Source of the DNA: Uliginosibacterium aquaticum
GTDB taxonomy: Bacteria; Pseudomonadota; Gammaproteobacteria; Burkholderiales; Rhodocyclaceae
Direction of reading: 5' to 3'
Assembly (NCBI RefSeq): GCF_012972705.2
Contig: NZ_JABCSC020000004.1
Coordinates: 186,001-250,000 of the forward strand
DNA length: 64,000 bases
Shown: one piece after another, positions 1 through 64,000 of the stretch
Layout of the letters: each line of letters opens with the position of its first letter
Numbering within the stretch: the first letter of the stretch is position 1
Notes under the pieces: generated by a model
Databases searched by the model: none
What the model saw: the letters and a program-made list of their open reading frames with translations, nothing else
Told to the model about the DNA's origin: nothing
Position numbers and translations under genes: made by a program

Positions 1-298
1 CTTGGTGAACTTCAGCTACGTACTCCTCTGAGAATTGAACGCGCTTATCAAAGGCAACATTCGCCATGTGTGAACTGGCTCCGAGTGCAAATCGATTCTG
101 TTGCTCTTGTCGAACAATTTCTCTCTCGTGAGCTGCTTGATCGCGGAGAACTTGTGTGAGTGCCGCGACTAGTGACCCGACGAGCGGGATGCTGACTAGC
201 CGTTGTATGAAGTCGCCGTGAGGCAACAACGCATATGCGATTGCAGAGGCTAAGAAGATGGCAATAGTGCCAAAGTAGAAGTAGCGGCTGCGAAGCAT
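1..298 (-). CDS. Unknown membrane protein, 3' part beyond window
   Basis: An open frame of 99 codons runs from an ATG at 298 off the left edge with no stop, so only the N-terminus is present. It begins MLRSRYFYFG and has two hydrophobic stretches, at about residues 7-24 and 32-48, followed by a charged helical segment (about 50-68) that ends in a conserved-looking block reading FALGASSHMANVAFDK. This suggests a small protein anchored by two N-terminal membrane helices with a cytoplasmic C-terminal domain. The function is not recognised. Base composition is clearly more AT-rich than the rest of the window, and the codon use is unlike that of its neighbours, which hints at recent acquisition. 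No ribosome binding site is obvious before the ATG. Confidence 0.6.
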   Translation of the reverse strand, partial: MLRSRYFYFGTIAIFLASAIAYALLPHGDFIQRLVSIPLVGSLVAALTQVLRDQAAHEREIVRQEQQNRFALGASSHMANVAFDKRVQFSEEYVAEVHQ

Positions 299-340
299 GG
301 TTTTCGGATGGCTAATGTTTCTTGAATATTGTTGTGACCA

Positions 341-366
341 ATAAAACAAGGCCCCTTCCGGAGCCT
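341..366 (-). terminator. Intrinsic terminator of nrdJ
   Basis: Read on the minus strand, a 7-base stem (AGGCTCC paired with GGGGCCT, one mismatch) closed by a GGAA loop is followed by a T-rich run. It lies 24 bases after the nrdJ stop codon and fits a Rho-independent terminator. Confidence 0.6.
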
Positions 367-389
367 CGTTTCATTCAATTAACTTCAAG

Positions 390-3275
390 TTACCCGCAAG
401 TCCCCACCGCCCCACACGCGGTGCAGAAATCACACCCATCCTTGCGGATCATGGTGTGGTTGCCGCATTCGGGGCAGGCGGCGCCTTGCATGACTTTGGG
501 TTCGTCTTTCTCGCGCGGGGTTTCGAGGATGCCCATTTCGCGCATCGGGTAGCCGTTTTCGTCCAGCACGCCCAGCATGGCGTAGCGGTGGATGACCAGG
601 CGGGCCAGGTAGGCGACGGTGCTGGGCCAGTTTTGCTGGCGGCGGGTGCCGGGTACGAAGGCCATGAAGTCACCCAGGGGTTCCGGGTAGTTCAGCAGCT
701 TGCGGAGCTTCATGCCGATCCAGGCCGGGTCGACCACGCGCATGTCGAGCGAGAGCAGGCGGGCGAGGCCATCCAGGGCGCGCGGGTAGTTGCCCGAGAG
801 CCACATGGAGTAGGGGCGGGTCTGGGGCTGACCTCCGGGGCCGTCCGGCAGGGTGATTTCTTTCAGGCCCAGTACGAAGTCTTCATTGGTCGCCGGGTTC
901 TGGATGTCTACCGTCCAGGAGAGGGTGCCGTCGGCGCCGGTCTTGGGTTCGGCCACCGAGAACACGGCGTCGCGCACCGGGGTTTCGCCTTCGCCTTCAA
1001 AGGCGCCGAGGGCTTCGCAGCGGTGGCGGATGATCTGGGCGAAGGCCGAGACGACGCCGGGCACGCGCTTGTGCTCGCCATGCGGCGGGAAGGGCAGCTC
1101 GAAGGAGGCTTCACCGACGGTATGGGCCAGGGTGTCGAGCTTGAGCTTGAGCCAGGCGCGGTCGTTGGCGCGCATGTCCATCGACAGGGTCTTGGCGACG
1201 GCGCCGAGGCCGCGCGGCTGGTCGGCACCATTCACCCACACTTCGAAGGGCTTGCTGTGGCCGGGGCGGCCGTTTTCGGCCTGGCCGACGAAGATCGCGA
1301 AGCTGCCTTGCGGGCTGCTCAGCATGTAGGTCCAGGAGAGGTTGCCGTCGGGCATCTCCGGGCGGCCCGGCCAGCGCAGGCTGGAGAGCACCGGAGCGGG
1401 CAGGTTGGGGATGGTGAGGCGGCGGTTGGCATCACTCATCTGCACATCGTGCGGGGCCTTCTTGTCGTCGCCAGCGGCCGGGGTGCTCGGGCCCACGGAG
1501 AGGACAGAGCCGAGTACGCTGTTCGGGCGGTAGGTGGCCAGACCCTTGAGGCCGGACTTCCAGGCGCTCATGTAGAGGTCTTCGAAATCGGCGTAGGGAT
1601 AGTCTTCCGGCACGTTCACAGTCTTGGAAATGGCGGTGTCGACATACGGGGCGACGGCGGCAACCATGTCCTTGTGCGCGGCGGCGGAGAGTTCCAGCGC
1701 GGTGACGAAGTATTCGGGCAGCTTGGCGGTGTTGCCGCCCAGGTGCTTGTACAGACGCCATGCGTAGTCTTCGACCGCGTATTCCTTGTGAGTGCCATCC
1801 ACCATGCGTTTTTTGCGGGTGTAGGTCCAGGAGAAGGGCGGCTCGATGCCGTTCGAGGCGTTGTCTGCAAAGGCCAGTGAGATCGTGCCGGTGGGCGCGA
1901 TCGAGAGTAGATGGGAGTTGCGGATGCCGTGCTTGCGAACTTGCTCTTTGACTTCGTTCGGCAGACGCGACGCGAAGTTGCCGCCAGACAGATACATGTC
2001 GGCGTTGAACAGCGGGAAGGCGCCGCGTTCTTTGGCCAGCTCTACCGAGGCAAGGTAGGCGGAATCGCGCATCACCTTGCTGATCTGGGTCGCCATGTCG
2101 CGGGCGGCCTGGGTGTCGTAGCGCAGGCCGAGCATGATCAGGGCGTCGCCCAGACCGGTGAAGCCGAGGCCGACGCGGCGCTTGTTGGCGGCTTCCTGCG
2201 CTTGCAGGTCGAGCGGCCAGTGGGTGACGTCGAGCACGTTATCCAGCATGCGGATCGAGGTGGCAACGCACTTGCCGAAGGCGACTTCATCGAACTTTGC
2301 CTTCTTGGTGAAGGCGCTCTTGATGAAGCGGGTCAGGTTGATCGAGCCCAGGCAGCAGCAGCCATACGGCGGCAGGGGCTGCTCGGCGCAGGGGTTGGTG
2401 GCTTCGATGGTTTCGCAGTAGTTAAGGTTGTTGTCCTTGTTCATGCGATCCAGGAACAGGATGCCCGGCTCGGCGTGATCGTAGGTGGAGCGCATGACTT
2501 GCTCCCACAGATCGCGGGCCGGCACCTTGCGGTACACCCACAGGCCGTCTTCGCGCTGGTAGGCGCCGGCGGCCTTGATGTCACTGGCCGGTTCGGCCTT
2601 GTGCACTAGCTCAATGTCGCCATTGGTTTCAACGGCGCTCATGAACGCGTCGCTCACACCGATGGAGATGTTGAAGTTGGAGAGGTCGCCGGAATCCTTG
2701 GCATGGATGAAGGCTTCGATATCCGGGTGGTCGCATCTCAATACGCCCATCTGTGCACCACGGCGGGCACCGGCGGATTCCACCGTTTCGCAGGAGCGGT
2801 CGAACACGCGCATGTAGCTGACCGGGCCGGAAGCACGGCTTTGAGTGCCACGCACCGCAGCGCCGACCGGGCGGATCGAGGAGAAGTCGTAACCCACGCC
2901 GCCACCGCGACGCATGGTTTCAGCGGCGTGCGAGAGGGCGGTGTAGATGCCGGGGCGGCCGTCGACTTCTTCAGTGATGGAGTCGCCCACCGGTTGCACG
3001 AAGCAATTGATCAGGGTGGCGGCCAGCGAAGTGCCGGCGGCTGAGTTGATACGGCCGCCCGGGATGAAGCCGGCGACCTGGGCTTCGAAGAAGCGCTCTT
3101 CCCACTTGGCGCGCTTGTCTTCGGTTTCGACGGCCGCGAGGGCGCGGGCAACACGACGGCGCACATCGGTGACCGAGGCTTCGTCACCCTTCGCATATTT
3201 CTCGAGCAGGATCTCACCGGAGATTTCTTGCTCTGCGAGGGTGGAAACGGCTTCGTCGCGGATCTGTGCATCCAT
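390..3275 (-). CDS. nrdJ: Adenosylcobalamin-dependent (class II) ribonucleotide reductase
   Basis: The protein reduces ribonucleotides to deoxyribonucleotides using coenzyme B12, so it supplies DNA precursors with or without oxygen. It has the NrdJ core, including [18 protein letters not shown] (active-site loop with NPCAEQ) and GYDFSSIRP. The C-terminal third holds two related TSCPD-like repeats (about residues 650-770 and 790-920). The protein ends in a cysteine-rich ribbon, CPECGN...[14 protein letters not shown], which probably shuttles electrons to the active site and binds zinc. The length of about 960 residues is normal for the long B12-dependent form. I prefer the ATG at 3275 over the in-frame ATG at 3290, because GGGAG sits 8 bases before the former and nothing sits before the latter. 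Two NrdR boxes lie upstream. Confidence 0.95.
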
Positions 3276-3371
3276 CGTGGTGACTCCCATAAGTGATTTT
3301 TGTGGCGTGCGGCGCCTGAGAAGCCTCGTTTGGTACGAGGGGCTGGCGGCAGCGTTGGAACAGGCGAACGG

Positions 3372-3414
3372 TACTACATCTAGTTTTGGATTTGCAGTCT
3401 TGCACTAGATGTAG
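3372..3414 (-). promoter_or_regulatory. Tandem NrdR boxes upstream of nrdJ
   Basis: On the minus strand two 12-base sites, CTACATCTAGTG (3403-3414) and CTAGATGTAGTA (3372-3383), match the core of the known NrdR consensus (CwAtATaTwGt). They lie 31 bases apart, three helical turns, which is the usual spacing of paired NrdR boxes. They are about 100 bases before the nrdJ start, so NrdR repression of nrdJ is expected. The assignment rests on consensus and spacing only. Confidence 0.8.
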
Positions 3415-3549
3415 GGTTGTGCCTTGAAGGGCAGGTGCGTCGGAAACGGCCTTTTGGCAAGGCTTTTCAGCGCATGAAAAAAGCTGATGGCGGGAAAACC
3501 CGTAGCGGACTCCGCCGTGGGTGAAAAACCTTTTCTGAAGCGTGGGTTT

Positions 3550-4395
3550 TCAGGCCAGACCGAGGGACTGCATCACCGATTCGAGCTGGGCATCGCAGTT
3601 TTCGGCAAAAACGGGCAGCAGAGCGAGGTCGACGCCAGAAAGCTCTGGAGTGTCCGGGTCCAGCAGCGGGCAGGCGGCGCTGATGGTCTCGCCGCGTTCG
3701 CTGGCTTCGGCCATCGAGATGGCCAGGTTCAGGCGTGCGGCCTCGGCGGAAAATTCGCCGGCCAGTGCGGGCTGGAGCTGTGAGCCGATGACGGTGCCGA
3801 TGCTGGCTGGCAGCATCCAGGATGCGCAGAGGGCTGCGCCGACCTCACTGAAGTCACAGCCGATGATTTCGCGCTCCTTTTGGGCCAGCTCGCGCAGATC
3901 CGGGCCGGACATTTCGAGCACGATGCCCATCAGGTCCGCTACCGCGTGGTACATCACGAGGTGGCCCATGTCCGAGAGCAGGCCGATGATGAAACTGCGT
4001 TCGGAGTCTCGGTTCTCGAGGCTGCGCGCGAACTGACGGCAGAGCAATGCACGGCGGATGCTGCCGCGCCAGAAGCGTTGCATGTCCATGCGCTGCGGGC
4101 GGATGCCGTGAAAGGCGGCGGCCAGGGTGCCGGCCAGCACGATATCGCCCACTTGTTCCATGCCGATCAGGCTGATGGCGCGAGAGAGCGTTTCGATGCG
4201 TCGCGGGAAGCCGTAGAAGGCGCTGTTGGCGATGTGCAGCAGGGTGCCGGAGAGGGCGGGATCGTTGGCAATCAGCTCGGCCAGTTCGCCAATGCTCAGC
4301 TCGGGGCGCGCCAGCGCCTGGCGGATCTTGTAGTACAGGTCAGGCAGGCTGGCCAGGTGGTCCTGGCTGGCAACGAGTTCCTGAGCTAGATGCAT
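3550..4395 (-). CDS. HDOD domain protein
   Basis: A soluble 281-residue protein made mostly of an HDOD domain (about residues 15-215), a helical relative of HD phosphohydrolases used as a scaffold in bacterial signalling. Recognisable parts are the N-terminal helices with LPDLYYKIRQAL, then NDPALSGTLLHIANSAFYGFP and ISLIGMEQVGDIVLAGTLAAAF. HDOD proteins usually lack catalytic residues and take part in cyclic-di-GMP, motility or stress signalling, so no enzymatic role is claimed. The start at 4395 is chosen because GGGGAG lies 5 bases upstream; a longer upstream frame has no coding support and would overlap the next gene. The gene lies downstream of the YdcH-like gene on the same strand. Confidence 0.8.
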   Translation of the reverse strand: MHLAQELVASQDHLASLPDLYYKIRQALARPELSIGELAELIANDPALSGTLLHIANSAFYGFPRRIETLSRAISLIGMEQVGDIVLAGTLAAAFHGIRPQRMDMQRFWRGSIRRALLCRQFARSLENRDSERSFIIGLLSDMGHLVMYHAVADLMGIVLEMSGPDLRELAQKEREIIGCDFSEVGAALCASWMLPASIGTVIGSQLQPALAGEFSAEAARLNLAISMAEASERGETISAACPLLDPDTPELSGVDLALLPVFAENCDAQLESVMQSLGLA

Positions 4396-4447
4396 GGCAC
4401 TCCCCTGCGGATGAATCGGCGCATTATCCCCGCAAGGGATGGGGTTG

Positions 4448-4660
4448 TCAGGCCTGAGTTTCGGGGCCGAGGGTGTGTTCGATGATGTTGATGCGGTCTT
4501 TGACCAGCAATTTACGTTTTTTGAGGCGCCGCACCATGACCTCGTCTTCCGATTCGCCGTTGCACAGGCGGGAGATTGCTTCATCCAGCTCGCGGTGTTC
4601 GGCGCGCAGGGTGTCGAGACGATGACTGAGGCTCATCGCGGCCTGGAACATGTCGCTCAT
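4448..4660 (-). CDS. YdcH/DUF465 family small protein
   Basis: A 70-residue, highly charged, all-helical protein (MSDMFQAAMSLSHRLDTLRAEH...) of the DUF465/YdcH type. Family members are short coiled-coil proteins of unknown function. It starts with MSDMF and the second half contains an R-R-L-K-K-R-K-L-x-x-K-D stretch typical of the family. AGGAG lies about 8 bases before the ATG at 4660. The same strand carries the HDOD gene 52 bases downstream, so the two may be co-transcribed; the divergent side faces the DUF3567 gene. Confidence 0.75.
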   Translation of the reverse strand: MSDMFQAAMSLSHRLDTLRAEHRELDEAISRLCNGESEDEVMVRRLKKRKLLVKDRINIIEHTLGPETQA

Positions 4661-4858
4661 CGGTGTGCTCCTGAAATTTTTCTTATTGTGATGCTTTCCT
4701 GTGCACGATAGCGTTTGCACAGGGGAACCTAAATCCATCGACACAACTCGTAACCATCGGGGACTTGAGAAATCCCTTCGCGGACCGATATCAAAATCAG
4801 GCCCCGGTGAAAGCGTTCTCCTGCCTTGCCGCCAACCCGACGTAACAGGAGGTTCATC

Positions 4859-5098
4859 ATGAATATCGTATTGAACAATCCGGTGTTGTACGTGGTGGAC
4901 TACCCCTCGGTCGGGGCGATTGAAGTGATCGACAAACGCAAGGCCCGCGGGGTTTTGCTCGAGGGTGATGCAGCCCAGCGTTTCAAGCGCGAGCTGAAGG
5001 ATGCGATGGAGCAGAACGAGGAGGGAGAGGAGCTTGATTTCGATCCCTATCTTGATGGCTTCGACGCCTTGCTGACCCAGCCGGCGATCTACCAGTAG
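4859..5098 (+). CDS. DUF3567 family protein
   Basis: A small acidic protein of 79 residues beginning MNIVLNNPVLYVVDYP. The order VVDYP...GAIEVIDK...GVLLEGDAAQRFKRELK...FDALLTQPAIYQ matches my recollection of DUF3567, a family known mainly from betaproteobacteria and without known function. The start at 4859 has a strong ribosome binding site, AGGAGG, 6 bases upstream. An in-frame start 33 bases earlier would put this site inside the gene and is rejected. greB follows 54 bases downstream on the same strand. The gene supports the betaproteobacterial assignment. Confidence 0.75.
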   Translation: MNIVLNNPVLYVVDYPSVGAIEVIDKRKARGVLLEGDAAQRFKRELKDAMEQNEEGEELDFDPYLDGFDALLTQPAIYQ

Positions 5099-5152
5099 CG
5101 CCTGCGCGACGGAAGTTTTCCGCATCGGCACGGCTGTGGCATCCTTGGCCGC

Positions 5153-5710
5153 ATGAACAAGGCTTTCGTCAAGGAAGGCAGCGAGGACGACGATGACGAA
5201 CTCGCTGCTGAGCCCTCTTTGCCTGCGGGCAGCAAGTACTACATCACTCGGCGCGGCTTCAACCGGCTGAAGGCCGAACTCGACCAGCTGGTGCGCGTGG
5301 AGCGGCCGGAAGTGGTGTCCATCGTGTCGTGGGCGGCGTCCAATGGGGATCGTTCCGAGAACGGTGACTACATCTATGGCAAGCGGCGCCTGCGCGAGAT
5401 CGACCGACGCATCCGTTTCCTGATCAAGCGGCTGGAGTCGGCAACGGTGGTCGACCCGGATGCCCAGGAGAATCTGGAGCAGGTCTTTTTCGGGGCGACG
5501 GTGACGGTTTGCGATCAGGAGGGCGAGGAGTTCGTCTATCAGATCGTGGGCGTGGATGAGGCCAACGCCAGCGAGGGGCTGGTGAGCTGGATCTCGCCCC
5601 TGGCCAAGGCGCTGATGAAAGCACGCGAGGGCGACACGGTGCGCTTTGCCAGTCCGGGTGGGCTGCGTGAGCTGGATGTGCTCGAAATCCGTTATCTGAA
5701 GCAGGACTGA
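5153..5710 (+). CDS. greB: Transcription elongation factor GreB
   Basis: GreB binds the secondary channel of RNA polymerase and stimulates cleavage of back-tracked transcripts. The 185-residue protein has the N-terminal coiled coil with the tip motif GDRSENGDYIYGKRRLREID, where the Asp and Glu of DRSE coordinate the catalytic magnesium. A C-terminal FKBP-like domain runs from about residue 105 (FFGATVTVCDQEGEE) to the end. The N-terminal 25 residues form an acidic extension (EGSEDDDDELAAEP) longer than in E. coli GreB. The ATG at 5153 is the first usable start. The following kinase gene begins 52 bases after the stop. Confidence 0.95.
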   Translation: MNKAFVKEGSEDDDDELAAEPSLPAGSKYYITRRGFNRLKAELDQLVRVERPEVVSIVSWAASNGDRSENGDYIYGKRRLREIDRRIRFLIKRLESATVVDPDAQENLEQVFFGATVTVCDQEGEEFVYQIVGVDEANASEGLVSWISPLAKALMKAREGDTVRFASPGGLRELDVLEIRYLKQD

Positions 5711-5762
5711 TTCAAGTTGACGTCTTCGCCGGTCGTGAAAGCAGGAAGACAAGGAGTCTTCC

Positions 5763-7130
5763 GTGGCTGATAGCGCCTGTTCCTCTGATAGCCCCGATCC
5801 CGTGATGCAGGCGCGCGCACGCGAGTCCTTGTTGCGCCTGCATCTGGACTACAGTCGCCGGGCCCTGGCTGTTTCCGGACTGGCCAGCCTGCTGGTTCTG
5901 GTGGTGTTTCATGGCGCCATGCTTCCGGCCTGGGCGCTGTATGCCTGGGCCTTGTTACTCAATGCGGTGAGTGGCGTGCGACTCTATCTTGCCCACCGCT
6001 GGCGTAACGACCCGCAGCGACTTCAGCGCGGGCCGCTGTGGGAGCGCCGTTTTGCGCTGATGGCGGGGGCCTCCGGCCTGATCTGGGGGGCGCTGTGTCA
6101 CTTGCTTTATCCCGAGGCCGAGAGTGGTTTGCGTGCAGTCGCCCCACTCTGCCTGATGGGCGTTGCGGCGGGGGCGGTGATGTCCTTGTCAACCAACATG
6201 CCGGCCTTTTACGCTTTTTTCCTGGGCATGCTCGGGCCGGGCAGCATCTTTCTGCTCCTGCAGGAGAGCGGGGCCGAGCGCTGGACCGGCTTCATCATGC
6301 TGGTGTTCACTCTGACTTCTTTCGTCAATGGTCGCCATGCGGCGGGCAGTCTCAGCCGGGCCGATGCCCTGCGACTAGAGCTGGCGGCGGCCGTGGAGTC
6401 CGCCGAAGCGGCCTGCGCGCGAGCTGAGCAGGCGAGTCAGGCGAAAAGCATGTTCCTCGCCAACATGTCGCACGAGTTGCGCACGCCGATGCACGCGATC
6501 CTGAGCTTTTCCCAGCTCGGCATGGAGCGGGCGGGGGAGCGCAAGATCATCGATTACTTTGAGCGGGTGCACCAGAGCGGCAGTCGTCTGTTGGGGCTGA
6601 TCAATGGGCTGCTGGATCTTTCCAAGCTGGAAGCAGGGCACATGGACATGAGCTTCCAGCCCCAGAGCCTGCGTCCCTTGGTGGATGCCACCCTGGTGGA
6701 GCTGGCGCCTCTGCTGCAGGCGGCTTCGCTGGAGGTGGAGGTGCAGGAAGAACCCTGCCTGCCTGTTGCGGCGCTGGATGCCTTGCGCATCGGTCAGGTG
6801 CTGCGCAATCTGCTTTCCAATGCGATCAAGTTCTCGCCGCCGGGTGGGCGCATCAATGTGCATCTCGGTCTGGTTGCGGCCACACGCCAAGAGCTGCCCT
6901 GGTTGCGCTTGGCGATCGTGGATCACGGCCCGGGCATTCCCGAGGATGAGCTGGAAAGTGTCTTCGATGAATTCGTGCAGAGTAGCCAGACGCGTACCGG
7001 CGCGGGGGGTACTGGCCTGGGCCTGGCGATCTGCCGGCATATCGTGCTAGCCCATGGCGGACGCATCCAGGCGCGCAATGCGGCCCTCGGCGGTGCCGAG
7101 CTGATCGTCGACCTGCCGGCGCAGCCCTGA
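5763..7130 (+). CDS. Membrane sensor histidine kinase, orphan
   Basis: A 455-residue kinase. The first 180 residues contain about six hydrophobic segments and no obvious periplasmic sensor loop, so the membrane domain itself is probably the sensor. A short coiled coil (about 190-225) leads to the HisKA domain with the phosphoacceptor His in MSHELRTPMHAIL (about residue 237). The ATPase domain follows, with the N box NLLSNAIKFSPPGG (about 350), G1 DHGPGIPEDEL (about 386) and G2 GTGLGLAICRH (about 416). No response regulator is adjacent. Translation probably starts at the GTG at 5763, which has AAGGAG about 7 bases upstream. The signal sensed cannot be told from the sequence. Confidence 0.88.
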   Translation: MADSACSSDSPDPVMQARARESLLRLHLDYSRRALAVSGLASLLVLVVFHGAMLPAWALYAWALLLNAVSGVRLYLAHRWRNDPQRLQRGPLWERRFALMAGASGLIWGALCHLLYPEAESGLRAVAPLCLMGVAAGAVMSLSTNMPAFYAFFLGMLGPGSIFLLLQESGAERWTGFIMLVFTLTSFVNGRHAAGSLSRADALRLELAAAVESAEAACARAEQASQAKSMFLANMSHELRTPMHAILSFSQLGMERAGERKIIDYFERVHQSGSRLLGLINGLLDLSKLEAGHMDMSFQPQSLRPLVDATLVELAPLLQAASLEVEVQEEPCLPVAALDALRIGQVLRNLLSNAIKFSPPGGRINVHLGLVAATRQELPWLRLAIVDHGPGIPEDELESVFDEFVQSSQTRTGAGGTGLGLAICRHIVLAHGGRIQARNAALGGAELIVDLPAQP

Positions 7131-7200
7131 TCCGCCCGCCGCGCTTTTCGCTGCGCAGGGCTGCGGGCACAATGCGGCTCCCTGTGTTGCGAGTGTTCCC

Positions 7201-7716
7201 GTGGACGGAGTCGTGCTGAGCTATCTGAGTGGATATCCCGAGTCGCTGCGCGGCCAGGTGGCGCTCGCCATCGAGCAGGGGCGGCTGGGCGATGCCTTGC
7301 GGCAGCGCTACCCGCAGGCGCATGAGATTCGTTCCGATGCGGCCTTGTACGACTATGTACAGAGCCTCAAGGCGGGCAGCCTGCGCAATGCCGCGCCGCT
7401 CAGCAAGGTGGCCTTCGATGCACGCTTGCAGACCTTGCGCAATGCGCTCGGCACGCACACCACGATTTCGCGTGTGCAGGGAGGGAAGCTCAAGGCCAAG
7501 CGTGAGATCCGCGTGGCCAGCGTGTTCCGTGAGGTGCCTGAGGCTTTTCTGCGCATGATCGTGGTGCACGAGCTGGCGCACCTCAAGGAACGCGACCATG
7601 ACAAGGCCTTCTATCAGCTGTGCTGCCACATGGAACGGGACTATCACCAGCTCGAGTTCGATGTGCGGGCATGGCTGTGCTGGCGCGAGTCCGGTGGCGC
7701 TGTGCTGTGGGCCTGA
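7201..7716 (+). CDS. YgjP-like zinc metallopeptidase domain protein
   Basis: A soluble 171-residue protein of the YgjP/WLM-like group (DUF45, gluzincin fold). The zinc motif HELAHLKERDHDKAFY gives HExxH plus a downstream His-Asp-x-x-Phe, characteristic of the family. The start is a GTG at 7201 with only a weak ribosome binding site; later in-frame starts would remove part of the N-terminal domain. The final TGA stop (7714-7716) uses the first base of a 223-base inverted-repeat element, so the gene end coincides with an insertion boundary. The substrate is unknown. Confidence 0.75.
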   Translation: MDGVVLSYLSGYPESLRGQVALAIEQGRLGDALRQRYPQAHEIRSDAALYDYVQSLKAGSLRNAAPLSKVAFDARLQTLRNALGTHTTISRVQGGKLKAKREIRVASVFREVPEAFLRMIVVHELAHLKERDHDKAFYQLCCHMERDYHQLEFDVRAWLCWRESGGAVLWA

Positions 7717-7938
7717 GAAGCTGTTCCCGATCTGACTGTGAGGCCGCTCATTGATCACTGTGCGGGCTCATGGGCTGCTCGGAATCCTCATTGATCAGCA
7801 TAAACTCCGGTTCCTGTGCTGCGCTTCCCCACGGTTTGCTTTGCACAGCAAACCGGCTGCGGCAGCGCAGAGCATGCTCTGCCAAACCCTGCCTCGCCCC
7901 TGCTGACGGCCTCTCGCTACAGATCGGGAACAGCTTCT
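7716..7938. repeat. Inverted-repeat (MITE-like) element, family A, long copy
   Basis: A 223-base element bounded by perfect 19-base inverted ends, AGAAGCTGTTCCCGATCTG at 7716-7734 and its complement at 7920-7938. It contains a perfect 9-base stem-loop (7832-7840 with 7847-7855) and a 16-base palindrome (7867-7882). A second, shorter copy lies at 49499-49645. The sequence TGA lies directly outside or at both ends. No transposase is encoded. Terminal repeats, internal homology and relocation to a distant site indicate a non-autonomous mobile element; the long hairpin may also act as a transcription barrier. Confidence 0.8.
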
Positions 7939-7992
7939 GAGGGAACAGGCCTAGGCAGCCCTGGCTGAATGACGGGACGCGGCCAGGGCTCC

Positions 7993-8415
7993 TTACATCT
8001 GCTGGAAGATGAAGGAGGTAAAGAACACTTCCTTGATCCCGCTCTTCTCGTCCGTTTCGAGATCGGTATTGAGTTCCTCGACCAGGGCTTCTGCCAGTTC
8101 CTGACGCCCTTCCTGGGTGCGCAGCGCTTCCGGTGACATGCCGGCCACCACGATCAGCACCCGGTGTTGCAGCATCGGCTTGAAGTCGTCGATCAGCTTG
8201 GCGCTTTCAGGTTTGGCGGGCACCATGACCAGCTGGAGCTGGAGGATCACGCCACCGCGTCCGGTCTTGCCCACATTCACGATGAAATTCATCGGAGCGG
8301 GGCCGCTGGCGCCTTCGCCCCCCCCTCCGCTGGCCCGTGCCGGTGGCAGGCTCAGGGCAATAAGGGAGGCGAACAGCAAGCTGCTGCGGGCAAGCAGGGA
8401 AACGGGGGAAAACAT
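7993..8415 (-). CDS. FliL-like flagellar-associated protein, orphan
   Basis: A 140-residue protein with an N-terminal signal peptide (about residues 1-28, ending PPARASGGG), a short Gly-rich spacer and a FliL-like domain. Recognisable features are the beta-strand pair before LIDDFKPMLQHRVLIVVAGMSPEAL, then TQEGRQELAEALVEELN and a C-terminal IKEVFFTSFIFQ. FliL sits at the flagellar motor and supports torque under load. Unlike standard FliL it lies alone, with no flagellar gene within 60 kb. The N-terminus could be either a cleaved signal or a single membrane anchor. It may be a second FliL paralogue, and the role is inferred from family resemblance only. Confidence 0.7.
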   Translation of the reverse strand: MFSPVSLLARSSLLFASLIALSLPPARASGGGGEGASGPAPMNFIVNVGKTGRGGVILQLQLVMVPAKPESAKLIDDFKPMLQHRVLIVVAGMSPEALRTQEGRQELAEALVEELNTDLETDEKSGIKEVFFTSFIFQQM

Positions 8416-8507
8416 CCGGGCCTCCGGTTGGGGGAGAAATGGCGGGTCCGGAAGTTTCTACGGCAGCCTTGCGGCTTCCTGAAGTGGAAATTGCTGCGCC
8501 GCGGGAT

Positions 8508-8963
8508 TCAGTCAAGATACTTCAGAGCGGTGTATTTGACGCTTTGCCTGTCGCTGAGCGGAACGCCGACTCCCATCCCCATGCCGTAGAAGCCGCCGCC
8601 ATAGTAGCCCGAGCCGCCGCCGACCATGATGCTGGAGGAGGGGGCGGCACGCGTCGGGATCGGCACTTCGATCAGCGCATTGGCGCCGATCTCGCGGGCC
8701 TTGGCTAGCACGGCAGAGTCGATGCTGCGGTGGTTGTCGTCAGCCAGGAGGCCGCGCGGATCGTCGATGTAGCCGAGGATGGCGTACTTGCGTGGTGGCT
8801 CGCCATTGAACCAGACATCGATACCTTCTACCGTGAAGCGGCTGCCGCCCTTGCCTTCATGAACGTTTTCACGCGCTTCGTGCGGATAGAACTGGGTGGT
8901 GGCACAGCCGCCGAGCAGGCTCAGCAAGGCAAGGCAGGCAAGCAGGTGGCGGATGGGCAGCAT
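8508..8963 (-). CDS. Small lipoprotein, glycine-rich tail
   Basis: A 151-residue lipoprotein with the signal MLPIRHLLACLALLSLLGGC and lipobox LGGC, so it is probably anchored in the outer membrane. The body includes AILGYIDDPRG and AREIGANALIEVPIP, which resembles small heavy-metal-binding or DUF4156-like folds without a confident match. A Gly/Tyr-rich segment (GGGSGYYGGGFYGMGMGVG) follows, then a short polar end. The start at 8963 is set by the lipoprotein signal and GGAG 6 bases upstream. It lies 25 bases downstream of the YpfJ-type peptidase gene on the same strand, so co-transcription is likely. No function is assigned. Confidence 0.65.
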   Translation of the reverse strand: MLPIRHLLACLALLSLLGGCATTQFYPHEARENVHEGKGGSRFTVEGIDVWFNGEPPRKYAILGYIDDPRGLLADDNHRSIDSAVLAKAREIGANALIEVPIPTRAAPSSSIMVGGGSGYYGGGFYGMGMGVGVPLSDRQSVKYTALKYLD

Positions 8964-8988
8964 GAGGGTCTCCGTGAATCTCTTCTGA

Positions 8989-9852
8989 TTAAACACCACG
9001 CTTGAAGCTGTCGCACTGGCGAATGTCGCCGGCGTCGAAACCGGTGCGGAACCATTTCTGGCGCTGGGCCGAACTGCCGTGGGTGAAGCTGTCCGGCGTG
9101 GCATAACCGCGCGCGTTTTTCTGCAAGGTGTCGTCGCCGATGGCACTGGCTGCGCCCAGCACGCGTTCGATATCGCCCGCTTCCAGCACCTTGCGCTGCT
9201 GGTTGGCGTGATGCACCCACACGCCGGCGAGGCAGTCAGCCTGCAGTTCGAGGCGCACCGAGAGGGCATTGCCTTCTTTCTCGCCGGCGCTCTGACGCGC
9301 ACGCTGCACTTTTTCCGAGATGCCCAGCAGGTTCTGTACGTGATGACCGACTTCGTGGGCGATCACATAGGCCTGGGCGGCATTGCCCGGTGCCTTGAAG
9401 CGGCGCTCGAGTTCATCGAAGAAGTCCAAATCGAGGTAGACGCGCTGGTCGGCCGGGCAGTAGAAGGGGCCCATGGCGGCCTGACCCTGGCCGCAGGCGG
9501 TCTGGGTGGCATCGCGGAACAACACCAGGCGCGGCTCGGCGTATTCGCGCCCGGCCTGGCGGAAGACGGCCTGCCAGGTCACTTCGGTGTCGCGCAGGAC
9601 CTGGGCCACGAAGCGTTTCTGGGCTTCTTCGGCCGGGCTGGCCTGCACCGGGCCGGCCTCGGTGCGCGCCGGCTGGCGGCCTTCGAGCATGCTGAGACCG
9701 TTGAGCACCACGCTCGGGTCGATGCCGAGGAAGTAGGAGGCAGCCAGTGCGATCACGATGCCGCCCAGCCCCAGGCCGCCACGCCCACCCGGAATCATCC
9801 GGCTGCCACGGCGATCTTCGATGTTGCTGCTCTCGTCACCATCCATGCGCAT
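8989..9852 (-). CDS. ypfJ: YpfJ-type neutral zinc metallopeptidase
   Basis: A 287-residue protein with a charged N-terminus (MRMDGDESSNIEDRRGS), a Gly-rich stretch and one hydrophobic segment (about residues 24-46), then a large extracytoplasmic domain. The family hallmark HEVGHHVQNLLG provides the HExxH zinc site. Further family blocks are ACGQGQAAMGPFYCPADQRVYLDLDFF and LELQADCLAGVW, where the Glu of LQADC supplies a third ligand, and the C-terminal GDDTLQK...SFTHGSSAQRQ. The start at 9852 has GGAG 8 bases upstream. It lies 12 bases after the preceding hydrolase gene. Substrate unknown. Confidence 0.85.
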   Translation of the reverse strand: MRMDGDESSNIEDRRGSRMIPGGRGGLGLGGIVIALAASYFLGIDPSVVLNGLSMLEGRQPARTEAGPVQASPAEEAQKRFVAQVLRDTEVTWQAVFRQAGREYAEPRLVLFRDATQTACGQGQAAMGPFYCPADQRVYLDLDFFDELERRFKAPGNAAQAYVIAHEVGHHVQNLLGISEKVQRARQSAGEKEGNALSVRLELQADCLAGVWVHHANQQRKVLEAGDIERVLGAASAIGDDTLQKNARGYATPDSFTHGSSAQRQKWFRTGFDAGDIRQCDSFKRGV

Positions 9853-9864
9853 TTGGGATTCTCC

Positions 9865-11313
9865 TCAGGGCCACTGACGGGTATTGGAACGCGTTTCACT
9901 GGTGTGCCACAAGCCCATGAAGTCCGGGCTGCGCACCGGGCAGGCGGAGGCGATGAAGCGCGAGGTGCTGCCTGTGCTGATGGCGGTGTCGCTGCCCTCC
10001 AGAATTACGCCGGCCAGATCGAGGCGGGCGCGTTCGGCGTGGATCGAGGTGGGAGCATTGATTTCGCTGGCGGTGGCGACGAGTTCAGAGTTGATGAGGG
10101 TGATGCCGGTTTCGTCGCCATGAATGCGGGTGTTGAGCATCTGGACGATCGAATCGCGGATGATAAGGCGTTCGGCGACGAGATCCTGCAGCAGCAGGCC
10201 GGCACAGTTTTCGATGCGCACTTCGCGGAACTGGCCGCTGAGGCGTCCGCCGTTCTCGCCCTGGCACAGGTAGTCACGGTGGCTGACCGGTGGCGTGGCG
10301 GACGGGTTGAAGCCTTGCGGTGCTTCGCTCAGGGCGCGGTCCAGACGGTTCATGAACGCATTGAAGCTGGCCGCCTCCATTGGCGTGTGGCCGACGCCGG
10401 GCAGGCTCAGCAACTGGGCCTGGGGCAGGCGTCGGGCGAGCATCTGGCCGGTGCGCAGCGGGGCGACCGGGTCCGCCTCGCCCCAGATTAGCCAGGTGGG
10501 TAGCGGCATGCCAGTGGCGGCATTGCTGAAATCCTCTTCCACCAAGGCCGCTGCGGCGTTGGCGTTGGCCTGGCCACTGAAGGCGCCGGCCCACAGTTCT
10601 TCGGAGATGCCTAGTAGCCTGCCCGGATCCGGCAGGCCGAAGATGCGCTCAATGGTGCTGTCGGAGAAATCACGTACGCGTTCGAGCAGGCCGCGCAGAG
10701 TGCCGCTGGTTTGCCCGGAGCCGAGGCGGCCGGTGATCGAGTGTTTGGTGAAGGCGGTGCGGTGCAGGATGCCAGCGGCGTCGACAAGAATCAGCCGGGA
10801 GAGCAGCTCGGGTCGGCTGGCGGCCAGGCGCAGCGCCACTGCGCCACCCATGGAGTGACCGATGACGATGGCGCGGCCCTTGGCGTGGCGTGTCAGCAGT
10901 GCGCTCAGCACGCGGGCGTAGTGGGTCGGCGAGTATTTCCCGGCGGGGGCGTCGGAGTAGCCGAAGCCGGGCAGATCCAGCGCCAGCACATGATACTGGC
11001 GGGCCAGTTCCGGAATGACGCTGGCCCAGTCGGTGAAGCCGTTCTGGCCCAGGCCATGCACCAGCAGGATGGTCTGGCTGTGTTCCAGGCCGGCTTCGAT
11101 GACCAGAGTCTGGCTGTTCCAGACCGGTTCGCGCTCGCGGTAGAGTTGCCAGTCAGCAGGTACGCGCTGACGCAGGATGTTCAGGGTGAGCAGGCGTTCG
11201 CGACAGAGTTCGCAGTTCGGTGCCGAGGCCGTGGCGCTGGGCTGGGCCTGGGCAGTCAGGCCGGTGAGCAGAAGCAGGAAGAGCGCAAGACAGAAGGCTG
11301 GCAGACGCAGCAT
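9865..11313 (-). CDS. Secreted alpha/beta hydrolase with extra C-terminal domain
   Basis: A 482-residue protein with a signal peptide (about residues 1-24, ending TAQAQ), then an alpha/beta hydrolase domain of about 270 residues. The nucleophile elbow is GHSMGG and the oxyanion region is LVHGLGQNG. DLPGFGYSDAP is typical of esterase-like or haloalkane-type folds, and GVGHTPMEAA supplies the likely catalytic His. From about residue 340 a second domain follows with repeated short beta-type segments (FREVRIENCAGLLLQ, RLIIRDSIVQML, GITLINSELVATASEI), suggesting a small right-handed beta-helix; this part has no family I recognise. It probably acts in the periplasm. It heads a possible operon with the YpfJ-type gene 12 bases downstream and the small lipoprotein after that. 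Confidence 0.75.
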   Translation of the reverse strand: MLRLPAFCLALFLLLLTGLTAQAQPSATASAPNCELCRERLLTLNILRQRVPADWQLYREREPVWNSQTLVIEAGLEHSQTILLVHGLGQNGFTDWASVIPELARQYHVLALDLPGFGYSDAPAGKYSPTHYARVLSALLTRHAKGRAIVIGHSMGGAVALRLAASRPELLSRLILVDAAGILHRTAFTKHSITGRLGSGQTSGTLRGLLERVRDFSDSTIERIFGLPDPGRLLGISEELWAGAFSGQANANAAAALVEEDFSNAATGMPLPTWLIWGEADPVAPLRTGQMLARRLPQAQLLSLPGVGHTPMEAASFNAFMNRLDRALSEAPQGFNPSATPPVSHRDYLCQGENGGRLSGQFREVRIENCAGLLLQDLVAERLIIRDSIVQMLNTRIHGDETGITLINSELVATASEINAPTSIHAERARLDLAGVILEGSDTAISTGSTSRFIASACPVRSPDFMGLWHTSETRSNTRQWP

Positions 11314-11369
11314 GCGACAAGAAAACCGGGCAGCGGGATGCCCGGATCATAACAGCCCGCGTGGCGGAA

Positions 11370-11696
11370 TCAGCGCCCGCCGCTGCAGCCGCAACCGCCC
11401 GAGCCGCCGCAGGAGCCGGCGCCTTCGCCTTCACTGGCGTGCTGGTGGGCCTGGATGTGGAAGTCGATCACCACCGGGCCGCTGCGGTCCACGTACTCGA
11501 CGCGGATCTGGCCGCCGTAGCGTTGGCCCATCTGGGCGAGCAGCGGCAGTGGGTCGTGATCGTTGATGAAGCGCATGACTTCGCCGTCTTCGAGGGATTC
11601 GATAGCGCCGAAGATGGCTGAATGACGGAAGCGCTTGCTGATGCCGCGCGCGTCAAAGATGTGGGTGTCGAGATGGTTTTCGCTGCAGCAATCCAT
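11370..11696 (-). CDS. DUF2249 protein with Cys-rich tail
   Basis: A 108-residue protein whose central part (LEDGEVMRFINDHDPLPLL, then GGQIRVEYVDRSGPVVIDFHI) is the DUF2249 fold. Related proteins occur with iron, redox or denitrification genes, but none is near here. It begins MDCCSEN and ends in GSCGGSGGCGCSGG, so six cysteines sit at the two ends and could bind metal. GGAGG lies 5 bases before the ATG at 11696, which fixes the start. The ppk gene ends 95 bases upstream on the same strand. The role is unknown; metal or redox binding is inference. Confidence 0.75.
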   Translation of the reverse strand: MDCCSENHLDTHIFDARGISKRFRHSAIFGAIESLEDGEVMRFINDHDPLPLLAQMGQRYGGQIRVEYVDRSGPVVIDFHIQAHQHASEGEGAGSCGGSGGCGCSGGR

Positions 11697-11791
11697 GCTG
11701 GCCTCCGTGGGGTGATGAAGGCCATGATTCTCGGCGGCAGGCGAGTACCGTCGCCTTGATCCAGGATAGCTTGCGCAGCGCCCCGGAACGT

Positions 11792-13939
11792 TCAGCCGCC
11801 GAACTCGAGCATCAGCAGAGTCTGCGCATTGTGGGTGGCGGCATTGGCGCGCGGGCTACGGCGGCGGTAGTGGCCGTTGCCATCCATCTCCCAGGCCTGG
11901 CTGTTGTCGGCCAGATAGGGCTTGAGGCCTTCGCGGATCACGCGGCGCTTGAGCTTGGCATCCAGAATGGGGAAGCAGGATTCGATGCGACGGAAGAAGT
12001 TGCGATCCATCCAGTCGGCGCTCGACAGATAGACCTGCTCTTCGCCGTCGGCATGGAAGTAGAAGACCCGGGTGTGTTCGAGGAAGCGACCGACAACCGA
12101 GCGCACCTTGATGTTTTCCGACAGGCCGGGCACGCCGGGGCGCAGGGCGCAGGCGCCGCGCACGATCAGATCGATCTCGACACCGGACTGGGAGGCCATG
12201 TACAGGGCCTGAATGGTCTGCGGCTCCATCAGGGCGTTCATCTTGGCAATGATGCGGCCCTTGCGCCCCTGGCGTGCGGCTTCGGCTTCGGCGTCGATGG
12301 CGGCGATCACGTTGCGCTGCATCGAGAATGGCGATTGCCACAGGTGACGCAGCTCTTCGGCGTGGCCGAGACCGGTGAGCTGCTTGAAGATCTCATGCAC
12401 ATCGGCACAGATTTCTTCGTTGGCCGTCAGCAGGCCGAAGTCGGTATAGAAGCGGGCGGTGCGCGGGTGGTAGTTGCCGGTGCCCAGGTGCACGTAGCGG
12501 CGCAGGAACTGATGGCCGTTGCGGTCTTCCTCGCGGCGTACGATCAGCAGCATCTTGGCGTGGGTCTTGTAGCCGAACACGCCATACACCACGTGGGCGC
12601 CTGCGTCTTCAAGCTTGGCCGCCCAGTTGATGTTGGCCTCTTCATCGAAGCGCGCCATCAGTTCGACCACCACGTTCACTTCCTTGCCCTTGCGCGCTGC
12701 ACGCAGCAATTGCTCCATGAGCACGGAGTCGGTGCCGGTACGGTAAACCGTCATGCGGATGGCGACGACGTTGGGGTCGTCGGCCGCATCGCGGAGCAGT
12801 TCAATGACCGGTTCGAAGCTCTGGAAGGGGTGGTGCAATAGCACATCACGGGCCTGGATCTCGGCGAAGAGATCGGCGCGCTTGTCCAGGCTCTTCGGCA
12901 GCGAGGGCACGAATGGCTTGAACTTGAGATCAGGGCGATCGACCCAGTCCGGCACCTGCATCAGGCGCACCAGATTGACGATGCCCGGTACGCGGTAGAC
13001 CTCGTCACGGGACAGGCCGAACTGCTGCTGGAGGAACTCGACCATCTGCGGCGAGGCGTTGTCGGCTACTTCCATGCGCACTGCATCGCCGTAATTGCGT
13101 TGCTGCAATTCTCCCTGCAGGGTCTTGCGCAGATCCTTGACCTCTTCTTCGTCTACAAACAGGTCGCTGTTGCGGGTGACGCGGAACTGGTAGCAGCCCA
13201 GTACGTTCATGCCCGGGAACAGCTCGCCGACAAAGGCGTGCAGCACCGAGGAGAGGAACACGAATCCGTGCTCGAGGCCGGTGAGCTCGCGCGGCAGGCG
13301 GATCACCCGCGGCAGGGCACGTGGAGCCTGCACGATGGCGATGTTCGAGCTGCGCCCGAAGGCGTCGCGGCCTTCGAGTTCCACCACGAAATTAAGGCTC
13401 TTGTTCAGGAGGCGTGGGAAGGGATGGGCCGGGTCCAGCCCCACCGGCGTGAGGATGGGCATGACCTGATTTTCAAAGTATTCGCGTACCCAGGCGCTCT
13501 GCTCGGCAGTCCACAGCGAGCGGCGCAGGAACACGATGCTTTCTTTGGCGAGGCCGGGCAGGATCGCGTCGTTGAGCAGGGCGTACTGCTCGGCGATGAT
13601 CTCGTGCACTTCCTGGCTGATCTGGCGATAGTGGTTCTTGGGCGAGAGGCCAGCGTAGTTGGCACTGCCCTGCTTGATCTGCTCCTTGATGCCGGCGACG
13701 CGGATCTCGAAGAACTCGTCCATGTTGCTCGACACAATGCACAGGTATTTCAGGCGCTCAAGCAGGGGCACGTTGTCGTCGGCGGCCTGGGCCAGCACCC
13801 GGCGCTGGAAGGCCAGGATGGAAAGCTCGCGATTGAGCAGGTTCTCCGGTGCGGGCGTGGGGTAGGTCAGCGAATGTGGCATGGCGGGCATGGGAGTGGG
13901 ATCGGCGCGCAACAGGATCGGCGCGTGAGTGTGTGACAT
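11792..13939 (-). CDS. ppk: Polyphosphate kinase 1
   Basis: PPK1 reversibly polymerises the terminal phosphate of ATP into polyphosphate. All four domains are present: the N-terminal domain (NRELSILAFQRRVL), the head domain, and two phospholipase-D-like catalytic domains. The phospho-accepting His lies in KTHAKMLLIVRR (about residue 461), and YVHLGTGNYH and SADWMDRNFFRRIE are standard motifs. The coordinates give the longest frame. Later in-frame ATGs at 13891 and 13882 fit the usual family length better, and a Pho box ending only four bases before 13939 argues for one of them; none has a clear ribosome binding site. ppx is divergent, 117 bases away. Confidence 0.95.
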   Translation of the reverse strand: MSHTHAPILLRADPTPMPAMPHSLTYPTPAPENLLNRELSILAFQRRVLAQAADDNVPLLERLKYLCIVSSNMDEFFEIRVAGIKEQIKQGSANYAGLSPKNHYRQISQEVHEIIAEQYALLNDAILPGLAKESIVFLRRSLWTAEQSAWVREYFENQVMPILTPVGLDPAHPFPRLLNKSLNFVVELEGRDAFGRSSNIAIVQAPRALPRVIRLPRELTGLEHGFVFLSSVLHAFVGELFPGMNVLGCYQFRVTRNSDLFVDEEEVKDLRKTLQGELQQRNYGDAVRMEVADNASPQMVEFLQQQFGLSRDEVYRVPGIVNLVRLMQVPDWVDRPDLKFKPFVPSLPKSLDKRADLFAEIQARDVLLHHPFQSFEPVIELLRDAADDPNVVAIRMTVYRTGTDSVLMEQLLRAARKGKEVNVVVELMARFDEEANINWAAKLEDAGAHVVYGVFGYKTHAKMLLIVRREEDRNGHQFLRRYVHLGTGNYHPRTARFYTDFGLLTANEEICADVHEIFKQLTGLGHAEELRHLWQSPFSMQRNVIAAIDAEAEAARQGRKGRIIAKMNALMEPQTIQALYMASQSGVEIDLIVRGACALRPGVPGLSENIKVRSVVGRFLEHTRVFYFHADGEEQVYLSSADWMDRNFFRRIESCFPILDAKLKRRVIREGLKPYLADNSQAWEMDGNGHYRRRSPRANAATHNAQTLLMLEFGG

Positions 13940-13943
13940 TCTA

Positions 13944-13961
13944 GTTACAGCATGATGACAG
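13944..13961 (-). promoter_or_regulatory. Pho box upstream of ppk
   Basis: On the minus strand CTGTCATcatgCTGTAAC is two PhoB half-sites separated by 4 bases, matching the E. coli consensus (CTGTCAT, 4 bases, CTGTCAY) in all but one or two positions. It points towards ppk, as expected for PhoB activation during phosphate starvation. By analogy with known PhoB promoters the -10 element would lie around 13930, inside the longest ppk frame. Confidence 0.65.
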
Positions 13962-14056
13962 CGTCAGGCGCCATGCGGGCAGCGCTGACTGCTGCCGTGG
14001 AGCCCGGTTTTCCGGGCTAGAATCGGGGCTTCGATTGCCAAGCGCACATTCTGCTC

Positions 14057-15568
14057 ATGCCGCAAAGTCTCGTCTGTGCCGTTGATCTGGGTTCCAACAG
14101 CTTTCGCCTGATGGTCGGGCGGGTGCAGGGGGATCAGATCTATCCGCTCGATGGCCTCAAGGAGGCGGTGCGCCTAGCCGCCGGTCTGGGGCCGGACAAG
14201 CTGCTCGACGAGGCAGCCCAGCAGCGCGGACTCGAGGCCCTGCGCCGCTTCAACGAGCGCCTGCGCGGGTTTCGCCCGGATGCAGTGCGTGCGGTAGCAA
14301 CCAATACCTTGCGGGTGGCCAAGAATGCCCCGGAGTTCCTGCTGCGCGCCGAAGAGGCGCTGGGCTTCCCGATCGAAGTGATCGCCGGGCGCGAGGAAGC
14401 ACGCCTGATCTACGTCGGCGTGGCGCATACCCTGCCGGATCCGCAGCGTCAGCAACTGGTGGTCGATATTGGCGGCGGCTCCACCGAATTCATCATCGGC
14501 CGTGATTTCGAGCCCCTGCATCTCGAGTCGCTGTACATGGGCTGCGTCAGCTATACCCTGCGCTTCTTCCCGGAGGGGCGCCTCACGCGGGCAGCGCTGC
14601 GCGAAGCGGAACTGGCGGCAGCAACCGAGCTGGAGTCGATCGCCCAGACTTACCGCAGCACCGGCTGGGAGCTGGCGGTGGGCTCTTCCGGCAGCGCCAA
14701 GGCCTTGTGCGACGTGCTGGAACTCAATGGGCTGTCTAGCGGCGGCATCACCCGCGATGGCATCGACAAGCTGCGCGAGCTGATGCTGCGCGCCGGCCAT
14801 ATCGACAAGCTGCAGCTCGAAGGCCTTAAGAACGACCGTCTGCCGGTGTTTGCCGGTGGCTTCGCAATCATGTCGGCGATCTTTACGGCGTTTGGCCTCG
14901 AGCGCATGGAGTTCTCCGATGGCGCCCTGCGCCTCGGCGTGCTCTACGACCTGCTCGGGCGCTATCACCGCCATGACTTGCGCGATGCGACGGTGGAAAA
15001 CTTTGTGCGCCGTTATCAGGTGGATGCCGCCCAGGCCCGCCGGGTGGCCGATACCGCGCTGCAATTGCTGGCGCCGCTGCTGGCGGGAGAGAACGAAGAG
15101 CTGGCACGGGATGAGCGGCGCTTCCTCGAGTGGGCCGCCCAGCTGCACGAAATCGGCCTGTCGGTGGCGCACTCGAGCTACCACAAACACAGCGCCTACA
15201 TTGTGGCCAACGCCGACATGCCGGGCTTTTCGCGCATGGAGCAGGGGCGCCTGGCAAGGCTGGCGCTGGCCCATCGCGGCAAGCTTGAACGGGTTCAGGC
15301 GCTCGGCCCGCAGAGCCCGGACTGGAGACTGATCCTGTGCCTGCGTCTGGCTACGATGCTGCATCGCTCACGTCAGCCGCGCGAAGCGGTGCCGGTTCAG
15401 GTCGAGCTCGACAAGCGCGGCGGCTTCATCGTGCACGCTGCCCAGGACTGGCTGCAGGCCTCTCCGCTGAGTGCCGCAGCCCTGCACGATGAAGAAGCGC
15501 AGTGGGCGCGTCTTGGCCGCAGCCTGCGGGTGCGTGCCCGGCGTCCTGCGGATGCGCTAGGCGTCTGA
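14057..15568 (+). CDS. ppx: Exopolyphosphatase (PPX/GppA family)
   Basis: Degrades polyphosphate from its ends, opposing PPK; family members may also hydrolyse pppGpp. The 503-residue protein has the ASKHA-type ATPase motifs AVDLGSNSFRLMVG and VVDIGGGSTEF in the N-terminal 300 residues. A C-terminal HD-like helical domain includes AAQLHEIGLSVAHSSYHKHSAYI. The length equals that of E. coli PPX. It is transcribed away from ppk, and the next gene begins 2 bases after its stop, so it probably heads the lipid-transport operon that follows. The Pho box in the shared region points at ppk, not at ppx. Confidence 0.93.
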   Translation: MPQSLVCAVDLGSNSFRLMVGRVQGDQIYPLDGLKEAVRLAAGLGPDKLLDEAAQQRGLEALRRFNERLRGFRPDAVRAVATNTLRVAKNAPEFLLRAEEALGFPIEVIAGREEARLIYVGVAHTLPDPQRQQLVVDIGGGSTEFIIGRDFEPLHLESLYMGCVSYTLRFFPEGRLTRAALREAELAAATELESIAQTYRSTGWELAVGSSGSAKALCDVLELNGLSSGGITRDGIDKLRELMLRAGHIDKLQLEGLKNDRLPVFAGGFAIMSAIFTAFGLERMEFSDGALRLGVLYDLLGRYHRHDLRDATVENFVRRYQVDAAQARRVADTALQLLAPLLAGENEELARDERRFLEWAAQLHEIGLSVAHSSYHKHSAYIVANADMPGFSRMEQGRLARLALAHRGKLERVQALGPQSPDWRLILCLRLATMLHRSRQPREAVPVQVELDKRGGFIVHAAQDWLQASPLSAAALHDEEAQWARLGRSLRVRARRPADALGV

Positions 15569-15570
15569 CG

Positions 15571-16683
15571 ATGCAGGCGCGTCCGCAACCGCATCTGGAA
15601 CACGAAGGCGCGCACTGCCGCCTCTCGGGAGACTGGACCCTCGCCGCGCTGCGCCCGCGTCTGGTGTGGCTGCGTGCGCGTCTGCTGGTGGTGCGCGCGG
15701 TGCCGGTGTGGGATCTGTCGCAGATCAGTCGCATCGACAGCTTCGGTGCGCTGCTGCTGTGGCGTGCCTGGGGCATGCGTGAGCCGGAAACCCTGGTCAT
15801 GCCGCCGGGGCTGCACAGTGCCTTTGATCGTATCAAGCCGCTGGCAGGCCTGCGCCCGCCGTCGCCGCATCGCGACCCGTGGCTCCCTGTGTTGCGGGTG
15901 GGGCGCACGGTGCTGGATTTGTTCGACCAGTTGCGCGACTTCACCCACATGCTGGGCATGGTGGTAAGCGAAGTGGTGCGTCTGCTGATCGAGCCGCGCA
16001 GCATCCCGTTCAAGGAGTTTTCGGCAGCGCTCTATAAGGCCGGCGTGCAGGCCATGCCGATCTCGGCCCTGGTGGGTTTCCTGATCGGCATCGTGCTGAG
16101 CTACCTGTCGGCCTTGCAGCTGCGCAACTTCGGGGCTGACGCGCTGATCATCAACATCCTCGGAATCGGCATCATCCGCGAGCTCGGGCCGGTGCTGGTG
16201 TCGATCCTGGTAGCAGGGCGCTCCGGTTCGGCGATCACGGCCCAGCTCGGCGTGATGCGCGTCACCGAGGAACTCGATGCGCTGTCGGCGATCGGCGTTT
16301 CGCCCTATCAGCGCCTGATCTGGCCCAAGGTGCTGGCGATGGCGATTGCGATGCCCTTGCTGGTGCTGTGGACCTCGGCAGCTGCGCTGGGCGGCGGCAT
16401 GCTGGCGGCGGACCTGCAGCTTGAGATCGACTGGCGCTTCTTCCTGATGTCGCTGCCGCATGTGGTGCCGGTGCAGAACCTCTACATCGGCCTCTCCAAA
16501 GGGGCCGTGTTCGGCGTAGCCATCGCGCTGATCGCCTGTCATTTCGGCCTGCGTATCCGCCCCAATACCGAAAGCCTGTCGCGCAACACCACGGCGTCCG
16601 TGGTGACCGCGATCACCGCCGTGATCCTGATCGATGCCGTGTTTGCCATGCTCACGCGGGGCATCGGAGTGCCGCTGCGATGA
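15571..16683 (+). CDS. MlaE-type lipid ABC permease with N-terminal STAS-like domain
   Basis: A 370-residue inner-membrane permease. The first 115 residues look like a STAS domain: LSGDWTLAALRP and VWDLSQISRIDSFGALLLWRAW match the MlaB/SpoIIAA pattern, including the DS pair. From about residue 130 the MlaE family follows with five or so membrane helices and the motifs GIGIIRELGPVLVSILVAGRSGSAITAQLG and TEELDALSAIGVSPYQRLIWPK. The fused STAS part probably replaces the separate MlaB of E. coli. With the ATPase, MCE protein and lipoprotein downstream it would form a phospholipid transporter that maintains outer-membrane asymmetry. It starts 2 bases after ppx and overlaps the ATPase gene by 4 bases. 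Confidence 0.9.
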   Translation: MQARPQPHLEHEGAHCRLSGDWTLAALRPRLVWLRARLLVVRAVPVWDLSQISRIDSFGALLLWRAWGMREPETLVMPPGLHSAFDRIKPLAGLRPPSPHRDPWLPVLRVGRTVLDLFDQLRDFTHMLGMVVSEVVRLLIEPRSIPFKEFSAALYKAGVQAMPISALVGFLIGIVLSYLSALQLRNFGADALIINILGIGIIRELGPVLVSILVAGRSGSAITAQLGVMRVTEELDALSAIGVSPYQRLIWPKVLAMAIAMPLLVLWTSAAALGGGMLAADLQLEIDWRFFLMSLPHVVPVQNLYIGLSKGAVFGVAIALIACHFGLRIRPNTESLSRNTTASVVTAITAVILIDAVFAMLTRGIGVPLR

Positions 16684-17474
16684 GTACGACGGGCACGACG
16701 AGCGTGCCGGTGATCGAGCTGCGCGATGTGTGTACCCGCCTGGGCGGGCACTGGATCCATCGCAATCTGGACTTGAAGGTCGAGCGGGGCGATCTGCTGG
16801 CCCTGGTGGGCGGCTCGGGCGCCGGCAAGACGACCTTATTGCGTCAGATGATCGGCCTGAGCCGGCCGACCCTGGGCGAGGTCCTGCTGTTCGGCGAGCG
16901 GCACCAGGCCGGCCACCGCGCCGAGCGCTTTGCGCGCCTGCGCCGGATGGGGGTGCTGTTCCAGCATGGCGCGCTGTTTTCGGCTTTTTCGGTGTTCGAC
17001 AATATCGCTTTTCCGCTGCGTGAATTCGGCGGTCTGCATGAAGACGAGATCCGTCCGCTGGTGCTCTCGAAGATGGCGCTGGTGGAGCTGGAGCCGCGCC
17101 ATGCCGGCCTGATGCCGGCCGAGCTTTCCGGTGGCATGGTCAAGCGTGCAGCACTGGCCCGTTCCCTGGCGCTGGAGCCCGAGCTGCTGCTGCTCGATGA
17201 GCCCACTGCCGGGCTGGATCCGGAGCGCAGTGCCGGCTTCGTGCGCCTGATCCGTCAGCTGCACGGCGAACTGGGGCTCACCGTGGTTTTCGTGACGCAT
17301 GACCTGGACACGCTCTCGGCGCTGGCCAACCGCGTTGCGGTGCTGGCCGAACACCGTATACTCGCCGCAGGCACGCTCGACGAGATTCATGCTGTCGAGC
17401 ATCCCTTCATCCAGAAATTTTTCCGCTACCACGCGACGGTGGACGAAGCTCCGCCCGAACCGGATTCCGACTGA
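16680..17474 (+). CDS. MlaF-type ABC transporter ATPase
   Basis: A 264-residue cytoplasmic ATPase that powers the lipid transporter. Walker A is GGSGAGKTTL, the Q loop follows (LFQHGALFSAF), the signature is ELSGGMVKRAALARS, Walker B is LLLDEPTAGLDPE and the switch His is in FVTHDLDT. The GGMVKR form of the signature is typical of MlaF/Ttg2A rather than of amino-acid importers. The ATG overlaps the stop of the permease gene (ATGA), implying translational coupling, and the MCE gene begins 2 bases after its stop. Confidence 0.93.
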   Translation: MSTTGTTSVPVIELRDVCTRLGGHWIHRNLDLKVERGDLLALVGGSGAGKTTLLRQMIGLSRPTLGEVLLFGERHQAGHRAERFARLRRMGVLFQHGALFSAFSVFDNIAFPLREFGGLHEDEIRPLVLSKMALVELEPRHAGLMPAELSGGMVKRAALARSLALEPELLLLDEPTAGLDPERSAGFVRLIRQLHGELGLTVVFVTHDLDTLSALANRVAVLAEHRILAAGTLDEIHAVEHPFIQKFFRYHATVDEAPPEPDSD

Positions 17475-17476
17475 AG

Positions 17477-18409
17477 ATGGAAAACCGCGCTTACGCCCTG
17501 ATGGTCGGCCTCTTTACCCTGGTGCTGGGTGCTGCCGCGCTGGCCGGGTTCTGGTGGTTTTCGGGCGGTGCGCAGGATACGACACGCTACCTGATCGTGT
17601 CGCCGAAGAGCGTCACTGGCCTCAATCCCCAAGCCGCCGTGCGCTATCGCGGCGTGCGGGTGGGCAAGGTGATCGATGTCGACCTCACCGATACCCGCGA
17701 GGTGAACATCCTTGTGCGCGTGGATTCGGATATTCCGATCACCCGTGGCACCCGCGCCCGCATCGGCACCCAGGGTCTGACCGGACAGGGCTTCATCCAG
17801 CTCGATGATGATGGCTCGGACCCGGTTCCGCCCAAGGCCATGCCCGGCAGCGGCCTGCCGCTGATTGCCATGAGCACGGGTGGCTCCCTGATGGAGAACG
17901 CCACTGAGGGCGCCCAGGAAGTCATGGCCCGCCTCAGGAGGAGCAGCGAGCGCGTCGAGAAGCTGCTCTCGGAAGAGAATGTGGCGCGCATCGACCAGAC
18001 CTTGCAGAACCTTGCCGCCAGCTCGGCCAATCTGGAAAAGGCGCTGAGCCAGACGGCTGGCCTCGCCGCCGACCTGCGCCGCTTTTCGGCCCCCGAAAAC
18101 GCCGAGCGACTGGCCGACACGCTGGACCAGCTGCGGGGTCTGTCCACCAAGCTGGGCCCGGCGGTGGAAGATTTCCGGAATGCGGCCGGCAAGGTTGCCG
18201 CTGCCGGCACGCGTATCGACAAGCTCGGCGGCGATGTGCAGGCCAGCCTGACCGCCGAGACCCTGCCGCGTATGAACCAGCTGATGCTCGAACTGCAGAC
18301 CAACACCCAGCAGCTCTCCCGGGTGCTGGACGATATCGAGCGCAACCCGCAATTACTCCTGCTCGGCAAGCGCCAGCAGGAGGCCGGCCCAGGCGAGCAC
18401 GCACCGTGA
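17477..18409 (+). CDS. MlaD-like MCE domain substrate-binding protein
   Basis: A 310-residue protein with one N-terminal membrane helix (about residues 7-29) and an MCE domain (about 38-125) containing SVTGLNPQAAVRYRGVRVGKV and RARIGTQGLTGQGFIQL. A long helical, partly coiled-coil region follows (about 140-300), longer than in E. coli MlaD and similar to the Ttg2C/PqiB-like type. MCE proteins form hexameric rings that carry lipids across the periplasm. It lies between the ATPase and the auxiliary lipoprotein, and its last codons overlap the next gene. Confidence 0.9.
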   Translation: MENRAYALMVGLFTLVLGAAALAGFWWFSGGAQDTTRYLIVSPKSVTGLNPQAAVRYRGVRVGKVIDVDLTDTREVNILVRVDSDIPITRGTRARIGTQGLTGQGFIQLDDDGSDPVPPKAMPGSGLPLIAMSTGGSLMENATEGAQEVMARLRRSSERVEKLLSEENVARIDQTLQNLAASSANLEKALSQTAGLAADLRRFSAPENAERLADTLDQLRGLSTKLGPAVEDFRNAAGKVAAAGTRIDKLGGDVQASLTAETLPRMNQLMLELQTNTQQLSRVLDDIERNPQLLLLGKRQQEAGPGEHAP

Positions 18410-18987
18410 CCATGAAGATTTTTTCTCTCCTTGTCGTGCTAACGACGTTGCTGGCCGGTTGCGGCATTGCGCCCAAGGCCACCCCGGCGCTGATCCAGCA
18501 TGATCTGGGGGGCGGCTTCCGCACCCAGGCCCGCAAGCAGCTGCCCTTGCGCTCGCTGACCGTGAGCGCGACGCCGGTGGTGGCGGGGCTCAACATGCAT
18601 TACCGCGATGCCGAACGCTCCACCACGCGTGGTGCGTATGCCTTCAACCGCTGGGCTGCACCGCCTGCCACCCTGGTGGATCAGGCCTTGTCGCGCCTGC
18701 TGCCGATGGATCCGGCCGGGCGCTGCCGGCTGAACCTGTTGCTGTCCGACTTTATCCTCGAAATCGATGAGGCCGACAAAGCCACGGCCTTGCTCGCCGG
18801 CACGCTGCGTATCTCGCTCGATGGACGCACTTCGGTGTATCGGCGCATCGTCGATGTGCGGGTGCCGCTGGAGAAGGTGGAGCCCTCCGCGCTGGCCATC
18901 GGTGAGCGCCAGGCAGTGATCCAGCTCGCGGAGATCACCAGTGCCTGGATCAGCGGCGATATCGAGCAGTTCTGCTTGCAGCCCTGA
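18406..18987 (+). CDS. ABC transporter auxiliary lipoprotein (PqiC-like)
   Basis: A lipoprotein of about 193 residues with signal MTMKIFSLLVVLTTLLAGC. The body fits the ABC-type transport auxiliary family (PF03886, PqiC-like), with a core of LNLLLSDFILEIDE and short beta-rich repeats. Such lipoproteins sit on the inner face of the outer membrane and partner MCE systems. The start is either the GTG at 18406, overlapping the MCE stop, or the ATG two codons later at 18412; both give the same signal peptide. No MlaC- or MlaA-type gene follows, so this lipoprotein is the likely outer-membrane end of the system. Confidence 0.8.
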   Translation: MTMKIFSLLVVLTTLLAGCGIAPKATPALIQHDLGGGFRTQARKQLPLRSLTVSATPVVAGLNMHYRDAERSTTRGAYAFNRWAAPPATLVDQALSRLLPMDPAGRCRLNLLLSDFILEIDEADKATALLAGTLRISLDGRTSVYRRIVDVRVPLEKVEPSALAIGERQAVIQLAEITSAWISGDIEQFCLQP

Positions 18988-19011
18988 GGCCCTTCAACGG
19001 GTGAGCGCCGG

Positions 19012-19776
19012 ATGTTGATCGACACCCACCTGCATCTGGATGCTCCCGAGTTCGATCCCGATCGTGCTGCGGTCGTGGCGCGGGCTTGTGCTGCGGGTGT
19101 GACGCGCTTCGTGCTGCCGGCAGTCGAAATCGCTAATGGCCCCACGGTGCGTGCCCTGGCTGCCAGCTTGCCAGGCAGTGCCTTTGCCTGCGGGATTCAT
19201 CCACTCTACGTGGATCGCGCGCTTGAGAGCGATATCGCCCGCCTGGGGGCCCAGCTGGCTGAAGGCGGCGCCGTGGCCGTTGGCGAGATCGGCCTGGATG
19301 GCTTTGAGGCAGAGCCGGACCCGGCGCGTCGCGAATGGTTTTTCGCCGAGCAGCTGAAGCTCGCGCGGGAGTTCGATCTGCCGGTGATCCTGCACATCCG
19401 CCGCGCCCAGGACCGGGTGCTCAAGTACCTGCGCCGCCATCGCGTGCGTGGCGGCATTGCCCATGCCTTCAACGGCAGCCTGCAGCAGGCGCAGACCTTC
19501 ATCGAGCTGGGCTTCCGGCTCGGTTTCGGGGGGGCGATGACCTACGCCGGCTCGACACGCATCCGCCAGCTGGCGGCCAGCCTGCCGCTCGAAGCGCTGG
19601 TGCTGGAGTCTGACGCGCCAGACATCCCGCCAGCCTGGGCCGCGCAGGCGCGCAACGAGCCGGCTGCCGTGGCGCGGTTTGCGACCGAGCTGGCAGCCCT
19701 GCGCGGCCTTGATGTGGCCAGTGTGGTGCGTGTTACCAGTGCCAATGCGCGGGCCGCGCTGGGGCTGCCCGAGTGA
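19012..19776 (+). CDS. TatD family metal-dependent hydrolase
   Basis: A 254-residue TIM-barrel hydrolase of the TatD/YjjV group, usually DNA 3'-exonuclease-like or unknown in substrate. Metal ligands are visible in MLIDTHLHLDAPEF (HxH), GEIGLDGFEA, VILHIRRAQD, HAFNGSLQQA and LESDAPDIPP. It closely follows the auxiliary lipoprotein gene (24 bases) on the same strand, so it may be the last gene of the ppx-led operon. The GLDGFE form and the short length suit the YjjV-like subgroup. Confidence 0.85.
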   Translation: MLIDTHLHLDAPEFDPDRAAVVARACAAGVTRFVLPAVEIANGPTVRALAASLPGSAFACGIHPLYVDRALESDIARLGAQLAEGGAVAVGEIGLDGFEAEPDPARREWFFAEQLKLAREFDLPVILHIRRAQDRVLKYLRRHRVRGGIAHAFNGSLQQAQTFIELGFRLGFGGAMTYAGSTRIRQLAASLPLEALVLESDAPDIPPAWAAQARNEPAAVARFATELAALRGLDVASVVRVTSANARAALGLPE

Positions 19777-19972
19777 GGTGGGCTCCGGTCAGGCGGGTGG
19801 ATCCGCCGTCTGTCGGGAGTTGGTGCGGGCGCTTTGTAACTTTTCACGAATTTATAACTAAAGTGCTAGACGACCCGGGGCCCTGTCCGGATCATCTGCG
19901 CTGACCATAAAAATCTGCCGGTGCGCCTGTGTGCGCCCCGGCCCGCCAGCTTCACGGAAGGGCCGCCGTCAC

Positions 19973-21310
19973 ATGTTCATCAACAGCGAAGGAATCAGCA
20001 GCCTCGGGCCGGCAGCACCCGTCCCGCCGCGCCGCCCGGAGCTGGCCGGCGTTCCCGAGCGTTTGCATCCCTATCTGGCGGGCAGCGAGTGGCAGCATGG
20101 TCAGCTCAAGCTGAACTGGGGCGGTTATCGCCTCGCCAGCGTGTTCCAGCCCATCGTCAGTTTCAGCCACGCCAGCATCGTGGCGCACGAGGCCTTGTTG
20201 CGGGTCGTCGGCCCCGGCGGGCGCAGCATGTCTCCCTCCGCCCTGTTCAGTCCGCTGTTCGGTCAGGACGATCTGCTGCATTTGGACCGCGCCACGCGCC
20301 TGATGCATATCATCAATTCGCGCCGCCTGCCCGGCCGCTTCTTTCTGAACCTGCATCCGCAGCTTTTCGACAGCCTGCGCCACGGCGATTCGCTGGAGGC
20401 CGCACGCGCCATCGGCGAATTCGTTGAGGGGTCCGAGTCGCGCTTCGTGATCGAGATCGTGGAAGAGGAAATCACCGACCAGGCCCATTTCGAGGAGGGC
20501 GTGGCGGCCTTGCGGGATGTGGGGCTGGGAATAGCGCTGGATGATTTCGGCGCTGGGCATTCGAATTTCGACCGGGTGTGGAAGATCCGCCCCGAGGTCG
20601 TCAAACTCGATCGATCCTTCGCCGCACGCGCGGCGGAGGATCGCTCGGTGCGTCGTCTGCTGCCGCAGATCGTGAGCTTGTTGCACGAGGCCGGCACCCT
20701 GGTGCTGCTCGAGGGGATCGAGACCCTGGATCAGGCCTGGATCGCCATGGATGCCAATATCGATTTCGGCCAGGGCTGGTATTTCGCCCACCCGATCAGC
20801 CAGCCGGTGAGCAAGGATGCCTTGCTCGATGCACGCATCGGTGCGATCTGGCAGCACCAGAGCAGCGAGCTGTTACCGCAACCGGAGGCACGACTCGATC
20901 CCTTGAGTGATTACCTGCGCTGTATCCGTGACGCGGCCTGGCGTCTGGCGCGGGGCGAGGCGCTCGAATCTGCGGCGGCCTGTTGGCAGCATCTGCCTTA
21001 CGCGAACAGCCTCTATCTGCTGGATCAGGAAGGCTGCCAGCTGGGTGTGAGCATCGAAGCCGGCCGCGCGCTGGATTCACAACTGAGCTTCCGTCTCGGC
21101 CATCAGCCGGGCGCACGCTGGTCGCGGCGCGAGTATTTCGTCAAGGCCATGCGGGCACCGGGCGAAGCTCAGGCCACCCGCCCCTATCTGTCGGTGGCCA
21201 GCGGTCGTTTGTGTGCCACGGTGTCGATCTGCATCGAGCAGGGCGCGCAGCGCTTCGTGCTCTGCGGGGACGTGGACTGGGCGGCGCTGGACGCGGGGTA
21301 CGAGAACTGA
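19973..21310 (+). CDS. EAL domain protein, putative c-di-GMP phosphodiesterase
   Basis: A soluble 445-residue protein with an EAL domain at about residues 50-290. Present are the metal and substrate residues of the family: HEALLR, LNLHPQ, EIVEEEI, DDFGAGHSNFDRVWKIRPEVVKLDRS and LEGIET, so it may be catalytically active against cyclic-di-GMP. The remaining 150 residues contain a conserved-looking region (LRCIRDAAWRLARGE, SLYLLDQEGCQLGVSI, YLSVASGRLCATVSI) that could be a small sensory or PAS/GAF-like domain. The ATG at 19973 follows a GGAAGGG site at a long spacing. An earlier in-frame ATG would add an Arg/Pro-rich leader of non-coding character. No GGDEF partner is adjacent. Confidence 0.85.
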   Translation: MFINSEGISSLGPAAPVPPRRPELAGVPERLHPYLAGSEWQHGQLKLNWGGYRLASVFQPIVSFSHASIVAHEALLRVVGPGGRSMSPSALFSPLFGQDDLLHLDRATRLMHIINSRRLPGRFFLNLHPQLFDSLRHGDSLEAARAIGEFVEGSESRFVIEIVEEEITDQAHFEEGVAALRDVGLGIALDDFGAGHSNFDRVWKIRPEVVKLDRSFAARAAEDRSVRRLLPQIVSLLHEAGTLVLLEGIETLDQAWIAMDANIDFGQGWYFAHPISQPVSKDALLDARIGAIWQHQSSELLPQPEARLDPLSDYLRCIRDAAWRLARGEALESAAACWQHLPYANSLYLLDQEGCQLGVSIEAGRALDSQLSFRLGHQPGARWSRREYFVKAMRAPGEAQATRPYLSVASGRLCATVSICIEQGAQRFVLCGDVDWAALDAGYEN

Positions 21311-21471
21311 GCGGTCTGCTGCAGTCGGGTAATAGCTTTGCGCTATGCCCCTTGGTGCTTGAAACTTATTCCTCTCCCCTGTATCCATAGCGGAGGCTGG
21401 CCTACGCCCGGCCAGCAGAGCAGCTTCAGCTGCCAGCCCACCCGCCAACCCACGATACGAGAGGAAGCCGC

Positions 21472-22362
21472 ATGAGCAAGCCGCAGGGCCAGGAACCGGC
21501 CATCAATCAGGAAATCATCGCGCTCTACGACGAATACACCCATGCGCCCTTGCCACGCCGGGTGTTCATGAAGCGCCTCAGCGCGATCACCGGCAGCACG
21601 GTGGCCGCCAGTGCGCTGTTGCCCATTCTTGAAAACAATTACGCCCAGGCCGCCATCCTGCCGCCGGACGATGCACGTATCAGCGCCCAGACTGTCAGCT
21701 TTGCCGGCCCCGGCGGCAACTTCAATGCCTACCTGGCGGCACCTAAAGGCGTGAGCGGCAAACTGCCAGCGGTGATCGTGATCCACGAGAATCGTGGCCT
21801 CAACCCTCATATCCAGGACATCACCCGTCGCCTCGCGCTGGCGGGTTATCTGGCGCTTGGTGTGGATTACCTCAGCGCAGTAGGCGGCACCCCGGCCGAT
21901 GAAGACAATGCCCGCGACCTGATCGGCAAGCTCGATGCCGCCACCATTGGCGCAATTTCGCTGGCCGCGCTGAAGTACCTCAAGGGCCACGCCCAGTCCA
22001 CTGGCAAGGTCGGCGTGGTCGGTTTCTGCTGGGGTGGCGCAGCGGTCAACCAGTTGGCGGTACTGGCGCCGGATCTGGACGCCGGCGTGGCCTTTTATGG
22101 CCGCCAGGCCAAGGCCGAGGATGTGCCGAAGATCAAGGCGCCGCTGCAACTGCACTATGCCGGCCTCGATCAGGGCATCAATGCGGGCATTCCGGGCTAC
22201 GAGGCGGCGCTCAAGGCCGCTGGCAAGCCGTATGAACTGTTCCTGTATGAGGGGGTGAATCACGCCTTCAACAATGACACCGGCGCCGCGCGCTACAACG
22301 AAGCTGCGGCCAAGCTGGCCTGGCAGCGCACGCTGGATTTCCTCAAGCGGCATCTGGGCTGA
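21472..22362 (+). CDS. Dienelactone hydrolase family protein, exported
   Basis: A 296-residue alpha/beta hydrolase of the dienelactone hydrolase family (YghX-like). The N-terminus has RRVFMKRLSAITGSTVAASALLP, a twin-Arg-like region with an Arg pair and a hydrophobic core, suggesting Tat-type export. The catalytic triad is visible: the Cys nucleophile in GFCWGGAA, Asp in the region AGLDQGINAG, and His in EGVNHAFNND. The family fold is supported by IHENRGLNPHIQDITRR. AGAGGAAG lies 5 bases before the ATG. The actual substrate is unknown; natural substrates of this subgroup are rarely defined. A terminator follows. Confidence 0.85.
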   Translation: MSKPQGQEPAINQEIIALYDEYTHAPLPRRVFMKRLSAITGSTVAASALLPILENNYAQAAILPPDDARISAQTVSFAGPGGNFNAYLAAPKGVSGKLPAVIVIHENRGLNPHIQDITRRLALAGYLALGVDYLSAVGGTPADEDNARDLIGKLDAATIGAISLAALKYLKGHAQSTGKVGVVGFCWGGAAVNQLAVLAPDLDAGVAFYGRQAKAEDVPKIKAPLQLHYAGLDQGINAGIPGYEAALKAAGKPYELFLYEGVNHAFNNDTGAARYNEAAAKLAWQRTLDFLKRHLG

Positions 22363-22384
22363 TCCGGCTTCGGGCCACCCAGCA

Positions 22385-22408
22385 GGGCGCAGCGTGCTGC
22401 GCCCTTTT
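22385..22408 (+). terminator. Intrinsic terminator after the dienelactone hydrolase gene
   Basis: An 8-base GC stem (GGGCGCAG with CTGCGCCC) with a 4-base loop is followed by TTTTC. It lies 22 bases after the stop codon and just before the convergent gene. Confidence 0.7.
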
Positions 22409-22413
22409 CGCGT

Positions 22414-23295
22414 CTAGCGGGTGGGGGCGCTCTCACGCTTGCTGGCCTGGCGCAACTGACGATAGTAGGCGTGATTGGCTTCCGGCACCCACTCCAGGTA
22501 GGCCCGCTCGGCCACCTCGGCGAGCTGGCCGTTGCGCAGCAACTCGTTGACGCGGGCCACCACGGCTTCACCAGTGGGGCCACGTGAGCAACCCACGCGT
22601 GATTGCAGGAGCTGGGTTTCACCTTCTATGGGCAGGAATAGCAGGGCGTCCGGCGGGAGCTCGAACTGCTGCTGGGCCCAGATGAGTTCGATCGGATAGC
22701 CAACCACGGCGTCAGCCTTCTTCTGCCGCACGATCTTGAGCAGGCCGCTCACAAACAGATCCGGCGCATAGAAGGCTTCCACGCTGCGCTTGCTGCGGCC
22801 AAGTTTCAGGGCGGCATCGACATGCTCGCCATAGCTGCGTTCTGCCGCCATCAGTACTTTCAGTTTGCCGGCTTTCAGCAGCTCGGGCAGGCGGACTTCA
22901 CCGCGCGGATTCAGGTGTGGCGCAATCTCGGCCTTGCGTTCGGCGCTGACGATCAACCCGGTGGGCAGCAGTTCGGCGACGGGCTCGGAAAACACCATGA
23001 AAGTCTCGCGCTCGGGTGTCTTGAGCATGGCACTCTGACAGATCTCGCGTTGCCTCATGTCCTGCATCACGCGTGCCGTGTTGGCCATCACACGACTGTG
23101 ACGAAATTCACCCAGGGACCGGAGAATGAAGGCCTCGCGTTTGTCTGCCAGGCCTTCACCCTTGTGCGGGCCGGTCACGATGTAGGTCGGCGGGAAGTCC
23201 GGGTAGTACCAGGTCACTTCCGCAGCTGGCTCGGCCGCGTGCAGGAATGGACTGAGCAGGAGCAGCAGAAGGCAGCAAGGTCGGCAGCGGAGCAT
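22414..23295 (-). CDS. Periplasmic solute-binding-like protein
   Basis: A 293-residue exported protein with a signal peptide ending near LLSPFLHA. The fold is that of the class 3 extracellular solute-binding proteins: VTWYYPDFPPTYIVTG, RQREICQSAMLKTPER, VSAERKAEIAPHL and the hinge region KADAVVGYPIELIWAQ. No transporter genes are adjacent, so it may be a stand-alone sensor or scavenging protein. Such proteins often resemble the TIGR02285-type orphan family. The start at 23295 places the signal peptide at the N-terminus; the longer upstream frame is not supported. A second orphan of a similar type lies at 60043-60795. Confidence 0.75.
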   Translation of the reverse strand: MLRCRPCCLLLLLLSPFLHAAEPAAEVTWYYPDFPPTYIVTGPHKGEGLADKREAFILRSLGEFRHSRVMANTARVMQDMRQREICQSAMLKTPERETFMVFSEPVAELLPTGLIVSAERKAEIAPHLNPRGEVRLPELLKAGKLKVLMAAERSYGEHVDAALKLGRSKRSVEAFYAPDLFVSGLLKIVRQKKADAVVGYPIELIWAQQQFELPPDALLFLPIEGETQLLQSRVGCSRGPTGEAVVARVNELLRNGQLAEVAERAYLEWVPEANHAYYRQLRQASKRESAPTR

Positions 23296-23488
23296 GGAGA
23301 AGGCTCGCGAACAGGGTGAGTCCTCAGCATAGACTGCATGCCTGAGCATCGAAAGTTGCTATCTGTGGAATTGTTACCCGTCTCATGCGGCAGTTTGGTG
23401 TGGGCAGGGGCCGGCCGCACGGGTAAGGGCCTGTCATCCGCCTGTAAGCTGTCAGGCAGAGACTCTCGCCTTTTGTCCGGAGAACACC

Positions 23489-24871
23489 ATGCGTTCAAGC
23501 CTTGCCCTTCTGCTCGTGTTGCTGCTGGCCGCCTGTGCGCATAGCCCCGATGCGCTGTCGCCCTTGCAGGGCAAAGCCTTCGAACAGGTAGCGGCGAATC
23601 ATCCGGCGGTGCGCAGCGTTGAGCGCTACGAAGTGCGCCTGCCGCAGCGCGAGCGCCTGCCTTACGCCGGCGCTTTTGCGGCGGCCTTCGATGGCAGCCT
23701 GCCCTATGCGCCGGGCTCCGGCCTGAGCTATGCAGGCCGCTCCGCGGAGGGCGAGCTGGTGTTCTGGGGCATCGGTGATCGCGGCCCCAACGCGGATTCG
23801 CCCTCGGTTCGCAAGGCGGGCCGCGAGCAGGCCAGCAAGATTTTCCTGGTGCCGGCCTTCGTGCCGCGCCTGGCCGAGATCCGGGTAAGGCCGGGCGAGG
23901 GCGCGCGCGTGCTGCGCACGCTGCCGATTCATTTCGGCGCCGAGCCAGCCTCTGGCTTGCCGATTCCGGTCGGCCAGACAGGCGCCAGCGGCGAGCAGGC
24001 GCTTGATGATCATCTGCAGCCCTTGCCCTTCAGCCTGCGCGGGCTGGACCCGGAAGGCATCGTGCGCGATCGCGCGGGCAATTTCTGGATCGTCGACGAA
24101 TACGGCCCCTTCCTGACCCAGCTCGATGCGCGCGGCCAGGTGCTGCGCCACTATGCGCCGGGCAAGGGCCTGCCGGAGATCCTCGCTGCGCGTCAGCCCA
24201 ATCGCGGTTTCGAGGGCGTGGCGCTGAGCCCTTCCGGCAAGGTCTATGCGGCCGTGCAGTCCACGCTCGATATCGATGGCAAGAGCAAGCACCAGGCCCG
24301 CTTCACGCGCATCGTCGAACTCGATCCGGTCAGCGGCAAGACCCGCCAGTTTGCCTACCCGCTTGATCTGAAGCACTACCGGCGCGCTGGCGACGCCAAG
24401 ATTGGCGATCTGGTGGCCATTGACGATGGGCGCTTCGCCCTGATCGATCAGGGCGCTGGCAAGAACGGCATGCGCAACCTGATTCAGCTGATCGATATCC
24501 GTGATGCCGAGGACATCAGCGAGCGCCGCACGCAGAGCGGGCAGGCCCTTGAGTTTGCCAGCGAGGCCGAGCTGAAGGGCGTGCGCATGGTGCAGGTGAA
24601 GCCCTTGCTGGATCTGCGCGAGCTGGGCTGGCAGGCCGAGAAGGCCGAGGGCCTGGCACTGCTGGAAGACGGTATTGCGGTGATCAATGACAACGATTTC
24701 GGCCTGCAGACCCGGCTGAGCGGCGCACAGGGTGACAATGGAGGGGCTTACCGGGTCGAGAACGGCAAGCTCACCGCAGGCGGCCAGCTCAGCGTCGAGC
24801 CGAATCATGAGCCGACCTCCCTGTGGCTGATCCGCTTGCGCCAGCCGCTGCAGAGCCTGAAGGGCTTCTGA
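23489..24871 (+). CDS. Esterase-like phytase domain lipoprotein
   Basis: A 460-residue lipoprotein with signal MRSSLALLLVLLLAAC (lipobox LAAC). The body is a beta-propeller-type domain of the esterase-like activity of phytase family (PF13449). Visible parts are AAFDGSLPYAPGSGLSY, FWGIGDRGPN, GLDPEGIVRDRAGNFWIVDEYGPFL, NRGFEGVALSPSGKVYAAVQS and VINDNDFGLQT. The asparagine- and glycine-rich blade ends are typical. The substrate is unknown. Upstream 23296-23488 separates it from the divergent solute-binding gene and holds its promoter. The end is 19 bases from a convergent hydrolase gene. Confidence 0.8.
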   Translation: MRSSLALLLVLLLAACAHSPDALSPLQGKAFEQVAANHPAVRSVERYEVRLPQRERLPYAGAFAAAFDGSLPYAPGSGLSYAGRSAEGELVFWGIGDRGPNADSPSVRKAGREQASKIFLVPAFVPRLAEIRVRPGEGARVLRTLPIHFGAEPASGLPIPVGQTGASGEQALDDHLQPLPFSLRGLDPEGIVRDRAGNFWIVDEYGPFLTQLDARGQVLRHYAPGKGLPEILAARQPNRGFEGVALSPSGKVYAAVQSTLDIDGKSKHQARFTRIVELDPVSGKTRQFAYPLDLKHYRRAGDAKIGDLVAIDDGRFALIDQGAGKNGMRNLIQLIDIRDAEDISERRTQSGQALEFASEAELKGVRMVQVKPLLDLRELGWQAEKAEGLALLEDGIAVINDNDFGLQTRLSGAQGDNGGAYRVENGKLTAGGQLSVEPNHEPTSLWLIRLRQPLQSLKGF

Positions 24872-24890
24872 GCTGATCGGGGGCGCGTCG

Positions 24891-26147
24891 TCAGTGCGCG
24901 GCCTGCTCCAGCAGTGCCATTACCCAGGCAATTGCAGCAGGGTCTTCGAGGATGCCGGTGTGGGTCGTATTGAAGCCACGAATACTCGTGGCCTGCTGCT
25001 GCATTTCGGCGCGCAGCTGGCTCTCCAGCGGGATCACGCCGTCTCCGCTCTTTTTGCTGAACAGGCCTTCGTTCAGGAAGCCAAAACCTGCGTGATGGCT
25101 AAGCTGCCGGGGCAGCGGGCGCGCGAACAGCGTGCGCATGAACGGACCTTGCCGGGCCATGCTGCGCCAGACCGGCATCACCACCGGTGAATGATCGACG
25201 CCGCTCTGCGCCGCCCAATCGCCGTCGAAAGGAGAGGACAGGGAGATGAAGCTGCGCAGGTAAGGACAGCTGCGCGCCTGTTCGCAATCGGCCAGCAAGG
25301 CTCGTACGGCTACCCCGCCCATGCTGTGGGCGACGATGTGCAGATCGGTAAAGCGGTGCTGGTAATGGAGCTTGCTGAGCAGGCTGTGCAGGCCGCTGCT
25401 GACGGTGGGGATTTCGAGGCCGGAGGGGTAGTAGAGGAACCAGGGCTGAAAGCGGCGGCGATCCAGGCTTGCCAGCAAGGCCTTGAACTCGCCCGGGTGG
25501 CCGTTGATACCGTGCACGAAGAGCACCGGCGTGCGCGTAGCGTCATAGGGCTCCAGGAAGTAGATGCCGGCCCGCTCCTGACGGATGAAATCCAGTGCTT
25601 CCCACATGCCCTGGCGGGCGAACTCGGCGCTGAAGCGCGGATCATCGAGGGTGGTGAGGCTGCCGCTCTGCAGGTGAAAGCCGTCGGCAATGGCACCCAG
25701 CGCGCCGAGCAGGCTGCTGCCCGGCGGCGTGCCGGCCGGGGCGGATGGGCGTGCTGGGATGTGCAGGACAATGGCGTCCGGTGCCTGTCCCTCGCTTACG
25801 CTTACGCTGACGGGCAAGGGGAATTCCGCGTATGGCTCGGCCGCGCTGTAAGTGAAGTCCTGATCGAGATCGCGGAAGGCGAACACGCTTCCGGCATTTT
25901 TCGGCAGCAGTGCACGCCAGCTCTCATCCTGTGTGAGCAGACGAAAGCTGAGTACCTTGCCCGGTTCGTCGCGCGCCATGATGACGGCAAACAGGAGGCA
26001 GTTCGCACAGTCCTCGGCGCGAACGCTGATCGGCACCGTCGTGTAGTGGCTCTGGTATTCCTCCAGGTTCTGCTTCAGGTTGAGAAAGTTGCCGCAGCCG
26101 GCAAGCAGCAGGGCAGCGTAGGCGGCGAGGAGTCGGAGCAAGGGCAT
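24891..26147 (-). CDS. Alpha/beta hydrolase lipoprotein
   Basis: A lipoprotein of about 418 residues starting MPLLRLLAAYAALLLAGC (lipobox LAGC), anchored outside the inner membrane. The N-terminal half is an unrecognised beta-rich region (about 20-190). The C-terminal half is an alpha/beta hydrolase with VLFVHGINGHPGEFKALLASL and the nucleophile elbow VAHSMGGVAV. A likely catalytic His lies in the C-terminal FNTTHTGIL. Lipase- or esterase-like activity is inferred from the fold. The start at 26147 is set by the signal peptide; a longer frame to 26204 would disrupt it. An 84-base gap separates it from the LysR gene on the same strand. Confidence 0.75.
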   Translation of the reverse strand: MPLLRLLAAYAALLLAGCGNFLNLKQNLEEYQSHYTTVPISVRAEDCANCLLFAVIMARDEPGKVLSFRLLTQDESWRALLPKNAGSVFAFRDLDQDFTYSAAEPYAEFPLPVSVSVSEGQAPDAIVLHIPARPSAPAGTPPGSSLLGALGAIADGFHLQSGSLTTLDDPRFSAEFARQGMWEALDFIRQERAGIYFLEPYDATRTPVLFVHGINGHPGEFKALLASLDRRRFQPWFLYYPSGLEIPTVSSGLHSLLSKLHYQHRFTDLHIVAHSMGGVAVRALLADCEQARSCPYLRSFISLSSPFDGDWAAQSGVDHSPVVMPVWRSMARQGPFMRTLFARPLPRQLSHHAGFGFLNEGLFSKKSGDGVIPLESQLRAEMQQQATSIRGFNTTHTGILEDPAAIAWVMALLEQAAH

Positions 26148-26231
26148 GGTCTGAGGCCTGAGCGGGGAGTATGCAGACTCATTAAAGCAGACGCCGTGTT
26201 GCACGGCTGTGTCACCGCGGGCCCTGCCGGC

Positions 26232-27134
26232 TCAGGCCTGGGCGGGCTGCCGCGCCAGCCAGGCCTCCATGAAACTGACGAAGCTGCGCACGCGTGCGGC
26301 AAGGTGTTTGCGGCTCGGGTACATGGCCGAGATCGGTAGTGCCGGGCCGGGCCAGTCGGTGAGGATGGCCTCGAGGCGCCCGTTGGCGATGTAGGGGCCG
26401 AGGATGAATTCCGGGGCACGGGTGATGCCGTGGCCGGCGGCCGCGAGTTCGGCGAGTACGGTGCCGTTGTTGGCGCCGATGCTGGCCTCGAAGCGCACCT
26501 GCAGTTCGGTTTCCGCGCCGCGCTGGAAGCGCCAGGCATTGGCGTCCTCGGCGTAGGCGTAGGCGAAGCAGGCATGTTGCGCCAGCTCCTGCGGGCTTTG
26601 CGGCGTGCCATGGCGGGCGAGGTAGTCCGGGCTGGCGCAGGTGAGCAAGCGGGTGCTGCCGATGCGTCGGGCCACCAGGTTCTGATGGGCCGGGCGGCCG
26701 ATGCGGATGGCGAGATCAAGCCCTTCCTCGATCAGGTCCACCGGGCGGTCGGAGAGCTGAACGTCGAACTTCATGGCCGGGTGCAGGCGTGCAAACTCGC
26801 CCAGTGCCGGGGCGAGGTGGGTGGCGCCGAAACTGATCGGGGCAGTCAGTCGCAGCGTGCCGCGTGGGCTGGCATCGGCGTTGCCGACCATCTCCTCGAC
26901 TTCTTCAAGCTCGGCCAACAGCTGCAGGCAGCGCTCATAGTAGGCACGGCCGTTCTCGGTGAGGCTCAGGCGACGGGTGCTGCGGTTGAGCAGGCGGGCG
27001 TCGAGCAGGGCTTCGAGCTGGGCCAGCTGGCGCGAGACGGCCGAGGTGGACATTTCAAGATGCTCGGCGGCTGCAGCAAAACTGCCAAGCTCGACGACCT
27101 TGCAGAAAACGTTCATGGCGGCGAAGCGATCCAT
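26232..27134 (-). CDS. LysR family transcriptional regulator
   Basis: A regulator of 300 residues with an N-terminal winged helix-turn-helix (MDRFAAMNVFCKVVELGSFAAAAEHLEMSTSAVSRQLAQLE) and a C-terminal effector domain. The sequence places it with the AaeR/DsdC-like group common in proteobacteria. GGAGAG 5 bases upstream supports the ATG at 27134. It is divergent from the dioxygenase-like gene at 27318, which is the usual arrangement for a LysR regulator and its target. The inducer is unknown. Confidence 0.88.
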   Translation of the reverse strand: MDRFAAMNVFCKVVELGSFAAAAEHLEMSTSAVSRQLAQLEALLDARLLNRSTRRLSLTENGRAYYERCLQLLAELEEVEEMVGNADASPRGTLRLTAPISFGATHLAPALGEFARLHPAMKFDVQLSDRPVDLIEEGLDLAIRIGRPAHQNLVARRIGSTRLLTCASPDYLARHGTPQSPQELAQHACFAYAYAEDANAWRFQRGAETELQVRFEASIGANNGTVLAELAAAGHGITRAPEFILGPYIANGRLEAILTDWPGPALPISAMYPSRKHLAARVRSFVSFMEAWLARQPAQA

Positions 27135-27317
27135 GCGGGCTCTCCGGAGTGATTGTTGCGAATCAGGCAAGAATTCATCGCAGTTTAGCTGCTTTATCCC
27201 TGATCTGCTCGGGCAGACAATGCTTGCAGCTTCCTTGCCGGGGAGGCCGTTTTTCTCTTGCAGGGTTTGTTTCTGCGTATTTCAGGCGCGGCCGGCAGTC
27301 GCGCACAGGAGTTGATC

Positions 27318-28100
27318 ATGGCCAGCCGTCTGCCCGTTTTTTTCCTTTCCCATGGCTCGCCCATGCACGCCGTGGAGCCTAGTGCGGCCGCCACGGCCTG
27401 GGCGGTGGAGGCGGCGCAATTGCCGGTGCCGGCAGCGGTGCTGATGGTGTCCGCACACTGGGAAAGCAATCTGCCCTTGCTGGGCGGCGCCGCAGCGCCC
27501 GAAACGATCCATGATTTCGGCGGTTTTCCGGCCGAGCTGTACCGTTTGCGCTACCCCGCCGCGGGGGCCCCGGAAATCGCCCGGCAGGCGCTGGCCTTGC
27601 TGCGCGAGGCCGGTTTCCCGGCCGGGATCGAAGGTTGCCGGGGGCTCGACCACGGAGCCTGGGTGCCGATGATGAAAATGTATCCGCAAGCCGATGTGCC
27701 GGTTCTTCAGCTCTCGGTGCAGCCTGGCCTGGATGCGGCTCACCATCTGGCGCTTGGCGCAGCACTGGCACCGCTGCGTGAGCAGGGCGTGCTGATCGTC
27801 GGCTCGGGCCACATGACGCACAATCTGCGCGACTGGTTTCATGGCGCCAGTGGCGGTGCGGGGGCTTATGCACACGAATTCCGCGACTGGGTGGCTACGC
27901 GTCTGGCCAGTGGTGACAGCCGCAGCCTGCTGGAGTGGGCCTATAAGGCGCCGCATGCGCAGCGCGCCCATCCCACGCCGGAGCACTTTCTGCCGCTCTT
28001 CGTGGCGCTGGGAGCGGCCGGTGAGGGCGCGCAGGGTAAGTGCTTCCACGAGGCGTTCGAGCGTGGCACCCTGGCCATGGATGCCTGGCGCTGGGACTGA
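27318..28100 (+). CDS. DODA-type extradiol dioxygenase
   Basis: A 260-residue protein of the 4,5-DOPA-dioxygenase/YgiD family, a class III extradiol ring-cleavage fold. Iron or zinc ligands are visible: the His in FFLSHGSPMHAVEPS, VSAHWES, CRGLDHGAWVPMMKMYP and GSGHMTHNLRDWF. Family members cleave catechols or act on other aromatic diols; many have no known substrate. CAGGAG 6 bases before the ATG at 27318 fixes the start, and an upstream in-frame extension is not supported. The LysR gene is divergent. The inverted-repeat element family B lies 121 bases downstream. Confidence 0.88.
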   Translation: MASRLPVFFLSHGSPMHAVEPSAAATAWAVEAAQLPVPAAVLMVSAHWESNLPLLGGAAAPETIHDFGGFPAELYRLRYPAAGAPEIARQALALLREAGFPAGIEGCRGLDHGAWVPMMKMYPQADVPVLQLSVQPGLDAAHHLALGAALAPLREQGVLIVGSGHMTHNLRDWFHGASGGAGAYAHEFRDWVATRLASGDSRSLLEWAYKAPHAQRAHPTPEHFLPLFVALGAAGEGAQGKCFHEAFERGTLAMDAWRWD

Positions 28101-28221
28101 GCGCGTGAGCGCTGTTCCGGTCATTCACTGGCCTGAGCGGCGTGGCGCCGGGCGAAGCGTTTTGACTGCGCGGTCTGCGCCGCCAGGCCGTCCGTGAAGG
28201 GGAGGCGAGGCCTTAGCGGGC

Positions 28222-28493
28222 CTAGGGTCTGTTGACATTCACTCGCCGGATCGCGGTGAAGCGTATGGCTTGCGGGACAAGGCGCGCGACGCAGTGCGGG
28301 GTGGTTCCCCCGCACAAGGAGTGCAACGCAGTAGCGCGAGCCATACGCTTCACCCCTCCGGGCTCGGACGCTTTGGACGTGGAGCTGCGTTGCAGCTTCT
28401 CGGCAGGGGGCCGCCCTGACTTCGGCGCAGCGCCTTGCCCCCCGACCAAAGCGCCACGAGCGCGACCGGTGGATGAATGTCAACAGACCCTAG
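28222..28493. repeat. Inverted-repeat (MITE-like) element, family B
   Basis: A 272-base element with perfect 20-base inverted ends, CTAGGGTCTGTTGACATTCA at 28222-28241 and its complement at 28474-28493. It contains a perfect internal 16-base inverted repeat (28255-28270 with 28339-28354). Both ends carry CTAG, so the palindrome may be a duplicated target in the manner of the IS5 group. The TAG within the right-hand CTAG (28490-28492 read on the minus strand) is also the stop codon of the response regulator gene. It encodes no recognisable protein. Confidence 0.8.
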
Positions 28494-29623
28494 TCCTCCG
28501 CGAGACTCTTCATGGTCTCGATGATGCCTTCGAGCATGCGTTCCTGTTCGAGGCCGAAGCCGGCCATCTGTTCGCAGATCTCGGCGCCGCGACTGCTGAC
28601 CAGGTTCAGGATGACGCCTTCCTGCGCGTCGGTGAGGCCCATGCGGTAGAAGGAGCGGGCGATCTCGTCGCCCTGGTCGGCGACCATGCGCATCACGCTT
28701 TCGCGCTGGCTCTGCTGGCGCTCGCGCAGGTAATCGACCATGCGCATGAGGCCGTTGACCGCTTCGAGGATGGTTTCGGTGCGCTGCAGGCGCCGCGTGT
28801 CGTGTTCCAGCACCTTGCAGCGGATGTCCGCCGCCTCGGCCACGAAGGCCAGATGGTCACGCAAGCGGCCGGCGCGGTCCTCGTCGGTTTTCGGCCAGTT
28901 GGTGACCAGCAGGGTCAGGTGCGGATAGCTGATCGACAGACGCCCGGAGAACTGGGTGATGCGGTCGTTGTTGCGGGCGTGTTCGAGCAGTGAGCATTCG
29001 AGCGGGCTGGCCGGGCCGTGCTCGCTGTGGGCCAGTGAGCTGTCGCCGAGGCGGCAGGCGACCAGGGTGTTCAGCTCGTAGTCGCGGCACGCGGCGATGG
29101 TCTGGTCGATGATCTGCTGGGGAGTGTCGCAGGCGAACACTTCACGCATGAACTTCATCACCGTACCCATCTCGGCCATCGTGCTCATGGCGCTGAAGGC
29201 GGTGCTCATGGCGTAGTCGAGTTGTGAGGAGAGGGCGGCAACCTGGGCGTGGGCCTTAAGCACACCGTCGACCTTGCGCACGATCTCTTCCGGAATCAGC
29301 GGGCGCTGGATGTAGTCATTGCAGCCGGCATCGTAGGCGTTCAGGCGCAGCTGGATATTGTCGTGGCGCGAACTGAGGATCACGTGGGCCTGATCGTCAC
29401 CCTGGGCGCGCAGATGGCGGCAGATCTCGAGGCCGCCGGCTTCCGGTGAATCCATGTCGAGCAGGCACACCGCCGGGGCAATTTCGAGCGCAGGCATGAG
29501 CTCCTCCTGGAGACCGAAGCCGCGCACGTCGGGGCAGATCCGGGCCAGTTCGGCGCACACTTCCTGGCGCATGGCGCTGTCCTGCTCAAGCACGAATACG
29601 GCGGTTCTGGCTGCTTGGTTCAT
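28490..29623 (-). CDS. Response regulator with uncharacterised output region
   Basis: A 377-residue protein with an N-terminal receiver domain (about residues 8-125). The phospho-accepting Asp lies in VCLLDMDSPEAGG, and VILSSRHDN and YIQRPL correspond to the conserved Thr/Ser and Lys regions; the Lys is replaced (QRP), which is unusual. The rest has no helix-turn-helix, GGDEF or HD signature. A GAF-like middle (CDTPQQIIDQTIAACRDYELNTLVACRL) and a C-terminal coiled coil suggest signalling by protein contact. No kinase is adjacent. Its TAG stop lies inside the end of inverted-repeat element B. Confidence 0.7.
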   Translation of the reverse strand: MNQAARTAVFVLEQDSAMRQEVCAELARICPDVRGFGLQEELMPALEIAPAVCLLDMDSPEAGGLEICRHLRAQGDDQAHVILSSRHDNIQLRLNAYDAGCNDYIQRPLIPEEIVRKVDGVLKAHAQVAALSSQLDYAMSTAFSAMSTMAEMGTVMKFMREVFACDTPQQIIDQTIAACRDYELNTLVACRLGDSSLAHSEHGPASPLECSLLEHARNNDRITQFSGRLSISYPHLTLLVTNWPKTDEDRAGRLRDHLAFVAEAADIRCKVLEHDTRRLQRTETILEAVNGLMRMVDYLRERQQSQRESVMRMVADQGDEIARSFYRMGLTDAQEGVILNLVSSRGAEICEQMAGFGLEQERMLEGIIETMKSLAED

Positions 29624-29732
29624 GGTGATGCCCTCGTCGATGCGTACCGGCTCGCCGGCTTCATGGAGGGCTTACGGTTGGGTTTGGGGCAAGTTGAGAT
29701 GATGGGTCCGAAGGTCTGCCCGATGTCCCTTG

Positions 29733-31664
29733 TCAAATATCGACTGCCGGCCGCACAGCGCTCGGGCAGGTGAAGCGCCAGCGCGCAAAGCGGCTGGCCA
29801 GCACGGCGCACAGCAGGCTGCAGAGCGCCAGTTGCAGCACCGGCGCCTGCCAGGCTCCGGCATAGGCGCCGAACAGGCTGGCCTTGAGGGCCCGTACGGT
29901 CCAGGTTACCGGCAGCCACGGGCTGATGCTCGCAAACAGTCCTCCGTTGAGCTCCACCGGCAACACGCCGCCGGAGCAGGAAAGCTGCACCGCCAGCAAG
30001 AGCATGGCGATGGCCTTGCCGGCGTCCCCGAAGGCCAGGGTCAGGGCGAACACGATCAGCAGGAAACACATTGCCGCCAGTGCCAGGGTCAGGGCGAAGG
30101 CGGCTGGCTGCTGGATGTCGACCCGCAGCAGGCTGTGCAGGGCCATGCCTGCGACGAGCGCCTGGGCCAGCACCACGCCTGCCGGCAGGGCCAGCTTGCC
30201 GGCAAGGCGGGCCGGCCGGCTGAAGGCCTGCGCTTCCTGCGGCAGCACCCGGGCGTGGAGCAGGAAGGCGGCGATCCCGGCACCCAGCCACAGCGCGGCG
30301 GCGAGCACATTGGGGGCGAAGCTGCTGCCGCTGTTGGCGACGGGGGCTACGCGCTCCACCCGCGGCTCTACCGAGCGCGCTAGCCCGAGTGGATTGCCGG
30401 CGGGCCAGGGCAGGCTGGCGGGCAGCGCGCTGGCCAGCTGCTCGATGCCGACGGCCAGGCGCTGCGCACCACCGGCTACCTGGCGACTGGCACCGGAAAC
30501 CCGCTGCACGCCGTGGCTCAGCTGGCCGGCGCCACTGGAGAGTTCGTCGAGCTGCTGATCCTGGGGCAGTACCCGCACCATGGTCTGGATGCCGCTGCCC
30601 ACTTGCTGCATGCCCTGGGTAAGGGCGTCCACGCCGCTTCTGAGCTGCAGGGCTCCGTCGGCCAGGCGCTGCTCTGCTTCGGTGGCGGCGGTCAGGCCGT
30701 GATCAACGCGCGACAGGCCGCCGGCCAGCTGCGCCACGCCCTGGCTGACGCTGGCCGGGATGAACAGACTCTCTTCGAATTCATCCTTGAAGGCCAGCAG
30801 GCCGGAGTTGAGCTGGCTGGCGCCGCGCTGCAGGGCGAAGAGTCCGTTGCCGAACTCCTCGTGACTGCTGGCGAGCCGTTCGGCGCCACTGGCAAGGCGC
30901 TGCAGCTCGGTGCTCGGTGGCAGGGCTGCGTCCATGGTCTTGAGGCCGCTGCCGAGCTGCTTCACGCCCGAGGTGAGCTGCGCCACGCCAGCGTTCAGGC
31001 GGCTACCGCCAAAGGCCAGATCCCGTGCTCCGCTGGCTGTTTGGCCGGCCCCCTGGCTGAGTTGCCGGGCGCCTTCGCGCAGGCTCTCCATGTGCTGGCG
31101 GAATTCGCCGAAGCGCAGATGCGCCTCCTGCGCTGTCGCAATCACGCGCTGCCAGCGCTGGGCATTGAGTTCTTCATTGATCTTGTGGCCGAGGGTTTCG
31201 GCGAAGTGGCGGGCGAGCAGCGCGCCCTGATAGTTGTTGCCTTCAGAGGCGTGGATCAGCGGTTGCCCGGCGCCGGGCTGGCTGCCTGGCAGGCTGACGG
31301 CACTGAAATCGGCTGGCAGGATCAGCGCAAAGGCCAGCTGACCGCTGCGCACGCGGGCGAGGGCGGTCTCGGCATCCGGTATTTCGAGATAGCCGAAGCG
31401 CCGCTCCGCACGCAGCGCAGCCACGACTTCCTGACCGAGATTGATGCTGTGCCCCTGCTGGCGCGCGCCGCGATCGAGATTGACCAGCGCTACGCGCAAC
31501 TCGCCGGTGTGGGCACCCGGATCCCAGACGCTGGCAAGGTAGATCACCAGATACAGTGCCGGGATCACCATCACCACGGCTGCGGCCAGCAGCATGCGCG
31601 GGTAGCGGGTGAAGAAGCACAGCTCGATGCGGGCGAGAGCGAGGGTCTGGGTGAGCAGATTCAT
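29733..31664 (-). CDS. YhgE/Pip-type membrane protein (ABC-2-like)
   Basis: A membrane protein of about 643 residues with one N-terminal helix (about 20-42), a long extracytoplasmic region and about five helices at the C-terminus. The large loop is rich in repeated GxxxLxxGxxxLxxG segments of the YhgE/Pip type (such as GAERLASSHEEFGNGL and VSQGVAQLAGGLSRVD). The topology is like ABC-2 permeases, but no ATPase is adjacent. YhgE/Pip proteins include phage receptors and proteins tied to secretion, and the role here is unknown. The start at 31664 follows the usual N-terminus; a start at 31706 is possible. Confidence 0.75.
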   Translation of the reverse strand: MNLLTQTLALARIELCFFTRYPRMLLAAAVVMVIPALYLVIYLASVWDPGAHTGELRVALVNLDRGARQQGHSINLGQEVVAALRAERRFGYLEIPDAETALARVRSGQLAFALILPADFSAVSLPGSQPGAGQPLIHASEGNNYQGALLARHFAETLGHKINEELNAQRWQRVIATAQEAHLRFGEFRQHMESLREGARQLSQGAGQTASGARDLAFGGSRLNAGVAQLTSGVKQLGSGLKTMDAALPPSTELQRLASGAERLASSHEEFGNGLFALQRGASQLNSGLLAFKDEFEESLFIPASVSQGVAQLAGGLSRVDHGLTAATEAEQRLADGALQLRSGVDALTQGMQQVGSGIQTMVRVLPQDQQLDELSSGAGQLSHGVQRVSGASRQVAGGAQRLAVGIEQLASALPASLPWPAGNPLGLARSVEPRVERVAPVANSGSSFAPNVLAAALWLGAGIAAFLLHARVLPQEAQAFSRPARLAGKLALPAGVVLAQALVAGMALHSLLRVDIQQPAAFALTLALAAMCFLLIVFALTLAFGDAGKAIAMLLLAVQLSCSGGVLPVELNGGLFASISPWLPVTWTVRALKASLFGAYAGAWQAPVLQLALCSLLCAVLASRFARWRFTCPSAVRPAVDI

Positions 31665-31781
31665 GATCGGCAGCCGGGGGCGGAAACAGGAGCGGGGCGT
31701 CGCCATGCGCAGGCGTCTGGTCTGCTAACGGCCCTGGCGGCCTTGCCCTGAAGCGCACCGAGGGGCTGCCCGAAGGACAAG

Positions 31782-31806
31782 AAAAAGCCCCGCACGCGGC
31801 GGGGCT
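31782..31806 (-). terminator. Intrinsic terminator of uraA
   Basis: On the minus strand, AGCCCCGC and GCGGGGCT form an 8-base stem around CGCGT, then TTTTTC. It lies 22 bases after the permease stop codon. Confidence 0.85.
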
Positions 31807-31828
31807 TGAGGGACAGGCTGTGCCGGGC

Positions 31829-33052
31829 TTAACTGCGCGGCTTGGGCAGCAAGAGGTTCAGCGCGATGGCGACCACACCACACAGGCTCACTCCCTGCAG
31901 CACGAAACTGCCGATTTCCACACTGAAGGCGCCGATGCCCAGCACCAGCACGGTGGACACGATCACCAGATTGCGCGGCTGTTCCAGATCGGTGCGATCG
32001 CTGATCAGGGTCTTCAGGCCAATGGCGGCGATCGAGCCGAAGAGCAGGATCATGATGCCGCCCATCACCGGTGCCGGGATGGATTGCAGGATGGCGTTGA
32101 ACTTGCCGACGAAGGCCATCGCGACGGCGAGGCCGGCCGCCCAGGTCATGATCACCGGGTTGAAATTGCGGGTCAGGGTCAGGGCGCCGGTCACTTCGGC
32201 ATAGGTGGTAATCGGCGGGCCGCCGACCAGGCCGGCAAACAGCACGCCGAGGCCGTCACCGGCGAGGGTGCGATGCAGACCCGGCTGTTCGGTGTAATCC
32301 TTGCCGGTGATGCCGCCCACGGCAATCACGTTGCCAACGTGTTCGATGGCCGGCGCCAGCGCGACCGGCAGCATGAAGAGCACGGCCGAGAGGTTGAATT
32401 CAGGGGCCACGAAATTCGGCAGGGCGAACCAGGGCGCGGCCGCGATCTTGCCGAAATCCACATAGCCCAGGACGGCCGCCAGAGCGTAGCCGACTCCCAC
32501 GCCGATCAGGATCGGGATCAGTTTGAGGAAGCGATGGGCGAAAATCGATACGATGATGGTGGTGCCCAGCGATACGGCGGCGAGCAGCAGCGAGGGGCCG
32601 TAGCCGATCGGATTGTCCTTGCCCATGGCCATGTTCACCGCTACACCGGCCAGGGCGAGGCCGATGACCATGATGATCGGGCCGATCACCACCGGCGGCA
32701 TAAATTTGTGCACGATGCCGGCACCGTGGCGGGCGATCAGGCCGGCGAAGAGGAAGTACATCACGCTCACACAGGCCAGCGCGCCCATCGTGGCGGGCAA
32801 GCCCCAGTGCTGGGTGGCATAGATGATTGGGGCGATGAAGGCAAAGGAAGAGCCGAGGAAAATCGGCACCTGGCGGCGGGTGACAAGCTGGAACAGCAGG
32901 GTGCCCACCCCGGCGCCGAGCAAGGCCATGCTCGGATTCAGGCCGGTCAGCAGGGGCACCAGGACCAGTGCGCCGAAGGCGACGAAGAGGATCTGGGCCC
33001 CGGAAATGGCTTGGCGCCAGACCGGTCCGTTGTGGGAGGGGGTGTCTTGCAT
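31829..33052 (-). CDS. uraA: Uracil permease (NCS2 family)
   Basis: A 407-residue nucleobase:proton symporter with about 14 hydrophobic segments. The NCS2 pattern is present in GAQILFVAFGALVLVPLLTGLNPS, PIFLGSSFAFIAPI and MPPVVIGPIIMVIGLALA, and the C-terminal family block is AGLVGGPPITTYAEVTGAL. The short N-terminus and the PPITTYAE motif fit UraA-type uracil permeases better than xanthine permeases. The ATG at 33052 is chosen by family length; AGGAG lies 11 bases upstream. A hairpin plus T-tract lies in the leader, and a terminator follows the gene. It is divergent from the ROK regulator. Confidence 0.88.
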   Translation of the reverse strand: MQDTPSHNGPVWRQAISGAQILFVAFGALVLVPLLTGLNPSMALLGAGVGTLLFQLVTRRQVPIFLGSSFAFIAPIIYATQHWGLPATMGALACVSVMYFLFAGLIARHGAGIVHKFMPPVVIGPIIMVIGLALAGVAVNMAMGKDNPIGYGPSLLLAAVSLGTTIIVSIFAHRFLKLIPILIGVGVGYALAAVLGYVDFGKIAAAPWFALPNFVAPEFNLSAVLFMLPVALAPAIEHVGNVIAVGGITGKDYTEQPGLHRTLAGDGLGVLFAGLVGGPPITTYAEVTGALTLTRNFNPVIMTWAAGLAVAMAFVGKFNAILQSIPAPVMGGIMILLFGSIAAIGLKTLISDRTDLEQPRNLVIVSTVLVLGIGAFSVEIGSFVLQGVSLCGVVAIALNLLLPKPRS

Positions 33053-33069
33053 GCTGGGCTTGCTCCTGT

Positions 33070-33092
33070 AAAAAAACGCGGCTGCAACCGCG
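33070..33092 (-). terminator. Attenuator-like hairpin in the uraA leader
   Basis: On the minus strand CGCGG-TTGCAG-CCGCG is a 5-base GC stem followed by seven Ts, only 18 bases before the uraA ATG. No coding region on this strand ends here, so a terminator in the 5' leader suggests transcription attenuation, plausibly by pyrimidine supply. No alternative antiterminator was confirmed. Confidence 0.6.
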
Positions 33093-33306
33093 AGTGGAGG
33101 GAAATAGTGCGAAAGGCTGCGAATTGTTTGCGATTTTGCCAAAAAAATCAGTATCTTCAGTTCAGCGTGAAGACAAGTTCTGAGCGAATGCAAACGGGTG
33201 TGACATGTTTCGTGGCGGATGATAAGTTGCCGCCCTTTCGGGCAAGGTAGTGTGAAACAATCGGCCGGAAAACAAAAAAATTACATGGCTTGGAGGCAGA
33301 TCAAAG

Positions 33307-34470
33307 ATGGCAATAACAGGTGACCAGCGGCTCCTTAAAAGGATCAACCGCATGGCCTTGGTCCGGTTGGTGCGCGCGCGCCCCGGGCTCTCGCGTGCAG
33401 AACTGGCGGTGGAGACCGGGCTGACCAAGTCCACCGTGAGTCTGCTGGTGCAGGAACTGGTGGACGAAGGCTGGCTGCGCGAGGAGGAGGTGCTGGTCAC
33501 CGGCGCCATCGGCCGCCGCCCGACCCCGCTGCGGATCGACGGGCGCCGTCTGGCCCTGATCGGTGCCGAGCTGGCGGTGGGCAAGCTGTGCGTGCTGGGC
33601 ATGTCGCTCGATGGCGAGATCCTGCACCGCCTGGAGGAGAGCTTCAGCAGCAGCGAGCGGCCGGGCGAAATTCTCGGCACGCTGGCCGGTATGCTGGCCG
33701 ACATGGTGGGCTGCCTGCGTGGTGAAGGGCGTGGCCTGCTCGGTATTGGCGTGGCCCTGCCAGGCGCCGTGCAGGAAGCGGATGGCCTGCTGGTGGTGGC
33801 GCCGAACCTCGGTTGGCGCAATGTGCCGGTGCGCGACGAGTTGCTGCGCGTGCTGGGCAGCCGTGGCCTCGCTGACCTACCGTTGTGGGTGCAGAACGAT
33901 TGTGATGTGGCCGCTCTGGGCGAAGTGGAGTTTGCCGCCGGTGAGATGGGCGATCCGCTGCTCTTCATCGGCCTCGGCATCGGTGTGGGCGCCGGGGTGG
34001 TGGTGGGCGAGCGCCTGCTGCTGGGCCGCCGCGGCTTTGCCGGCGAAGTCGGGCACATCCAGCTGCAGGCCGATGGCCCGCTCTGTTCCTGTGGCCGGCA
34101 TGGCTGCGCCGAATCCTATTTCGGTCTGCAGTCGCTGGCCAATGCGCAGCACTGCAGCGTGCCCGAGCTGTTCGAGCGAGCCCGCAATGCGGATCCGGAA
34201 ACCGTCAAGGCGCTGCAGACCGCAGGCCAGCGCCTGGGCCTGCTGATCCACAATCTGTGGACCACTCTGGACCCAGCCATGATCGTGCTGGGCGGCTCGG
34301 CCACCGAACTGGGGCAGGCCTTCCTGAACTCGGCGCGGCGTAGCTTCGATGCTCTGGCGCAGGCCGCCGGCCTCGAAATGCCGGTGCTGCAGCCCGCGCG
34401 TTTCGGTGCCCAGGCGGTGCCGGCCGGCGCCGCTGCGCTGGTCTTGCACAAGCTGTTGTTGCCGCTCTGA
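33307..34470 (+). CDS. ROK family transcriptional regulator
   Basis: A 387-residue protein with an N-terminal winged helix-turn-helix (RMALVRLVRARPGLSRAELAVETGLTKSTVSLLVQELV) and a C-terminal ROK domain. The zinc site CSCGRHGCAESY is intact and the glucokinase-like motifs GIGVALPGAV and GLGIGVGAGVVVG are present, but such regulators normally bind sugars without phosphorylating them. This layout matches the NagC/XylR-type repressors. It ends 1 base from the convergent DUF3301 gene and is divergent from uraA. The target genes are unknown; neighbours offer no sugar operon. Confidence 0.9.
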   Translation: MAITGDQRLLKRINRMALVRLVRARPGLSRAELAVETGLTKSTVSLLVQELVDEGWLREEEVLVTGAIGRRPTPLRIDGRRLALIGAELAVGKLCVLGMSLDGEILHRLEESFSSSERPGEILGTLAGMLADMVGCLRGEGRGLLGIGVALPGAVQEADGLLVVAPNLGWRNVPVRDELLRVLGSRGLADLPLWVQNDCDVAALGEVEFAAGEMGDPLLFIGLGIGVGAGVVVGERLLLGRRGFAGEVGHIQLQADGPLCSCGRHGCAESYFGLQSLANAQHCSVPELFERARNADPETVKALQTAGQRLGLLIHNLWTTLDPAMIVLGGSATELGQAFLNSARRSFDALAQAAGLEMPVLQPARFGAQAVPAGAAALVLHKLLLPL

Positions 34471-34471
34471 A

Positions 34472-34801
34472 TCAGTGCAGCATCGGTCCCGGTGATCTTG
34501 TCGCCGGGCTGAGCTGCAGGAGCACCACTTCACGATCCTGCAGCACGACCAGGCCCGGCTGGCGATCATCGCCGGTGACGCTGTACTCGAAGGCGTAGCT
34601 GCGCTGCAAGGTCAGCCGGCCGGCAGCATTGCGCACCCAGCGCAGGCCGCGCTGGGCCACGCTGTCGTCCAGAAATTGCAGGTTCTCGCGGGCGCAGGCA
34701 GCCCGTGCTGCGGCTACGCCGAACTCGCGCGCATGCGCCGAATCCTGCCAGTACCAGCCGAGCGCACACAACGCCAGCAGAGCGATAAGGCTTTCAATCA
34801 T
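34472..34801 (-). CDS. DUF3301 family protein
   Basis: A 109-residue protein with one N-terminal membrane helix (MIESLIALLALCALGWYW) and a small soluble domain. The blocks ARAACARENLQFLDDSVAQRG and YAFEYSVTGDDRQPG fit DUF3301, a small family found in beta- and gammaproteobacteria without known function. Its ATG overlaps the stop of the DMT transporter gene (ATGA), so the two are translationally coupled and the earlier in-frame start is rejected. Confidence 0.8.
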   Translation of the reverse strand: MIESLIALLALCALGWYWQDSAHAREFGVAAARAACARENLQFLDDSVAQRGLRWVRNAAGRLTLQRSYAFEYSVTGDDRQPGLVVLQDREVVLLQLSPATRSPGPMLH

Positions 34802-35742
34802 GTCTTGTCTCCAGTGCGTCCGGAATTCTGGCAGGCATGCACGCCGGCCAGCACACCGCTGATCAGCAGCAGGATTCCCGTAGCGGTCAGCAGGCCCGGC
34901 GCTTCGCCGCGCCACAGATAGGCATAGAGCAGGGCGGCGAGGGTTTCGAAAACGATCAGCTGGCCGCTCAGGGTGGTCGGCAAGAGGCGGCTGGCGCGAT
35001 TCCACAGCAAGGTGCCGAGCCACGAGGCGAGCAGGCCGATGGCCAGCATCAGGCCCACATAGAGTGCCGGGCGCGGGCCCAGAGGCTGGCTAAAGCTGGC
35101 TCCACCAATTTGCCACCCCAGGCTGCCAGCCATGCCCAGCAAGGCCAGCGGCAGGGTGGCAAGGCCCTGGGCCGTGGCCCAGGTGCTGGAGGCGAGCGCC
35201 GGGTGACGCTTGAGCCAGCGCGCGTTGCGTAGCGGATACCAGGTCCAGCAGGCCAGCGCCGCCACGGCCAGGACCAGACCGCTGCCGTGCGGGCCGCTAT
35301 CGCCGGTGGGGAGCTCATGCAGGCGGGCCAGCAACAGGCCGCTGCCGATCAGCACCAGGGAAGGCAGCAGACGCAGCCAGGGTAGGCGCTCGCGCAGGTT
35401 GGCAACGATCGCAATCACCAGCGGCAGGGTGCCGATGATCAGCGTCGGCAGAGGCACGCCACTGCGCTGGATGGCGGCAGCCAGACACAGGTAGTAGAGG
35501 ATGTTGCCGATCAGGGCCAGCTCGAAGGCGGCCAGCCAGTCCGCCCGGCTGAGGGTCGCGAGCCGGCGGCGGTCGCGCCAGGCGAGCGGCAGGCAGACCA
35601 GACCGAAGGCGAGATAGCGGCCGAAGGCGAGCAGGGCGGGCGGATAATCGGCGAGGATCGCCGGAGTGATGAACACCAGGCCCCATAGAACGCCGGCACC
35701 CAGCGCACAGAGGAGGCCCTGGAACAGGGAGGATGCGAGCAT
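34798..35742 (-). CDS. EamA/DMT superfamily transporter
   Basis: A 314-residue integral membrane protein with about ten helices and two EamA repeats (about residues 10-140 and 160-290). The repeat ends can be seen in IGNILYYLCLAAAIQRSGVPLPTLIIGTLPLVIAI and LIVFETLAALLYAYLWRGEA. Such proteins export or import small metabolites such as amino acids or nucleotides; the substrate cannot be told. The gene is co-transcribed with the DUF3301 gene, which overlaps by 4 bases. Confidence 0.85.
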   Translation of the reverse strand: MLASSLFQGLLCALGAGVLWGLVFITPAILADYPPALLAFGRYLAFGLVCLPLAWRDRRRLATLSRADWLAAFELALIGNILYYLCLAAAIQRSGVPLPTLIIGTLPLVIAIVANLRERLPWLRLLPSLVLIGSGLLLARLHELPTGDSGPHGSGLVLAVAALACWTWYPLRNARWLKRHPALASSTWATAQGLATLPLALLGMAGSLGWQIGGASFSQPLGPRPALYVGLMLAIGLLASWLGTLLWNRASRLLPTTLSGQLIVFETLAALLYAYLWRGEAPGLLTATGILLLISGVLAGVHACQNSGRTGDKT

Positions 35743-35876
35743 CGGCCGAGTATAGCTGCAGCGCCTCCGTGTGACTCAGTGTGGCAAAGTTGGCAGCAAT
35801 ACAACGCTGCCTGCTGCCCACCTTGCGAAACACAGTAGAGTTACGCCCGCATGAATCTGGCGGTAGAAGCGGCACC

Positions 35877-36791
35877 ATGAACGAAGACACTCCCTGCGGC
35901 ACGAAGCGGATCATCGACGGCGTCGAGCGGGTCTATTACTACGGTTACTGGATCAAGACCTACGAGGCCCCGGCGAGTACGCTGGACGCCAAGAAGCGCC
36001 TGATCGAGGCCCTCACGCGGCGACTGTTCAACCACGTCGAGCACGGCATCAACATCCCGGGCCGGCGCCTGGGTGAGGCGCGTGCGGCTTTCGAGGCCGA
36101 GACCGATCCGGAACTCAAGCGTGTGAAGGGCGCCATGCTGGCGGGCGCGCTGTTCAACCGCGCCACCGACATCTTTACCAAGCTGGTCGATCTGCAGGCG
36201 GTGGGCGTGGAGATCGCTACCGATAACGCCCTGATGCGCGAATGCGGGCGCTGCCTGCAGGATGCGCTGCAACTGGGCCGCACGGTGCAGCACCGCAGTG
36301 GTGACGAAGGCATCGACGAGCTGTGGGGCGAGCCGTTCAAGGCTTTCTCGATTCCGGTCGAGGCCTTCTACGAGAGTCGCTACAACAAGATTGCGGCGGC
36401 AATGCGGGATATCGATGCGATCGCCAATGCCCTGTCGGCCAGTTTTGTCGATCGCCCGATGTTTGCCGGGGTGGACAAGCTGGCGGCCGCATACGCGGAA
36501 ACGGCTCGCATCAAGAGCGAGGTGTTACGCACCGATGCCGACATTTTCGATGTGTGGGCGCGTTTCGCGGTTGCCGGCGAGCGCTTGTGGGATTTCAGCC
36601 CGGTCCTGCCCGAGTATGCCAATGAGCGCGTGGTGCTGGAGGCCGAGCATGGCGTGCGCCTGATTCGCCAGGCTCGCGACCTGATTTCGGACATTACCCG
36701 CGCCCGCGTGTCGATGCCCAAGAGCACCGAGGAATTCGCCGAGCGCTGCGCTGAGTTTGCGCGCCGCAACCTGCGCCAGGACCCGCTCTGA
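35877..36791 (+). CDS. Conserved-looking protein of unknown function
   Basis: A soluble 304-residue protein starting MNEDTPCGTKRIIDGVERVYYYGYWIKTYE, with no signal peptide or membrane helix. Secondary structure appears largely helical, with heptad-like stretches, and a segment VERVYYYGYWIKTY rich in aromatic residues at the N-terminus. I recognise no family. Codon use and composition match the surrounding core genes. A weak AAGCGG precedes the ATG at 35877. It faces away from the DMT exporter gene and ends 12 bases before the convergent sirtuin gene. No function is claimed. Confidence 0.65.
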   Translation: MNEDTPCGTKRIIDGVERVYYYGYWIKTYEAPASTLDAKKRLIEALTRRLFNHVEHGINIPGRRLGEARAAFEAETDPELKRVKGAMLAGALFNRATDIFTKLVDLQAVGVEIATDNALMRECGRCLQDALQLGRTVQHRSGDEGIDELWGEPFKAFSIPVEAFYESRYNKIAAAMRDIDAIANALSASFVDRPMFAGVDKLAAAYAETARIKSEVLRTDADIFDVWARFAVAGERLWDFSPVLPEYANERVVLEAEHGVRLIRQARDLISDITRARVSMPKSTEEFAERCAEFARRNLRQDPL

Positions 36792-36803
36792 GCCGCGTTC
36801 CGC

Positions 36804-37628
36804 TCAGGACAATGGTGCTGCACCCGAGGCGTGCGCCGCATGGCGCGCGACCGACACCGCCTGCCACAGCCGCTCCAGCGCGGCGGCCGCGCCACAGCGC
36901 CAGCGCACATTGGCGTGGCGGCTCACTTCCGTATCGCCTGGATTGATTTCCACCGCCAGCGCGCCGAAGTGGCGGGCCGCCGTGAAGGGCTGGGCGATAT
37001 AGGGGAAGACGCTGGTGGTGCCGATCGAGAAGACCAGATCGAAGCCGTCCTGCAGGACCTTTTCGAGCCGCTGGATGGCCGGGCGCGGCAGGGCTTCGCC
37101 GAACAGCACCACGGCCGGGCGCAGGTGCCCCAGGCAATGCGGACAGGGCGGCGGCAACTGCTTGAAACGGCTGTAGTCAGCCACCGTTTCGTGGTGGCTG
37201 CAATGCACGCATTCGAGCTCGAACAGATCGCCGTGAATCTCGATCAGGTCGCGGCTGCCGGCCTGGCGGTGAAAACCGTCGATGTTCTGCGTCAGCACCG
37301 TGGTCGGTACCAGTTCCTGCATCGCCGCGATCACCTTGTGCGCAGCATTGGGTTGCGCGCCGCGGCAGTTGGCCTCGATGGCGGCCAGATGCTTCCAGGT
37401 AATTGAAGGCTCGGCTTCCATGACTTCACCGGAGAGCGCGACTTCGATCGGCAGGCCGTCGTCGGTGTGCTGGTCGTTGTAGAGCCCGCCGATGCCGCGG
37501 TAGGTCGGCAGGCCCGAGTCTGCCGAGATGCCGGCGCCGGTGATCACCAGCACGCGTTTGGCGGCCAGCAGACGGGTGACCACCGTATTCAGATCCGGCA
37601 GATCGAGGCTGTCGTGAAGCGGATTCAT
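36804..37628 (-). CDS. SIR2 family NAD-dependent protein deacylase
   Basis: A 274-residue sirtuin. Rossmann motifs are GAGISADSGLPTYRG and TQNIDGFHRQAG. The catalytic His is in EIHGDLFE, and the zinc ribbon uses CVHC and CPHC. The usual function is NAD-dependent removal of acetyl or other acyl groups from lysines. It overlaps the MATE gene by 4 bases (ATGA), as the last gene of a three-gene run: membrane protein, MATE pump, sirtuin. The link between the three is not understood. Confidence 0.93.
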   Translation of the reverse strand: MNPLHDSLDLPDLNTVVTRLLAAKRVLVITGAGISADSGLPTYRGIGGLYNDQHTDDGLPIEVALSGEVMEAEPSITWKHLAAIEANCRGAQPNAAHKVIAAMQELVPTTVLTQNIDGFHRQAGSRDLIEIHGDLFELECVHCSHHETVADYSRFKQLPPPCPHCLGHLRPAVVLFGEALPRPAIQRLEKVLQDGFDLVFSIGTTSVFPYIAQPFTAARHFGALAVEINPGDTEVSRHANVRWRCGAAAALERLWQAVSVARHAAHASGAAPLS

Positions 37629-38968
37629 CCTGTCTTCCTTTTCAGGGCAAGGGCGAGCATGGCTCCGAACAATACGCTGGCCAGCCCCGACGAGGCGACG
37701 GCGGCGATCCAGAACCCGGCCAGGCCCAGCGGCTCACTCCAGCCTTGATAGCAAAGCCACCAGCCGCCGGCGAGGCCTACGCCCCAGAAGCTCAGGATGT
37801 GGCCGAGCATCGGCAGGGTGGTGATCTTCAGACCGCGCAGGGCCTGGGCGGCGATGGTTTGGGCGGCGTCGCAGAATTGATACAGCGCGATCAGCACCAC
37901 CAGGCCCAGCGCCATGGCCTGCACGGCCGGGTCCGGCACGAAGCCGCGTACCAGCGGTCCGGCGAAGAGCCACAGCAGCAGGCCAATCACGCTGGAGATG
38001 CTGCAGCCCAGGAAAAGCCCGGTCAGCGCGGTGCGGCGCACGCGCGGCCAGTCCTGCGCGCCCGCGGCCTGACCCACCAGCGCCAGGGTGGCAATCGAGA
38101 TCGAGAGCGGCAGCATGTAGCAGGTGCCGGCAAAGTTGCCGAGCAGGCGGTTGGCGCCGATGGCTTCGGCACCGAGCGAGGCAACCAGCAGGCCGATCAG
38201 CGCGAAGCTGCTCATCTCCACGAACATCGACATGCCGATCGGTAGGCCCAGCTTCAGGTGCTCGGCGAGCTGTTTGAATTGCGGACGCTGCCAGCCACGC
38301 AAGAGATGCAAGTCGCGACTTACCTTCGAGCGGGCCAGATAGAGCAGCCCGGCGATGGCCAGCAGGCTGGTGTTGATCGCAACCGAGGCGGCGCAGCCGA
38401 CGGCTCCTAAAGCTGGGAGTCCGAGCCAGCCGAAGGCCAGGGCCGGGGCCAGCAGGGCGTGACTGATGGCGTTCGCCAGACCCAGGAACATCAGCGCGCG
38501 CGGCCGCCCGAGTGCATTGAGCATGCCGCCGCAGGCGCGGTAGATCAGGGTGCCGGGTAGGCTCAGGGCGAGGATGAAGAGATAGGCGCGGGTGCGCTCG
38601 GCCACTTCCGGGCTCACCGCGTTCATGCGCAGCAACCAGTTGGGCGTGGCGAGAATCGCGAAGCAGCCCAGCGCCAGCAGTGCGCACAGCATCAGGCCGT
38701 GCTGGAAGGTGGCGGGCAGGCGCTGAAACTCTTTTGCGCCGACCTGATGCGCGGCGATCGGGGTGAGCCCTTGCACCACGCCGGCGGCGGCCAGCATCAC
38801 CGAGATGTAGAGACCTGAGCCGATGCCCACGGCGGCCAGATCCACCGTGTTCACGCGGGCACTGATCAGGGTGTCGACCAGCGTGGTGCTCATCGAGGCG
38901 AGCTGGGCGATCAGGATCGGTCCGGCATGGGCGAGGATCGCCCGATACAACGAGTTACTGCGGCTCAT
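37625..38968 (-). CDS. MATE family efflux transporter
   Basis: A membrane protein of about 447 residues with 12 hydrophobic segments in two MatE halves. The first starts HAGPILIAQLASMSTTLVDTLISARVNT, and the second LGLPIGMSMFVEMSSFALIGLLVASLGAEAIGANRL. These resemble NorM-type multidrug or cation-coupled exporters. The ATG at 38968 overlaps the stop of the upstream membrane-protein gene by four bases, which excludes the longer frame from 39007. The sirtuin follows with a further ATGA overlap. Confidence 0.9.
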   Translation of the reverse strand: MSRSNSLYRAILAHAGPILIAQLASMSTTLVDTLISARVNTVDLAAVGIGSGLYISVMLAAAGVVQGLTPIAAHQVGAKEFQRLPATFQHGLMLCALLALGCFAILATPNWLLRMNAVSPEVAERTRAYLFILALSLPGTLIYRACGGMLNALGRPRALMFLGLANAISHALLAPALAFGWLGLPALGAVGCAASVAINTSLLAIAGLLYLARSKVSRDLHLLRGWQRPQFKQLAEHLKLGLPIGMSMFVEMSSFALIGLLVASLGAEAIGANRLLGNFAGTCYMLPLSISIATLALVGQAAGAQDWPRVRRTALTGLFLGCSISSVIGLLLWLFAGPLVRGFVPDPAVQAMALGLVVLIALYQFCDAAQTIAAQALRGLKITTLPMLGHILSFWGVGLAGGWWLCYQGWSEPLGLAGFWIAAVASSGLASVLFGAMLALALKRKTG

Positions 38969-39528
38969 GCCGCAGCCGTTGTTGTTGCTGTGCGGTGGGC
39001 GCGCCACTTGCCGCGCCAGTAGAGGCCCGCCAGAAAGGCGAGGGTCGCGGCACCCATGAACCAGAAGGCGACCGCCTGCCAGAAACCATAGGGGTCAGAG
39101 GCCAGTGGGTATTGCTGGCCCAGACCGCGAAAGCCGATGTAGCCGGTAAGGATGGCTTTGACGGGTGGGTAAAGTGCGGCCAGCGTTGGAAGGAAGCTCA
39201 ACAACAGGGCGAAGCTGATCGCCAGCGTATCGCTGAAGGGCTGTTGGCGGCTGCGCGGGGCGAAGCGCGCTTCGACGCGCAGGAACAGGGCGGCCAGGCC
39301 ACAGGCCAGAAAGGCCAGCGGGCCGGCAGCGAGGATCAGCCCCCAGAGGCCGGCCATCAGCATGAAACTTCCGGAGCCGAGGGTGATCAGAAAAGACCAC
39401 AAGGGCTTCATGAAGAGTACGCAGGGCAGGGTCAGCAGCAGAGCCAGCAGGGCGAAAAGGCCCCAGCGGCGGGACTTGCGCAGCAGCAGATCGCCGCGCA
39501 AAGGGGTGGGCAAGGCGGTGTCGGTCAT
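38965..39528 (-). CDS. Unknown four-helix membrane protein
   Basis: A 187-residue protein with about four hydrophobic segments (starting at about residues 23, 48, 67 and 155) and a basic C-terminus. A soluble loop with KAILTGYIGFRGLGQQYPLAS lies between helices 3 and 4. No family is recognised. It overlaps the MATE gene by ATGA, and its first codons lie within a short gap that also provides the dps promoter on the other strand. It may assist the MATE pump, but this is inference from coupling only. Confidence 0.6.
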   Translation of the reverse strand: MTDTALPTPLRGDLLLRKSRRWGLFALLALLLTLPCVLFMKPLWSFLITLGSGSFMLMAGLWGLILAAGPLAFLACGLAALFLRVEARFAPRSRQQPFSDTLAISFALLLSFLPTLAALYPPVKAILTGYIGFRGLGQQYPLASDPYGFWQAVAFWFMGAATLAFLAGLYWRGKWRAHRTATTTAAA

Positions 39529-39725
39529 GCCGCAAGTGTACGGTCAGGAGGCTCGCCAGGGAAGGGCGACATCCGGCTACATTGGCGGATTGCGGGCAGC
39601 TATGCTGATGCTGTGATTTTGTAATTAGATCAAAAACCTTTTTTGCGATAGTGTCATCGTATGGGTGCTGACAGTTCTACTGGTCGCACATCCCCTGTTT
39701 CAATTCATCACTCAGGAGTCACGTC

Positions 39726-40223
39726 ATGAAAGCCAAGAAAAGCACGCCCGTGAGCAAGATCGATATCGGCATTTCCGAGAAGGACCGCGTTGCGATTGCA
39801 GGCGGCCTCTCCAAGCTGCTTGCCGACAGCTTCACTCTCTATCTGATGACCCACAACTTCCACTGGAACGTGACTGGGCCGATGTTCAACAGCCTGCATG
39901 TGATGTTCATGGGCCAGTACACCGAGCAGTGGAATGCGCTGGATATCATCGCCGAGCGTATCCGGGCCCTGGGCGTGAAAGCCCCGGGCAGCTATGCCGA
40001 TTACGAGAAGCTGACCACCATTCCCGCTGTGAAGGGCGAGCCCAAGGCCATGGAAATGGTGGCCCTGCTGGTCGCTGCGCAGGAAGCTACCGCCCGTACC
40101 GCGCGTGGTTTGCTGGATCTGGCTGACAAGGCCAATGACCAGCCGACCATGGATCTCTTGACCCAGCGCCTGGATCTGCACGAAAAGACGGCCTGGATGC
40201 TGCGCACCCTGCTCGAAGAGTGA
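39726..40223 (+). CDS. dps: Dps family DNA-protecting ferritin-like protein
   Basis: A 165-residue protein forming 12-subunit cages that store iron and shield DNA under oxidative stress or starvation. Ferroxidase residues are in MTHNFHWNVTGPMFNSLHVMFMGQYTEQWNALDIIAERIRALG (H, H, D and E of the inter-subunit site). The Lys-rich N-terminus (MKAKKSTPVSK) is a typical DNA-binding tail. AGGAG 7 bases before the ATG fixes the start. The gene has its own terminator. Upstream sequence is AT-rich and fits a promoter; no clear OxyR or Fur box is present. Confidence 0.93.
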   Translation: MKAKKSTPVSKIDIGISEKDRVAIAGGLSKLLADSFTLYLMTHNFHWNVTGPMFNSLHVMFMGQYTEQWNALDIIAERIRALGVKAPGSYADYEKLTTIPAVKGEPKAMEMVALLVAAQEATARTARGLLDLADKANDQPTMDLLTQRLDLHEKTAWMLRTLLEE

Positions 40224-40243
40224 GCCGGCAAGCTAGCTGAAAA

Positions 40244-40269
40244 GGCGCTCCTGCGGGAGCGCCTTTTTT
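40244..40269 (+). terminator. Bidirectional terminator between dps and lrp
   Basis: An 8-base perfect stem (GGCGCTCC with GGAGCGCC) around TGCG is followed by six Ts on the plus strand and preceded by four As. It terminates dps and, read on the other strand, probably the lrp gene as well. Confidence 0.9.
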
Positions 40270-40281
40270 ATGTGTGCTGCT

Positions 40282-40743
40282 TCAAACCGGCAGTTCGGCT
40301 GATTCCTTGATTTCTTCCATCACCACATAGCTGCGGGATTCCACAGCCTTCGGCAATTTGAGGAGGATGCGCCCGAGCAGGTCGCGATAGTCGCGCATGT
40401 CCGGAATGCGAGCCTTGATCAGGTAATCGAACTCCCCAGCGACAAGATGGCATTCAAGCACTTCTGGCACGAAACTCAGGGCTTGCTTGACTGAGTCGAA
40501 GATCTCGGCGGATTTTTGCGCCAGACGCAATTCCACGAAAACCAGCACACGCAGCCCGAGCGCCTCGGGGTCGATCCGGGCGTGGTAGCCGGTGATGACC
40601 CGGCTGCGTTCCATACGCTTCACCCGCTCGCTCACCGGAGTGGCCGAGAGGCCCACGCGCTGGGCCAGCTCAGTGATCGGCAGGCGCCCTTCGCGTTGCA
40701 GGACGGCGAGAATTTTGCGGTCAGCCTTGTCGAGTTCGATCAT
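40282..40743 (-). CDS. Lrp/AsnC family transcriptional regulator
   Basis: A 153-residue regulator with an N-terminal helix-turn-helix (ADRKILAVLQREGRLPITELAQRVGLSATPVSERVKRME) and an AsnC-type ligand domain (about 70-150, ending AELPV). Lrp/AsnC proteins form octamers and respond to amino acids. The gene is divergent from ald, so it very likely controls alanine dehydrogenase in response to alanine or leucine, as in related bacteria. The shared region holds four ATTCAC repeats that are good candidates for its sites. Confidence 0.9.
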   Translation of the reverse strand: MIELDKADRKILAVLQREGRLPITELAQRVGLSATPVSERVKRMERSRVITGYHARIDPEALGLRVLVFVELRLAQKSAEIFDSVKQALSFVPEVLECHLVAGEFDYLIKARIPDMRDYRDLLGRILLKLPKAVESRSYVVMEEIKESAELPV

Positions 40744-40844
40744 TCACTGCTTACCTGGTTGTCAGGGCAAATTGTGCTCTGTATTCACTGCGAATCACCA
40801 ATATTAAAGCGATATTCACTTGAATGGTGTTCCTAAGATTCACC
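40742..40844. promoter_or_regulatory. Repeated ATTCAC motifs between lrp and ald
   Basis: ATTCACT occurs at 40742-40748, 40783-40789 and 40814-40820, and ATTCACC at 40838-40844. Spacings of 41, 31 and 24 bases are partly helical multiples. ATTCACTTGAAT at 40814-40825 is an inverted repeat with a two-base centre. The placement in the shared promoter region suggests operator sites for the divergent Lrp-like regulator. Confidence 0.5.
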
Positions 40845-40922
40845 TATCGACTGAAGCAATTCTGCGCGGCCGAAAGAGACTGATCTGATAGGCAGTCATC
40901 GTGAGCAACTGGGAGAGAAATC

Positions 40923-42038
<1,116 letters not shown>

Positions 42039-42175
42039 GGCCTGAGGCTGGGGGCGACGTCTGCGTCGCTCCCGCGAGGATGTGGCCGCCGGGCCGAGGA
42101 ATACCCGCCCGGCTTGCCCACCGGCGCTGGCTTGGGCATAGTCGCGCCTCCCTTGGTTTCAAGCGCGTCTGCATC

Positions 42176-44497
42176 ATGCTGCCCTCGATCGAACTCCGTA
42201 TTGCCTCCGAACTCGCTGCTCAGCCGCGTCAGGTCATCGCCGCCATCGAGCTGCTCGACGGTGGGGCTACCGTGCCCTTCATCGCGCGCTACCGCAAGGA
42301 AGTCACCGGCGGGCTGGACGACACCCAGCTGCGCACGCTGGAAGAGCGCCTGGGCTATCTGCGCGAGCTCGAAGAGCGGCGTGGCGCGGTGTTGGCGAGC
42401 ATCGAGGAGCAGGGCAAGCTGACGCCGCAACTGCGCGCCGACGTGGAGAACGCCGAATCCAAGCAGCGCCTCGAAGACTTGTATCTGCCCTACAAGCAGA
42501 AGCGCCGCACCAAGGCCCAGATCGCCCGCGAAGCCGGCATCGAGCCGCTGGCGGACGCGCTGCTCGCAGATCCGACCCAGAAGCCGGAAGAAGTCGCCGT
42601 GCAGTACCTGAATGTGGACGCCGGCTTTGCCGACGCCAAGGCCGTGCTCGATGGCGCACGCCAGATCCTGATGGAACGCTTCGCCGAAAACGCCGAGCTG
42701 GTCGGCAGCCTGCGCGAGTATGTGAGCGAGCATGGCGTGGTGCGCGTTGAAGTGGCCGAGGGCAAGGAGAACGACAGCGAGGCGGCCAAGTTCCGCGACT
42801 ATTTCAGTTACAGCGAGAAGCTCGGCAACATCCCTTCGCACCGCGCGCTAGCGCTGTTCCGTGGCCGCAATGAAGATTTCCTGCGCGTGAAGCTGGCGCT
42901 GGATACCGATCCGGAGGACGGTTCGCGCTCGTCCGAGCCGAACCCTTGCGAGCGCAAGATCATGGTTGCCGCTGGCATAAAAGATCAGGGCCGCGCCGCT
43001 GACAAGTGGCTGGTTGATACCGCACGCTGGACCTGGAGCGTGAAGCTGGCGCTCTCCATGGATCTGGACCTGATGGGCAAGCTGCGCGAGCGCGCCGAGG
43101 AAGAGGCGATCCGCGTCTTCGCCCAGAATCTGAAGGCCTTGCTGCTCGCCGCACCCGCTGGAGCCAAGACCACCATGGGCCTCGATCCCGGCATCCGCAC
43201 CGGCGTGAAAGTGGCGGTGGTGGATGCCACTGGCAAGCTGCTGGAAACCGCCACGGTCTACCCGCACGAGCCGCGCCGCGACTGGGACGGCTCCCTGCAT
43301 ACGCTGGCAAAGCTGGTCGAGAAACACGGCGTGCAGCTGATCGCGATTGGCAACGGCACCGCCAGCCGCGAGACCGACAAGCTCGCGGGCGAAGTCATCA
43401 AGCGGGTGGCCCCGGCCAAAGTAACGAGCATCGTTGTGTCGGAGGCCGGCGCCTCGGTGTATTCGGCTTCCGAACTGGCGGCCAAGGAATTCCCTGAGCT
43501 GGACGTGAGCCTGCGCGGCGCGGTGTCCATCGCCCGCCGCCTGCAGGATCCGCTCGCCGAGCTGGTGAAGATCGAGCCCAAGGCCATCGGCGTCGGCCAG
43601 TACCAGCACGACTTGAATCAATCCAAGCTCGCGAAGTCGCTCGACGCGGTGGTGGAAGACTGTGTGAATGCCGTTGGCGTAGATGTGAACACCGCCTCCG
43701 CCGCGCTGCTGACGCGCATCTCGGGCCTGAACTCCACGCTGGCGCAGAACATCGTCGCGCATCGCGATGCCAACGGCGCCTTTGCCAGCCGTGCCGCGCT
43801 GAAGAAAGTGCCGCGCCTCGGCGACAAGACCTTCGAGCAGTGCGCGGGCTTCCTGCGCGTGACCGATGGCAGCAACCCGCTCGATGCCTCGGCGGTGCAC
43901 CCGGAAGCCTATCCGGTGGTCGAGAAGATCCTCGCCGACGTGCAGAAGAAAGCACGCGAGCTGATCGGGGATTCGGTCACGCTGAAGAACCTGGATGCGC
44001 GCAAATACACCGACGAGCGCTTCGGCCTGCCCACGGTGCAGGACATCCTGCGCGAGCTGGACAAGCCCGGCCGCGACCCGCGCCCCGAGTTCAAGACGGC
44101 TTCATTCCGCGAAGGCGTGGAAGCCCTCAAGGATCTGGAGGCGGGCATGCTGCTCGAAGGCGTGGTGACCAACGTCACCGCCTTCGGCGCCTTTGTCGAC
44201 ATCGGCGTGCATCAGGATGGCTTGGTGCATATTTCCGCGCTGTCGAACCGCTTTGTGAAGGATCCGTCCGAGGTCGTGAAGGCCGGTGACATCGTCAAGG
44301 TGAAGGTGGTCGAGGTCGACCTGCAACGCAAGCGCATCGCGCTGACCATGCGCCTGTCGGACGAAGTTGTGCGCAAGCCGGCGGGTGAGCAGCCTGGCCG
44401 CGATGCACCACGTGGCAGGCCGCAGCAGGCGGCCCGGCAGGAAAAGGCGCCTGCGAACAATGCGCTGGCGGCCGCCTTTGCCAAGGCGCGGCGCTGA
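42176..44497 (+). CDS. tex: Tex-like RNA-binding transcription accessory protein
   Basis: A 773-residue protein with the Tex layout: an N-terminal helical domain, a YqgF/RuvC-like domain with [17 protein letters not shown], a helix-hairpin-helix region ([30 protein letters not shown]), and a C-terminal S1 RNA-binding domain ([28 protein letters not shown]). The start at 42176 matches the family N-terminus ([13 protein letters not shown]). The C-terminal tail, about 40 residues, is charged and low in complexity. Tex influences transcription and virulence-gene expression in several bacteria. It stands alone. Confidence 0.95.
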
Positions 44498-44708
44498 AAG
44501 ATCTCAAGCCGGATAAGCAGAAATACGGACTATCGTCCCCCGTTGTTTAATGTAGCCTTTCAACTAATTATTGGCTGGTTTTCGGGGGAGTCGCGCAAGG
44601 CTTGTATCGCGCGATTTGGAGGCGTATCAGGGGTTCTTGCGGCGGCAGTTTTTCGGTGTTCCGAAAGCCTGTGCTCAGGCGGCTCCTGGCTGCAATCGGG
44701 AGTGAGAC

Positions 44709-46859
44709 ATGAAAAACAAAGGGATGCCGGCAGGGGCCGCAGCACTCATCTGTGCGTTGGTATTGGGCGCTTGCGGGGGCGGTGGTTCAGATGCTGGCGG
44801 TTCCAGCGCCGGCACGAATAGCAGCGCAGCGGGGGCTTCCTCAGGGGCGGCAGTCAGCAGCACGAGCAGCAGTGCCGTAGCGTCGGGGGCGAGCAGCCAG
44901 TCGGCTTCCTCTGCGGCGAGCGTGGCGGCTTCGTCCGCAGCCGTGAGCAGCGGTGCGAGCGGTGAGAATCTGAGTCTGCAGGTGCCGCCGCTGGCCTATG
45001 ACGACAGCAGTCTGACCCTGGTGTGGAAGAAGCCGGCGGACTACAGCGCCCTGGCTGATTTCAACGTCTACATGAATGGCAGCAAGCTGGGTAGCGCCGC
45101 TGCCAACAACACGCTCAACTCGCCGGCCAAGCCCTATATCGACCAGTTCTACGCGGCCGATACGGCGGGTTTTCACGTCAAGGTACTGTTCCACAACTTC
45201 AAGGTTACGGGCCTTGCACCGGACACGGCCTACACTTTCACCGTGCGCGCGGTGGATGCGGCGGGCAAGGAGTCAGCCGACAGTCAGCCGCTCACGGTGC
45301 GCACGGCACCCGCCTATACGCGGATTTATGACGTCTCCAAACTCGGTGCGATGGGTGATGGCACGACGCTCAACACCAGTGTCATCCAGGATGCCATCGA
45401 TACCTGCGCCGCCGGCTCTAGCTCCGCTTACGGCTGCAAGGTGCTGATTCCGGCGGATGCGGCCAGCGGCAAGGTCTTCCTGACCGGGGCCTTGTTCCTC
45501 AAGAGCAACATGACGCTGGAGATCGCAGAAGGCGCCACCCTCAAGGGGTCGGCGGACTCGGTGGATTACCCGCTGGCCAAGGGCTATCAGCTCTACAGCT
45601 ATTTCACCAACAGCACTGATGATCGTCGTCCTCCGTCGCTGCTCAATGCCTTGAGTCCTGCGCACATGAACGGTACTGCAGCACTTGTCGACCACAATGG
45701 TTACGACGAAACGCGCGGCGTGTTCCAGAACATCCGTATCACCGGCAAGGGCACGCTAGATGGCAATGGCTGGACACGCTCTGCCACCGACACCACCGAT
45801 GAGCTGGGCAATGGTCTTGCCAATTTCGCCGGTGGCAGTGCCAGCAAGGTGGCCAGCCTGGGCATCCTTGCCAAGAGCCAGCTGGCGGCTACCGGGGCGA
45901 CGGTAGGCAGCACGGCGCACGATAACTACTACAGCAATCGTCGCTCCAGCCTCGCCACCTTCCGCGGAGTGCGCAACATCTATCTGGGCGAGCTGAAGCT
46001 GACTAATCCGGCCTATCACGGCGTCATGTTCCTGGAGAGCGAGAACATGGTGTTCGCTAATACCGTGACCCAGACCTTCGACATCAACAATGCTGATGGT
46101 GTCGAGTTCGGCAATAGCGACAACGCCTTCGTGTTCAACAATTTCGTCGATAGCGGAGATGACAACATCAACTTCGCGGCCGGCCAGGGCAAGAACTACG
46201 AGGGTGTCACGCCGCAGCAGAATGCCTGGATCTTCAACAACTATCTGCGCGAAGGGCATGGCGGGGTGGTGGCGGGTAGCCATACCGGTGCCTGGATCCA
46301 GGACATCCTGGCCGAAGACAACGTGATGTTCCTCACTGACAACGGCCTGCGCATGAAGAGCACGCCGGCTACCGGAGGCGGCGCGCGTCGGGTGGTGTTC
46401 CGCGACAACGCCATGCGCAACGTTGGCACCAAGAATTCGGTGACGATCAGTGGCCGCACGCTCAGCAACAATACCAACGGCAATCCCTTCATCTTCACCC
46501 TGGCTTACTCGGCGGGCAGCAATGTGTTCGACAAGGCCAGTGCCTCGGCGCAGTTCCGTGACATCACGATCCGTAATGTGACGGTGGATAACGTCAGCAC
46601 CAGCAGCGGTGGCGCCATGATCAAGGTTGATGGCTATGACGGGACCGACGCCACGCTGGGCTATGCGGAGACCTTCCAGGAGAACATCCTGTTCGACACG
46701 GTGAAGATCACCAATGCCCTGCCGATGAGCATCAGCCGCCTCAAGGACAGTCGCTTCACGAACGTGACGATCACCAACTGGGGCACGGCCACCACCCCCT
46801 GGGCGATCGCGAACTCCAGCGGCTTGACTTACTCCGGCGTGACACCTGCCGTGCCCTGA
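44709..46859 (+). CDS. GH28 polygalacturonase lipoprotein
   Basis: A 716-residue secreted lipoprotein with signal MKNKGMPAGAAALICALVLGAC (lipobox LGAC). A Ser/Ala/Gly-rich linker (about residues 25-85) leads to a fibronectin type III domain (about 92-198), then a GH28 right-handed beta-helix (about 203-700). GH28 active-site motifs are NNADG (about 459), SGDDNI (481), GHGG (515) and RMKS (547), corresponding to NTD, DD, GHG and RIK. It would hydrolyse homogalacturonan, and the FnIII-first layout suggests exo-type (PehX-like) action. It has its own promoter region and terminator, and sits next to the LacI-type chemoreceptor. Confidence 0.92.
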   Translation: MKNKGMPAGAAALICALVLGACGGGGSDAGGSSAGTNSSAAGASSGAAVSSTSSSAVASGASSQSASSAASVAASSAAVSSGASGENLSLQVPPLAYDDSSLTLVWKKPADYSALADFNVYMNGSKLGSAAANNTLNSPAKPYIDQFYAADTAGFHVKVLFHNFKVTGLAPDTAYTFTVRAVDAAGKESADSQPLTVRTAPAYTRIYDVSKLGAMGDGTTLNTSVIQDAIDTCAAGSSSAYGCKVLIPADAASGKVFLTGALFLKSNMTLEIAEGATLKGSADSVDYPLAKGYQLYSYFTNSTDDRRPPSLLNALSPAHMNGTAALVDHNGYDETRGVFQNIRITGKGTLDGNGWTRSATDTTDELGNGLANFAGGSASKVASLGILAKSQLAATGATVGSTAHDNYYSNRRSSLATFRGVRNIYLGELKLTNPAYHGVMFLESENMVFANTVTQTFDINNADGVEFGNSDNAFVFNNFVDSGDDNINFAAGQGKNYEGVTPQQNAWIFNNYLREGHGGVVAGSHTGAWIQDILAEDNVMFLTDNGLRMKSTPATGGGARRVVFRDNAMRNVGTKNSVTISGRTLSNNTNGNPFIFTLAYSAGSNVFDKASASAQFRDITIRNVTVDNVSTSSGGAMIKVDGYDGTDATLGYAETFQENILFDTVKITNALPMSISRLKDSRFTNVTITNWGTATTPWAIANSSGLTYSGVTPAVP

Positions 46860-46882
46860 GCCCGCAGCATCTGCTCATCTGA

Positions 46883-46916
46883 GCCCCGCGCCACCGCAAG
46901 GTGGCGCGGGGCTTTT
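46883..46916 (+). terminator. Strong intrinsic terminator after the polygalacturonase gene
   Basis: A perfect 13-base stem (GCCCCGCGCCACC with its complement) around GCAA is followed by TTTT. It separates the GH28 gene from the chemoreceptor gene, so the two have separate transcripts. Confidence 0.9.
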
Positions 46917-47102
46917 GCTTGTGAGGTCAGGTCTTCCTGAGTGCCTGGGGCGCTGCAAGGCGGTTCAAGTTCGTGCCGGCTGCGTCCGTTATTTCCAGAG
47001 TGGGGTGCTGTGCTGCCCGGCCTGCTATGTGACAGGCGTGTGGCACGCGTGCCACGGTCACCAGCAGGGGCGGGCGGCCGGCTTGAATACAGGACTTTGA
47101 AC

Positions 47103-49499
47103 ATGGTGACGAACAAGAAACCGGTGGCCTATCTCGCCCGCGAGATGGGCGGCGGGGGCATGCCTGACCAATTGCTGGACGGCATCCTGAACGCCACCGA
47201 GAAACAGGGCCAGCATCTGGCCGTATTCCGTGGCGGCTATCTTGGCAAGGATGCTGGCGCGGCGATCTACGATCTGATCGGCCCGGCCTATCAAGGCGTG
47301 ATTTCCTGGGCCTCGTCGGATGCCGACAAGATCACCAGCTGCTATTACGAGCGCTACGGGAAACTGCCGGTGGTGACCCTGACCCTGCCAGTGCCCGCGC
47401 GCCCGGTGGTGACGATCGACAGCTATGCCGGCATGCGCCTGATGCTCGATCACATGATCCAGCATCACGGCAAGCGTCGCCTGGCCTTTGCACGCGGCCC
47501 TGAGAGCCACCCCTACGCGCGCGAGCGTTATCAGGCCTATCAGGATGTGCTGCGCGAGACGGGGCTCTCGGCAGATCCGCAACTGGTGTCGCCCTGCCTG
47601 ACCTGGGGCAAGGATCAGGGCGAGATCGTGGTGCGTCTGCTGATCGACGAGCGCAAGCAACGCCCTGGGGCGGACTGGGATGTGCTGGTCTGCGTGAATG
47701 ACAACATCGCCATCGGTGCGATCGAAGCGCTCCAGGCGCGCGGCATCCGGGTGCCGGAGGATGTAGCGGTCACCGGCTGCAACGATGCTTTCGAGGCCCG
47801 CACGGTGACACCGCCGGTGAGCACAGTGGCTCTGCCGGGGGATGCGCAGATCGCCAAGGCACTGGATCTGGTCAATGAGCTGGCCTCCGGCGGGCGTGCC
47901 GGGAACGAGGCCAAGCTGCCGGCGCGGCTGGTGCTGGCGCAGTCCTGCGGCTGCTCCTCGCACAATGTGCAGACTGCACTCTCCGGCCTCAGTGCGGCCG
48001 GTCAGCCCTTCGGAATGCTGGCGCGGGCGAAGGCGCTGCTGCGCATGTTCGGCTTCTTCAGCCAGGCGAGTGCGGTCGAGGCTATGTGCGCTGCCGTGGA
48101 TCTGGGGCCGGAAGCCTCGGAGGCTCGCAAGGAGGTAGTCCGCCAGCAGGCTGAAGCGCTGGTGGAGGCCTTCGCCAAGGAGTTTGCCTGGAGTCGCCAC
48201 CGTGGCGCTTTCATCAAGGCCCTGAATGTGGCGGCCAAGGCTTTTGCCGACAACAAGCTGCAGATCGAAGATCTGCACAACTGCATCTCCGCCTTGCGCA
48301 GTCGCCGCCTGCCGAGCCTGTGGTGGCGCGGGCGCATGATTCGCGCCGAGGATATCTGGAGTCAGGGGCGGGTTGCGCTGAGTGAAGCGGCAACCCGCAT
48401 CCGCGCCGCCGCCAATCTGCGTGCCGTGGCTCAAGAGCGGGCGATCAGCCAGCTGGGGGCCAAGCTGGTCACGACTCACGAGATTCCGGCCATCGTCAAA
48501 CTGCTTGAGCAGGATATTCCCAAGCTGGGCATCCCTGCCTTCTGCCTCGCCGTGTATGAAGGTGGGCCTGGCTGGGACCGCAAGAGCATTCCCTCTCAGC
48601 TCAAGGTGCTGACCTCTTTTGGCAAGTTCGGCAAACGCTTTGAGGGCAGCAAGACCACCCTGGCCTGCGAAGCCCTGTTGCCAGAGTTGCTGGCGGGCAG
48701 CAATGAGCGCCTCGCGCTGATGGTGATGCCGCTGCATTTCACCGATACCCAGATCGGCCTTGCCGTGTTCGGTGTGGGCCCGCGTGATGGTGGTGTTTAT
48801 GAAGCCATCAAGATCCAGCTTTCCAGCTCAATGTTTGGCGCCTTGTTGCGCCAGACGCTGTCGAGCACCCTGGGCATGCTTGAGGAGAAAGTGGCCGCAG
48901 TGTCGGTGAATTCCGAGGAGATCAATCACAGCGTGCAGGGCGGCTCGGATGCCATGGAAGGCGTGGCCAGCGCCATGCATGGCATCGCCCAGCATATCCG
49001 CGAGGTGATGGATGTGATCCGCAAGGCAGTGGATCTGACCGCCGCGGCCAATCGCGACATGGCGACCCTGCGCGCGCAGTCCGGCGAAATCACCAAGATC
49101 CTTGGCCTGATCACCGAGATTGCCGAGCAGACCAATCTGCTCTCGCTCAACGCAGCCATTGAAGCCGCTCGGGCGGGAGAGGCCGGGCGTGGTTTCGCCG
49201 TGGTGGCGCAGGAGGTGAAGACCCTGGCGATGAACACCGTGACCTCCTCGGCCAGCATCCGTGCGATGGTCGGTAATGTGCAGGAGAGCACTCAGCTGGT
49301 GGTGGGGTCGATGTCCGGCATCAGCGAGATCATGAGCAAGGTGTCGGAGCTGGCGGCCGGGATTTCCAGTTCGATCGTCGAGCAGGAGCAATCGGCCGGG
49401 GAGGTCTCTTCGATTCTGGTCGAGGCTGCACTGGGGACTGAAGGCATTGCCAAAGTGCTGGCGGAACTGGATGCGGTGAACAAGAGCGCACAGTTCTGA
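47103..49499 (+). CDS. Soluble chemoreceptor with LacI-type sugar-binding sensor
   Basis: A 798-residue cytoplasmic protein with no signal peptide, membrane helix or DNA-binding domain. Residues 5-285 form a PBP1/LacI-type sugar-binding domain ([73 protein letters not shown]) ending at the CGC typical of such domains. A helical middle (300-450) and a GAF-like region (about 450-590) follow, then an MCP signalling domain (about 600-798) with the hairpin tip [18 protein letters not shown] at about 672. The HAMP-less MCP should signal to CheW/CheA from the cytoplasm. The signal may be a sugar released by the neighbouring pectinases, but this is inference. Confidence 0.88.
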
Positions 49500-49645
49500 G
49501 AAGCTGCTCACGATCTGGCTGCGAGGCGTGATCAGGGCTCATGCGTTGCTCGGCCTCCTCATTTGTCAACATAAACTCCGGTTCCTGCGCTTCCCCAGCC
49601 TCGCCTCTGCTGACGGCCTCTCGCTCCAGATCGTGAATAGCTTCT
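49499..49645. repeat. Inverted-repeat (MITE-like) element, family A, short copy
   Basis: A 147-base element with 19-base inverted ends matching in 17 positions (left AGAAGCTGCTCACGATCTG). The interior matches the copy at 7716-7938, including a shared 18-base stretch beginning CATAAACTCCGG and the right-hand CTGACGGCCTCTCGCT. It lacks about 62 bases with two hairpins present in the long copy. It starts at the last base of the TGA stop of the chemoreceptor gene and is followed by TGA. Confidence 0.78.
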
Positions 49646-49690
49646 GAGGTCCGCCGGCCGTCCTGTCGGCAAGGCCCGAACGATCTGGTA

Positions 49691-49707
49691 ATATACGGTT
49701 TGTATAT
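49691..49707. promoter_or_regulatory. Operator-like palindrome before the ParD-like gene
   Basis: ATATAC-GGTTT-GTATAT is a perfect 6-base inverted repeat in an AT-rich patch, 24 bases before the ParD-like start. The position suits autorepression by the ParD-like protein, and AT-rich inverted repeats are typical for such antitoxins. Confidence 0.5.
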
Positions 49708-49730
49708 AAAACATATATCCGGAGCCGCTA

Positions 49731-49955
49731 GTGGGAATCGTCAAAATCTCGGAGCAGATGCATGAGAATCTGCGTCTTACCAGTGGGGCCCTGAGCCGCT
49801 CCATCAATGCCCAGGCCGAGCACTGGTTGCGGGTGGGCATGCTGGCGGAGCTGAATCCGAATCTGGCTTACGCAGAGATCTGTCAGCTCCTGATCCAGGC
49901 TGAGCAGCAAAGCGTGAGTGAGCTGCTGGCAGCCGTTCCGGCGAGGGCAGCATGA
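49731..49955 (+). CDS. ParD-like antitoxin-type protein
   Basis: A 74-residue protein, MGIVKISEQMHENLRLTSGALSRSINAQAEHW..., fitting the ParD-like family (PF11903), with a ribbon-helix-helix N-terminus and a helical tail. It starts with a GTG at 49731, and CGGAG lies 5 bases upstream. The expected ParE-type toxin is absent: the next gene, overlapping by ATGA, encodes a type I methionine aminopeptidase. ParD-like proteins paired with such peptidases occur in other proteobacteria as far as I recall, so this may be a regulator of the peptidase rather than a toxin antidote. Confidence 0.75.
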   Translation: MGIVKISEQMHENLRLTSGALSRSINAQAEHWLRVGMLAELNPNLAYAEICQLLIQAEQQSVSELLAAVPARAA

Positions 49956-50767
49956 AAGCTTCGAAATTTGTGACTATCCGGACGCCTGCCGAGATCGCTC
50001 TGGCACGTGAGGCCGGGAAGCTGGCCGCCGATGTCCTGCAGATGATCGGCGAACATGTGCGGGCAGGCGTTACCACCGATGAGCTGGACCGCCTCTGCCA
50101 CGACTACATCGTCGATGTGCAGAAGGCGATTCCGGCCAATGTCGGCTACCACGGCTACACCAAGACCATCTGCGCTTCGGTGAATCACGTGATCTGCCAC
50201 GGCATCCCGTCCGACAAGGTGCTGAAGAACGGCGATATCGTGAATATCGATGTGGCCATCATCAAGGACGGCTGGTTCGGCGACACCAGCCGCATGTACT
50301 ACGTGGGCGAGCCTTCTATCCTGGCCCGGCGTCTGGTCCGCACCACTTACGAGGCGATGCGCGCCGGCATCCAGCGTGTGCGTCCCGGCGCGACCCTGGG
50401 CGATGTGGGCTATGCAATCCAGAGTGTGGCCCATCGCGAGGGGTTCAGCGTGGTGCGCGAATACTGTGGCCACGGTATCGGCGATATCTATCACGATGAG
50501 CCTCAGGTGCTGCATTACGGCCGCCCCGGCGAAGGTCTGGTGCTTCAGTCCGGCATGGTGTTCACCATTGAGCCGATGATCAACGCCGGCAAGGCGGCCA
50601 CCACGCTGCTGCCCGATGGCTGGACGGTGGTGACCAAAGACCGCTCCCTTTCTGCGCAGTGGGAGCACATGGTGGCGGTGACTGATGATGGCTTCGAAGT
50701 GCTCACGCCCTGGCCGGATGGCTATGGCGACTATTCGCCGATCCAGTCCGCGGGTGTGCCAGCCTGA
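49952..50767 (+). CDS. map: Type I methionine aminopeptidase
   Basis: A 271-residue peptidase that removes the initiator methionine. Metal ligands are visible as Asp in NIDVAIIKDG and GDTSRMY, His in GHGIGDIYHDEP, Glu in FTIEPMINAG and Glu in QWEHMVAVT; the early His is in NHVICHGIPSDK. The length and the GDTSRMYYVG form fit type I. It is translationally coupled to the ParD-like gene and is probably a second, non-essential copy, as the primary map gene usually lies near rpsB or tsf. Confidence 0.93.
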   Translation: MKASKFVTIRTPAEIALAREAGKLAADVLQMIGEHVRAGVTTDELDRLCHDYIVDVQKAIPANVGYHGYTKTICASVNHVICHGIPSDKVLKNGDIVNIDVAIIKDGWFGDTSRMYYVGEPSILARRLVRTTYEAMRAGIQRVRPGATLGDVGYAIQSVAHREGFSVVREYCGHGIGDIYHDEPQVLHYGRPGEGLVLQSGMVFTIEPMINAGKAATTLLPDGWTVVTKDRSLSAQWEHMVAVTDDGFEVLTPWPDGYGDYSPIQSAGVPA

Positions 50768-50893
50768 GCGTGCAGCATTGGCCGGGCCGGGATTGAAGCA
50801 TGGCCTCATGGGGGCGGCCTCTGGCCGCTTCTGACCCGCTGTCATGATTTCATCCGCTTGCCCGGCAGGAAGCTGCTTTGCGGCGCAAAGCTT

Positions 50894-51796
50894 TCAATCC
50901 AGCGGATACAGCCCCTCGCGGGCTGTGCGCACGATGGCCTCGGCACAAGGATGGGTGATCCGCTTTTGTACCGTGATGGCGTAGCAGGCCTGCTCGATGC
51001 CCTCTGCCATGCCAATCAACTCCACCCCGAGTTGCTGACAGAGCATGTCCTTGAGCACCATCGGGGCCGGAAAAATGCCGCGCCCCTTCCCGCCGAAAGC
51101 GGCCAGCATGCCTGCGTCGTCAAACTCGGCGACGATGCGAGGACGGATCTTGTGCATGCTGGCCCACTGACGGAACTGACTGCTGACGGCGGAATCCTCC
51201 CCCAGCAGCAGGAGCGGCATGGCATGCAAGCGTTGCGGGAAAGGCTTTTCGCGGCAGCGTTCGGCAAGTTCCGGGCGAGCGAAAAAACCCATCTTCGAGG
51301 CGCCCAGGCGGTGGCTCCAGGCTTTTACGCTCAAGCCCTGCGGTACCGGGGTATCGGCCAGTACCAGATCCAGCCGGTGCAGGGCCAGCTCGGAGAGCAG
51401 GCGATCGATTCGCCATTCGCGGCAGATCGTGCGCACCGGTACATCCATGGCCAGCACCGGCTCCAGCAGGCGCTCGGCAACGGCATTGGGGATGGCATCC
51501 GAAATGCCCACCCGGAACTCCATCGGCATGCCTTCTGCAGCCTCGCTGGCGAGCTGCTCCTGCAGTTCTGAGCCGAGCGAAAAGATCTCTTCCGCATAAC
51601 CCAGCGCCATCCGACCGGCCTCGGTGAGCGCCAGCTTGCGCCCGTCCTTGCGGAACAGGGCCTTACCCAGACGCTCTTCGAGCAGCTTGATCTGCCCGCT
51701 GACGGTCTGCGGCGTGGTGTTCAGCGCCTCGGCTGCGCGCAGTACCCCACCGCAGCTGGCCACCTTCCAGAAGTAGTGCAGATGCTTGTAGTTCAT
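50894..51796 (-). CDS. nhaR: NhaR-type LysR regulator
   Basis: A 300-residue LysR-type regulator with the N-terminus MNYKHLHYFWKVASCGGVLRAAEALNTTPQTVSGQIKLLEERLG, the hallmark of NhaR, which activates sodium/proton antiporter genes in response to sodium. No nhaA gene is in the window. The effector domain (about 90-300) has ADTPVPQGLSVKAWSHRLGASKMGFFARPELAERC. The ATG at 51796 gives the usual family start. It is divergent from the HPF-like gene, and two palindromes lie between them. Confidence 0.85.
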   Translation of the reverse strand: MNYKHLHYFWKVASCGGVLRAAEALNTTPQTVSGQIKLLEERLGKALFRKDGRKLALTEAGRMALGYAEEIFSLGSELQEQLASEAAEGMPMEFRVGISDAIPNAVAERLLEPVLAMDVPVRTICREWRIDRLLSELALHRLDLVLADTPVPQGLSVKAWSHRLGASKMGFFARPELAERCREKPFPQRLHAMPLLLLGEDSAVSSQFRQWASMHKIRPRIVAEFDDAGMLAAFGGKGRGIFPAPMVLKDMLCQQLGVELIGMAEGIEQACYAITVQKRITHPCAEAIVRTAREGLYPLD

Positions 51797-51818
51797 GCGG
51801 ATATTGGCTCCTTGAATG

Positions 51819-51858
51819 TTCGGTAAAACCGAATATAAAGGCATGAATATTCGAATAT
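51819..51858. promoter_or_regulatory. Palindromic operator pair in the nhaR/HPF promoter region
   Basis: TTCGGT-AAA-ACCGAA (51819-51833) and the perfect 12-base palindrome ATATTCGAATAT (51847-51858) share a TTCG/CGAA core and lie about 26 bases apart between divergent genes. They are plausible NhaR binding sites that could control both directions. Confidence 0.5.
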
Positions 51859-51939
51859 ACAGGATGGTTTGGCGCCCCTAAAGTGGCTCCATCGCTGATG
51901 CGAACAGCGATACAAGCCAAGCCACCAAGGAGATGCATC

Positions 51940-52296
51940 ATGAAACTGGCCATCAAGAAAATCAGCGGCACTCCGCTTGATCATGCCGTCATCGCCCATA
52001 TCGAGCGCCGTGCCGAGTTCGCGCTGGCGCGCCTGAAGCTGCATGTGCAGCAGGTCCAGGTGGGGCTGATCGACCTCAATGGCCCGCGTGGCGGGATAGA
52101 CAAGTGCTGCCAGATCCAGGTGAGGCTGGTCGGCGAGCCGGCGTTGGTGGTGGCTGAGACTAGCGATGATTCCTATGCCGCGATCAATCGCGCATTCAGC
52201 GTGGCGAGCCATCTGGCGGCGCGCCGCATCGAGCGCCGCAGTCGCCGCCATCCGGAAATGCGCGAGATGCTGCAGGTGCCGGCCATCGTTGGCTGA
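51940..52296 (+). CDS. HPF/RaiA-like ribosome-associated protein
   Basis: A 118-residue protein with the beta-alpha-beta-beta-beta-alpha pattern of ribosome hibernation factors. VGLIDLNGPRGGIDKCCQIQVRL and SDDSYAAINRAFSVASHLAARRIERR correspond to the conserved sheet and basic helix of the HPF/RaiA family. Such proteins bind the 30S subunit and dimerise or silence ribosomes in stationary phase or stress. AAGGAG 7 bases before the ATG at 51940 fixes the start. Whether it is a true hibernation factor or a divergent copy is not clear. Confidence 0.75.
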   Translation: MKLAIKKISGTPLDHAVIAHIERRAEFALARLKLHVQQVQVGLIDLNGPRGGIDKCCQIQVRLVGEPALVVAETSDDSYAAINRAFSVASHLAARRIERRSRRHPEMREMLQVPAIVG

Positions 52297-52377
52297 GAGC
52301 GCCGGCGTAGCGCACTGCCGCGCGGGGTGCGTTGCGCACTTCGCTCCCCTAAGGCGAGGAAACACAGGAGAACAACA

Positions 52378-52854
52378 ATGAACCCTTATCTGATTGATAG
52401 CCCGCATGCTGTGGCGCGCCTGCTGGCGCTGGCGGTGACCATTGATGGCGTGCCGTCCGATGTCGAGCTGCGCACGCTGGAGCAGCGCGGTGTGCTGCAG
52501 GCCCTGAGGCTTAGCCGCGACGATTTTGATGATGTGATGGACGCATTGTGTGCGGATTTACGCCAAAGCACCCCGACGGACCGGCGCGGGTTCAGATCCC
52601 TCGGGCGCTCCCAGATTCGCGCCATGCTCGACGAGATCCAGGCCCCGGCCTTGCAGCGCGAAGTAGCGGCCCTGCTGTTTGACATCTTCAGCAGCGACCA
52701 TCGTCTGGTCCGCGCGGAATCCATCTTGTTGTGGGACGCGCTCGATCACTGGGGCCTGCATCTGCGTGAAGTGAGCGGCCTGATCCGCAGCTCGGCCAGC
52801 AGCTCGCGCCTGCTTGATGAAGCCTGTTTCACGCGGCGGGTGGTGCCGGTCTAG
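52378..52854 (+). CDS. TerB-like protein
   Basis: A 158-residue helical protein, MNPYLIDSPHAVARLLALAVTIDGVPSDVELRTLEQRG, resembling the tellurite-resistance TerB fold in the first half (an A-x-x-DG-x-x-x-x-E-like pattern) with a second similar repeat (VAALLFDIFSSDHRLVRAES). Metal-binding Asp/Glu residues of TerB are only partly visible. CAGGAG lies before the ATG at 52378. It follows the HPF-like gene by 81 bases on the same strand. Function unknown. Confidence 0.6.
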   Translation: MNPYLIDSPHAVARLLALAVTIDGVPSDVELRTLEQRGVLQALRLSRDDFDDVMDALCADLRQSTPTDRRGFRSLGRSQIRAMLDEIQAPALQREVAALLFDIFSSDHRLVRAESILLWDALDHWGLHLREVSGLIRSSASSSRLLDEACFTRRVVPV

Positions 52855-52872
52855 CAGGCCTGGTGGTGCAAT

Positions 52873-52900
52873 GAAAAACGGCGACCTTATGGTCGCCGTT
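52873..52900 (-). terminator. Intrinsic terminator of the first pectate lyase gene
   Basis: On the minus strand AACGGCGACC and GGTCGCCGTT form a 10-base stem around ATAA, followed by TTTTT. It lies 30 bases after the stop at 52930. A related but less perfect hairpin follows the second lyase gene at 55179-55202. Confidence 0.8.
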
Positions 52901-53540
52901 GCTGTTTCAGGTGAGTGCTGATCGGTAGATCAGAGGCAGCTCAGGCTGATGCTGTTGATGTAGACCGCTGAGGAAGAGTCGGTGCGGATCTGCAGGAAGG
53001 AACCGCCCGTGTAGCTTGCGTTGTCGAGCTTCCAGGTGAAGGTGTTGTCTCCAGCCACGATGCTCGTTGCCGCAACAGAAACAACCACCGAGGTGTTTTT
53101 CGTGGTCGTTGTCCCGGTGCTTGAGAGCGTGGACGTAGCATGCGGTGAGTTCCCGGTGCTCGTCGTGTTGTTATCAACGTATACCTGGAAGGTGCTGCCG
53201 GTACCTGCCTGGCTTGCGTTGATCGTCAGGGTGCAGGTCTTGCCGATGATGTTGAAAATACCGCCTGGAGTGTAGTTGGCCGGCGAGCCTGTGGGCCCCG
53301 TCGTTGTTCCTGTGCCCAGAGCCCCGATTGTGAAACGAGCGCCAGCCAGGGTAATTACGCCACCGGAAACTGTCGGGCTTCCACCTGTCTTTGCATACAT
53401 CGACACTTCTGTTCCGGCGTCATTGGTGAACTTGGCATAACCAGTCGTGAACAGAGTTGCCGTAGTAGCCAGTGAGAAGTCGTCCGACCACGGATAGGTG
53501 ATCGTCGTAGCGCTACCCCCACTGGCCGAGCTGGAGGCTG
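52879..53540. repeat. Duplicated pectate lyase 3' segment, copy 1
   Basis: About 662 bases match the segment at 55181-55842 almost perfectly, with an exact offset of 2302 bases. It covers the terminator-like hairpin and the C-terminal module plus the start of its linker. Within the coding part I see one clear difference (G at 53278, A at 55580). The match ends sharply within the Ser-rich linker. Confidence 0.9.
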
Positions 53541-55023
53541 CGGTGCTGCTCGAAGCAGCCGACGAAGCGGCCGAACTGCTGGCAGCGGCAGAGCTGGTGG
53601 CCACCGATGAAGCAGCACCACCGCTGGAGGCACTGCTCGAAGAGGAGCCATCCGGCATCTTGCCCGCACCAGCGCCATTCTTGATGAGATCCGGAACGTT
53701 CGCCGCATCATCCAGTGTGTAGGCGTAGGGGATCGTGATGGAGGTGGTCGACTTCACATCCGGGCCGGCCGGGTACTCCTTGTTGGTGGCATCGGCCAAC
53801 CAGGTCACATTCGCCCCGAAGATGTTGCCAGCCACGTCCCAGTAGCCCATCACGTCGGTGTAGAAGGTGCCGATGGGGTTCTTGGCGTTGGTGAAGTAGT
53901 TGTTCTCCGCCTTGATTTTGCCGTTCATGCGCGGATTCATACCCGATTCGATGATGCCGTCGTAGTAGTTGTTGAACGAGTGCGCGGTCGCCCAGCGCAG
54001 CAGCGGCATGCGTGAATGGAGGTTCTTGTAGTAATTGTGATGGTAAGTGACCGGCCCGTTCTGGTCGTCACTGTCACTGTAACCGACCAGGCCACCGCGG
54101 TCGGAGCCTGTGAGAATGGTCCAGGAGAGGGTGACGTACTTGGTGGTGTCCTTCATGTCGAACAATGCGTCGTAACCGTCCGACTCTCCACCTGAGGCTT
54201 CGAGTGTGCAATGGTCAACCCACACGTTAGAAACATTCGTTTCCATGCCAATTGCATCACCTCCATTGGAGGTGGGCGAGCCGGATTTCTTCACGTTCTT
54301 CACGTGCACATTGCGGATGATGATGTTCTTCGCATCGCGAATGTGGATGCCGATCTGATCGAAGACCGCATTGCTGCCCACACCTATGATGGAAACGTTC
54401 TGCACTCCCTTGAGCTGGATGGCGTCTGCCACTGTGTCGCATTGACCGCTTTGCTTGGTGGTGTTGCCGTGATTGATCGTGCCGTTGACCTTGATGATGA
54501 TCGGGGTGGTCTTGGTGGTGCGATTGCACAGGGCTGCGTTGAATTCGGTACCCGTGGTCACGATGACTTCCGCACCGCCAGCGCCGCCCGTGGTGCCACC
54601 ATTCTCGGTCGAATAGCCGACCTGTGCGTCGATGAAGTTGCCGCTGCTTGCCGAGGAGCTGGTGGCCGAGGACGCCATGGCGGACGAAGTTGCGGAGCTT
54701 GAGGCAATGCTTGAGTTTGTAGAGGAGGATGAAGCCGCAGTAGGTGGTGCTGCACCTACGCTGCTGGCGGCTACGGAGGATGCTGCTGCCGTTGAAGAGG
54801 CTGCGCTTGAGCTTGCTGCAGCGGTGGAGCTGGCCGTCGTAGTCGAAGACGTCGCGGTGGATGTTGTTGCTGCCGACGAAGCTGCGGTAGAGGTGGCGGC
54901 AGATGAGGTTGCTGCTGCCGTGCTGCTGCCTGCCGAAGTGGTGCCGCCACCACCACCACAGGCCGTGAGTGTGCTTATGGCAGCGACGATGGCGACCTGA
55001 TTCATGCTACGTAAAACAGACAT
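52930..55023 (-). CDS. PL1 pectate lyase lipoprotein
   Basis: A 697-residue secreted lipoprotein with signal MSVLRSMNQVAIVAAISTLTAC, a Ser/Ala/Thr linker (about 28-128) and a PL1 catalytic beta-helix (about 130-455). PL1 marks are NVWVDHCTLE, GYDALFDMK with the calcium Asp, YHHNYYKNLHSRMPLLRW with the catalytic Arg (about 336-341), and AHSFNNYYDG. A second Ser-rich linker (about 462-500) leads to a C-terminal module of about 190 residues that is nearly identical to that of the neighbour. It cleaves polygalacturonate by beta-elimination. GGAGGAG lies 6 bases before the ATG. The closest neighbours are the TerB-like gene and the second lyase. Confidence 0.93.
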   Translation of the reverse strand: MSVLRSMNQVAIVAAISTLTACGGGGGTTSAGSSTAAATSSAATSTAASSAATTSTATSSTTTASSTAAASSSAASSTAAASSVAASSVGAAPPTAASSSSTNSSIASSSATSSAMASSATSSSASSGNFIDAQVGYSTENGGTTGGAGGAEVIVTTGTEFNAALCNRTTKTTPIIIKVNGTINHGNTTKQSGQCDTVADAIQLKGVQNVSIIGVGSNAVFDQIGIHIRDAKNIIIRNVHVKNVKKSGSPTSNGGDAIGMETNVSNVWVDHCTLEASGGESDGYDALFDMKDTTKYVTLSWTILTGSDRGGLVGYSDSDDQNGPVTYHHNYYKNLHSRMPLLRWATAHSFNNYYDGIIESGMNPRMNGKIKAENNYFTNAKNPIGTFYTDVMGYWDVAGNIFGANVTWLADATNKEYPAGPDVKSTTSITIPYAYTLDDAANVPDLIKNGAGAGKMPDGSSSSSASSGGAASSVATSSAAASSSAASSAASSSTAASSSASGGSATTITYPWSDDFSLATTATLFTTGYAKFTNDAGTEVSMYAKTGGSPTVSGGVITLAGARFTIGALGTGTTTGPTGSPANYTPGGIFNIIGKTCTLTINASQAGTGSTFQVYVDNNTTSTGNSPHATSTLSSTGTTTTKNTSVVVSVAATSIVAGDNTFTWKLDNASYTGGSFLQIRTDSSSAVYINSISLSCL

Positions 55024-55180
55024 CTTGACTCCTCCTGATTGTGTATTGACGAACGTCTGAAAAACCGGCTCTGTGGTCGGCTTGTATTGCGGGAACGGAT
55101 GAAGATTGCTTGGGTGACTTGGGCTTCTATAGTCGGAGCCTGTGCCGGTTCGAAATCGGGGAATGGAGCTTATGAAGCAA

Positions 55181-55842
55181 CGGCGACCTTACGGTTGCCG
55201 TTGCCGTTTCAGGTGAGTGCTGATTGGAAGATCAGAGGCAGCTCAGGCTGATGCTGTTGATGTAGACCGCTGAGGAAGAGTCGGTGCGGATCTGCAGGAA
55301 GGAACCGCCCGTGTAGCTTGCGTTGTCGAGCTTCCAGGTGAAGGTGTTGTCTCCAGCCACGATGCTCGTTGCCGCAACAGAAACAACCACCGAGGTGTTT
55401 TTCGTGGTCGTTGTCCCGGTGCTTGAGAGCGTGGACGTAGCATGCGGTGAGTTCCCGGTGCTCGTCGTGTTGTTATCAACGTATACCTGGAAGGTGCTGC
55501 CGGTACCTGCCTGGCTTGCGTTGATCGTCAGGGTGCAGGTCTTGCCGATGATGTTGAAAATACCGCCTGGAGTGTAGTTAGCCGGCGAGCCTGTGGGCCC
55601 CGTCGTTGTTCCTGTGCCCAGAGCCCCGATTGTGAAACGAGCGCCAGCCAGGGTAATTACGCCACCGGAAACTGTCGGGCTTCCACCTGTCTTTGCATAC
55701 ATCGACACTTCTGTTCCGGCGTCATTGGTGAACTTGGCATAACCAGTCGTGAACAGAGTTGCCGTAGTAGCCAGTGAGAAGTCGTCCGACCACGGATAGG
55801 TGATCGTCGTAGCGCTACCCCCACTGGCCGAGCTGGAGGCTG
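55181..55842. repeat. Duplicated pectate lyase 3' segment, copy 2
   Basis: Second copy of the direct repeat at 52879-53540. The degree of identity, compared with unrelated catalytic domains next to it, indicates recent duplication or gene conversion of the C-terminal module. Differences are few and mostly in the downstream hairpin. Confidence 0.9.
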
Positions 55843-57760
55843 TGGAGCTACTCGCTGCCGTGCTTGAGCTCGTTGCGGACGAAGCCGAACTGCTGGCTTC
55901 CGAGGAGGATGCAGCCGAGCTGCTTGTCGCGCTGCTGGAGTGGTTTTCACCTGAACCGGCTACCGGCGCGGTGTTACAGGCTCCTGCCGTGCTGGTGTTG
56001 TTCAGGCCAACCTTGCCGGCCCCCGCGCCGTTCTTGACGATGCAGGCCAGGTTCAGCGGCGCGGACTCAACCTGATAGGCGTATGGCGGTGTCCAGTTTT
56101 TAGTGCTTGCATAACCGCAGCCCGTCAGCATGTTTGATACGTCCGCGCCGGCCGGCAGATACTTGCTGCTCTTAATCCAGCTTCGGTTCTGGCGGAAGGC
56201 CAGGCTGCTGCCGTGGTCTGTTACCACTTTTTTGCAGGCTTCGGACTCCTTGGTTGGCTGAATTTCCCACAGCGTACTTTCGATAAGCACATCGCCCTTG
56301 ATGGCCATGCCGATGCCGTTCTCGAACTTGGTTGCGGTGGAAGACTCGCGGTCGCCCTCGATGTAGTTGTTGAAGACGTGAACTTGGCCAAAGCGCACGC
56401 GCGGTAGGCGGCTCGCGACGTCAGCGTAATAGTTGGCCTTGAAGGTGACATGCAGGCGGTTAAGGTCACTCCAGTCGCGCGAATCGGCGTTTCCGACTAG
56501 GGTCGTCTTGCCGTGCTCGATGAAAGCGCTGTTGGAAACGGTGATGTAGTCCGAGCCGCGCACGATGTCGAGCGCGCCGTCGTGACGCGTGCCGGACAGA
56601 TCCTTGTCCTTGTACTGCCCGTCAGTAACTGTGACGTGGTCGATCCACACGTTTTGCGCCATGGCTACGACCATACCGTCGTAGTAGGCGTCCGAGCTGC
56701 CTTCAGGCTGTACATCGAAGTTCGTCTGGATCCAAAGGTTGCGCACGATCACGTTACGTGTCCAGCCCGGATAGCTTTCCTGGCTCTTGCCAAGCGTTTT
56801 GATCCAGTATTCGTAGTCCGCAAGATCGCTGTTGACCGTACTGGCAAACTCCTTGCCGATTTCGATTTGGGCTGAGATCAGGCGCGCCGGATTGCCGCTG
56901 GCGTCGTTGATGCCGATAAAGGTGGTATTTGATGGAATGACGATTGACGAAGCTTTCTGATCATCCCAGCTTGTAAAATCACGGAATACGCCATCGTCAT
57001 CAATTCTCATGTCGATGTTGCCGTACACCCGAATGATCTTGGGTTCGTTCTTGGCTTCCTTCAAAGCGTCGAAGATGCACTTTTTGGTGCCACAGGTATA
57101 AATCCGGTTGGCGGTGGCCGATGAGCCACCAGTTACGCGCACCTGCTGGTGGTTGCCCAGCGTGCCGCCTGCGCGGTAGTAGCTATGCCAGCCATCCAGC
57201 GGGGCTGTTTCTCGTTCGATGGTGAATTCGCCGCCACTGGGATCGCTGGAAATGCTCGGGTATGCCGTCGGTGTGCCAGGAGCAGGAGTCGCTGTCGAGA
57301 CGTGATTGGCCGTGTTCACCGGATCACTAGCTGCCAGATACGAACGTGCGCCCATCTTGCTCCAGCCTGACCAGCCATTCAGTGGCTCGCTTGAAGTACT
57401 GGTTAGTGTGAGGGCGTCGATGATGCCGCCATTGGTTGAGGAGGCTGTGGCTGATGAGGCCGCTGAACTGGCTACTGACGAAATCACAGCAGACGAAGCG
57501 GCTGCTGAGGAGGTTGCAGCAGTCGAAGAAGTAGCGGCTGTTGAGGTGGTCGCTTGGGAGCTTGCTGCAGCAGAGCTCACTGCAGTAGCTGACGAGGCCG
57601 TCGCTGCAGACGAAGCTGCTACTGCCGTACTGGAGGCTGCCGTTGAGCTGTTGCTTGCCGAAGTGGTGCTACCCGTGCCGCCACCGCCGCCACCGCAAGC
57701 GCTCAGAACGCTGACGGCTGCAACGAGCGCAGCTAGATTGATACTGCGTGATGCTGACAT
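55232..57760 (-). CDS. Large PL1 pectate lyase lipoprotein
   Basis: An 842-residue secreted lipoprotein with signal MSASRSINLAALVAAVSVLSAC and a Ser/Ala linker (about 27-112). The PL1 catalytic domain spans about 113-600, with NVWIDHVTVTDGQ, RHDGALDI (calcium Asp) and SRLPRVRFGQVHVFNNYIEGD, which holds the catalytic Arg (about 448). An additional N-terminal segment (WSGWSKMGARSYLA...) makes it longer than the neighbour. A Ser-rich linker and the shared 190-residue C-terminal module follow. GAGGAG lies before the ATG. The first lyase gene lies downstream on the same strand, with 208 bases between. Confidence 0.92.
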   Translation of the reverse strand: MSASRSINLAALVAAVSVLSACGGGGGGTGSTTSASNSSTAASSTAVAASSAATASSATAVSSAAASSQATTSTAATSSTAATSSAAASSAVISSVASSAASSATASSTNGGIIDALTLTSTSSEPLNGWSGWSKMGARSYLAASDPVNTANHVSTATPAPGTPTAYPSISSDPSGGEFTIERETAPLDGWHSYYRAGGTLGNHQQVRVTGGSSATANRIYTCGTKKCIFDALKEAKNEPKIIRVYGNIDMRIDDDGVFRDFTSWDDQKASSIVIPSNTTFIGINDASGNPARLISAQIEIGKEFASTVNSDLADYEYWIKTLGKSQESYPGWTRNVIVRNLWIQTNFDVQPEGSSDAYYDGMVVAMAQNVWIDHVTVTDGQYKDKDLSGTRHDGALDIVRGSDYITVSNSAFIEHGKTTLVGNADSRDWSDLNRLHVTFKANYYADVASRLPRVRFGQVHVFNNYIEGDRESSTATKFENGIGMAIKGDVLIESTLWEIQPTKESEACKKVVTDHGSSLAFRQNRSWIKSSKYLPAGADVSNMLTGCGYASTKNWTPPYAYQVESAPLNLACIVKNGAGAGKVGLNNTSTAGACNTAPVAGSGENHSSSATSSSAASSSEASSSASSATSSSTAASSSTASSSASGGSATTITYPWSDDFSLATTATLFTTGYAKFTNDAGTEVSMYAKTGGSPTVSGGVITLAGARFTIGALGTGTTTGPTGSPANYTPGGIFNIIGKTCTLTINASQAGTGSTFQVYVDNNTTSTGNSPHATSTLSSTGTTTTKNTSVVVSVAATSIVAGDNTFTWKLDNASYTGGSFLQIRTDSSSAVYINSISLSCL

Positions 57761-58340
57761 GTTTGCTCCTCTTACCCGTTAAAAGCGATAAATTTATTAA
57801 ATCCGGTTATTTGTCCGGTTTGTGGCGCGACTTTATAGGAGTTTTTCTGACAAGCGCGAACTCGTTTGCACAGATTTCATGTGCGCCATTAAAAAAAATT
57901 TGCAAAAACACACAGGTGTAAAGCAGGGAGTTTTGGTTCCGGTCACACGTAAGCCAGATATGGCGGGGCTTGGAGGCTCGATACGTGGAGGTATTGCGAA
58001 GGTGTGACAAATGTCGCAAGAGGGGCTGACTGCCCGGGGGGCTGTTGCATGGCTGCAACAGGGATGCTGTCGGCTTCCTGTTTTACCTACAAACAGTGCT
58101 GATGTTCTGCATGGTTTGGGCTGCAGGGGCGCGACAGGCGGCTGAAGTCGCCGCTACGGAAATTCGTCGTGTACCAGCTGGTGCGGCTTCAGGCGGCACA
58201 TGAGGCCTGATCCATGCCGGGATGCTGAGTCGATCACGTGGGCCGCGTGGGGGCATCGCGGCCATGGGCGGCCCCCGCACAAGCTTTTCGAGGCCCCGAT
58301 GTGGCTGCGCTAAGGCGCAGGCCTCCTTGCCGAGGGGCGC
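57761..58340. other. Intergenic region upstream of the large pectate lyase gene
   Basis: 580 bases without a convincing gene. 57780-57990 is AT-rich and contains the probable lyase promoter and regulator sites, including the repeated AACCGGA (two copies 12 bases apart on the minus strand) and TAATAAATTTAT. 58000-58340 is GC-rich with no coding signal. Short frames of 60-80 codons exist but have no supporting ribosome sites or family resemblance. Confidence 0.5.
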
Positions 58341-59981
58341 TCAGCCGCTCTGCCAGCGGCGCAGCTTCGCAAGACCCACGGCGCCGATCGGCAGGATCAG
58401 GCCGAGCAGGATGGCGGTGATCAGCAAGGCCTGCAGATCGTTGTAGTTGGCCGGGGTGGTAACGAGGCCGTTGGCGTCTTTCACTTCGCGGGTCAGCACG
58501 AAGATCTGGTTGAGGTACTTGGTGCCGAGCTGGCCGGCCGACAGGGCGAGGTTGGAGAAGGAGGCCATCACGGCGAAGTAGGTGGCCTTCAGGCGCGGCG
58601 GGGCGGTGATGGCGATCCAGGCCAGGCCCTGCACCATGGCGATCTGGCCGAGTGGCGATTCCAGCGCAGTGTTGAACACGGCGATGAAGCGCGCATCGAC
58701 TACGCCGCCGGTCATGGCGGCGGTCCAGTGATGCAGGTTGAAGGCCATGGCGAGCGTCGGTAGCGACAGCGCAGTGCCGACCAGGCTGAGCATGATCACG
58801 TTCCAGGCTATTGATTTTTCGGCCATCAGCCGGCGGAAGCCGAAGAGGCCGGCCAGTGTCAGGCCGTAGGCGATCAGGTCGAGGATGGAGAGGAACTGCT
58901 GGTCGAAACCGAGCACGTCGATCTGCCACCAGCCTACGCCGGCGCCGGTGCTGGGCGTGGCGCGGAAGGCGAAGGTGATCAGGCTGGTGCCGATCAGGGT
59001 GGCACCCATTTCAGGCGTCATCTCGCGCGCCAGACGCCACATCAGGAACAGGATCACCGTAGCCGAGAGCACGAAGATCAGCTCCTGACCGTACTTCACG
59101 CGCGCCATGCCGAGACCGATCGAGATGCCGGCGAAGGCGATGGAGCCGCCAAGGATCAGCCAGTTTGGCCGGGTGATGCCTTCGTCGCCTTCATCCGGCA
59201 GGCCGTGGCGCATGGCGTCGGCATCGATGCCCAGTGCGGCGAGGCGTTTTTCTTCGCGCAGACGCATCCAGCTGGCGAGCAGCACGCCGGCCACCGACAG
59301 CAGCGGTACGCACAGGGCCACGCTGTAGATCTTCAGGTAAATGGCCTGTTTGGCGGCGGCATCGAGTTTCTCCACCCCCTCGAACATCGCCACATTGGCC
59401 AGCGCCACAGCGGCGAGGCCGCCGATGATGGCGACGCGGCCGAGGGTCTGCATGGTGGTGTTCATGGCCCGACGTGCGGCGGGGTCTATCGGGCTGCCTT
59501 GCGCATCGAAATGCGGCACGGCTTCGACTGTCATTGCATCCGCCACTACATCCTGCAGCACGAAACCGAGCGGGGCGATCAGCACCGAGAGTTGGTACCA
59601 GCTGTTGGCGGACATGATGGCCTCCATCGCGGCGCGCTCGCCGATTAGGCCGACCATGATCGAGAAGCTCGCGAACACCAGCAGGGCGCCGGCCCACACC
59701 AGCCAGGCTTTCCAGCGCCACAAGAGATCCACCGCATGGCCGATCGGCAGCTTGATGGCCCAGGGCAACATGGCCCAGAAGCCCAGTGCGGCCAGATCCT
59801 GCGCCGACAGGCTGAGGTATTCCTTGACGTAGAAGGTGCCGACGATGCCTGTGATGCCGGACACGCCGTAGGCCATGTACACCATCAGCGGCGGCAGATA
59901 GCTCCAGCGCATCTGGCGACCGAGATCGAGGAAGGTGCGGTCGAAGTAACGCAGGCAGGCCTGGATGACGCGAGCGAACAT
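58341..59981 (-). CDS. MFS-type transporter
   Basis: A 546-residue membrane protein with about 13-14 hydrophobic segments and a cytoplasmic loop (about 215-275) rich in charged residues. LPWAIKLPIGHAVDLLWRWKAWLVWAG recalls the folate-biopterin transporter (BT1) branch of the MFS superfamily, but the match is not firm. The first 30 residues are amphipathic. The substrate is unknown. Its neighbours, a pectate lyase and a solute-binding gene, do not help. Confidence 0.75.
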   Translation of the reverse strand: MFARVIQACLRYFDRTFLDLGRQMRWSYLPPLMVYMAYGVSGITGIVGTFYVKEYLSLSAQDLAALGFWAMLPWAIKLPIGHAVDLLWRWKAWLVWAGALLVFASFSIMVGLIGERAAMEAIMSANSWYQLSVLIAPLGFVLQDVVADAMTVEAVPHFDAQGSPIDPAARRAMNTTMQTLGRVAIIGGLAAVALANVAMFEGVEKLDAAAKQAIYLKIYSVALCVPLLSVAGVLLASWMRLREEKRLAALGIDADAMRHGLPDEGDEGITRPNWLILGGSIAFAGISIGLGMARVKYGQELIFVLSATVILFLMWRLAREMTPEMGATLIGTSLITFAFRATPSTGAGVGWWQIDVLGFDQQFLSILDLIAYGLTLAGLFGFRRLMAEKSIAWNVIMLSLVGTALSLPTLAMAFNLHHWTAAMTGGVVDARFIAVFNTALESPLGQIAMVQGLAWIAITAPPRLKATYFAVMASFSNLALSAGQLGTKYLNQIFVLTREVKDANGLVTTPANYNDLQALLITAILLGLILPIGAVGLAKLRRWQSG

Positions 59982-60042
59982 GGCGCGGTGACGATGCGGT
60001 TTGTGGAAACCGGAGTGTAGCGCGGCGGAGGCTTGGCAGGCG

Positions 60043-60795
60043 TCAGCGGATGGGAGCGAGGAGGCGGCTCAGCGTAGCGTCTTTCTTCATGCCGCTCATG
60101 GCTTTGTCGAAGGCGCTCGCTGTGGCGCTGTGATCCTGCTCGCGGGTGAAAACCAGGTAGCTGTAGGCCGTTTCGGAGGGCGGGCCGCTGACGCTGACCT
60201 GGTTCAGGGCTTTGAGCTCGCGCAGATAGCTCAGGCCGACCAGGTGGCTGCAGATCACTGCGTCGACACGCCCTGCCAGCAGCATGCGGAAAATGTGCAG
60301 GTAATCGTTGGCCGCTTCCAGGCGGCTGAAAACGCCTTGCTGGACCGCTTCATCGAAACGCGCACCATAGGAAGTGTTGCGAACGATGCCGATACGCACC
60401 GGGGCGAGTGAGGCGTAATCCCCCGTGAAGCGGATGCGGGAGTCCTTGCGCACGAAAAACACATAGTCCTGGCTCAGTAGCGGCTCCTCCGGGAAGAGGA
60501 GAAACCGCTCACGCTCGGGGGTTTTCTTGATCGTGAACAGGCCGTCGGCTTGCCCGGTTTGAACCATGTTCAGCCCGCGCGTCCAGGGGTAGAAGCTGAT
60601 GGATACTTCCTGGCCACTGCGTCGGAAGGCTTCCTTGACGATTTCGACGACCGGGCCATCCGGTACCCCGCCTACTTCGTTGATGTAAGGCGGGTAGGCC
60701 AGGGTGACGAGCTTCAGCGCCTCGGCGCTGGCAGGGGCGCAGTGCATCGCCAAGCAAGTGATGAGGGTGAGCACAAAACCTTGCAGGACTGGCAT
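60043..60795 (-). CDS. Periplasmic solute-binding protein, class 3 type
   Basis: A 250-residue exported protein with a signal peptide ending near APASA. The fold is that of extracellular solute-binding family 3: LVTLAYPPYINEVGG, FYPWTRGLNMVQTGQADGLFTIKKTPER, and the lobe hinge IGIVRNTSYGARFDEAV. No permease or ATPase gene is nearby, as with the similar orphan at 22414-23295. It lies 79 bases downstream of cimA on the same strand. Its ligand is unknown; amino acids are typical for the family. Confidence 0.8.
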   Translation of the reverse strand: MPVLQGFVLTLITCLAMHCAPASAEALKLVTLAYPPYINEVGGVPDGPVVEIVKEAFRRSGQEVSISFYPWTRGLNMVQTGQADGLFTIKKTPERERFLLFPEEPLLSQDYVFFVRKDSRIRFTGDYASLAPVRIGIVRNTSYGARFDEAVQQGVFSRLEAANDYLHIFRMLLAGRVDAVICSHLVGLSYLRELKALNQVSVSGPPSETAYSYLVFTREQDHSATASAFDKAMSGMKKDATLSRLLAPIR

Positions 60796-60873
60796 GGCAG
60801 GGAGCTTTGGAAGACGGCTCCCCGACTATGGTTCAGGGCTGGGCCGTACTCAAGCTGGCCGACCCTTCAGGCC

Positions 60874-62448
60874 CTAGCCCTGGCGGCTGCGCGCCAGCTT
60901 GTATTCCACTGCATCCACCAGCGCGCGCCAGGAGGCGTCGATCACGTCGGTGGAGACGCCGATGGTGGTCCAGGAGCTACCGGCATCGGCCGATTCGATC
61001 AGCACGCGTACCTTGGCGGCCGAAGCCTGCGTCGAATCGAGCACGCGCACCTTGTAGTCGGTGAGCTTCATCTCGCGCAGCTCCGGGTAGAAGCGGTCCA
61101 GTGCGCGGCGCAGTGCCCGGTCCAGCGCATTGACCGGGCCATCGCCCTCGGCGGCGGTGATTTCGTCTTCGCCGCCGACATGAATCTTGATCATGGCCGA
61201 GGAGTTCACGCCGTTCAGGCTCGGCTCATTGACCATCACCTTGAACTCCTTGAGTTCGAAGGAGGGCGTGAACTTGCCCAGCATCTTGCGCACCAAGAGC
61301 TCGAAGCTCGATTCCGCGCTCTCGAACTGGTAGCCCTCGTGCTCGAGTTCCTTGAGGCGTTCGATGATGGCTTTAGTCTCGGCCGAATCCTTGGTCAGCG
61401 CCGGATCCACCTCGTTGATCTTGCCGAGGATGGTGGCGCGGCCGGCCACTTCGCTCATCAGGATCTTGCGCGCATTGCCCACGGTGTCCGGGGTAACGTG
61501 TTCATAGCTCACCGGGTTTTTGTTGACCGCATCGACGTGCATGCCGCCCTTGTGCGCGAAAGCATCGCCGCCCACGTAGGCGGCCTTGTCGTTGTGCTCC
61601 ATGTTGGCCACTTCGGAGACGAAGCGCGCCACGGGCGTGAGGGTGGCCATGTTGGCGGCGGGGATCACGTCGAAGCCGAGTTTCAACTGCAGGTTCGGGA
61701 TGATCGCGCACAGGTTGGCGTTGCCGCAGCGCTCGCCGATGCCGTTGATGGTGCCTTGCACCTGGGTAGCGCCGGCCTGCACCGCGCGCACGGAGTTGGC
61801 CACCGCCAGCTCGCAGTCGTTGTGGCAGTGGATGCCCACCGATACGCCGGGGAAGCGCTCGACCACGGTGCGGGTGATCGCGAAGATCTCGTCCGGGAAG
61901 CTGCCGCCATTGGTGTCGCACAGGGCGAGGTTGTCGGCGCCGCCTTCGACTGCAGCGGCGAGCGCTTGCAGGGCGTAGTCAGGATTGCTCTTGTAACCGT
62001 CGAAGAAGTGTTCGGCGTCGAAGATGACCTCTTTGCCCTTGCCCTTCAGGAAGGCGATGGTCTCGCGGATCATGCGCAGGTTCTCATCCAGCGTGGTGCG
62101 CAGGATGGCGGTCGCGTGGTAGTCCCAGGTCTTGCCGAAGATCGCCACGGCGGGCGTGTTGGCGCCAAGCAAGGATGCGAGCTGGGCGTCTTCGGCCGGA
62201 TTGGCGCCGACCTTGCAGGTGCTGCCGAAGCCGGTGATCTTGGCGTGCTTCAGGTTCAGCTCGCCCAAGCGGCGGAAGAACTCCAGATCCTTCGGGTTGG
62301 AGCCCGGATTGCCGGCCTCAATATAGGCAATGCCCAGCTCGTCGAGCTTGCGCACGATCTTGAGCTTGTCTTCCACCGAGAAGGAGATTCCTTGCGCCTG
62401 ACTTCCGTCGCGCAGGGTGGTGTCGTAGGCAAAAACCTTGGTATTCAT
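60874..62448 (-). CDS. cimA: Citramalate synthase
   Basis: A 524-residue enzyme of the LeuA-like DRE-TIM family that condenses acetyl-CoA and pyruvate to citramalate, opening a threonine-independent route to isoleucine. Visible are the metal and substrate motif DTTLRDGSQAQGISFS, GNPGSNPKDLEFF, DTNGGSFP and GIHCHNDCELAVANSV, and a C-terminal LeuA-dimer allosteric domain (about 390-520) that senses isoleucine. The length and the DGSQAQG form fit CimA rather than LeuA or homocitrate synthase. Confidence 0.92.
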   Translation of the reverse strand: MNTKVFAYDTTLRDGSQAQGISFSVEDKLKIVRKLDELGIAYIEAGNPGSNPKDLEFFRRLGELNLKHAKITGFGSTCKVGANPAEDAQLASLLGANTPAVAIFGKTWDYHATAILRTTLDENLRMIRETIAFLKGKGKEVIFDAEHFFDGYKSNPDYALQALAAAVEGGADNLALCDTNGGSFPDEIFAITRTVVERFPGVSVGIHCHNDCELAVANSVRAVQAGATQVQGTINGIGERCGNANLCAIIPNLQLKLGFDVIPAANMATLTPVARFVSEVANMEHNDKAAYVGGDAFAHKGGMHVDAVNKNPVSYEHVTPDTVGNARKILMSEVAGRATILGKINEVDPALTKDSAETKAIIERLKELEHEGYQFESAESSFELLVRKMLGKFTPSFELKEFKVMVNEPSLNGVNSSAMIKIHVGGEDEITAAEGDGPVNALDRALRRALDRFYPELREMKLTDYKVRVLDSTQASAAKVRVLIESADAGSSWTTIGVSTDVIDASWRALVDAVEYKLARSRQG

Positions 62449-62586
62449 GATCTTGGGGCTGGAGTTGCGGGGCGATCCGCCCGGAACGGCGGACCCGCGA
62501 AACTATCACAAAAGCCCTCTTTTCCGAAGCCGGGCAAGGGCTATGAGCCTGATTGGCAAGGGTGAGCCTGCGTTAAACTCGCCGCC

Positions 62587-63225
62587 ATGTCCGATGCTCT
62601 GCCACCTCTTCGCACAGACTTCGCCCGCCAGGCCCGCCGTGAGCAGCAATGGGTGCTGGGCGTGTGCGCGCTGACTTCGCTGCTCGCGCATCTGGCCCTA
62701 TTCTGGCTATGGCCGCAGCCGGGCGGGCGAGTGGGCGTAGCAAGTGTGAGTGCCCGCCTGCGCAGCTTCGCCGCAGCGCCGCAGGTAGCCTCTCCTGAAC
62801 TGGCGCTGCCCATGGCCGGAGTGAAGCCCGCTGCCAGCGCCGCCGCGCAAGCCGGATCTGCACCCCGGCCTGCCGAGGAGGGCGGCGCCGCGCACCACCC
62901 GGCAGGCCGCGTCGCCCCACCGGACTTGAGCGATTACACCCCGGTCGAGCAGCTCACGAGCCGGCCGCGCTTTCTGATGGATATGCGTGAATATGTGCCG
63001 GCCTCGCTGGATGAGCACGAGGTCGGGCGCATCGTGCTGCAGGTGCTGATCAGCGAGGGCGGTGAGGTGGACGGGGTGGTCGTTGAAAGCAGTGAACTCA
63101 GTCCGCGCGGCACTCGCCGTTTCGTGCAGCGCCTCGATGCACTCAGGCTGGCGCCGGGGATGTTCGACGGTCAGCCGGTGAAGTCCCGCTGGCGCCTGGA
63201 GTTCAGCTTCGCGGCACTGGAGTAG
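62587..63225 (+). CDS. TonB-like C-terminal domain protein
   Basis: A 212-residue protein with one membrane helix near residues 24-42 (VCALTSLLAHLALFWLWP), a Pro/Ala-rich spacer and a C-terminal domain (about 130-212) with the TonB-like pattern RIVLQVLISEGGEVDGVVVESSELSPRGTRR. The topology is that of TonB: inner-membrane anchor and periplasmic domain. No ExbB/ExbD genes are adjacent. It is divergent from cimA and ends 15 bases from the convergent hydrolase gene. Confidence 0.75.
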   Translation: MSDALPPLRTDFARQARREQQWVLGVCALTSLLAHLALFWLWPQPGGRVGVASVSARLRSFAAAPQVASPELALPMAGVKPAASAAAQAGSAPRPAEEGGAAHHPAGRVAPPDLSDYTPVEQLTSRPRFLMDMREYVPASLDEHEVGRIVLQVLISEGGEVDGVVVESSELSPRGTRRFVQRLDALRLAPGMFDGQPVKSRWRLEFSFAALE

Positions 63226-63240
63226 GCGAAGCGCGGGTCG

Positions 63241-64000
63241 TCAATGCGCGGCTGCCAGATCCGCCAGCTTCAGCAGCAGGCTGTAGGTGTAGGCAGGGAA
63301 AGTGTGCACATCCTCGTGGCCGGCTTGTGGCAACACGATCAGATCCGCCGCGGGATGCCCGGCCTTGAGTGCTTCGGAATGCTTCACGCTGACCAGCGTG
63401 TCCTGCGCGCCGTGAATCAGCAGCACCGGCTCGCTGACCCTGGTCAGCCACTCATCTGTGCGCATCGGATAGCGCGTGGCGAACGAGGGCACCCAGGGGA
63501 AGTGGTCTTTCCCCAGCTGCACGAAGCTGCTGTAGGGCGAGACGAGGATCAGCTGGGCCGCCTCCACTTCGCTGGCGAGCTTGGTGGCGAGGCCGCTGCC
63601 GAGTGAGCGGCCATAGATCACGATGGGGCGGCCAGCGTATTCCGGCGCCACGGTGTCCCAGGCCGCGCGCACATCGGCATGCAGTTGAGCTTCACTCTCG
63701 ATGTGGCCGGTGCTTTTGCCGAAACCACGGTAATCCATCATGAACAGGTCATACCCGGCGCGGCGGTAGAACTCGGTGCTGGGCAACCAGATATCCAGAT
63801 TGCCGGCATTGCCATGCAGGAAAAAGATCAGGCCCTTGGCGTTTGCCTGCCGCAAGTGCAGGGCAGACAGTGTGGCGCCGGGCACTTCCAGCTTGCGCTC
63901 GAACACATCCGGTTTGTCGAAGCGGAAATCTGCAGGCAGCTTTACCGGGTAGAACAGCAGGCTCTCCTGGCGCGTCAGCATCACGGCGATGAGGGCAACG
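63241..64000 (-). CDS. Alpha/beta hydrolase, N-terminus beyond window
   Basis: An alpha/beta hydrolase of the Bem46/YfhR-like group. Visible are FFLHGNAGNLDIWLP, DYRGFGKSTG, the nucleophile elbow YGRSLGSGLA, and the catalytic Asp and His near IHGAQDTLVS and QAGHEDVHTF. Reading continues to the right edge of the window through a hydrophobic stretch (VALIAVML) just before MLTRQESLLFYP, so the usual N-terminal membrane helix lies partly outside and the gene is incomplete here. A start at 63984 (GTG) or 63981 (ATG) is less likely. Confidence 0.8.
   Translation of the reverse strand, partial: VALIAVMLTRQESLLFYPVKLPADFRFDKPDVFERKLEVPGATLSALHLRQANAKGLIFFLHGNAGNLDIWLPSTEFYRRAGYDLFMMDYRGFGKSTGHIESEAQLHADVRAAWDTVAPEYAGRPIVIYGRSLGSGLATKLASEVEAAQLILVSPYSSFVQLGKDHFPWVPSFATRYPMRTDEWLTRVSEPVLLIHGAQDTLVSVKHSEALKAGHPAADLIVLPQAGHEDVHTFPAYTYSLLLKLADLAAAH

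Follow-up and report, generated by a model that had tools for sequence, protein, structure and literature searches.

A soluble chemoreceptor with a LacI-type sensor core, found in Uliginosibacterium and in Spirochaetota, and the question of a pectin-derived ligand

Introduction

The window, i.e. the whole stretch of 64,000 nucleotides of Uliginosibacterium aquaticum DNA that was analysed, carries a chemoreceptor gene beside genes for pectin-degrading enzymes. The locus raises the question of what this receptor senses inside the cell and whether its ligand is derived from pectin, as an earlier note made from the sequence alone had proposed. Cytoplasmic chemoreceptors (soluble MCPs) with PAS, GAF, globin, and CZB sensors are well known, and few sugar sensors are understood as well as LacI cores, whose pockets and allosteric routes are known. 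In the available part of one report, 23.3% of chemoreceptors are cytosolic and at least 80 types of chemoreceptor ligand-binding domains are counted, the LacI-type core being absent from the list of the most abundant types given there (PMC7390727); a LacI-type sensor may thus be among the rare ones. No LacI-MCP fusion was found among the matches listed in our full-text literature searches. Soluble MCPs are a known kind of protein, as are LacI-type cores joined to outputs other than DNA binding, and it is the LacI-GAF-MCP type that was not found in the literature searched.

Domain organization of the receptor

The receptor gene and the parts of its product are as follows.
47103..49499, + strand: LacI-GAF-MCP receptor gene (open frame, 798 aa, ATG start, stop included)
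47124..47972, + strand: two-lobed sensor core of the LacI/GalR type without helix-turn-helix, residues 8-290 (Pfam, phmmer, AlphaFold2, Foldseek)
47943..47954, + strand: SCGC motif at the sensor exit, residues 281-284 (sequence comparison)
48015..48473, + strand: helical connector, residues 305-457 (AlphaFold2 models)
48483..48788, + strand: GAF-like domain, residues ~461-562 (model; best Foldseek E 2.3e-3)
48789..49496, + strand: signalling helix and short MCP hairpin, residues 563-798 (Pfam, model, arm-length count)
49101..49220, + strand: MCP hairpin tip, residues 667-706, with the tip Glu at 687
49368..49397, + strand: methylation-like site [10 protein letters not shown], residues 756-765 (pattern match)

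The Pfam search identified Peripla_BP_3 at residues 121-282 (E 9e-23) and Peripla_BP_1 at 23-221 (E 4e-11) in the sensor core, and MCPsignal at 649-789 (E 5e-30; 105 bits against a cut-off of 34.6) in the C-terminal part, where the hairpin tip is canonical ([30 protein letters not shown]). The LacI helix-turn-helix gave no Pfam match in the receptor, the core of which begins at residue 8, and no Pfam family exceeded its cut-off either before the core or between the core and MCPsignal. The frame also opens 54 codons upstream, at a GTG, and the segment 46941-47540, comprising this extension and the first part of the core, contains no Pfam family; the four intact orthologues aligned from the genus start at or near the ATG.

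The AlphaFold2 model of the whole protein (mean pLDDT 73.5) shows a two-lobed alpha/beta core up to residue ~290, followed by a helical connector and a small mixed domain and, as far as the C-terminus, by helices, with the MCP part poorly determined (pLDDT mostly 40-60). Its Foldseek matches are LacI-family cores, the best being CelR-cellobiose (5ysz, E 1.9e-14). Residues 296-600, modelled separately (pLDDT 83.4), had Foldseek matches only above E 0.001, the strongest of them a GAF domain (5w10, with E 2.3e-3 and a TM-score of 0.58 on the target). The 50 matches listed for this segment were mostly GAF domains or GAF-containing phosphodiesterases and phytochromes, the best GAF matches lying at 2e-3 to 1e-2, and two were ribosomal. 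The model thus weakly suggests a GAF fold in the middle of the receptor, and the domain is termed GAF-like because the Pfam GAF family gave no match in the receptor up to E 1.

No membrane helix was found in the receptor, the highest 19-residue Kyte-Doolittle mean being 1.34; across 11 LacI-MCPs, this maximum ranges from 0.97 to 1.46. With a strict methylation-site consensus, one site (756-765) was detected in the window protein; the pattern is present in three of five genus proteins (that of the window included) and in five of six spirochaete homologues, at positions that partly differ. The earlier description of a LacI/PBP1-like domain without a helix-turn-helix, a canonical MCP tip, and no membrane helix is thus borne out by these searches, whereas that of a GAF-like region is borne out weakly.

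The sensor shares its fold over ~280 residues with the LacI/GalR cores (LacI, CelR, GntR, and RbsR) but differs from these factors in lacking the helix-turn-helix, in the SCGC motif, in the residues at three pocket sites (Arg13, Trp69, and Asn227), and in its MCP output. Like other cytoplasmic chemoreceptors, the protein has no membrane helix and a canonical tip and would sense in the cytosol; it differs from them in that the sensor is a two-lobed LacI core.

Distribution in the genus and in Spirochaetota

Within the genus Uliginosibacterium/Dactylopiibacterium, the receptor was identified in five of the seven other genomes, i.e. in six of eight including that of the window, and two genomes (G011 and G185) contain no match. 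The four intact orthologues share 52-59% identity with the window protein and retain all domains, the tip, and the pocket sites. The fifth, in genome G122 (L042:8895-11323), is spread over two overlapping frames whose junction, near residue 295, coincides with the boundary of sensor and connector; this arrangement could reflect an assembly error, decay, or a true split.

Scanning of the contigs with a single sequence yielded no relative, whereas an alignment-based scan did. In Spirochaetota, 60 of 392 genomes match the cassette profile at E 1e-40, with the two best first-look candidates scored per genome, and at least five of the 392 contain full-length, colinear homologues of the receptor. 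These six proteins cover profile positions 3-795 of 800 and are 30-32% identical to the window protein, with the identity spread along the whole chain. Scans for LacI-MCPs outside the genus revealed none among 399 genomes of the order (E 1e-45, two best first-look candidates per genome), 249 genomes of the family, eight of which are the genus (E 1e-30, up to five candidates), or 398 genomes of the phylum (E 1e-35, up to three candidates); since few candidates per genome were scored at strict thresholds, these absences are soft and all counts are lower bounds. One further homologue scan (E 1e-20, four first-look candidates per genome) had, like these three, pointed to a fusion confined to the genus. 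Thirteen matches of the family scan lie outside the genus, two of which (L093 and L101) end before the output domain, and the readable matches outside the genus in the family and phylum scans have outputs other than MCP.

The LacI-GAF-MCP receptor is therefore a family present in two phyla, and confinement of the fusion to the genus of the window, which had been considered, is ruled out by the spirochaete homologues. The earlier note had called a LacI-type sensor on an MCP unusual; this holds for the literature searched, but the fusion recurs in the genus and in Spirochaetota. The profile search that it had suggested for such fusions and their neighbours did uncover a LacI-MCP family, one that is not restricted to pectin degraders. 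A LacI core in a soluble MCP in two phyla offers a well-delimited example of taxis that relies on sensing a metabolite in the cytoplasm.

Relationships of the sensor and signalling halves

In a tree of 57 sensors, the 11 LacI-MCPs form one side of a branch (SH-aLRT 98.7) that separates them from 46 rows with another or an unread output, a class that includes rows whose output lay past the fetched stretch. Rows were used if their coverage of the profile began no later than position 85 and reached at least position 540; Lentzea-type rows were cut to four, and near-copies were dropped. In a tree of the signalling domains, a branch separates 10 LacI-MCPs from 34 MCPs of the window genome, which has 36 MCP genes besides that of the receptor (SH-aLRT 95.8); G1060a and two own-genome MCPs, missed by the tip pattern, are not in this tree. 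Both trees are quick searches without bootstrap, and the second, which holds no other spirochaete MCPs, shows only that the receptors of the genus are nearer to the spirochaete LacI-MCPs than to MCPs of their own genome.

Counted from the tip Glu onwards, the C-terminal arm has 107-112 residues in 10 of the 11 LacI-MCPs and 131 in G1060a. The arm of the window receptor (111 residues) is shorter than those of 33 of the 34 other MCPs measured in its genome, of which 18 have 146 residues. The grouping of the sensors, that of the signalling halves, and the arm lengths together favour transfer of the whole receptor, which probably moved as a unit between the genus and Spirochaetota, in one direction or the other. 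The gene and the window have equal GC contents (0.637 and 0.638), and the transfer is thus not obviously recent.

A horizontally acquired gene might also be an orphan with decayed function, uncoupled from signalling and kept by chance. The split orthologue in G122 and the two genus genomes without a match would fit such a history, but four orthologues are intact at the identities given above with domains, tip, and pocket sites conserved, and the GC content gives no sign of a recent arrival, so that decay appears highly improbable.

Ligand pocket

Four residues of the sensor core were aligned with sites of LacI that line its inducer pocket.
47139..47141, + strand: Arg13, aligned with LacI Ser69; Arg in 11 of 11 LacI-MCPs and in none of 18 other aligned proteins
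47307..47309, + strand: Trp69, aligned with LacI Asn125 in one of two alignments; Trp in 11 of 11 LacI-MCPs and 3 of 18 others
47526..47528, + strand: Arg142, aligned with LacI Arg197
47781..47783, + strand: Asn227, aligned with LacI Asp274; Asn in 11 of 11 LacI-MCPs and 3 of 18 others

The alignment comprised the 11 LacI-MCPs, eight regulators of E. coli K-12, two LacI-type regulators from among the five other LacI-type proteins of the window genome, and eight cassette proteins with other outputs. Arg at the site of LacI Arg197 is common to the receptor and LacI and occurs in every aligned row except GntR, which has Lys, while Asn at site 227 also occurs in three of the eight cassette proteins with other outputs. 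The match of Trp69 to LacI Asn125 is unsure because the placement of a gap varies with the alignment: when the other E. coli regulators are left out, the gap falls elsewhere and Asn125 meets residue 74.

Among the E. coli regulators, LacI, PurR, RbsR, and GalR bind neutral ligands, and GntR, IdnR, TreR, and Cra bind acids or phosphates. The site of Asp274 is occupied by Asp in all four of the former and by Gly or His in all four of the latter. The added Arg and the lost Asp in the receptor therefore point towards an anionic ligand, hinting at this from an alignment of low identity with only eight E. coli regulators, and an anionic carbohydrate (a sugar acid or a sugar phosphate) would be the most likely class. 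The earlier note had named a lack of pocket residues as an argument against its own proposal; the residues are present and, as far as the alignment can tell, do not contradict an acidic ligand. The signature is also common to the spirochaete receptors and thus gives no special support to pectin.

Gene neighbourhood and the link to pectin

The pectinase genes around the receptor gene and the hairpin upstream of it are as follows.
44709..46859, + strand: polygalacturonase-type GH28 gene with a fibronectin III domain (Pfam)
46881..46914, + strand: terminator-like hairpin between the GH28 and receptor genes, 15 pairs, 12 of them G-C (pattern scan)
52930..55023, - strand: PL1 pectate lyase gene (Pfam)
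55232..57760, - strand: PL1 pectate lyase gene (Pfam)

As the earlier note had stated, the polygalacturonase gene adjoins the receptor gene and two pectate lyase genes are close; the distances to the latter are 3.4 and 5.7 kb. The 3.3 kb scanned contain five terminator-like patterns against 1.8 expected, the other four having stems of 5-8 pairs. Because the hairpin of 15 pairs lies between 46859 and 47103, the GH28 and receptor genes are probably separate transcripts, and an operon of the two is improbable.

The neighbours of four orthologues were identified as follows.
G074: a two-component system and an S13 peptidase
G122: a TRAP-type binding protein and an M30 peptidase
G229: KdpA of a potassium ATPase
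G209: an sCache MCP and an EamA transporter

At the G209 locus (L038:5252-8760), a Cthe_2159-type carbohydrate-binding protein (~2 kb away, on the side opposite PL1) and two PEP-CTERM proteins are also encoded beside the receptor. A PL1 gene lies 0.7 kb from the orthologue in G229 and ~4 kb from that in G209, where the profile match is 4,967 bases off and thus barely inside 5 kb. These two PL1 neighbours share 47% identity but flank the receptor gene on different sides, and conserved PL1 synteny is thereby ruled out. No PL1 or GH28 match was found within 10 kb of the other three orthologues (G156, G074, and G122).

The window locus was excluded from the linkage statistic because it had prompted the question. 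A pectinase is present within 5 kb in two of the five other orthologous loci (P 0.015), and for distances of 7 and 10 kb the chance of two or more such loci is 0.025 and 0.043, respectively, all uncorrected for the several distances tried; within 2 kb, one of five loci has a pectinase (P 0.11). These values derive from the density of PL1 and GH28 matches per genome, with genome sizes rounded and contig ends ignored. All eight genomes of the genus carry PL1, with 5-20 match rows each, and this includes G011 (7 rows) and G185 (13 rows), the two that lack the receptor.

Six pectin-related proteins used as BLAST queries gave no match in the neighbourhoods of the six spirochaete receptors. Ten proteins, nine of them neighbours, were run against Pfam, one receptor being located at a contig end. 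The neighbours include a Peripla_BP_6 binding protein and transporter genes, genes for purine and histidine synthesis, an efflux system, and an alcohol dehydrogenase, and ribosomal-protein genes were recognized by eye beside two of the receptors. A GH43 gene lies ~5.5 kb from one of them.

The reading in which the ligand is galacturonate or some other product of pectin taken up by the cell, and in which the receptor guides swimming up a pectin gradient alongside the action of the GH28 and PL1 enzymes, draws on the adjoining GH28 gene, the two nearby PL1 genes, the PL1 genes at the G229 and G209 loci, the carbohydrate-binding protein at the latter, the presence of PL1 in all eight genus genomes, and a pocket that may accommodate an acid. 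It is weakened by the three of five orthologous loci without a pectinase, by pectinases so numerous in the genus that two of five loci yield only the uncorrected P values above (0.015-0.043 at 5-10 kb), by the hairpin that separates the GH28 gene, by the blank BLAST search around the spirochaete receptors, and by the PL1-rich genomes that lack the receptor. We regard this reading as rather unlikely. Homologues located consistently far from pectin genes, which the earlier note had named as evidence against swimming towards an imported pectin-derived sugar, were found at the spirochaete loci examined but not in the Uliginosibacterium branch. The putative acid-compatible pocket and the linkage at two of five loci remain on the side of that proposal, while the hairpin and the spirochaete loci without pectinases speak against it, and the link to pectin is possible but weaker than first proposed.

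In the available parts of two reports (PMC7055323 and PMC9314435), chemotaxis to pectin is described via periplasmic binding proteins, SPH1118 of Sphingomonas sp. A1 and TogB of Dickeya. According to these parts, SPH1118 is, like the sensor described here, two-lobed and linked to pectin, and has a positive cleft with Arg and Trp contacts; however, SPH1118 and TogB are periplasmic and separate from the MCP, SPH1118 being a cluster C solute-binding protein, whereas the window receptor is one cytoplasmic chain. If its ligand were a pectin product, the receptor would be a one-protein alternative to this periplasmic-binding-protein route. A wider scenario is that a repressor-type sensor was recruited once into a chemoreceptor, that LacI-GAF-MCP was passed as a unit between Spirochaetota and Uliginosibacterium, and that swimming in the latter is guided by an internal acidic sugar released from pectin. 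Taken in full, this is rather unlikely; if true, a product of digestion and import, and not the outside world, would be read by one soluble protein.

Proposed signalling mechanism

We consider it quite probable that the protein is a cytoplasmic MCP that senses a likely anionic carbohydrate through its LacI core and controls CheA-CheW, and that it belongs to one family that probably moved whole. The LacI-type core, freed of its DNA-binding domain, would bind a small intracellular ligand in the cleft between the lobes. The ligand would close the core, and closure would be relayed via the helical connector and the GAF-like domain and from there, through one continuous helix, to the short MCP coiled coil. 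The canonical tip would then control the CheA-CheW complex, and swimming would follow the concentration of an internal metabolite. The domain order, the soluble nature, the grouping of the sensors, and the conserved pocket signature on which this scheme builds were established by computation. We infer the class of the ligand, the direction of signalling, the coupling to a flagellar Che pathway, and the transfer.

The window genome contains 39 match rows for the MCP domain, which by our reading correspond to 37 genes, and 11 for the CheW domain, and the chemosensory machinery is thus present; no CheW-domain match is located near the receptor gene. Assignment of the receptor to one Che cluster by similarity of the hairpin was attempted, but the comparison tied it to none in particular.

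With its short arm of 111 residues, the receptor may not join the main flagellar array. The short hairpin could instead signal to a non-flagellar chemosensory pathway, with type IV pilus or c-di-GMP output, and report carbon status. Besides the arm length relative to the other MCPs of the genome, several CheA-sized frames with a CheW domain at different places (651, 736, 691, 651, and 2112 codons) and the relatives of the sensor that drive GGDEF cyclases and kinases would suit this alternative. However, the tip is canonical, the best tblastn match in the genome apart from the receptor itself is an MCP with an ordinary arm (148 residues), and nothing links the receptor to one particular Che cluster; a non-flagellar pathway is therefore judged unlikely, and control of the CheA-CheW complex in swimming remains the preferred reading.

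The LacI cassette with other outputs

The same LacI-connector-GAF cassette with the SCGC motif is found in LacI-GAF-GGDEF, LacI-GAF-histidine kinase, and LacI-AraC proteins, which differ from the receptor in their outputs and lie outside the LacI-MCP group in the sensor tree. GGDEF or histidine-kinase outputs were identified by Pfam in another genus of the family, and GGDEF-type sequences in Bacillota and kinase-type sequences in Lentzea by motif and by eye; in two spirochaete MAGs, visual inspection showed the output to be an AraC-type helix-turn-helix. In the available part of a 2022 review (PMC8846402), the LacI-like domain is said possibly to bind sugars and is placed among c-di-GMP sensory domains without an experimentally validated role. 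The GGDEF, kinase, AraC, and MCP outputs on the same cassette represent a natural swap series, in which it becomes directly testable how a single sensor can drive outputs that are unrelated to one another.

In 78 of the 81 distinct LacI-cassette proteins collected, which have several outputs, a [ST]CGC motif is located at the exit of the LacI core, while it is found in none of the eight E. coli regulators and neither of the two LacI-type regulators of the window genome. This SCGC/TCGC motif could be metal-binding, redox-active, or structural.

Three genomes from another genus within the family each carry a LacI-GAF-GGDEF gene and a kinase gene with the LacI cassette that are arranged end to end and converge (L043:7305-12076, L044:7665-12650, and L045:619-5771), the outputs being assigned by Pfam in two genomes and by motif in the third; such a pair possibly reads related ligands into two outputs. 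Genome G011, which has no LacI-MCP, encodes a LacI cassette with a weak GGDEF match (L047:7811-10018, E 9e-7), perhaps a degenerate cyclase. In an Oscillospiraceae MAG (L077:1754-12160), four LacI-cassette genes with GGDEF-type motifs are arranged in a row.
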